From a virus, in IMG/VR virus record IMGVR_UViG_3300035698_035465, positions 1 to 20,055 of that record: 20,055 bases of DNA; one strand, 5' to 3'. The notes beneath the pieces are model-generated. The model was not told the DNA's origin. It did not search any database and saw only the letters and a list, made by a program, of their open reading frames with translations. The translations under genes and the position numbers were made by a program. Below, piece by piece: positions 1 to 20,055 of the stretch. The number at the start of each line of letters is the position of its first letter. Position 1 is the stretch's first letter.

Positions 1-1173
1 ATGCCCAGCGTTGCCAAGTTCATCCGTAACACCCCGACCGCCTCCCTGCGTACCTATTTCGAACAGGCCGGCATTGATATTCCCGTCGAGATCGACTGGG
101 ATGGCCCGGAACGCGATGTCGTGCGTCCCCTGATGCAGCTCGTCGACGAGATGGATCAAGCCGTTCTGGCGCGCGTTATTAGTGATGTAGAACGCGTCAC
201 CAACATGGCGGATGAAGCAGGCCAAGTGGCACTGTATAGTATCATCGATGATCGGACACTGCTGGATAGCCGTTGCAGCGCCCATGATCGTGCATTGTGG
301 ATGTTCCACAATGATCCTGACGGTTTCCTGCGGGCGGAGGAGGTGCGATTCACCGATGAGCACCGGCGCGGGCGCATGTGGGATGGTTTCATTGGTACGC
401 CTAATGTCGCCCTGCAGCGTGATCCGGTCGCCGTGACCGCGTTCGAGACCGCGATCCGGAAGCGGTTTGTCTCCAACAACGTTCACATTGACATCTTCGA
501 CCGCTATCGGCCGACGTTTGACGGCACAGATTGCGCACTGGTCCAGATCGTCATCTACCGTGAAGGTTTGCCTGACGATGACCTAGCGTTCGATGAGCAT
601 GGGAGCCTTGTGCGCCGCACCCGGCGCCCGGTCTTCGAGGCCTCCATGACCTACGAGCCGGAAACCGGCGTTATTGAAGTCGTCGCCAGCGACCGCGAAA
701 GCCGCGAGGACATGGTCCGGTTCCTTGCCCGCGATCTGCTCGGGATCGAGTTCCAACAGGAGCGGCTACCATTCCGCCAGTACGATCTTTCTGTACTGCT
801 GCGACCCCACGATTTTTCCACCGATCCGGCGGACGGGATCGCCGCCGTCGAAGTCAAATCATTGCGCTTGATGCCCATCGAGAGCGTTGGCGAGCGGGTG
901 ACGTTGGAATGCCTGCGCAAGGCCGACCGCTCGATCTGGGACATGGCGCGGGAGCGTTTCGGCGGCGTCGATCCCCTTCAGGGCGGGTGGGTCGCCACCC
1001 AGGCCAAGCTGACCATCCGTTTCCATCCCACCGGCGGATCGCGGCGCACGCGCACTTTGCCCCTGACCATCACCATGCCACATGGCTGCAATCTCAAGGA
1101 TCAGACCGAACGCGAGCAACTGATCGGGGAGAAGTATTTGCGGCTTTGGGGCATCCTGCGCGATGCCGGGTAA
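1..1173 (+). CDS. Hypothetical protein, first of a coupled pair (390 aa)
   Basis: I do not recognise this protein. It is a soluble, acidic/basic mixed protein with no signal peptide or membrane segment. The N-terminal third (about residues 1-110) looks helical. The middle (about 150-260) and the C-terminal third (about 270-370) alternate short hydrophobic stretches with charged residues, as in beta-rich folds. I see no nuclease, Walker or HTH motif. The C-terminal part has a basic patch around SRRTRT (residues 342-347). The ATG is the first base of the window, so the upstream ribosome site cannot be judged and the gene could start earlier. It overlaps the next gene by 11 bases, which suggests the two proteins are made together. 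It lies upstream of the excisionase-like gene and may be accessory (moron or defence) cargo. That placement is inference. Confidence 0.8.
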   Translation: MPSVAKFIRNTPTASLRTYFEQAGIDIPVEIDWDGPERDVVRPLMQLVDEMDQAVLARVISDVERVTNMADEAGQVALYSIIDDRTLLDSRCSAHDRALWMFHNDPDGFLRAEEVRFTDEHRRGRMWDGFIGTPNVALQRDPVAVTAFETAIRKRFVSNNVHIDIFDRYRPTFDGTDCALVQIVIYREGLPDDDLAFDEHGSLVRRTRRPVFEASMTYEPETGVIEVVASDRESREDMVRFLARDLLGIEFQQERLPFRQYDLSVLLRPHDFSTDPADGIAAVEVKSLRLMPIESVGERVTLECLRKADRSIWDMARERFGGVDPLQGGWVATQAKLTIRFHPTGGSRRTRTLPLTITMPHGCNLKDQTEREQLIGEKYLRLWGILRDAG

Positions 1174-2116
1174 CGGCTCCGGCCTCGAACCGGCGGCCCT
1201 GGAGTTGTTGCTGAACGCCGTCGAGACGCCGGAAGCAGCCATCTCCGGGGGCGTGCTGGACGACTACCATGCCTCCGAGTCCGTTGCCCTGAAGGAGGCC
1301 GGGCTACTGAAACCGGATGGGCATGAGGCGGCGTCCGCATCGTTGACCGATCACAACGACGTTCCCGTGACCCTGTCGTGGTCCGCCGAGGACGGGGGAT
1401 TGGGATATTTCAGTCCGACCGCCGGCTGGGTCACCGTGGCGGAAGACAGAATCGCTCGCTTCCGGGTGGACTTCCCGGTTCTGCTCGCCCGGTTGATGGT
1501 TCAGGCAGATGTGTCTTCCCGCTCCGGGCCGGTACCGCTCGTTCCCGACCTGCTTTGGGAGATCGGCGACGTCCGTCTCGGCCGCCGGACCCAACGGGTG
1601 CCGATCTGGTTCGCCAGACGCCTCCATGAACGTCCGGTGTGGCGGCAAATCAAGGATGTGGCGAAGGCGCGTCCGACATCCGGGTTGCGGGTGGTGCTGA
1701 CCAGCACCCCGTCGCATCGCTTCCCGGATGAGGCAATCGCCGGTCACCTGCTGGTTGGCATCCGCGACGTGATCGATTTCGCCTCAGGGTTGGCCGTCCA
1801 TCCGGACATCCTCGCCGCTCGCCTGGACGGTTCGCATCAACCGGATGTCGAAGAGGCACTCTATCTCTCGCCGGATGGGAAGCAGTTGCTAATAAACGGC
1901 GACGTCACCATCAGGTTCAGGTCCGCCTACCACATCGCGATCATCGGCAAACTGGTCACGGCCTTTCGGGAAGGGAAGCGATTTACCGCCCGTGAACTCC
2001 TTGACCATGCCCAGTCGAGTTCCGATACCCTCCGCCAGGCCTTCGGTGCCAAGAAGTGGGCCCAACTCGAACCTTATATTAAGACCCGCGACGGGCTCTG
2101 GGGCTTCGAACTCTAG
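1163..2116 (+). CDS. Hypothetical protein, second of a coupled pair (317 aa)
   Basis: I do not recognise this protein. Its ATG overlaps the end of the preceding gene by 11 bases in another frame, so translational coupling is likely. Residues 1-115 contain acidic, aromatic-rich stretches (a GYFSPTAGW segment near 85-93). Residues 120-260 are mixed. The last 50 residues (FTARELLDHAQSSSDTLRQAF, then KKWAQLEPYI and GLWGFEL) read like a small winged-helix domain: a helix, a recognition-like helix and a short beta ending. Such C-terminal modules occur in DNA-binding or effector proteins, but this is only an impression. There are no catalytic motifs. The stop is followed by a pyrimidine-rich leader and a change of operon at 2217, so the pair seems to be its own unit. 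Confidence 0.8.
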   Translation: MPGNGSGLEPAALELLLNAVETPEAAISGGVLDDYHASESVALKEAGLLKPDGHEAASASLTDHNDVPVTLSWSAEDGGLGYFSPTAGWVTVAEDRIARFRVDFPVLLARLMVQADVSSRSGPVPLVPDLLWEIGDVRLGRRTQRVPIWFARRLHERPVWRQIKDVAKARPTSGLRVVLTSTPSHRFPDEAIAGHLLVGIRDVIDFASGLAVHPDILAARLDGSHQPDVEEALYLSPDGKQLLINGDVTIRFRSAYHIAIIGKLVTAFREGKRFTARELLDHAQSSSDTLRQAFGAKKWAQLEPYIKTRDGLWGFEL

Positions 2117-2182
2117 GCGATTTTCTCTCCCTTTTTCTCCCGTTTGACCCCTCGGTTTTCTCTCTGGTTTTGCGCGACTCTG
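2117..2182 (+). promoter_or_regulatory. Pyrimidine-rich leader with repeated TTTTCTC tracts
   Basis: Between the hypothetical pair and the HTH gene, the + strand carries TTTTCTCTC at 2121-2129 and 2156-2164 and a related TTTTTCTCC at 2132-2140. The stretch is clearly less GC-rich than its surroundings. A TTGACC at 2144-2149 could act as a -35 box, but no convincing -10 follows at 17 bases. Given its position it should hold the promoter of the early operon, or a terminator for the upstream pair. The sequence alone does not decide. Confidence 0.35.
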
Positions 2183-2210
2183 CCTTCGGACGCAATACAT
2201 TCCGAAGGAG
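2183..2210 (+). promoter_or_regulatory. Hairpin that hides the ribosome-binding site of the HTH gene
   Basis: CCTTCGGA (2183-2190) and TCCGAAGG (2201-2208) form a perfect 8-bp inverted repeat with a 10-base loop. The Shine-Dalgarno GAAGGAG (2204-2210) for the GTG at 2217 lies almost wholly in the 3' arm. In RNA the stem would block ribosome entry, and in DNA the repeat could be a dimer-binding operator. Both readings are inference; the repeat itself is directly visible. Confidence 0.5.
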
Positions 2211-2216
2211 AGCGAA

Positions 2217-2426
2217 GTGACTATCAGACATCTCAACCAGAACGAATTGGCGGACCGGTGGAACATCAGCCACCGGACGCTAGAGCGTTGGCGGTGGACC
2301 GGTGAAGGACCCACCTTCCTGAAAATCGGCGGCCGCGTCGTGTACCGCCTGGAAGACGTCGAGGCATTCGAGGCGGAGCAAACGCGCAAGAGCACCGCCG
2401 ATAATCCCTTCGCGGCGTCGGCTTGA
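2217..2426 (+). CDS. Excisionase/AlpA-like helix-turn-helix protein (69 aa)
   Basis: This is a small DNA-binding protein of the MerR-like HTH_17 / excisionase (AlpA) type. Residues 6-40 fit the family pattern: a helix (NQNELADRW), a turn, a recognition helix starting at SHRTLERWR, then the wing GPTFLKIGGRVVYRLEDVEAF. In phages such proteins act as directionality factors for the integrase or as activators of early genes. The start is GTG at 2217, chosen because GAAGGAG ends six bases upstream and there is no ATG in the right place. Its Shine-Dalgarno is buried in a hairpin. The next gene's ribosome site overlaps this gene's stop, so it leads the early operon. No integrase lies in the window to show which role applies. 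Confidence 0.88.
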   Translation: MTIRHLNQNELADRWNISHRTLERWRWTGEGPTFLKIGGRVVYRLEDVEAFEAEQTRKSTADNPFAASA

Positions 2427-2437
2427 GGGGAGCGGTC

Positions 2438-2926
2438 ATGACCATCCCCAATCGCCCCACCCTAAACGACTTTCCCAATATGCCAATCGGCGACATCGCT
2501 GCCCTGCCGGCCGAGACCTTGGCCTTGCTACAGGACGAGGCCGACGAGGCTCTGCGTTCCGCAAAGATGAGCCGTGATTGGATCGGCGGAGCCCTGGCGC
2601 TCAAGTATGACACCGCCGCTGCAAAAGCCCGACAAGCTGGCGGCAAGGACACCGGCACGGTGCGCTTCGACGACGGGCCGGTGACCGTAGTCGCCGACCT
2701 GCCGAAGAAGATCGTCTGGGACCAGACCCAACTGGCCGCCCTGGTCGAGCGCATCCGAGCCGAAGGCGACGATCCCGCCGAGTATGTCGACATCGCCATC
2801 AAGGTCCCCGAGCGGAAGTTTACCGCCTGGCCGAGCCACATCCGGTCGGCCTTCGAGGATGCCCGAACCGTGCGGGTCGGCAAACCCACCTTCCGACTTT
2901 CCCTGAACGATGAGGTGCAATCATGA
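2438..2926 (+). CDS. Conserved-looking phage hypothetical protein (162 aa)
   Basis: The function is unknown. The protein is soluble with an acidic N-terminal half (residues 1-50, ending ALLQDEADEALRSAKMSRDW). Its middle contains a short lysine/glutamine-rich helix (KYDTAAAKARQAGG) and its C-terminal half is rich in charged residues (ERIRAEGDDPAEYVDIAIKVPERKF). A TTG at 2423 would add five residues, but ATG 2438 is preferred because GAGGGGAG, which overlaps the upstream stop, sits at a normal distance before it. The gene overlaps its downstream neighbour by ATGA. Position directly ahead of a Sak4-like ATPase suggests a role in replication or recombination, possibly as a host-nuclease inhibitor or helper. 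That is guilt by association only. Confidence 0.87.
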   Translation: MTIPNRPTLNDFPNMPIGDIAALPAETLALLQDEADEALRSAKMSRDWIGGALALKYDTAAAKARQAGGKDTGTVRFDDGPVTVVADLPKKIVWDQTQLAALVERIRAEGDDPAEYVDIAIKVPERKFTAWPSHIRSAFEDARTVRVGKPTFRLSLNDEVQS

Positions 2927-3222
2927 CCACCAAGACCAAGCTGGACCGCTTGCGCGAGGACAACTGCTTCTTCGCTGATCTCCCCGAGACCATTCGCATC
3001 CCGCCGCTCGGTGATCGCCGGGAGGAGGTGACCAAACCCATCGAGACGGCGTCGATCGACGACATCGCCTTCGCCCAACTGGCGCTGCAATCCAAGGCGT
3101 CCGCCCTCTACGGCGAGATCGACGCGCTGCGCCGCATCTATGACATGGCGCGCAAGAACGGAGCCCTGGGGGCCGACAATGCCATCGACGCCATCCCGGA
3201 CACCAAGGGAGGCTCCAAATGA
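2923..3222 (+). CDS. Small phage hypothetical protein, helical (99 aa)
   Basis: I do not recognise the family. The start ATG overlaps the previous stop (ATGA) and the stop overlaps the next start, so it is embedded in a translationally coupled chain. Residues 45-80 (DDIAFAQLALQSKASALYGEIDALRRIYDMARKNG) should form one long amphipathic helix, perhaps a coiled coil. The ends look disordered. There is no cysteine cluster and no enzyme motif. A small helical protein just before a RecA-fold ATPase could be a subunit or modulator of it, which is inference. Confidence 0.85.
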   Translation: MTTKTKLDRLREDNCFFADLPETIRIPPLGDRREEVTKPIETASIDDIAFAQLALQSKASALYGEIDALRRIYDMARKNGALGADNAIDAIPDTKGGSK

Positions 3223-4103
3223 ACCTTCCCATCATTTCCGCCGATGAACGGCTGGCCGAGCGGCGCGGTATCAAGGGTTGCATCTTCGGCAAGTCAGGCA
3301 TCGGCAAGACGAGCCTGCTGTGGAGCCTACAGTCCTCGACGACTCTGTTCATGGACCTGGAGGCGGGCGACCTCGCCATCGAGGGCTGGACAGGGGACAC
3401 CATCCGGCCGCGCACCTGGGCCGAATGCCGGGACTTCGCGGTGTTCATCGGCGGCCCTAATCCGGCGCTCCGCGACGACCAGGTCTACAGCCAGGCGCAT
3501 TTCGACGCCGTTTGCGAGAACTTCGGCGATCCGGCTGCGCTGGATAAATACGAAACCGTGTTCATCGATAGCATCACGGTCGCCGGACGCCTGTGTTTTC
3601 AATGGGCGAAGGGACAGCCGCAGGCGGTTTCGGATCGTACCGGCAAACCCGACATGCGCGGCGCCTACGGTCTGCACGGCCAGGAGATGATCGCCTGGCT
3701 GACCCACTTGCAGCACACCCGGGGCAAGAACGTCTGGTTCGTCGGAATCCTCGACGAGAAACTCGACGACTTCAATCGCCGAGTCTTCCTCCCCCAGATT
3801 GAAGGTTCCAAAACCGGCAACGAACTGCCGGGCATCGTCGATGAGGTCATTGCCATGGCCGAGATCGGAGCGGGCGACGGAGAGCCCTATCGGGCCTTCG
3901 TCTGCCAGACGATCAATCCTTACGGCTATCCGGCGAAGGATCGCAGTGGCCGCCTCGAAATGATCGAGGAGCCGCATCTCGGCCGCTTGATGGAAAAAAT
4001 CAGCGGCCCCGTAAAACCGGCGAGCGAGAGACTGGAGTTTGGCCGCCCCGACTCCCAGCCCGCCGATACCCCCGTCACCCAAGAAGATGAAGGAGCACAC
4101 TAA
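3219..4103 (+). CDS. Sak4-like RecA-fold ATPase (single-strand annealing helper), AAA_24 type (294 aa)
   Basis: This is a single-domain P-loop ATPase of the phage Sak4 / AAA_24 type. Walker A is GKSGIGKT (residues 24-31). Walker B is VFIDS (114-118) after a typical YET. A conserved GLHGQEMIAWL helix (151-161) and the NVWFVGI strand (171-177) complete the fold. The last 40 residues are proline- and glutamate-rich and probably disordered. In phages Sak4 ATPases work with a cognate SSB in recombination by annealing or strand exchange. The next gene encodes a probable SSB, which supports the assignment. Length (about 294 aa) is normal for the family. It could also be described simply as an AAA family ATPase; the annealing role is by family and context. 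Confidence 0.85.
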   Translation: MNLPIISADERLAERRGIKGCIFGKSGIGKTSLLWSLQSSTTLFMDLEAGDLAIEGWTGDTIRPRTWAECRDFAVFIGGPNPALRDDQVYSQAHFDAVCENFGDPAALDKYETVFIDSITVAGRLCFQWAKGQPQAVSDRTGKPDMRGAYGLHGQEMIAWLTHLQHTRGKNVWFVGILDEKLDDFNRRVFLPQIEGSKTGNELPGIVDEVIAMAEIGAGDGEPYRAFVCQTINPYGYPAKDRSGRLEMIEEPHLGRLMEKISGPVKPASERLEFGRPDSQPADTPVTQEDEGAH

Positions 4104-4105
4104 TC

Positions 4106-4723
4106 ATGAATGGTGCATGGAACGATTACAACGACGCGGAGTCCCAGAACTCCTATGACCTGATCCCCAAGGGCGCCATCGTGCCGGTCAGGATGACCAT
4201 CAAGCCCGGCGGTTATGATGACCCCAGCCAGGGTTGGACCGGGGGCTACGCCACCCACAACGAGACTACCGGGTCGGTCTACCTGAACGCCGAGTTCGTC
4301 ATCACCGAGGGACCGTTCGCCAAGCGCAAGGTCTGGAGCCTGATCGGGCTCCTCAGCCTCAAGGGCCCCGAGTGGGGCAACATGGGCCGCTCCTTCGTGC
4401 GCGGCATCCTCAACTCCGCTCGCGGCCTGTCCGACAAGGACAACTCGCCCGAGGCGCAGACGGCGCGGCGCATCAACGGGTTCACCGATCTCGACGGTAT
4501 CGAGTTCCTGGCCAAAATCGATGTCGGCAAGGACGCCAATGGCGATGCCAAGAACGAGATCCGGTTTGCCGTCACGCCCAACCACAAGGACTGGAAGGCG
4601 TTCCAGGAAAACGGCGGCATTTGGAGGCCGGGCGTCGCCACCGCCGGTGCTTCCGCTTCGGCGCCCGCTACGCCAGATGCTCAGACGGCCGCCAATCCCA
4701 ATCGTCCGACCTGGGCGCAATAG
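4106..4723 (+). CDS. Probable phage single-stranded DNA-binding protein partner of the Sak4-like ATPase (205 aa)
   Basis: The protein starts MNGAWNDYNDAE and has a beta-rich core (about 20-165). Its block WSLIGLLSLKGPEWGNMGRSFVRGILNSARG (76-106) resembles the phage DUF669-type group often annotated as SSB-like and found beside Sak4 or Erf recombinases. The last 40 residues are Ala/Pro/Thr-rich and disordered, ending NRPTWAQ. This recalls the flexible tail of SSBs but without the usual acidic tip. The start is set by AAGGAG at 4090-4095, ten bases before ATG 4106. The gene lies two bases after the ATPase gene and twelve before the helicase gene, whose Shine-Dalgarno overlaps its stop. Assignment to SSB is moderately sure; that it belongs to the recombination unit is clear from the layout. 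Confidence 0.7.
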   Translation: MNGAWNDYNDAESQNSYDLIPKGAIVPVRMTIKPGGYDDPSQGWTGGYATHNETTGSVYLNAEFVITEGPFAKRKVWSLIGLLSLKGPEWGNMGRSFVRGILNSARGLSDKDNSPEAQTARRINGFTDLDGIEFLAKIDVGKDANGDAKNEIRFAVTPNHKDWKAFQENGGIWRPGVATAGASASAPATPDAQTAANPNRPTWAQ

Positions 4724-4735
4724 GAGGGCTGAGCC

Positions 4736-6418
4736 ATGTTACTCCGTCCCCGCCAGAAGACCTTCGTCGAGCGCAGCGTCAACGCGCTCAATGAACACGG
4801 CAACACACTCGGCGTGGCTCCGACCGGTGCCGGCAAGACGATCATGCTTTCCGGCGTGGTCGGCCGGATGCTGGCCGGCAACGACGCCAGAGCCGGCGTG
4901 CTGGCACATCGAGACGAACTGACGGCACAGAACGTGCTCAAGTTCGCCAAGGTCAATCCCGGCCTCAGCACCTCGATCATGGACTCTCGCACCAAGTCGT
5001 GGCGCGGGCGGACCACGTTCGCCATGGTGCCGACCCTGGCGCGCAAGGCGAACCTGGACGCCATGCCGGCGCTCGACCTTCTGGTCATCGACGAAGCCCA
5101 CCATGTGGCCGCCGACAGTTATCGGCGCATCATCGACCGGGCGCGGGATCGTAATCCGGACGTCAAGGTGTTCGGCGTTACGGCGACCCCCAACCGGGGT
5201 GACAGGAAGGGCCTGCGCCCGGTGTTCTCCAACGTCGCCGACCAGATCAACATTGGCGAGTTGATCGGCTCCGGACATCTGGTTCCGCCGCGCACCTTCG
5301 TCATCGATGTCGGCGCTCAGGAGGCTCTGAAGAGCGTGCGCAAGACCGTTGACGACTTCGACATGAAGGCGGTCGACGCCATCATGAATACGGCGCCCAT
5401 TACCGAAGCGGTGATCCGGCATTGGCGGGAGAAGGCGGGTGATCGCAAGACGGTGGTGTTTTGCTCTACCGTCGATCATGCCCGCAACGTCCGCGACACC
5501 TTCGTTGCCGACGACATCCATGCCGACATGATTTACGGAGATATGCCGACGGCAGAGCGCCGCTCGGTGCTGCGGTCTTTCGAGAAGGGCGATACCCAGG
5601 TCATCGTCAATGTGGCGGTGCTGACCGAAGGCTGGGATCACCAACCGACCAGCTGCGTCATCCTGCTCCGTCCATCTTCCTACAAATCGACCATGATCCA
5701 GATGGTGGGCCGGGGCTTAAGGACCGTGGACCCGGAGGTCTTTCCGGGCGTGGTCAAGACCGACTGCATCGTGCTGGACTTTGGCACCTCGTCCCTGCTG
5801 CACGGCTGCCTTGAACAGGATGTCAACCTGGACGGCCGGACTGGTGACGGCGAAGCCCCGACTAAGGACTGCCCGGAATGCGGAGCCATGGTTCCCCTGG
5901 CGGCCATGGAATGCCCTCTTTGCGGCTACCTATGGGAAATGTCCGGAGACGGCGATGGCGAGACGGTTCCGCTCACCGACTTTGTCATGTCGGAGATCGA
6001 CCTGCTCAAGCGGTCCAGTTTCCGGTGGTGCGATCTGTTCGGCGACGACGCGGCCCTGATCGCCAACGGCTTCAACGCCTGGGGCGGCATCTTCTTTTTG
6101 CATGGGCGTTGGCATGCCCTTGGTGGGGCCAAGGGGCAACACGTCCGGCTCCTGGCCGTGGGTGAGCGCACCGTCAGCCTGGCGGCGGCCGACGACTGGC
6201 TCAACGAGAACGAGACCGACGAGAGCGCCCACAAGACCAAGCGCTGGTTGAACCAGGCGGCCACCGATAAGCAGCTTCAATATCTGCCCGCTGAATACCG
6301 CCAGGACTTCGGTCTGACCCGTTATCAGGCCTCGGCGCTGCTGACCTTTACCTTCAACAAGGGCGCGATCACTAATCTGGTGACGTCGGCTTCCAACAAT
6401 CAACGGAGGGCGGCATGA
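4736..6418 (+). CDS. SF2 DEAH-box DNA helicase with internal zinc ribbon (560 aa)
   Basis: This is a superfamily 2 helicase of the RecG/RadD/SSL2 (type III restriction-like) group. Visible motifs are Walker A PTGAGKT (29-35), DEAH (119-122), VTATPNR (148-154), a second RecA-like domain with VVFCST (240-245) and VNVAVLTEGWD (291-301), and motif VI QMVGRGLR (322-329). A four-cysteine zinc ribbon follows (C379, C382, C393, C396), then about 160 residues rich in Trp and Phe (RWCDLFGDD, WGGIFFLHGRWHALGG) that may contact DNA or a partner. This architecture is known from RadD-like proteins and phage relatives. It probably unwinds forks or recombination intermediates with the neighbouring annealing ATPase and nuclease. 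The start ATG follows TAGGAGGG, which overlaps the previous stop. Confidence 0.93.
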   Translation: MLLRPRQKTFVERSVNALNEHGNTLGVAPTGAGKTIMLSGVVGRMLAGNDARAGVLAHRDELTAQNVLKFAKVNPGLSTSIMDSRTKSWRGRTTFAMVPTLARKANLDAMPALDLLVIDEAHHVAADSYRRIIDRARDRNPDVKVFGVTATPNRGDRKGLRPVFSNVADQINIGELIGSGHLVPPRTFVIDVGAQEALKSVRKTVDDFDMKAVDAIMNTAPITEAVIRHWREKAGDRKTVVFCSTVDHARNVRDTFVADDIHADMIYGDMPTAERRSVLRSFEKGDTQVIVNVAVLTEGWDHQPTSCVILLRPSSYKSTMIQMVGRGLRTVDPEVFPGVVKTDCIVLDFGTSSLLHGCLEQDVNLDGRTGDGEAPTKDCPECGAMVPLAAMECPLCGYLWEMSGDGDGETVPLTDFVMSEIDLLKRSSFRWCDLFGDDAALIANGFNAWGGIFFLHGRWHALGGAKGQHVRLLAVGERTVSLAAADDWLNENETDESAHKTKRWLNQAATDKQLQYLPAEYRQDFGLTRYQASALLTFTFNKGAITNLVTSASNNQRRAA

Positions 6419-6421
6419 GCC

Positions 6422-6835
6422 ATGAATACCGTAACCATATCCGAAACCGCTGCTGCTCGGTTCCGTCTTTGGCATCCGCGTGGTGCGCTCTGTGCCGTCT
6501 GTCGGCGTCCGGCCCGTGGCTTTGGCTGGTTCGATCCAGTGCGTTCGAAGCGGCCCCGGCCCTCGGTCTGGTTCTGCTCGATGGCCTGTCAAGGATTCTG
6601 GTCGCGATTGGCGAAGGGGCGCCCGGGCATGGTTGACCTGACCGAACAGGAACAAGCGGCGATCCGGGCCACCGTCAAGCTGGTGGCCGAAATCTTGGAA
6701 GAGATCGGCTGGCAGACCCGCCTGATCGACCTTTCCGAGGTCCAGGTTCTCACCCTCATCGAGGTCGCCGTCGGCGGCTTCCAGGACGTCATGCACACCA
6801 CGGCGAAGGCCGATGACTTGGGAGTCCCATTCTAA
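6422..6835 (+). CDS. DUF6511-like protein with an N-terminal zinc-finger motif (137 aa)
   Basis: Residues 24-56 hold a CxxC...CxxxC set (C24, C27, C52, C56) separated by an aromatic, proline-rich stretch (ARGFGWFDP), which should bind one zinc in a treble-clef-like finger. Residues 72-125 form two helices (LTEQEQAAIRATVKLVAEIL, then LSEVQVLTLIEVAVGGFQDVM). I recall this combination as DUF6511 in alphaproteobacterial prophages; the function is unknown. An ATG at 6415 is nearer the Shine-Dalgarno AACGGAGGG but opens a different 73-codon frame without these motifs. ATG 6422 gives the protein described. Its stop and the next start share TAATG, so it is coupled to the nuclease gene. A role as an accessory DNA-binding factor is inference. 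Confidence 0.87.
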   Translation: MNTVTISETAAARFRLWHPRGALCAVCRRPARGFGWFDPVRSKRPRPSVWFCSMACQGFWSRLAKGRPGMVDLTEQEQAAIRATVKLVAEILEEIGWQTRLIDLSEVQVLTLIEVAVGGFQDVMHTTAKADDLGVPF

Positions 6836-7602
6836 TGCTGGACTATAACCACACGGCCAACTTCGCCGAGCAGGTGAATGCGCTGATCGACGCAGCCCTC
6901 GTCGCCGAAAACCAAACCCAACAATCCCGCCAGTATCTCGGTGGATCGCGTCTCGGCGTCGCCTGCGACCGGGCCCTGCAGTTCGAATACGCCCAGGCCC
7001 CGAAGGACGACGGGCGGGATTTCGACGGGCAGACGCTCCGCATCTTTGCCGCCGGCCATTTGTTTGAGGACATGGCAATCCGTTGGCTGCGCCTGGCCGG
7101 GTTCGATCTTTACACCACCAAAGGCAATCGTCCGGGCGGTGAGCAATTTGGTTTTTCGGTAGCCGGTGGGCGCATCCGGGGGCATGTGGACGGCATCATC
7201 GCCGGCGCTTCCGATGGTTTGTTTCCGGGCTTTCCGGCGCTGTGGGAATGCAAATCCATGAACGCCAAGTCCTGGAAGGACACGGTGAAGCGAGGCCTCG
7301 CGATCTCCAAGCCGGTCTATGCCGCCCAGATCGCCGTCTATCAGGCTTACATGGAAGCGACGGTGCCCGGCATCTCGACGAACCCGGCGCTATTTACCGC
7401 CATCAACAAGGACACGGCGGAACTTTATCACGAACTGGTGCCGTTCGACGACGCGCTGGCCCAGCGCATGAGCGACAAGGCGGTGCGCATCATCCGGGCG
7501 AGCGAGGCCGGTGAGTTGCTGCCCCGCATCGCCCAGTCCGCTGATTTCTTTGAATGCAAGTTCTGCTCCTGGTCCGACCGTTGCTGGAGAACGGGTGCAT
7601 GA
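6835..7602 (+). CDS. Cas4/RecB-like PD-(D/E)XK nuclease with a four-cysteine (Fe-S type) cluster (255 aa)
   Basis: The motif set of the Cas4/AddB/RecB nuclease group is complete: H75 and E78 in AAGHLFEDMA, D119 in GHVDG, E138 and K140 in LWECKS (the D/ExK signature), and Q165-Y169 (QIAVY, the QxxxY motif). One cysteine precedes the core (C44 in GVACDRALQFEY) and three follow it (C241, C244, C250 in CKFCSWSDRCW). This is the arrangement that holds a 4Fe-4S cluster in Cas4 and AddB. The likely activity is DNA exonuclease or end resection for the annealing system encoded just upstream. No cas1, cas2 or array is nearby, so it belongs to phage replication, not CRISPR adaptation. The start shares TAATG with the preceding stop, and the end overlaps the primase gene. 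Confidence 0.9.
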   Translation: MLDYNHTANFAEQVNALIDAALVAENQTQQSRQYLGGSRLGVACDRALQFEYAQAPKDDGRDFDGQTLRIFAAGHLFEDMAIRWLRLAGFDLYTTKGNRPGGEQFGFSVAGGRIRGHVDGIIAGASDGLFPGFPALWECKSMNAKSWKDTVKRGLAISKPVYAAQIAVYQAYMEATVPGISTNPALFTAINKDTAELYHELVPFDDALAQRMSDKAVRIIRASEAGELLPRIAQSADFFECKFCSWSDRCWRTGA

Positions 7603-9776
7603 GCGGGGACGTGATCGATCTGGACCGCTGGCGCGACTTCAACGACGCCGAGCCGCAGCGGCTCGATGATACCCGGCCATGGGACGGTGCCGAAAGCACC
7701 GAAGACATCAAGGCGCGCATGCTCGCCAACATTCGAGGCGTGCTGTCATACCTGTTGCCGGGCGGCGTGTTCCAGCGGGGCAAGTTTCTGGTCGGCGATA
7801 TCTCTGGTAACCGGGGCGACAGCCTCACCGTCGAGTTGTCCGGTCCCAAGGCCGGCATGTGGCACGACTTCGCCACCAAGGAAGGCGGCGACATCATCGG
7901 CTTATGGGCGGCGGTGACCGGCCGGGACACCCGGACCGAGTTCCCCGCCATCATGGACGACATCCGCGAATGGCTGGACGGCCGCAGCAGGACCCTTCAT
8001 GACGACCGGGCGGACAAGGCCCAGGCCAAAGCTCCCCCTTCCGACGATCTCGGGCCGGTGACGGCCAAATGGGATTACCTGGACGAGAAAGGCGTTCTGC
8101 TGGCCTGCGTCTATCGCTACGACCCACCCGGCGGGAAGCAGTTCCGCCCCTGGGACGTCCGCGCCCGCAAGATGAAGGCCCCGGACCCACGCCCGATCTA
8201 CAACCGGCCCGGCATCAAGAACGCCACCGAGGTCGTCCTGGTCGAAGGCGAGAAAGCGGCGGAAGCGCTCATACAACAGGGCGTCTGCGCCACCACGGCC
8301 ATGAACGGCGCTTCCGCTCCGGTCGCCAAGACCGACTGGTCGCCGCTTACGGCCAAGCGGCTGGTGATCTGGCCCGACAAGGATAGCGCCGGCTGGCGGT
8401 ACGCGGAGGCAGCCGGACGGGCGGCGCTGGAGGCGGGCGCCGTTTCCGTCGCGATCCTCATGCCGCCCGACGACAAGCCCGACAAATGGGATGCGGCGGA
8501 CGCGGTCGAAGAGGGCATGGACGTGGCAGAGTTCATCGCCACGGGCGAACGCCAAACAGTCCATTCCGAGAAGAGATCGCTCGATCTCAACGACTGGCAC
8601 GCGACCCGCTACGCAGGCGATGCGCCCGAGCAGCGTTTCTTGGTCGATGGCTCGTTCCCCATGGGTGTGGTCTCGATCCTGGCTGCCATGGGCGACACCG
8701 GCAAGGGCATGATGACTCTCGACCTGGCGCTGTCGGTCGCCACCGGCTGTCCAGGATCGGTCTCGGTCTGTCCCGAACCCCTGGCTTTCGGCGGCGCGGT
8801 CCGAGAGTTCGGCGCCGCCGTCATTTTCACCGCAGAGGACGACCAGGGAGAAGTCCATCGCCGTCTGCAACGCCTTGATCCCGAGGAGCATCGACTCGAA
8901 CAACCCGAACGCCTGATCGTCGTGCCCCTGCCCAACGCCGGCGGTCCCATTCCTCTGGTCGTGTCCGGTAGGGATGGCCCGGAGATCACGTCGCAGTTCC
9001 GGATGCTTCGCGATCAGATCATGCGCCTTCGGGAGTTGAAACTGGTGGTATTCGACCCGCTGGCGTCGTTCATCCATGCCGACGTCACCTCCGACCCGGC
9101 GGCCGGCAGCTTCGCAACGGGATTGCTGGCGAGCCTCGCCACGGAAACCGGCGCGGCGGTGATGGTCGCGCACCACATGCGCAAACCCCAGGGCAACCGG
9201 CCAATCTCGACCGTCGAACAGGCTCGCGACGCCGTGCGCGGCACCAGCGCCATCGTCGACGGGGTGCGCATGGTCTACGCCCTCTGGCCGGCGCCTGAGG
9301 AGCATCAGGGCTATGTGTTGAAGGCGCTGGAAGAGCCCTTTTCCCGTAATGCCGTGTTTCAGGGCGCGGTGGTCAAGGCCAACGGTCCGGCCGACCGCAC
9401 GATCCGGACCTTCCTGCGCGCAGACACAGGCCTTCTGATCGACGTCACGCCGCGCCTTCGTGAACATCGCCGTCCGGTGCAGGATTTGATAGATACGCTC
9501 GTCGCGGCGATCGCCCGCGCTGCGGAAAACGGCCACCCCTACACCCACACCGGCGGAACGGGCATTTATCAGCAGCGCCACCGCCTGCCCGCCGAGTTCC
9601 GGGAAATGGGCAGAAAGCGGATTCAGGACATGGCCCAGGAACTCCTCAACGACGGCGTTCTGGTTAAAGGCATGGCCTCTGGCTCGAAGGAAGACAAGTG
9701 GCTGGATGTCCCAACCGGGCCGTTCGCACGCGGCGTTGGAGAGTTTGTGCACGGCGCTGACGAGGGAGAAAATTGA
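7599..9776 (+). CDS. Primase (TOPRIM)-RepA-like hexameric helicase fusion (725 aa)
   Basis: This is a two-part replication enzyme. The N-terminal half has a DUF-type primase front (MWHDFATKEGGDIIGL, residues 87-102) and a TOPRIM domain with E216 in LVEGEK and the DKD metal site 260-262 (LVIWPDKDSAGW). No cysteine zinc finger precedes it. From about residue 345 follows a RecA-like AAA_25/RepA helicase: Walker A GDTGKG (365-370), acidic loop FTAEDDQ (410-416), Walker B VVFD (483-486), and AHHMRK plus RGTSAIVDGVR (524-557) as sensor elements. The C-terminal 100 residues look like a winged helix. It would unwind and prime the phage origin. A frame start at 7554 exists, but ATG 7599 is preferred because it overlaps the nuclease stop (ATGA) and gives the natural N-terminus. 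The GTTGCCA repeat array starts 15 bases after its stop. Confidence 0.93.
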   Translation: MSGDVIDLDRWRDFNDAEPQRLDDTRPWDGAESTEDIKARMLANIRGVLSYLLPGGVFQRGKFLVGDISGNRGDSLTVELSGPKAGMWHDFATKEGGDIIGLWAAVTGRDTRTEFPAIMDDIREWLDGRSRTLHDDRADKAQAKAPPSDDLGPVTAKWDYLDEKGVLLACVYRYDPPGGKQFRPWDVRARKMKAPDPRPIYNRPGIKNATEVVLVEGEKAAEALIQQGVCATTAMNGASAPVAKTDWSPLTAKRLVIWPDKDSAGWRYAEAAGRAALEAGAVSVAILMPPDDKPDKWDAADAVEEGMDVAEFIATGERQTVHSEKRSLDLNDWHATRYAGDAPEQRFLVDGSFPMGVVSILAAMGDTGKGMMTLDLALSVATGCPGSVSVCPEPLAFGGAVREFGAAVIFTAEDDQGEVHRRLQRLDPEEHRLEQPERLIVVPLPNAGGPIPLVVSGRDGPEITSQFRMLRDQIMRLRELKLVVFDPLASFIHADVTSDPAAGSFATGLLASLATETGAAVMVAHHMRKPQGNRPISTVEQARDAVRGTSAIVDGVRMVYALWPAPEEHQGYVLKALEEPFSRNAVFQGAVVKANGPADRTIRTFLRADTGLLIDVTPRLREHRRPVQDLIDTLVAAIARAAENGHPYTHTGGTGIYQQRHRLPAEFREMGRKRIQDMAQELLNDGVLVKGMASGSKEDKWLDVPTGPFARGVGEFVHGADEGEN

Positions 9777-10141
9777 TGACCCGATTTTCTCCGTTGCCAA
9801 CCGTTACCAGCCGTTGCCAACCGCGTTTTGGCAACGTGTTTCCGTTGCCAATTACCACGTTGCCACTTGGTTACCAAATTTCTTTGGCAACGGAAAAATA
9901 TGCGCAACACCTTGAAAACATTGATGAAATCGGATCGGTCTCCGTTGCCAAAGCGCTCCGTTGCCAACCAGCAAAAACATCAATGATTTCAAAGGTTTCC
10001 ACGTTGCCACCTCCCCCTAAAGGGGGAGGAGTGTGCTTGGCAACACACACTCCTCCCACCAGTGATTGGGTTTTCCATTACCAGGCCGTTGCCACCCCCG
10101 ACCCGATGACCAGAACTGATTTCCATGGAGAGCCGATATGA
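9776..10141 (+). CDS. Doubtful ORF across the GTTGCCA repeat region (121 codons)
   Basis: The frame is open from ATG 9776 (sharing TGATG with the primase stop) to TGA 10141 (sharing ATGA with the resolvase start). It thus fits the coupled style of its neighbours. The predicted protein is low-complexity and unlike any family I know, with repeated Leu-Pro and Val-Ala steps and a PPPPKGGG patch near residues 79-86. The GTTGCCA repeats fall in all three phases of this frame and in both orientations, so they are not protein repeats. Nearby minus-strand frames are open too. It may be translated only to carry ribosomes through to the resolvase gene. I regard a functional protein as unlikely. Confidence 0.3.
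   Translation: MTRFSPLPTVTSRCQPRFGNVFPLPITTLPLGYQISLATEKYAQHLENIDEIGSVSVAKALRCQPAKTSMISKVSTLPPPPKGGGVCLATHTPPTSDWVFHYQAVATPDPMTRTDFHGEPI
9791..10094. repeat. Iteron-like array of GTTGCCA heptamers (11 exact, 2 variants, both orientations)
   Basis: Exact GTTGCCA occurs on the + strand at 9793, 9813, 9844, 9859, 9944, 9960, 10003 and 10088. It occurs on the - strand (TGGCAAC) at 9829, 9885 and 10038. GTTACCA variants lie at 9803 and 9870. The first three are perfect 10-base tandem units on 9791-9820 (CCGTTGCCAA, CCGTTACCAG, CCGTTGCCAA). Neighbouring starts are then 10, 10, 16, 15, 15, 11 and 15 bases apart, near one or one and a half helical turns. Opposed copies at 9812-9820, 9828-9836 and 9843-9851 form overlapping 9-bp inverted repeats. 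The array sits between primase-helicase and resolvase genes. It could be a phage origin with initiator sites or a multi-site operator; direct evidence for either is lacking. Confidence 0.85.
10010..10057. repeat. Two mutually exclusive hairpins inside the repeat region
   Basis: CCTCCCCC (10010-10017) pairs with GGGGGAGG (10022-10029) over a TAAA loop. GGGAGGAGTGTG (10024-10035) pairs perfectly over 12 bp with CACACTCCTCCC (10046-10057) over a ten-base loop that itself contains TGGCAAC. Both hairpins use 10024-10029, so only one can form at a time. No U-run follows either, so a plain intrinsic terminator is unlikely. Possible roles are origin cruciform or RNA switch ahead of the resolvase gene. 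Confidence 0.7.
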
Positions 10142-10668
10142 CCGCGACCGCATTGATCGAACCACTGACCGACCCTCTGACCGAACTAGGGGAAGGACAT
10201 CTTGTCGTCCTGGCCCTCGACCTCGGCACTTCGACCGGCTGGGCATTGCATGGTTCTGACCACGCGATAACCAGCGGTACCGTCGAGTTCAGAAACGACC
10301 GGTGGCAGGGTGGCGGTATGCGCTTCCTGCGGTTCAAGCGGTGGCTCACCGAGATTAAGCAGATGGCCGGTGGTCTGGACGCGGTGTTCGTCGAGGAAGT
10401 CCGTCGCCACGTCGGCGTCGATGCCGCCCACGCTTACGGTGGTTTTCTCGCCCACGTCACCGCCTGGTGCGAACACCACGAAATTCCCTACGAGGCCGTG
10501 CCCGTCGGCACCATCAAGCGCCACGCTACCGGCAAGGGCAACGCCAACAAGGACGCGGTGATCGCCGCCATGCGCGGCCGTGGATTTAATCCCGCCGACG
10601 ACAACGAAGCTGATGCCTTGGCGCTGCTCTGCTGGGCCATGGATCATCGCATGGGAGGGCCGTCATGA
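10138..10668 (+). CDS. RuvC-like Holliday-junction resolvase, phage type (176 aa)
   Basis: This is an RNase H-fold nuclease of the RuvC group. The first strand LVVLALDLGTSTGWA carries D28. The second acidic site is E86/E87 in VFVEEVRRHVG. A conserved GTIKRHATGKGNANKDAVI helix region (124-142) corresponds to the RuvC segment that contacts the junction. The C-terminal acidic motif PADDNEADALAL (152-163) supplies the last metal ligands (around D154, D155, D159). Length is close to RuvC (about 170 aa). In the phage it would resolve branched DNA before packaging. ATG 10138 overlaps the end of the doubtful upstream frame by ATGA and the gene's own stop overlaps the next start the same way. A GAGAG weak ribosome site precedes it. 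Confidence 0.87.
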   Translation: MTATALIEPLTDPLTELGEGHLVVLALDLGTSTGWALHGSDHAITSGTVEFRNDRWQGGGMRFLRFKRWLTEIKQMAGGLDAVFVEEVRRHVGVDAAHAYGGFLAHVTAWCEHHEIPYEAVPVGTIKRHATGKGNANKDAVIAAMRGRGFNPADDNEADALALLCWAMDHRMGGPS

Positions 10669-10859
10669 AATGGCACCCGAAGGGCTACGGCGGCGAACGC
10701 CGGTCACCGGATCAAGTCAAGCGGGAAGGTTGGCGCGAACAGGGCTTGCTGGCCGTCTCCGTCGAGGACGAGCGTCTGACTTGGCCCGAACGGGAACTGG
10801 TCAAACAACTCGGAGAAAAACTCTACGGCAAGCTTCGGGAGGAAGCCTATGAGCGATAA
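10665..10859 (+). CDS. Small charged hypothetical protein (64 aa)
   Basis: This is a 64-residue protein with about one third charged residues and no cysteine. It starts MKWHPKGYGGERRSPDQVKREGW and is probably mostly helical after residue 35 (WPERELVKQLGEKLYGKLREE). I do not recognise a family. The ATG overlaps the resolvase stop (ATGA), and the end overlaps the next gene by 11 bases, so it is co-translated with both neighbours. The tight coupling on both sides is the main reason for calling it real. It may be a small nucleic-acid-binding or regulatory protein; that is a guess from its charge. Confidence 0.8.
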   Translation: MKWHPKGYGGERRSPDQVKREGWREQGLLAVSVEDERLTWPERELVKQLGEKLYGKLREEAYER

Positions 10860-11292
10860 GCGATGGACACCCTCTCTGGTAGAGGAACGGCTAGTGGAAG
10901 CCGCCGACGTTTTGAAGCGGCTGCCCGAGGAGCGGGTGCAGGGGTATTTCTCCGTCTGGCCCGAGGTCGTTCGCAGTGTCTATGACGCATTCGGCTGGCA
11001 TGATCCGGTACTCAAGCGCCCCTGGCCGTCACCGGCGTCCATCGATCGCATGGACGAGACAATGACCTGGCTCGGGTGGTTGGAGCCGGACGTGGCGAAG
11101 ATCGTCTGGTTTCGGGCGTCAGGAAGCCGCTGGAAATCCATCTGCGCAAAGGTCGGATTGCAGCGAACGGCGGTCCATCAGCGCTATCTTTTTGGCCATT
11201 GTGTCATTGCCTGGAGGCTTAATGGCCGGCGAGTTCCGCGTAACCGTTCGCGGCGGCACGTGATTGCGATGGTCCAATCGGCGAAGGCGTGA
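10849..11292 (+). CDS. DUF6362-like protein with a sigma/HTH-like region (147 aa)
   Basis: The pattern matches what I remember of DUF6362 from alphaproteobacterial prophages: W-x-P at the start, an EAADVLKRLPEERVQGYFSVWP helix block (17-38), the SIDRMDETMTWLGWLEPD segment (64-81) and the VWFRASGSRWKSICAKVGLQRTAVHQRY stretch (86-113). The last part reads as a helix-turn-helix, with GLQRTAVHQRY as the recognition helix, similar to sigma-factor region 4. The C-terminus is strongly basic (NGRRVPRNRSRRH). It should therefore bind DNA, possibly as a late-gene regulator, since it ends the early operon. The start is fixed by GGGAGGA five bases upstream. Its stop is followed by a hairpin. Confidence 0.88.
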   Translation: MSDKRWTPSLVEERLVEAADVLKRLPEERVQGYFSVWPEVVRSVYDAFGWHDPVLKRPWPSPASIDRMDETMTWLGWLEPDVAKIVWFRASGSRWKSICAKVGLQRTAVHQRYLFGHCVIAWRLNGRRVPRNRSRRHVIAMVQSAKA

Positions 11293-11303
11293 GTAGTGGA
11301 TAG

Positions 11304-11326
11304 AAAGGTGTTCGGCGAACACTTTT
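11304..11326 (+). terminator. Hairpin after the DUF6362-like gene: terminator or operator
   Basis: AAAGGTGTTCG and CGAACACTTTT flank a single G (11304-11326) and pair with one G-U, giving about ten base pairs and a three-base loop in RNA. It begins 11 bases after the stop and ends in TTTT within the stem, which is consistent with a short intrinsic terminator. In DNA, GTGTTCG-G-CGAACAC (11308-11322) is a palindrome and could equally bind a repressor dimer. Confidence 0.45.
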
Positions 11327-11678
11327 CGCGCGGACAGAACCGACCGAAATGGCTATGATTTTCGCTATCCTCAGGAGAGGCGCACCCGGAACAGGGCGGC
11401 GCTTCAAAGCGAGGAATTCCATCGAATTTGTGAGTGAAAAATGGTTCCTTCCCGGGCCATTACGTATGCTGGCGGGCACAGCCCGACACTTTCCTAGTGA
11501 CAACCTGAAAAAAGCCATTTCGTTTCGTTTCGAGCGCGGCGGGAATCCGCTGTAGGCCGCTGTGGACGTGGCTCACAGCGTTATCGCCACGCTTCGCGAA
11601 AGCGAAATGGAACGCCGGGCCATTTCGTTTCAAACCGAAATGCCTTCACAACCCAACAACCTTTTCGAAGAGACAGCA
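11327..11678 (+). promoter_or_regulatory. Non-coding stretch with repeated CGAAATGG sites before the methyltransferase gene
   Basis: This region holds no convincing gene. The octamer CGAAATGG appears at 11345-11352 and 11603-11610, its complement CCATTTCG at 11515-11522 and 11620-11627, and a one-mismatch copy CGAAATGC at 11636-11643. The 11603 and 11620 copies form an inverted repeat with a nine-base spacer, and the copies at 11515 and 11620 are each followed by GTTTC-type extensions. Such spaced, inverted short repeats in front of a methyltransferase gene suggest operators of its expression. I see no clear promoter boxes. A GGAATTCC palindrome is at 11413-11420. Confidence 0.5.
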
Positions 11679-12986
11679 GTGAGCGCTCAAATCATCAACA
11701 TCGGCGACAAGATCAAGATGGTCGCCATTGGCGATCTGTCCTGCCACCCGGACAATCCGCGCCGGGGAGACGTGGAGGCGATCCGCGCCAGCATCAGCGC
11801 CAACGGATTTTACGGGGCACTCGTGGTGCAGCGATCTTCAGGCTACATCCTGGCAGGCAATCATCGGTTCATGGCGGCGCAGGCGGAGGGGCTGGACAAG
11901 GTTCCGGTCATCTACGTGGATGCCAGCGACGAGGATGCCAAGGCCATCCTGGTCGGCGACAACCGACTGTCCGATCTGGCCGAGAACGATCCGGCATTGC
12001 TTGCTGCCTTGTTGCAGGCAATCCAGACCCGAGAGCAGGGGCTGACCGGCACCGGATATTCCGATGACGACCTTGCCGAGCTGCTGGCTGCGGGGATCGA
12101 TGGGGATGAAGGTCTTGCTGGCGAGGATGAGGTTCTAGAACCTCCCGCCAACCCTGTCACCAAAGCCGGCGACCTGTGGCTCCTTGGCGACCACCGTCTG
12201 TTGTGTGGTGACAGCACCAATGCGGATGACGTGAAGCGCCTGATGAACGGCGAACGCGCCATCCTGTTCGCCACCGATCCTCCCTATCTGGTCGACTACG
12301 ACGGCACCAACCATCCGGGCTCGAAGAGCAAGCCGGTGGCCGACAGCAAGAACAAGGACTGGTCGGAAACCTACGGCGTCACCTGGGATGACTCCCGTCA
12401 AGGGCCTGATCTCTATCAAGGGTTCATCAAGGCGGCGATCGCCGAGGCCATCAAGCCCAATGCCGCCTGGTACTGCTGGCACGCCAGCCGCCGCCAGGCC
12501 ATGGTCGAGGCGGTCTGGGTCGAGATGGGCGCCTTCGTGCATCAGCAGATCATCTGGTCAAAGGACCGGCCAATTCTGACCCGGTCACATTATCTCTGGC
12601 AGCACGAACCCTGCCTGTTCGGCTGGATCAAGCGCAACAAGCCGCCGCGGGTGTCGGAGGATTATCTCGGCACCGTCTGGCAGATTGCCTCGCTCGAGGG
12701 CGAGGACCGGCCCGACCATCCGACGCCGAAGCCGCTGGACTGCTTCGCCACGCCGATGCGCCAGCACGTCAAGAAAGGCGGCCTGTGTTACGAGCCGTTC
12801 TCGGGCTCGGGTTCGCAGATTATCGCCGGTGAGAGTACCGGGCGCAGGGTCTTCGCCATGGAGATCAGCCCGGCCTATGTGGACGTAGCGATCATGCGAT
12901 GGCAGAAAGCAACCGGCAAGGACGCTACGCTGGACGGCGACGACCGGACGTTTAACGAGATCAAAGAGGGGAGGATCGCGGCATGA
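11679..12986 (+). CDS. ParB-like domain fused to a DNA (N6-adenine or N4-cytosine) methyltransferase (about 435 aa)
   Basis: Numbering is from GTG 11679. Residues 10-120 are a ParB/sulfiredoxin-like domain (MVAIGDLSCHPDNPR, then ILAGNHRFMAA at about 57-67). Residues about 160-420 are a beta-class amino-methyltransferase: catalytic DPPY (200-203) comes before the SAM-binding EPFSGSGS (372-379), with HPTPKPLD (347-354) ahead of it. It would methylate adenine or cytosine in phage DNA for protection or regulation. No restriction partner is present. The start is uncertain. The frame is open from GTG 11562, with ATG at 11607 and 11640, but these overlap the CGAAATGG repeats and lack ribosome sites, while GTG 11679 has GAAGAGA five bases before it. 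The end overlaps the membrane-protein gene by ATGA. Confidence 0.9.
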   Translation: MSAQIINIGDKIKMVAIGDLSCHPDNPRRGDVEAIRASISANGFYGALVVQRSSGYILAGNHRFMAAQAEGLDKVPVIYVDASDEDAKAILVGDNRLSDLAENDPALLAALLQAIQTREQGLTGTGYSDDDLAELLAAGIDGDEGLAGEDEVLEPPANPVTKAGDLWLLGDHRLLCGDSTNADDVKRLMNGERAILFATDPPYLVDYDGTNHPGSKSKPVADSKNKDWSETYGVTWDDSRQGPDLYQGFIKAAIAEAIKPNAAWYCWHASRRQAMVEAVWVEMGAFVHQQIIWSKDRPILTRSHYLWQHEPCLFGWIKRNKPPRVSEDYLGTVWQIASLEGEDRPDHPTPKPLDCFATPMRQHVKKGGLCYEPFSGSGSQIIAGESTGRRVFAMEISPAYVDVAIMRWQKATGKDATLDGDDRTFNEIKEGRIAA

Positions 12987-13210
12987 GGCAGTCGAGACGG
13001 ATGTCGATGGCGGAATCATTGACCAACGTAGCGGTCGGCTACGGTATTGCCGTCGCGACGCAGATCGCGGTGTTTCCGCTGTTCGGCCTGGAGGTGCGGT
13101 TGTCCGATAACTTGGTCATCGGTGCTGTCTTCACCATTGTGAGCATTATTAGAAGCTATTCCCTGCGCCGGCTGTTCGAAGCGATCCGGGTTCGCAAGGT
13201 CTGGTCGTGA
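12983..13210 (+). CDS. Small two-helix membrane protein, DUF7220-like (75 aa)
   Basis: A basic N-terminus (MRQSRRMS) is followed by two hydrophobic helices, residues about 13-34 (LTNVAVGYGIAVATQIAVFPLF) and 42-58 (NLVIGAVFTIVSIIRSY), then a basic tail (LRRLFEAIRVRKVWS). This hairpin should sit in the inner membrane with both ends inside. I recall this sequence type as DUF7220 in alphaproteobacterial phages; the role is unknown. Holin-like or superinfection functions can be imagined but nothing shows them. The ATG overlaps the methyltransferase stop (ATGA), so it is translated with it, and a GC-rich hairpin follows three bases after its own stop. Confidence 0.85.
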   Translation: MRQSRRMSMAESLTNVAVGYGIAVATQIAVFPLFGLEVRLSDNLVIGAVFTIVSIIRSYSLRRLFEAIRVRKVWS

Positions 13211-13212
13211 CA

Positions 13213-13236
13213 CCGCCGCCCCCGGAAGGGCGGCGG
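13213..13236. terminator. GC-rich hairpin between converging operons
   Basis: CCGCCGCCC (13213-13221) pairs perfectly with GGGCGGCGG (13228-13236) over a six-base CCGGAA loop. It lies three bases after the rightward stop and twenty bases from the leftward stop at 13257. That place and strength suggest a two-way transcription stop. No T-run follows on either strand, so it may need Rho or act only as a 3' end stabiliser. Confidence 0.55.
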
Positions 13237-13256
13237 CATCGAACTCCGAACCGACT

Positions 13257-13478
13257 TTAATTATTGGGTCGGCCGAAATAGACGTGGATCATCCGTTGGA
13301 CGGTGTCGTCATCGGTCTCACCCGGCAGACGCAGGTCCTGGAGCCGTTCGTAGGTGTCTTCCTCGACCGGAACGAGCCAATCGCCGTCCGCCATGCGTTT
13401 CGCCGTCGAGCGGAACGGCAGGATGGCGACTTCGGCGATGGCGCGGTAAGTCGCTTCGCTGACCTTGATGGTTTTCAT
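13257..13478 (-). CDS. Small hypothetical protein, last gene of the leftward operon (73 aa)
   Basis: This is a 73-residue soluble protein beginning MKTIKVSEATYRAIAEVAI and ending HVYFGRPNN. The start (KTIKVSEATYRAIAE) resembles the strand-helix opening of ribbon-helix-helix or antitoxin-type proteins, and a second segment TYERLQDLRLPGETDDDTVQRMI repeats the style. No toxin partner is adjacent, so an antitoxin label would be unsupported. The frame is open further upstream on the minus strand, but the ATG at 13478 is preceded by AAGGAG (13492-13487) at a good distance. That ribosome site touches the stop of the preceding gene. It probably regulates something small; this is inference. Confidence 0.8.
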   Translation of the reverse strand: MKTIKVSEATYRAIAEVAILPFRSTAKRMADGDWLVPVEEDTYERLQDLRLPGETDDDTVQRMIHVYFGRPNN

Positions 13479-13491
13479 CGGGCTATCTCCT

Positions 13492-13692
13492 TCATTCGCC
13501 GACGCGATCGACGGCGGTGACGTAGGCATCGCCCTGGTTCCAGGAACCGTCGTCGAGCCGCCATTCGGTGTCGTCGCTGGCCCAGAGCTTCTCAAAAGCA
13601 CGGCCCTCGGCCTGCTCCGGCGTTTCCGCCTGGACCTCGATGACGGTGCTCTCGGTGACGTCGCGGGTGATGATCACGGTGTAGTTCGCCAT
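13492..13692 (-). CDS. Small hypothetical protein, DpnD/PcfM-like in style (66 aa)
   Basis: It begins MANYTVIITRDVTESTVIEVQAETPEQAEGRAFEKL. An opening beta strand, a second strand with EV and a helix rich in Glu and Ala recall the short phage/plasmid DpnD-PcfM-like proteins. The second half is acidic with several Trp (WASDDTEWRLDDGSWNQGD). The function is unknown. ATG 13692 has GGAG eight bases before it. An ATG at 13704 that shares TGATG with the upstream stop would add four residues and cannot be excluded. Its stop overlaps the ribosome site of the next gene, so the two are coupled. Confidence 0.78.
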   Translation of the reverse strand: MANYTVIITRDVTESTVIEVQAETPEQAEGRAFEKLWASDDTEWRLDDGSWNQGDAYVTAVDRVGE

Positions 13693-13703
13693 GGCGGTCT
13701 CCA

Positions 13704-14144
13704 TCACTGCTCGATTCGATAGACGCGGCCTTTTCCGTCGACCTTTTCCGAGGTGACGTTCAGGCCCAGTTTCTTTTTGAGCGCGCCGGCAATAGCGCCT
13801 CGCGCCGTATGGCTTTGCCAGCCAGTGGCCTCGACGATCTGGGCGATAGTGGCGCCTTGCGCGCGGCGCAGCATGTCGATCACGAGGGCCTGTTTGGTGC
13901 CCTTGCGATTTTTGCCGTTGGTCGATGACTTTTTGTTTGGATCTGTTCCGACAGCCCGCAAACCCTCATCCGTGGCGATCAACACATCGCCCTCGTAGCG
14001 GGCGAGGCCGGCTGAGATGAGAGCATCGGCGACTTTTTTGATGGCGCCGCCCTTGAGACGATCCGGCCAGCGGATGGCGCGGTCTTCATAACGGGCGGCG
14101 ATTTTCAGAACGGAGTGCTGGGTGGCTGAGAGCTTGGTGGTCAT
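13704..14144 (-). CDS. DUF3489-like DNA-binding protein (146 aa)
   Basis: The C-terminal 65 residues (KQALVIDMLRRAQGATIAQIVEATGWQSHTARGAIAGALKKKLGLNVTSEKVDGKGRVYRI) are the DUF3489 pattern as I remember it: a winged helix with a recognition helix at SHTARGAIAGALKKK and a basic wing. The N-terminal 60 residues contain a similar helical unit (LSATQHSVLKIAARYEDRAIRWPDRLKGGAIKKVADALISAGLA), so the protein may hold two DNA-binding repeats, joined by a lysine-rich linker (NKKSSTNGKNRKG). A longer frame starts at 14180, but ATG 14144 has AGGAGGAAAA at the ideal distance. As the only clear DNA-binding protein of the leftward operon it is the best candidate for its regulator. Confidence 0.88.
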   Translation of the reverse strand: MTTKLSATQHSVLKIAARYEDRAIRWPDRLKGGAIKKVADALISAGLARYEGDVLIATDEGLRAVGTDPNKKSSTNGKNRKGTKQALVIDMLRRAQGATIAQIVEATGWQSHTARGAIAGALKKKLGLNVTSEKVDGKGRVYRIEQ

Positions 14145-14165
14145 GGTGTTTTCCTCCTGGTGGAT

Positions 14166-14190
14166 CGGAGGCGCGGCCATCGCGCCTCTG
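14166..14190 (-). promoter_or_regulatory. GC-rich hairpin in the leader of the DUF3489-like gene
   Basis: GAGGCGCG (14168-14175) and CGCGCCTC (14181-14188) are a perfect 8-bp inverted repeat over a five-base loop, extended by C-G and G-U pairs to 14166-14190. It lies about ten bases ahead of the Shine-Dalgarno on the minus strand. A second GC-rich, foldable stretch (CCGGG/CCCGG type) is at about 14196-14231. Together they form a structured 5' leader of the gene; no U-run follows, so they are not simple terminators. Confidence 0.4.
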
Positions 14191-14250
14191 CTACCACCCG
14201 GAGCCCCGCCGGGCTGAGCCGGTCGGGGCGGTACAAGGGAGGCGCCCGTC

Positions 14251-14460
14251 TTATTCTGCGTGTTCGCCCTCTTGGAAGGCGGAGTCAGTAATGCGCTTCA
14301 GTAGCTCGGCGTAGTGCTCCAGGGTGCCCACGTGGCCCCAGTTGATCTCGTCCGGGCTCCAGTTGAAGTGATCGCCGCTCAATTCTTGGAGACGGGCGAG
14401 CATGGCGTCGATCTGGCTCTTTTTGGCGATGAAGGCGTCGAGTGCTGATCCGTTTGACAT
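14251..14460 (-). CDS. Small hypothetical protein, first gene of the leftward operon (69 aa)
   Basis: This acidic 69-residue protein reads MSNGSALDAFIAKKSQIDAM, then LARLQELSGDHFNWSPDEIN, then WGHVGTLEHYAELLKRITDS and a short acidic tail. It is two helices flanking a Trp/His loop. I have the impression of a recurring small phage protein in alphaproteobacteria but cannot name it. A frame of 345 codons runs through it from 15288, but the ATG at 14460 is preceded by CGGAG seven bases away and starts the natural domain. The rest of that long frame lies antisense to the terminase genes. It is the first gene leftward from the divergent promoter region. Confidence 0.78.
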   Translation of the reverse strand: MSNGSALDAFIAKKSQIDAMLARLQELSGDHFNWSPDEINWGHVGTLEHYAELLKRITDSAFQEGEHAE

Positions 14461-14553
14461 GGTTTTCTCCGTTGTTTGGCGTGGGTCCATACACGCTCCA
14501 TGTGCCCAGGACATCAAGTCTAATCGACTGTAATTACATGATATTTTTATGCC
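14461..14553. promoter_or_regulatory. Divergent promoter region between leftward operon and late operon
   Basis: These 93 bases separate two start codons pointing apart, so both promoters should lie here. The part 14521-14553 is the AT-richest stretch in the area. It contains the perfect 10-base palindrome TGTAATTACA (14529-14538), a likely operator core, followed by ATGATATTTTTATGCC just before the small terminase ATG. No Shine-Dalgarno precedes that ATG. The late transcript may therefore be leaderless or start very close by. Promoter boxes cannot be named with confidence. Confidence 0.5.
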
Positions 14554-15132
14554 ATGTCCGACAACACCCAGCCCATTACGGTGATCACTAGCCTGCTCGA
14601 CATCTCCGAGCGCCGGGTGCAGCAGCTGTCCCGGGCGGGGGTGATTCCGAAGGCGGCGCGGGGCCGTTACGAACTCATCGGATCGGTCCGAGGCTATATC
14701 CGCCATCTGCGTGATCTGAACATCAAGGGCGAGAGCGGGACTGTTGATTACGGCACCGAGCGCGCCCGCCTGGTGAAGGCCAAGGCCGACCTGGCGGAGA
14801 TGGAAGCCTCGCAAATGCGGGGCGATCTGCTTCCCGCGCCCGACGTGACGGCGGCCTGGACCGAGATCGTGGCGCTGATACGGGCGCGGCTGCTGGTGCT
14901 GCCCGACAAGATCGCACCGGTGGTTCATGAAACGACAAGCCTCAACCAAGCAAGGGACGTCATCAAAAAGGCGGTCTACGAAATCCTCACGGAAATCGCC
15001 GCCACAGACGTCGAGATCACGCCTCGCATTGATGGGGACGCCGGCGCTGAAGAAAGCGGTGACGACGGCGTGCAAGGTGGCGGCTCCGCCCCCGGACCTG
15101 ACGGTGAGCCAGTGGGCGGACCGGAACCGTAG
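14554..15132 (+). CDS. Phage terminase small subunit, Nu1-like (192 aa)
   Basis: Residues 8-48 form a helix-turn-helix of the Nu1 type: TVITSLLDISERRVQQLSRAGV, then the wing IPKAARGRYELIGSVRGYIRHLRDL. The middle is a helical linker (ERARLVKAKADLAEMEASQMRGDLLP, about 70-95) that is a hallmark of Nu1-like DNA packaging proteins, followed by an oligomerisation helix (WTEIVALIRARLLVLPDKIAPVV). The last 45 residues are acidic and glycine-rich. It would bind the packaging site and present the DNA to the large subunit. It opens the late operon and overlaps the next gene by 101 bases in another frame. The overlapped coding part is the disordered tail, which explains how it can be shared. Confidence 0.9.
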   Translation: MSDNTQPITVITSLLDISERRVQQLSRAGVIPKAARGRYELIGSVRGYIRHLRDLNIKGESGTVDYGTERARLVKAKADLAEMEASQMRGDLLPAPDVTAAWTEIVALIRARLLVLPDKIAPVVHETTSLNQARDVIKKAVYEILTEIAATDVEITPRIDGDAGAEESGDDGVQGGGSAPGPDGEPVGGPEP

Positions 15133-16951
15133 GCTCAGTTCGGAGGCCAGCGCTGAGCCCGGACGGTGGGTGACGGACCGCGCCGAGTACCAGCGCGGCA
15201 TCATGGACGCCATCTCCGACCCCTCGGTGGAAACCGTGGTGGTTAAGACGTCGGCCCAGGTCGGCAAGACCGAGTGTATTCTCAACACCGTCGGCTACCA
15301 CATCGACCAGGACCCGTCGCCGATCATGGTGGTGATGCCCACCGAGCGGGACGCCGAGACCTGGTCCAAGGACCGTTTCGCCACCATGGCGCGGGATACA
15401 CCGTGTTTGCGGGGCAAGCTGTCGAACCCGAAGTCGCGGGACGGATCGAACAAGATCCTGCACAAGAAGTTCGTAGGCGGGCATCTGACCATCGTCGGCG
15501 CTAACGCGCCTTCGGGTTTGGCCATGCGCCCGATCCGCATTCTGCTTTGTGACGAGGTGGACCGCTATCCGGCCAGCGCCGGGGCCGAAGGCGATCCGGT
15601 CAACCTGGCCAAGAAACGCACGGTTACCTTCTGGAACCGAAAGATGGTGATGGTGTCGACCCCCACCATCAAGGGGGTGAGCCGGATCGATGCGGCGTGG
15701 GAGGAAAGCGACAAGCGCCGCTTCTGGGTTCCCTGCCCGGATTGTGGCGAATATCAGGTTCTTTGCTGGGAGCAGGTCCGCTGGGACAAGGACGAGGCCG
15801 GCAAGCATCTGTCGGAGACCGCCCATTATATTTGCGAACACTGCGGCTCGTTTTGGAAGGATGCCACGCGGGGCGGGGCGGTTCGCTTGGGCGAATGGCG
15901 GGCGGAAAACCCATTCGCCGGGATCGCCGGGTTTCATCTGAACGAGATCTACTCGCCCTGGGTCAAGCTGGAGGAGATGGTTCGCACCTTCCTTTCGGCC
16001 AAGGAACACGGCGAGGAGGCCATGAAGACGTTCGTCAACACCTCGTTGGGAGAAGTCTTCGAAATCCGGGGCGAGGCTCCGGAGTGGGAGCGTATCTACA
16101 ACCGCAGAGAGGACTACCCCATCGGCACGGTGCCGGAGGGCGGGCTGTTCCTGACAGCAGGGACCGACGTGCAGCGCGACCGCATTGAGGTCGAGGTGGT
16201 GGCCTGGGGTCGTCACCGGGAAAGCTGGTCCGTCGATTACCGTGTTCTTCATGGCGATCCGGCCAAGGCCGGCGTCTGGAACAAGCTAGGCGCGATGCTG
16301 GAGGAACGGTTCCCCCATGCGGGAACCGGGGCCGGTATGGTCATCGAGCGTATGGCCGTCGATTCCGGCTACGCCACACAGGAAGTCTACGCCTGGTCGC
16401 GGACGGCCCCCTTGGGGCGGGTCATGCCGATCAAGGGCGTTGATAAGAGCCGGTTTCCGATCCAGGGGCCGAGCGACGTCGAGGTTAGGATCGGCAAGCG
16501 CAAACGCAAGCGCGGGGCCAAACTGTGGACGGTCTGCGGGCCGGTGTTCAAGGCCGAGCTTTACGGCGATTTGCGCAAAGACCCGCCGGAAGAGGGAGAC
16601 GCGTTTCCGCCCGGCTATTGTCACTTTCCCCGGTACGACCCGGAGTACTTCAAGCAACTGACCGCCGAACAGGCCGTCACCCGGGTCAAGAAGAACGGAT
16701 TCGCCTTCATCGAATGGCAGAAGACGCGGGAGCGCAACGAGGCGCTCGACTGCCGCACTTACGCGCGCGCGGCGGCCGAGTATGACCTGGTTCGCCTGAC
16801 CGAGCGCGTGGCGCGAAACAAGGAACGCAAGCTGGAGGAAAGCGCGGTGGCGGAAACGGACGTGGAGCCCGTGCCCTCCGAACCATCGGAAGAGCCCGAT
16901 ACCGTTTCCCGCTGGGCGGAACCAGTTCTGTCTGACGACCCTTGGCTTTGA
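15032..16951 (+). CDS. Phage terminase large subunit, GpA family (about 639 aa)
   Basis: Numbering is from ATG 15032. The DNA-packaging motor has an ATPase domain with the variant Walker A KTSAQVGKTE (72-81) and Walker B LLCDEVDRY with D174/E175. A zinc ribbon lies between the domains (C235, C238, C268, C271 in CPDCG and CEHCG). The C-terminal nuclease domain has D379 in AGTDVQRDRIEVEVV and VDSGY further on. MPTERDAETWSKDRF and VSTPTIKG are typical of lambda gpA relatives. The frame is open from an ATG at 14927, but the extra 35 residues are a lysine/serine-rich out-of-frame copy of the small subunit gene and resemble no gpA. ATG 15032 gives the usual MGTPALKKAV-type start. It lacks a strong Shine-Dalgarno and probably depends on coupling. 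Confidence 0.93.
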   Translation: MGTPALKKAVTTACKVAAPPPDLTVSQWADRNRRLSSEASAEPGRWVTDRAEYQRGIMDAISDPSVETVVVKTSAQVGKTECILNTVGYHIDQDPSPIMVVMPTERDAETWSKDRFATMARDTPCLRGKLSNPKSRDGSNKILHKKFVGGHLTIVGANAPSGLAMRPIRILLCDEVDRYPASAGAEGDPVNLAKKRTVTFWNRKMVMVSTPTIKGVSRIDAAWEESDKRRFWVPCPDCGEYQVLCWEQVRWDKDEAGKHLSETAHYICEHCGSFWKDATRGGAVRLGEWRAENPFAGIAGFHLNEIYSPWVKLEEMVRTFLSAKEHGEEAMKTFVNTSLGEVFEIRGEAPEWERIYNRREDYPIGTVPEGGLFLTAGTDVQRDRIEVEVVAWGRHRESWSVDYRVLHGDPAKAGVWNKLGAMLEERFPHAGTGAGMVIERMAVDSGYATQEVYAWSRTAPLGRVMPIKGVDKSRFPIQGPSDVEVRIGKRKRKRGAKLWTVCGPVFKAELYGDLRKDPPEEGDAFPPGYCHFPRYDPEYFKQLTAEQAVTRVKKNGFAFIEWQKTRERNEALDCRTYARAAAEYDLVRLTERVARNKERKLEESAVAETDVEPVPSEPSEEPDTVSRWAEPVLSDDPWL

Positions 16952-16990
16952 TCGGGGCTTTGATTGGGAATCAAAACAGGAATTTGAACA
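16952..16990 (+). other. Short gap before the gpW-like gene
   Basis: This 39-base spacer is the only clear gap in the late operon of the window. Apart from CAGGAA (about 16977-16982), the ribosome site for the next gene, I see only a repeated GGGAATCA/GGGCTTTGAT-like run and no hairpin or promoter. Confidence 0.5.
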
Positions 16991-17218
16991 ATGACCGATC
17001 TGACCACATTGGAAACCCGGCTCACGGAGGCGGAAACCGCTCTGCACCTGCTGGCCACGGGCGGCCAGCGCCAGACCGTGGATATCGGCGCCGGTGGGCG
17101 CGTCACCTACACGACGGCCAACGTGGCCGACCTGCGTCGCTATATCGCCGATCTCAAGAACCGGATCGCCAAGCTCAAGGGATTGCCCCGACGGGCCCCC
17201 ATCTACATGGAATTTTAG
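16991..17218 (+). CDS. gpW-like head-tail joining protein (75 aa)
   Basis: The protein reads TDLTTLETRLTEAETALHLLATGGQRQTVDIGAGGRVTYTTANVADLRRYIADLKNRIAKL. This is the gpW layout: an N-terminal helix, a beta hairpin (VDIGAGGRVTYTT) and a second helix. Size (75 aa) and place between the large terminase and the portal are as in lambda (gpW lies between gpA and gpB). It plugs the head portal after packaging so that the tail can attach. ATG 16991 follows CAGGAA at a suitable distance. The stop TAG is directly followed by the portal ATG with no gap. Confidence 0.88.
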   Translation: MTDLTTLETRLTEAETALHLLATGGQRQTVDIGAGGRVTYTTANVADLRRYIADLKNRIAKLKGLPRRAPIYMEF

Positions 17219-18754
17219 ATGCTTCAATATCTGCGTTCATTTATCTCGCGGCCAAAGGCCAAGGCCGGAGCCTATCAGGGCGCCTCATTGAGCGATCGGG
17301 AAACAGCCTCCTGGTTGCCGTCGTTCGGCTCGGCCGACACGGACCTGCTGGACGATCTGCCGCTGCTGCGTGCCCGCAACCGAGATCTGGCCATCAACAA
17401 CGGCATCGCCTCGGGCGCGGTGCAGACAATCACCGACAACGTGGTCGGCACCGGGTTCCGGCTGTCGGCCAAGCCTGATTACAGGGTTCTGGGCCGCGAC
17501 AAGGCCTGGGCCGACGAATGGAGCAACCGGGTCGAGGCCTTGTGGCGGACCTGGGCCGAGGGAACGGACTGCGACGCCGGGCGGACGCTTAACTTCGCCG
17601 GGCTCACCCAGCTGGTGTTTCGCTCGGGGCTCCTGAACGGCGAGGCCCTGGCGCTGCCGTTGTGGCTGCCCGGGGACGGGCCGTTCGCCACCCGCATCCA
17701 GGTGATCGAGGCCGACCGGCTGTCGACACCGCCGCACCGAAGTGACGGAAAAGGAATGCGCGCCGGGATCGAGATCGACGACTACGGCGCGCCGTTGGCC
17801 TATTGGATCAGGAAGAGCCACCCCGGCGATCATTTTGCCTGGATGGCCACCGCCGACGAATGGCAACGCGTGCCCGCTTTTACGCCTTGGGGCCGGCATC
17901 GGGTCATTCACGTCCACGACAAGGAACGCACCGGCCAGAGCCGGGGAAAGCCTTTGTTCTCGGCGGTGATGAAGCAGTTCCGAATGTTGGACAAGTACCA
18001 GAGCAGCGAACTGCAGGCCGCCGTCATCAACGCCATGATCGCCGCCTTCATCGAAACACCGATGGACCAGGACAGCATCGTCGAGATGATCGGCGGCGAC
18101 ACCGATCAATATCTGCAGGACCGCAACGCCTATATCAAAAACCGCGTCCGTCTCAGGGGCGGTGCGGTGATGCCGCTCTATCCGGGCGACAAGCTGTCGT
18201 CGTTCGCGCCATCGCGTCCGGCGGACGGGTTCGCGCCATTTGTCGAGGCTATGTCGCGGCATGTGGCGGCGGCGCTGCACATGCCCTACGAGCTTCTGCT
18301 CAAGGATTTCAGCAAGACCAATTACTCCAGCGCCCGGGCGGCGCTGCTGGAAGCCTGGCGGTTCTTCAACGGTCGTCGGCAATGGCTGTCGGCCCACTGG
18401 ACGCAGCCTGTCTTTGAACTCTGGCTCGAAGAGGCGGTGGACGCCGGGATGATCGATGCCCCGGATTTCCATGAAAACCGCCGCGCCTATGCCCGGTCCC
18501 GCTGGATCGGAGCGGGACGCGGCTGGGTGGACCCGGTCAAGGAAGCCAAGGCGGCTCAGACCCGCATGGATATCGGGGTCTCGACCCTGGAGAACGAATG
18601 CGCCGAGCAGGGCCTCGACTGGGAAGAGGTTCTGGAACAGCGGGCGCGGGAGCGCGAGCGCATGGCCGAACTCGGCCTCCTGGACGCGGCGAACGTCGTG
18701 GCCGGGCAGCCGTATGTCGAAGAGCCGGCCAATCTTGAGGAAGCAAAGCCATGA
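17219..18754 (+). CDS. Phage portal protein, lambda gpB family (511 aa)
   Basis: Length and order fit the lambda gpB family. Recognisable blocks are LPLLRARNRDLAINNGIASGAVQTITDNVVGTGFRLS (about 43-80), FRSGLLNGEALALPLW (about 136-151), IQVIEADRLSTP and VIHVHDKERTGQSRGKPLFSAVMKQF. The conserved stem/clip end is YELLLKDFSKTNYSSARAALLEAWRFF (about 358-384), followed by a C-terminal helix rich in Arg and Glu. The portal dodecamer sits at one vertex of the head and is the channel for DNA. It starts at the base after the gpW stop, and its own stop overlaps the next start (ATGA), so head genes are translated as a chain. Confidence 0.94.
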   Translation: MLQYLRSFISRPKAKAGAYQGASLSDRETASWLPSFGSADTDLLDDLPLLRARNRDLAINNGIASGAVQTITDNVVGTGFRLSAKPDYRVLGRDKAWADEWSNRVEALWRTWAEGTDCDAGRTLNFAGLTQLVFRSGLLNGEALALPLWLPGDGPFATRIQVIEADRLSTPPHRSDGKGMRAGIEIDDYGAPLAYWIRKSHPGDHFAWMATADEWQRVPAFTPWGRHRVIHVHDKERTGQSRGKPLFSAVMKQFRMLDKYQSSELQAAVINAMIAAFIETPMDQDSIVEMIGGDTDQYLQDRNAYIKNRVRLRGGAVMPLYPGDKLSSFAPSRPADGFAPFVEAMSRHVAAALHMPYELLLKDFSKTNYSSARAALLEAWRFFNGRRQWLSAHWTQPVFELWLEEAVDAGMIDAPDFHENRRAYARSRWIGAGRGWVDPVKEAKAAQTRMDIGVSTLENECAEQGLDWEEVLEQRARERERMAELGLLDAANVVAGQPYVEEPANLEEAKP

Positions 18755-20055
18755 AATATCCCCGTCTCTGGTCGCGGCTCTACAACACGCCGTTGGCCAT
18801 CGGGTTCGACAAGCTCCGGGTGATCGAAGGGGTATTCCGCAAGCACCTTCATGAGCCCCACGCCGCGCTCAATCGGCCCGCCTCCAATGGGCGGTCGTCT
18901 TATGCCGTTTCCGACGGCGGCGTCGCGGTCATTCCGGTGCAGGGCACCCTGGTGCAGCGATCCAGCGGCCTGGATGCGGAAAGCGGGCTGACCAGTTACG
19001 CCCGCATCGGCGCCGAGATGCGCGATGCCCTGGCCAACGCCCAGGTCCGCGCCATCCTGATGGAAATCGACAGTCCGGGCGGCGAGGTGGCGGGCCTGTT
19101 CGACCTCGCGGACGCCATTTATCAGGCCCGGGACGTCAAGCCGGTCTGGGCCATCGCCAACGAGAACGCCTATTCGGCGGCCTATGCCATCGCCAGCGCC
19201 GCCGAGCGCATCAACTTGCCGCGCTCTGCCGGCATCGGCTCCATCGGCGTGGTCGCCATGCACATGGACCAGAGCGCCAAGGACGCCAAGCAAGGCTACG
19301 TCTACACGCCAGTGTTCGCGGGTGATCGCAAGATCGACGGCAGTGAGCATTTTCCGCTGAGCGACGAGGCGAGGAACTCCCTCCAGGCGGAGGTGGACCG
19401 GCTTTATGGCTTGTTCGTTTCCACGGTGGCGAGGAACCGTGGCGTCGATCCCGCCGCCGTTCGCGCCACCGATGCCGGATGGCTCAATCCTGGGGAGGCT
19501 GTCGCCGGCGGTTTTGCCGACGGCATCGCGACCTTCGCCGACACCTTGGCGGAACTGGAACGGCGGGCGGCCCCGCCGACTGAAATCGTGAGTGTGCGGG
19601 CCGCCGTGCGCCGTGTTTCAACTACGAGGAAAAGACAGATGGATGATCTGGAAAATACGGTGGCGGAAGCCCCCGATGAGACCCATGACACGCCGGTCGC
19701 CGACGTGCGGCCCGTGAATGAAGACGCCCTGCGCGTGGAAGGCCGCCAGGAAGGCAAAACGGCGGAGCGGGAACGCATTGCCGCCATTCTGGGCGCCCCC
19801 GAGGCCGAGGGACGCGCCGAGCTGGCCCGTTCCCTCGCCCTGGAAACCGACCTGGATGTGACGAGTGCGCTCCGCGTGCTGTCGTCCGCGCCCGAACAGG
19901 CGAAGGGCGGAGCGGCTCTGATCGCGGCCATGGCGAACGTCCGGAACCCGGTCGTGGGGGCTGACGACCCGGAAACGCAAGAGGATGCCGCCGTCGAGGC
20001 CATGACGGCCCGGGCGCTGTCTTCCCTTGGCCACAAAATTGAGAAAGGAGCCTGA
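18751..20055 (+). CDS. S49-family head maturation protease, lambda gpC type, with C-terminal scaffold region (434 aa)
   Basis: Residues about 55-265 are an SppA/ClpP-like serine peptidase of the S49 group. The oxyanion-side strand is AILMEIDSPGGEVAG (101-115). The nucleophile is S142 in ENAYSAAYAIASAAE and the general base is K194 in AGDRKIDG. GIGSIGVVAMHMD (161-173) lies between them. After residue 270 the sequence becomes an acidic helical region (MDDLENTVAEAPDETHD..., then EGRQEGKTAERERIAAILG), which is the scaffold part in lambda. It cleaves portal and scaffold during head assembly. The start is the ATG overlapping the portal stop, with GAGGAAG (18737-18743) eight bases upstream. The stop is the final base of the window, so the major head genes lie beyond. 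Confidence 0.93.
   Translation: MKYPRLWSRLYNTPLAIGFDKLRVIEGVFRKHLHEPHAALNRPASNGRSSYAVSDGGVAVIPVQGTLVQRSSGLDAESGLTSYARIGAEMRDALANAQVRAILMEIDSPGGEVAGLFDLADAIYQARDVKPVWAIANENAYSAAYAIASAAERINLPRSAGIGSIGVVAMHMDQSAKDAKQGYVYTPVFAGDRKIDGSEHFPLSDEARNSLQAEVDRLYGLFVSTVARNRGVDPAAVRATDAGWLNPGEAVAGGFADGIATFADTLAELERRAAPPTEIVSVRAAVRRVSTTRKRQMDDLENTVAEAPDETHDTPVADVRPVNEDALRVEGRQEGKTAERERIAAILGAPEAEGRAELARSLALETDLDVTSALRVLSSAPEQAKGGAALIAAMANVRNPVVGADDPETQEDAAVEAMTARALSSLGHKIEKGA
19639..20055 (+). CDS. Probable nested Nu3-like scaffold protein from an internal start (138 aa)
   Basis: Inside the protease gene, in the same frame, an ATG at 19639 (residue 297 of the protease) begins MDDLENTVAEAPDETHD. GAGGAAA (19626-19632) lies six bases before it, a better ribosome site than many gene starts in this window. 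The 138-residue product is acidic and mostly helical, which suits a scaffold. Lambda makes Nu3 the same way, from an internal start near the end of gene C. Use of this start is inferred from spacing and analogy; it has not been shown. Confidence 0.6.
   Translation: MDDLENTVAEAPDETHDTPVADVRPVNEDALRVEGRQEGKTAERERIAAILGAPEAEGRAELARSLALETDLDVTSALRVLSSAPEQAKGGAALIAAMANVRNPVVGADDPETQEDAAVEAMTARALSSLGHKIEKGA

Follow-up and report, generated by a model that had tools for sequence, protein, structure and literature searches.

Lineage-specific iteron arrays beside a phage primase-helicase gene: a candidate replication origin

What is a dense cluster of short repeats doing between two genes of DNA metabolism in a phage genome? 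The window analyzed here, i.e., the whole 20,055-bp stretch of a 20-kb linear virus record, encodes a Sak4-like annealing protein, a helicase, a Cas4-like exonuclease, a primase-helicase, a RuvC-like resolvase, a ParB-N/DNA methylase, terminase subunits, a portal and an S49 protease, and has Thalassospira prophages among its close relatives. The array occupies the 361 bp between the primase-helicase and the resolvase (Table 1), and was originally predicted, from the letters alone, to be a replication origin or a multi-site operator.

As that prediction counted, GTTGCCA or its complement TGGCAAC occurs 11 times exactly at 9793-10094 (8 plus, 3 minus), against 2 occurrences in the other 19.7 kb. 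Whole-window shuffles gave an expectation of 2.56 and never more than 7, those of the 366-bp array region (n = 2000) averaged 0.13 with a maximum of 3, and the best 7-mer count per 367-bp stretch elsewhere in the window is usually 2-3. Heptamer density outside the array is low, and in a 43,884-bp relative (the contig of locus L028, 96% identical) all 7 of 7 copies of GTTGCCAA lie inside the array, at 17049-17223. Motif fitting on the array region returned 15 sites with the consensus (C)CGTTGCCA, including the degenerate GTTACCA (9803 and 9870), GTTTCCA (9995) and ATTACCA (10077), so that the earlier tally, with only two one-base variants beside the exact copies, was slightly low. The first three 10-bp units, once taken for a perfect tandem, are CCGTTGCCAA, CCGTTACCAG and CCGTTGCCAA, the middle one mismatched at two bases. 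The proposed spacing of 10, 11, 15 or 16 bases in the dense part does appear when the GTTACCA variants are counted (start to start 10, 10, 16, 15, 15, 11 and 15 bp), and, as stated, each of the three phases of the long frame contains copies. Iteron origins in general carry several short, specific repeats beside an initiator gene, and the window has this arrangement next to its proposed initiator.

Table 1. Features of the array and its two neighbouring genes (positions in the window)
Feature	Position	Strand	Basis or content
Primase-helicase, 740 aa, proposed initiator	7554..9776	+	Pfam AAA_25 6e-36; PHROG 239 DNA primase/helicase
Predicted winged-helix domain, proposed iteron-binding, aa 641-740	9474..9773	+	AlphaFold2 model, repeat prediction, L006 breakpoint
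Open frame spanning array	9776..10141	+	ATG overlaps helicase stop (TGATG); stop overlaps ruvC start (ATGA)
First iteron set	9791..9893	both strands	8 sites: six exact GTTGCCA (plus 9793, 9813, 9844, 9859; minus 9829, 9885) and two GTTACCA
AT-rich inter-set spacer, candidate unwinding element	9894..9941		50-bp AT content
Second iteron set	9942..10009		Sites 9944, 9960, variant 9995, 10003
Second AT-rich spacer, within second iteron set	about 9967-9992		50-bp AT content
Three-arm alternative hairpin	10011..10060		Shared arm, two mutually exclusive forms
Last iterons	10038..10094		10038 (minus, in hairpin loop), variant 10077, 10088
RuvC-like Holliday-junction resolvase	10138..10668	+	PHROG 159, 6.5e-31; directly 3' of array

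The upstream gene, whose stop codon lies at 9774-9776, encodes a Toprim-type primase N-terminus (Toprim was matched in the class B and D counterparts described below) followed by an AAA_25 core (aa 341-546), with similarity over aa 366-629 to RepA of RSF1010 (PDB 1g8y, 1.4e-6), a replicative helicase. Its C-terminal part was modelled by AlphaFold2 with a pLDDT of about 87-91 over most of its length, in the order helix-helix-helix-strand-strand, which is winged-helix-like; Foldseek returned weak winged-helix-like matches for this domain, none at E <= 0.001. A PDB sequence search with a profile of the C-terminal part returned HU-homologue matches alone, at about 1e-3, which were not interpretable and were set aside.

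To see how far the arrangement extends, we gathered about 180 loci via the helicase and via the RuvC-like protein. Of 99 regions, each the 366 bp that precede ruvC, 64 hold their most frequent 7-mer in 6-13 copies, whereas 95% of the control tiles from the same loci (n = 2,174) stand at 2-3 copies and only 3 reach 6 or 7. Most relatives, close ones included, thus keep an array at this very place, and the repeat sequence varies by lineage. Neither of the outcomes named beforehand as refuting the prediction, equal heptamer density elsewhere or a missing array at this place in close relatives, was seen. Class A helicases (C-terminus KWLDVPxGPFA) pair with CGTTGCCA, CGTTCCCA, CGTTTCC(A/G) and TTCCCGG; class B helicases (GFLCVE...LPTHYKC...VENPxVW) with CAGAATCCA, CAGAAATCC, AGTTTCCAG, AACTATTCA, CCAAACTGG, CAGTTGGCA and CGAAATCTG; and class D helicases (about 970 aa, with Toprim and no AAA_25 match) with GGTGAACGT, GGTGGACGT and GGGGGACGT. 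Weaker arrays occur in a few class C loci. Related phages, in which a search for the heptamer was originally advised, mostly have arrays in the same place, with a repeat that differs by lineage; the heptamer family had been described as nameless, which is true in a strong sense, because there is no fixed heptamer to name. Acidithiobacillus phage AcaML1 (L002), whose helicase C-terminus differs (class C), has a shorter array of GTCTGACGG-like repeats in a 131-bp primase-resolvase gap.

The array also keeps company with the helicase rather than with the resolvase. In three loci (L032, L059 and L160) it follows the helicase with no RuvC detected nearby, and no array was found upstream of RuvC in L103, L127 and L148, all three of which are without this helicase. 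On the other side, some divergent helicases (those of L057, L064, L066, L168, L176 and Wolbachia phage WO, L003) have no array directly downstream.

Within an array the copies change in concert, as expected if one protein reads every site. On similar backbones, L094 has 13 GTGAACG and 0 GTGGACG and L086 has 0 and 12, with no mixed copies, and the GTTGCCA of the window against the GTTCCCA of L017 is a further concerted difference on a shared backbone. Across 74 loci, the segment that best predicted repeat similarity was aa 641-735 of the helicase (partial rank correlation 0.30, equalled in 0 of 300 label permutations), as compared to 0.135 for the primase, 0.03 for the AAA segment, 0.15 for RuvC and a negative value for aa 547-640; we take this moderate correlation, drawn from loci whose relatedness makes them non-independent, as support, short of proof. 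Pairwise comparisons point the same way. L060 and L044, which share a repeat, are 87-100% identical in the C-terminus, while the winged helix is 60-73% identical in two pairs with different repeats, L095/L044 and L048/L044, whose remainder is for the most part 80-97% identical (mostly 84-97% in L095/L044), and RuvC stays 85-91% identical between loci whose repeats differ. Judged from these comparisons, the repeat appears to track the C-terminal ~95 helicase residues more closely than it does RuvC or any other segment.

A natural chimera narrows this down. Locus L006 is L018-like (GTTCCCA) up to a breakpoint some 225 nt short of the helicase stop. Past this breakpoint, which coincides with the predicted start of the winged helix, both winged helix and array are L021/L027-like (GTTGCCA). 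This rules out the N-terminal part of the helicase as the determinant, and not the downstream genes, because all downstream sequence switches too. A second candidate chimera, L175, was rejected: its helicase resembles that of L017, the reading frame is interrupted, and the downstream side is cut short. From the covariation and the chimera together, we infer that the helicase's own C-terminal domain recognizes the iterons.

The composition of the array also fits an origin. Its first two iteron sets flank an AT-rich region: 50-bp AT content is at least 0.60 across 9849-9943 (maximum 0.66, window mean 0.37), the only such run between 4131 and 11401, and in nearly all relatives the spacers are richer in AT than the locus mean. 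The suggested GC-skew check gave a cumulative minimum of the window at 10236, adjoining the array, but a shallow one, which could reflect the gene arrangement in a 20-kb fragment.

The operator half of the original prediction fares less well. On this reading the heptamers would be bound by a phage regulator that controls the replication operon, possible examples being the HTH_17 protein (2217-2426) and the DUF6362 protein (10849-11292), and both the fit of the dense-part spacing to helical turns and the encoding of these small putative DNA-binding proteins near the array would be in keeping with this. However, no sigma-70-like promoter was found in 9500-10400, the array sits inside a tightly coupled operon, arrays accompany the helicase where RuvC is absent, and some 15 sites, scattered across 300 bp and separated by AT-rich gaps, are a better match for an origin. 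Because a promoter-like site was not found and the repeat changes jointly with the helicase C-terminus, we regard an operator as the less likely reading, and an unlikely one.

Similar arguments bear on a partition or packaging site (parS- or pac-like), read by the ParB-N/methylase or by the small terminase subunit (14554-15132). The genes for both lie less than 5 kb from the array, but the repeats are short, non-palindromic and numerous, the small terminase gene is 4.5 kb away, the repeat covaries with the helicase, and arrays are found next to helicases in many gene neighbourhoods, all of which makes such a site highly improbable. The methylase gene itself (11562-12986) encodes a ParB-N domain fused to an N6/N4 DNA methylase.

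One property of the array does concern coding. In 21 of 23 sequence clusters a forward frame crosses the entire array without a stop, against 1 of 23 for the reverse strand. Its start usually overlaps or nears the helicase stop (ATGA, TGATG, or ATG at -8, -5 or +4), and in relatives it ends in an overlap with the ruvC start or reads on into ruvC without a frame change; two of the 21 clusters (L159 and L074) differ in that the stop-free frame is the helicase frame beyond its stop, and class D arrays are part of the initiator gene, at its 3' end. The array could then be the by-product of a repetitive protein encoded by this frame, for which the openness and the coupling at both ends would speak. 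Against it, the repeats lie on both strands and in all three phases, iterons (and hairpin) outlast the linkers in DNA-level conservation (e.g., 0.96 and 0.95 vs. 0.70 in L022), frame 9776-10141 has no Pfam or PHROG match, and pN/pS in the frame scatters around 1 (mostly 0.4-1.2), as in other frames, on which a conserved protein was rejected; this is the least credible of the alternatives. The earlier conclusion that the conserved unit is DNA and not protein is thus right for the heptamer, but overlooks a frame kept open across lineages. Since pN/pS about equals that of other frames, it is openness, rather than the peptide sequence, that seems to be maintained. Likely reasons are that an open frame would hold ribosomes on the mRNA between co-operonic genes (Rho protection), or that translation through the origin would be part of origin control. 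In the window, the PHROG 159 match of RuvC begins at profile position 88 of 330, and in several relatives the array frame runs into ruvC, so that longer annotated RuvC proteins may include array-encoded N-termini.

The array further carries a hairpin with two alternative forms, CCTCCCCC-taaa-GGGGGAGG and the larger GGGAGGAGTGTG-(cttggcaaca)-CACACTCCTCCC, the latter with a minus-strand iteron in its loop. This design recurs in 19 loci with 6 different stems, nearly all of class A, and was seen in 0 of 520 shuffles and 1 of 1830 other tiles. Conservation of a mutually exclusive three-arm hairpin in class A loci would speak for an RNA-level element (an attenuator or riboswitch-like device controlling ruvC). 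Yet such an element would account for about 50 of 300 bp only, no terminator-like site was found at the hairpins, no Rfam element was matched, and the iterons occur on both strands, so we hold it to be very unlikely as an explanation of the array. No tRNA was found either.

The array is most probably a phage replication origin, its iterons bound by the C-terminal winged-helix domain of the primase-helicase itself. What backs the origin half of the original prediction is the conserved place, the joint change of repeat and helicase C-terminus, the AT-rich spacers, the GC-skew minimum and the arrays that lack a nearby RuvC. As we envision it from sequence comparison, the primase-helicase made from the upstream gene would bind the iterons via its winged helix, and several molecules would gather on the two iteron sets; the intervening AT-rich spacer would then melt, the RepA-like ring would load, and the fused Toprim primase would lay the first primers. 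Because one protein would recognize all copies, a change in its domain would select the same change in every iteron, and each phage lineage would arrive at a private initiator-origin pair. A bolder proposal, which we advance only tentatively, is that this is a fast-diversifying, self-specific replicon in which close relatives do not recognize each other, and through whose origin ribosomes have to translate, the peptide being irrelevant. If true, origin control would involve this translation or the two-state hairpin with its iteron.

The scheme has counterparts in known replicons. The alpha protein of satellite phage P4 likewise joins primase and helicase in one polypeptide, which also includes a C-terminal origin-binding domain (here predicted only), and we take the class D iteron GGTGAACGT to resemble the P4 type I repeat; the primase and helicase families of alpha appear to differ from those found here. 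In lambda, the ori iterons lie inside coding sequence and vary together with initiator specificity among lambdoid phages, but the O protein is without helicase or primase, and our window has its iterons in an open frame of their own, coupled to the neighbouring genes; arrays inside the initiator gene are confined to class D. RSF1010, whose hexameric RepA-family helicase is homologous, has iterons, an AT-rich stretch and hairpins at oriV. Its iterons are about 20 bp and it uses separate RepA helicase, RepB primase and RepC initiator proteins, as opposed to 7-9-bp units and one fused protein here; no separate RepC-type initiator gene was found among the scanned window genes.

The closest likeness is to SaPI Rep and SCCmec Cch2, for which an origin layout with C-terminal iteron recognition is established (PMC7581432), and to the origins of PICIs, phage-inducible islands of staphylococci and Gram-negative bacteria, where two iteron sets surround an AT-rich region 3' of rep in a layout called unique to PICIs (PMC6092414). 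Here too the origin would follow immediately on the 3' end of the gene for the initiator helicase, an AT-rich region is surrounded by short iterons, and iteron recognition by the helicase C-terminal domain is predicted, in our case from covariation and the chimera. The helicases of those elements are of DUF927 or D5/Primase_Cterm type, in contrast to Toprim plus RSF1010 RepA-like (AAA_25); their carriers are satellites and cassettes, and ours are phages with their own terminase, portal and S49 protease; and here the array is spanned by an open frame that is kept, and includes a two-state hairpin. With another helicase family, and with a phage that has its own terminase and portal as carrier, the array system would work like SaPI/PICI without being a member. 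Our preferred reading is that tailed phages, mainly those of alphaproteobacteria, use the SaPI/PICI and P4 principle with a helicase of another family. A limited literature search found no paper describing this array family.

If so, a replication origin and its matching initiator domain could be read straight from the phage genomes of this large family, and the known range of the SaPI/PICI layout would grow to include tailed phages whose helicase is unrelated. Dozens of naturally diverged initiator-iteron pairs would provide material for how a winged helix changes its DNA specificity, with the dozen-site switch between L094 and L086 as a clean case of initiator and all sites changing together, and the open frame across the origin poses a testable question on translation and origin use. 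Finally, a Bartonella queenslandensis prophage (L074/L181; a second hit, L195, is masked), which we do not count as experimental support for an origin, combines a class B helicase with 13 CCAAACTGG sites, an array possibly linked to the phage-derived run-off replication origin (ROR) of Bartonella.
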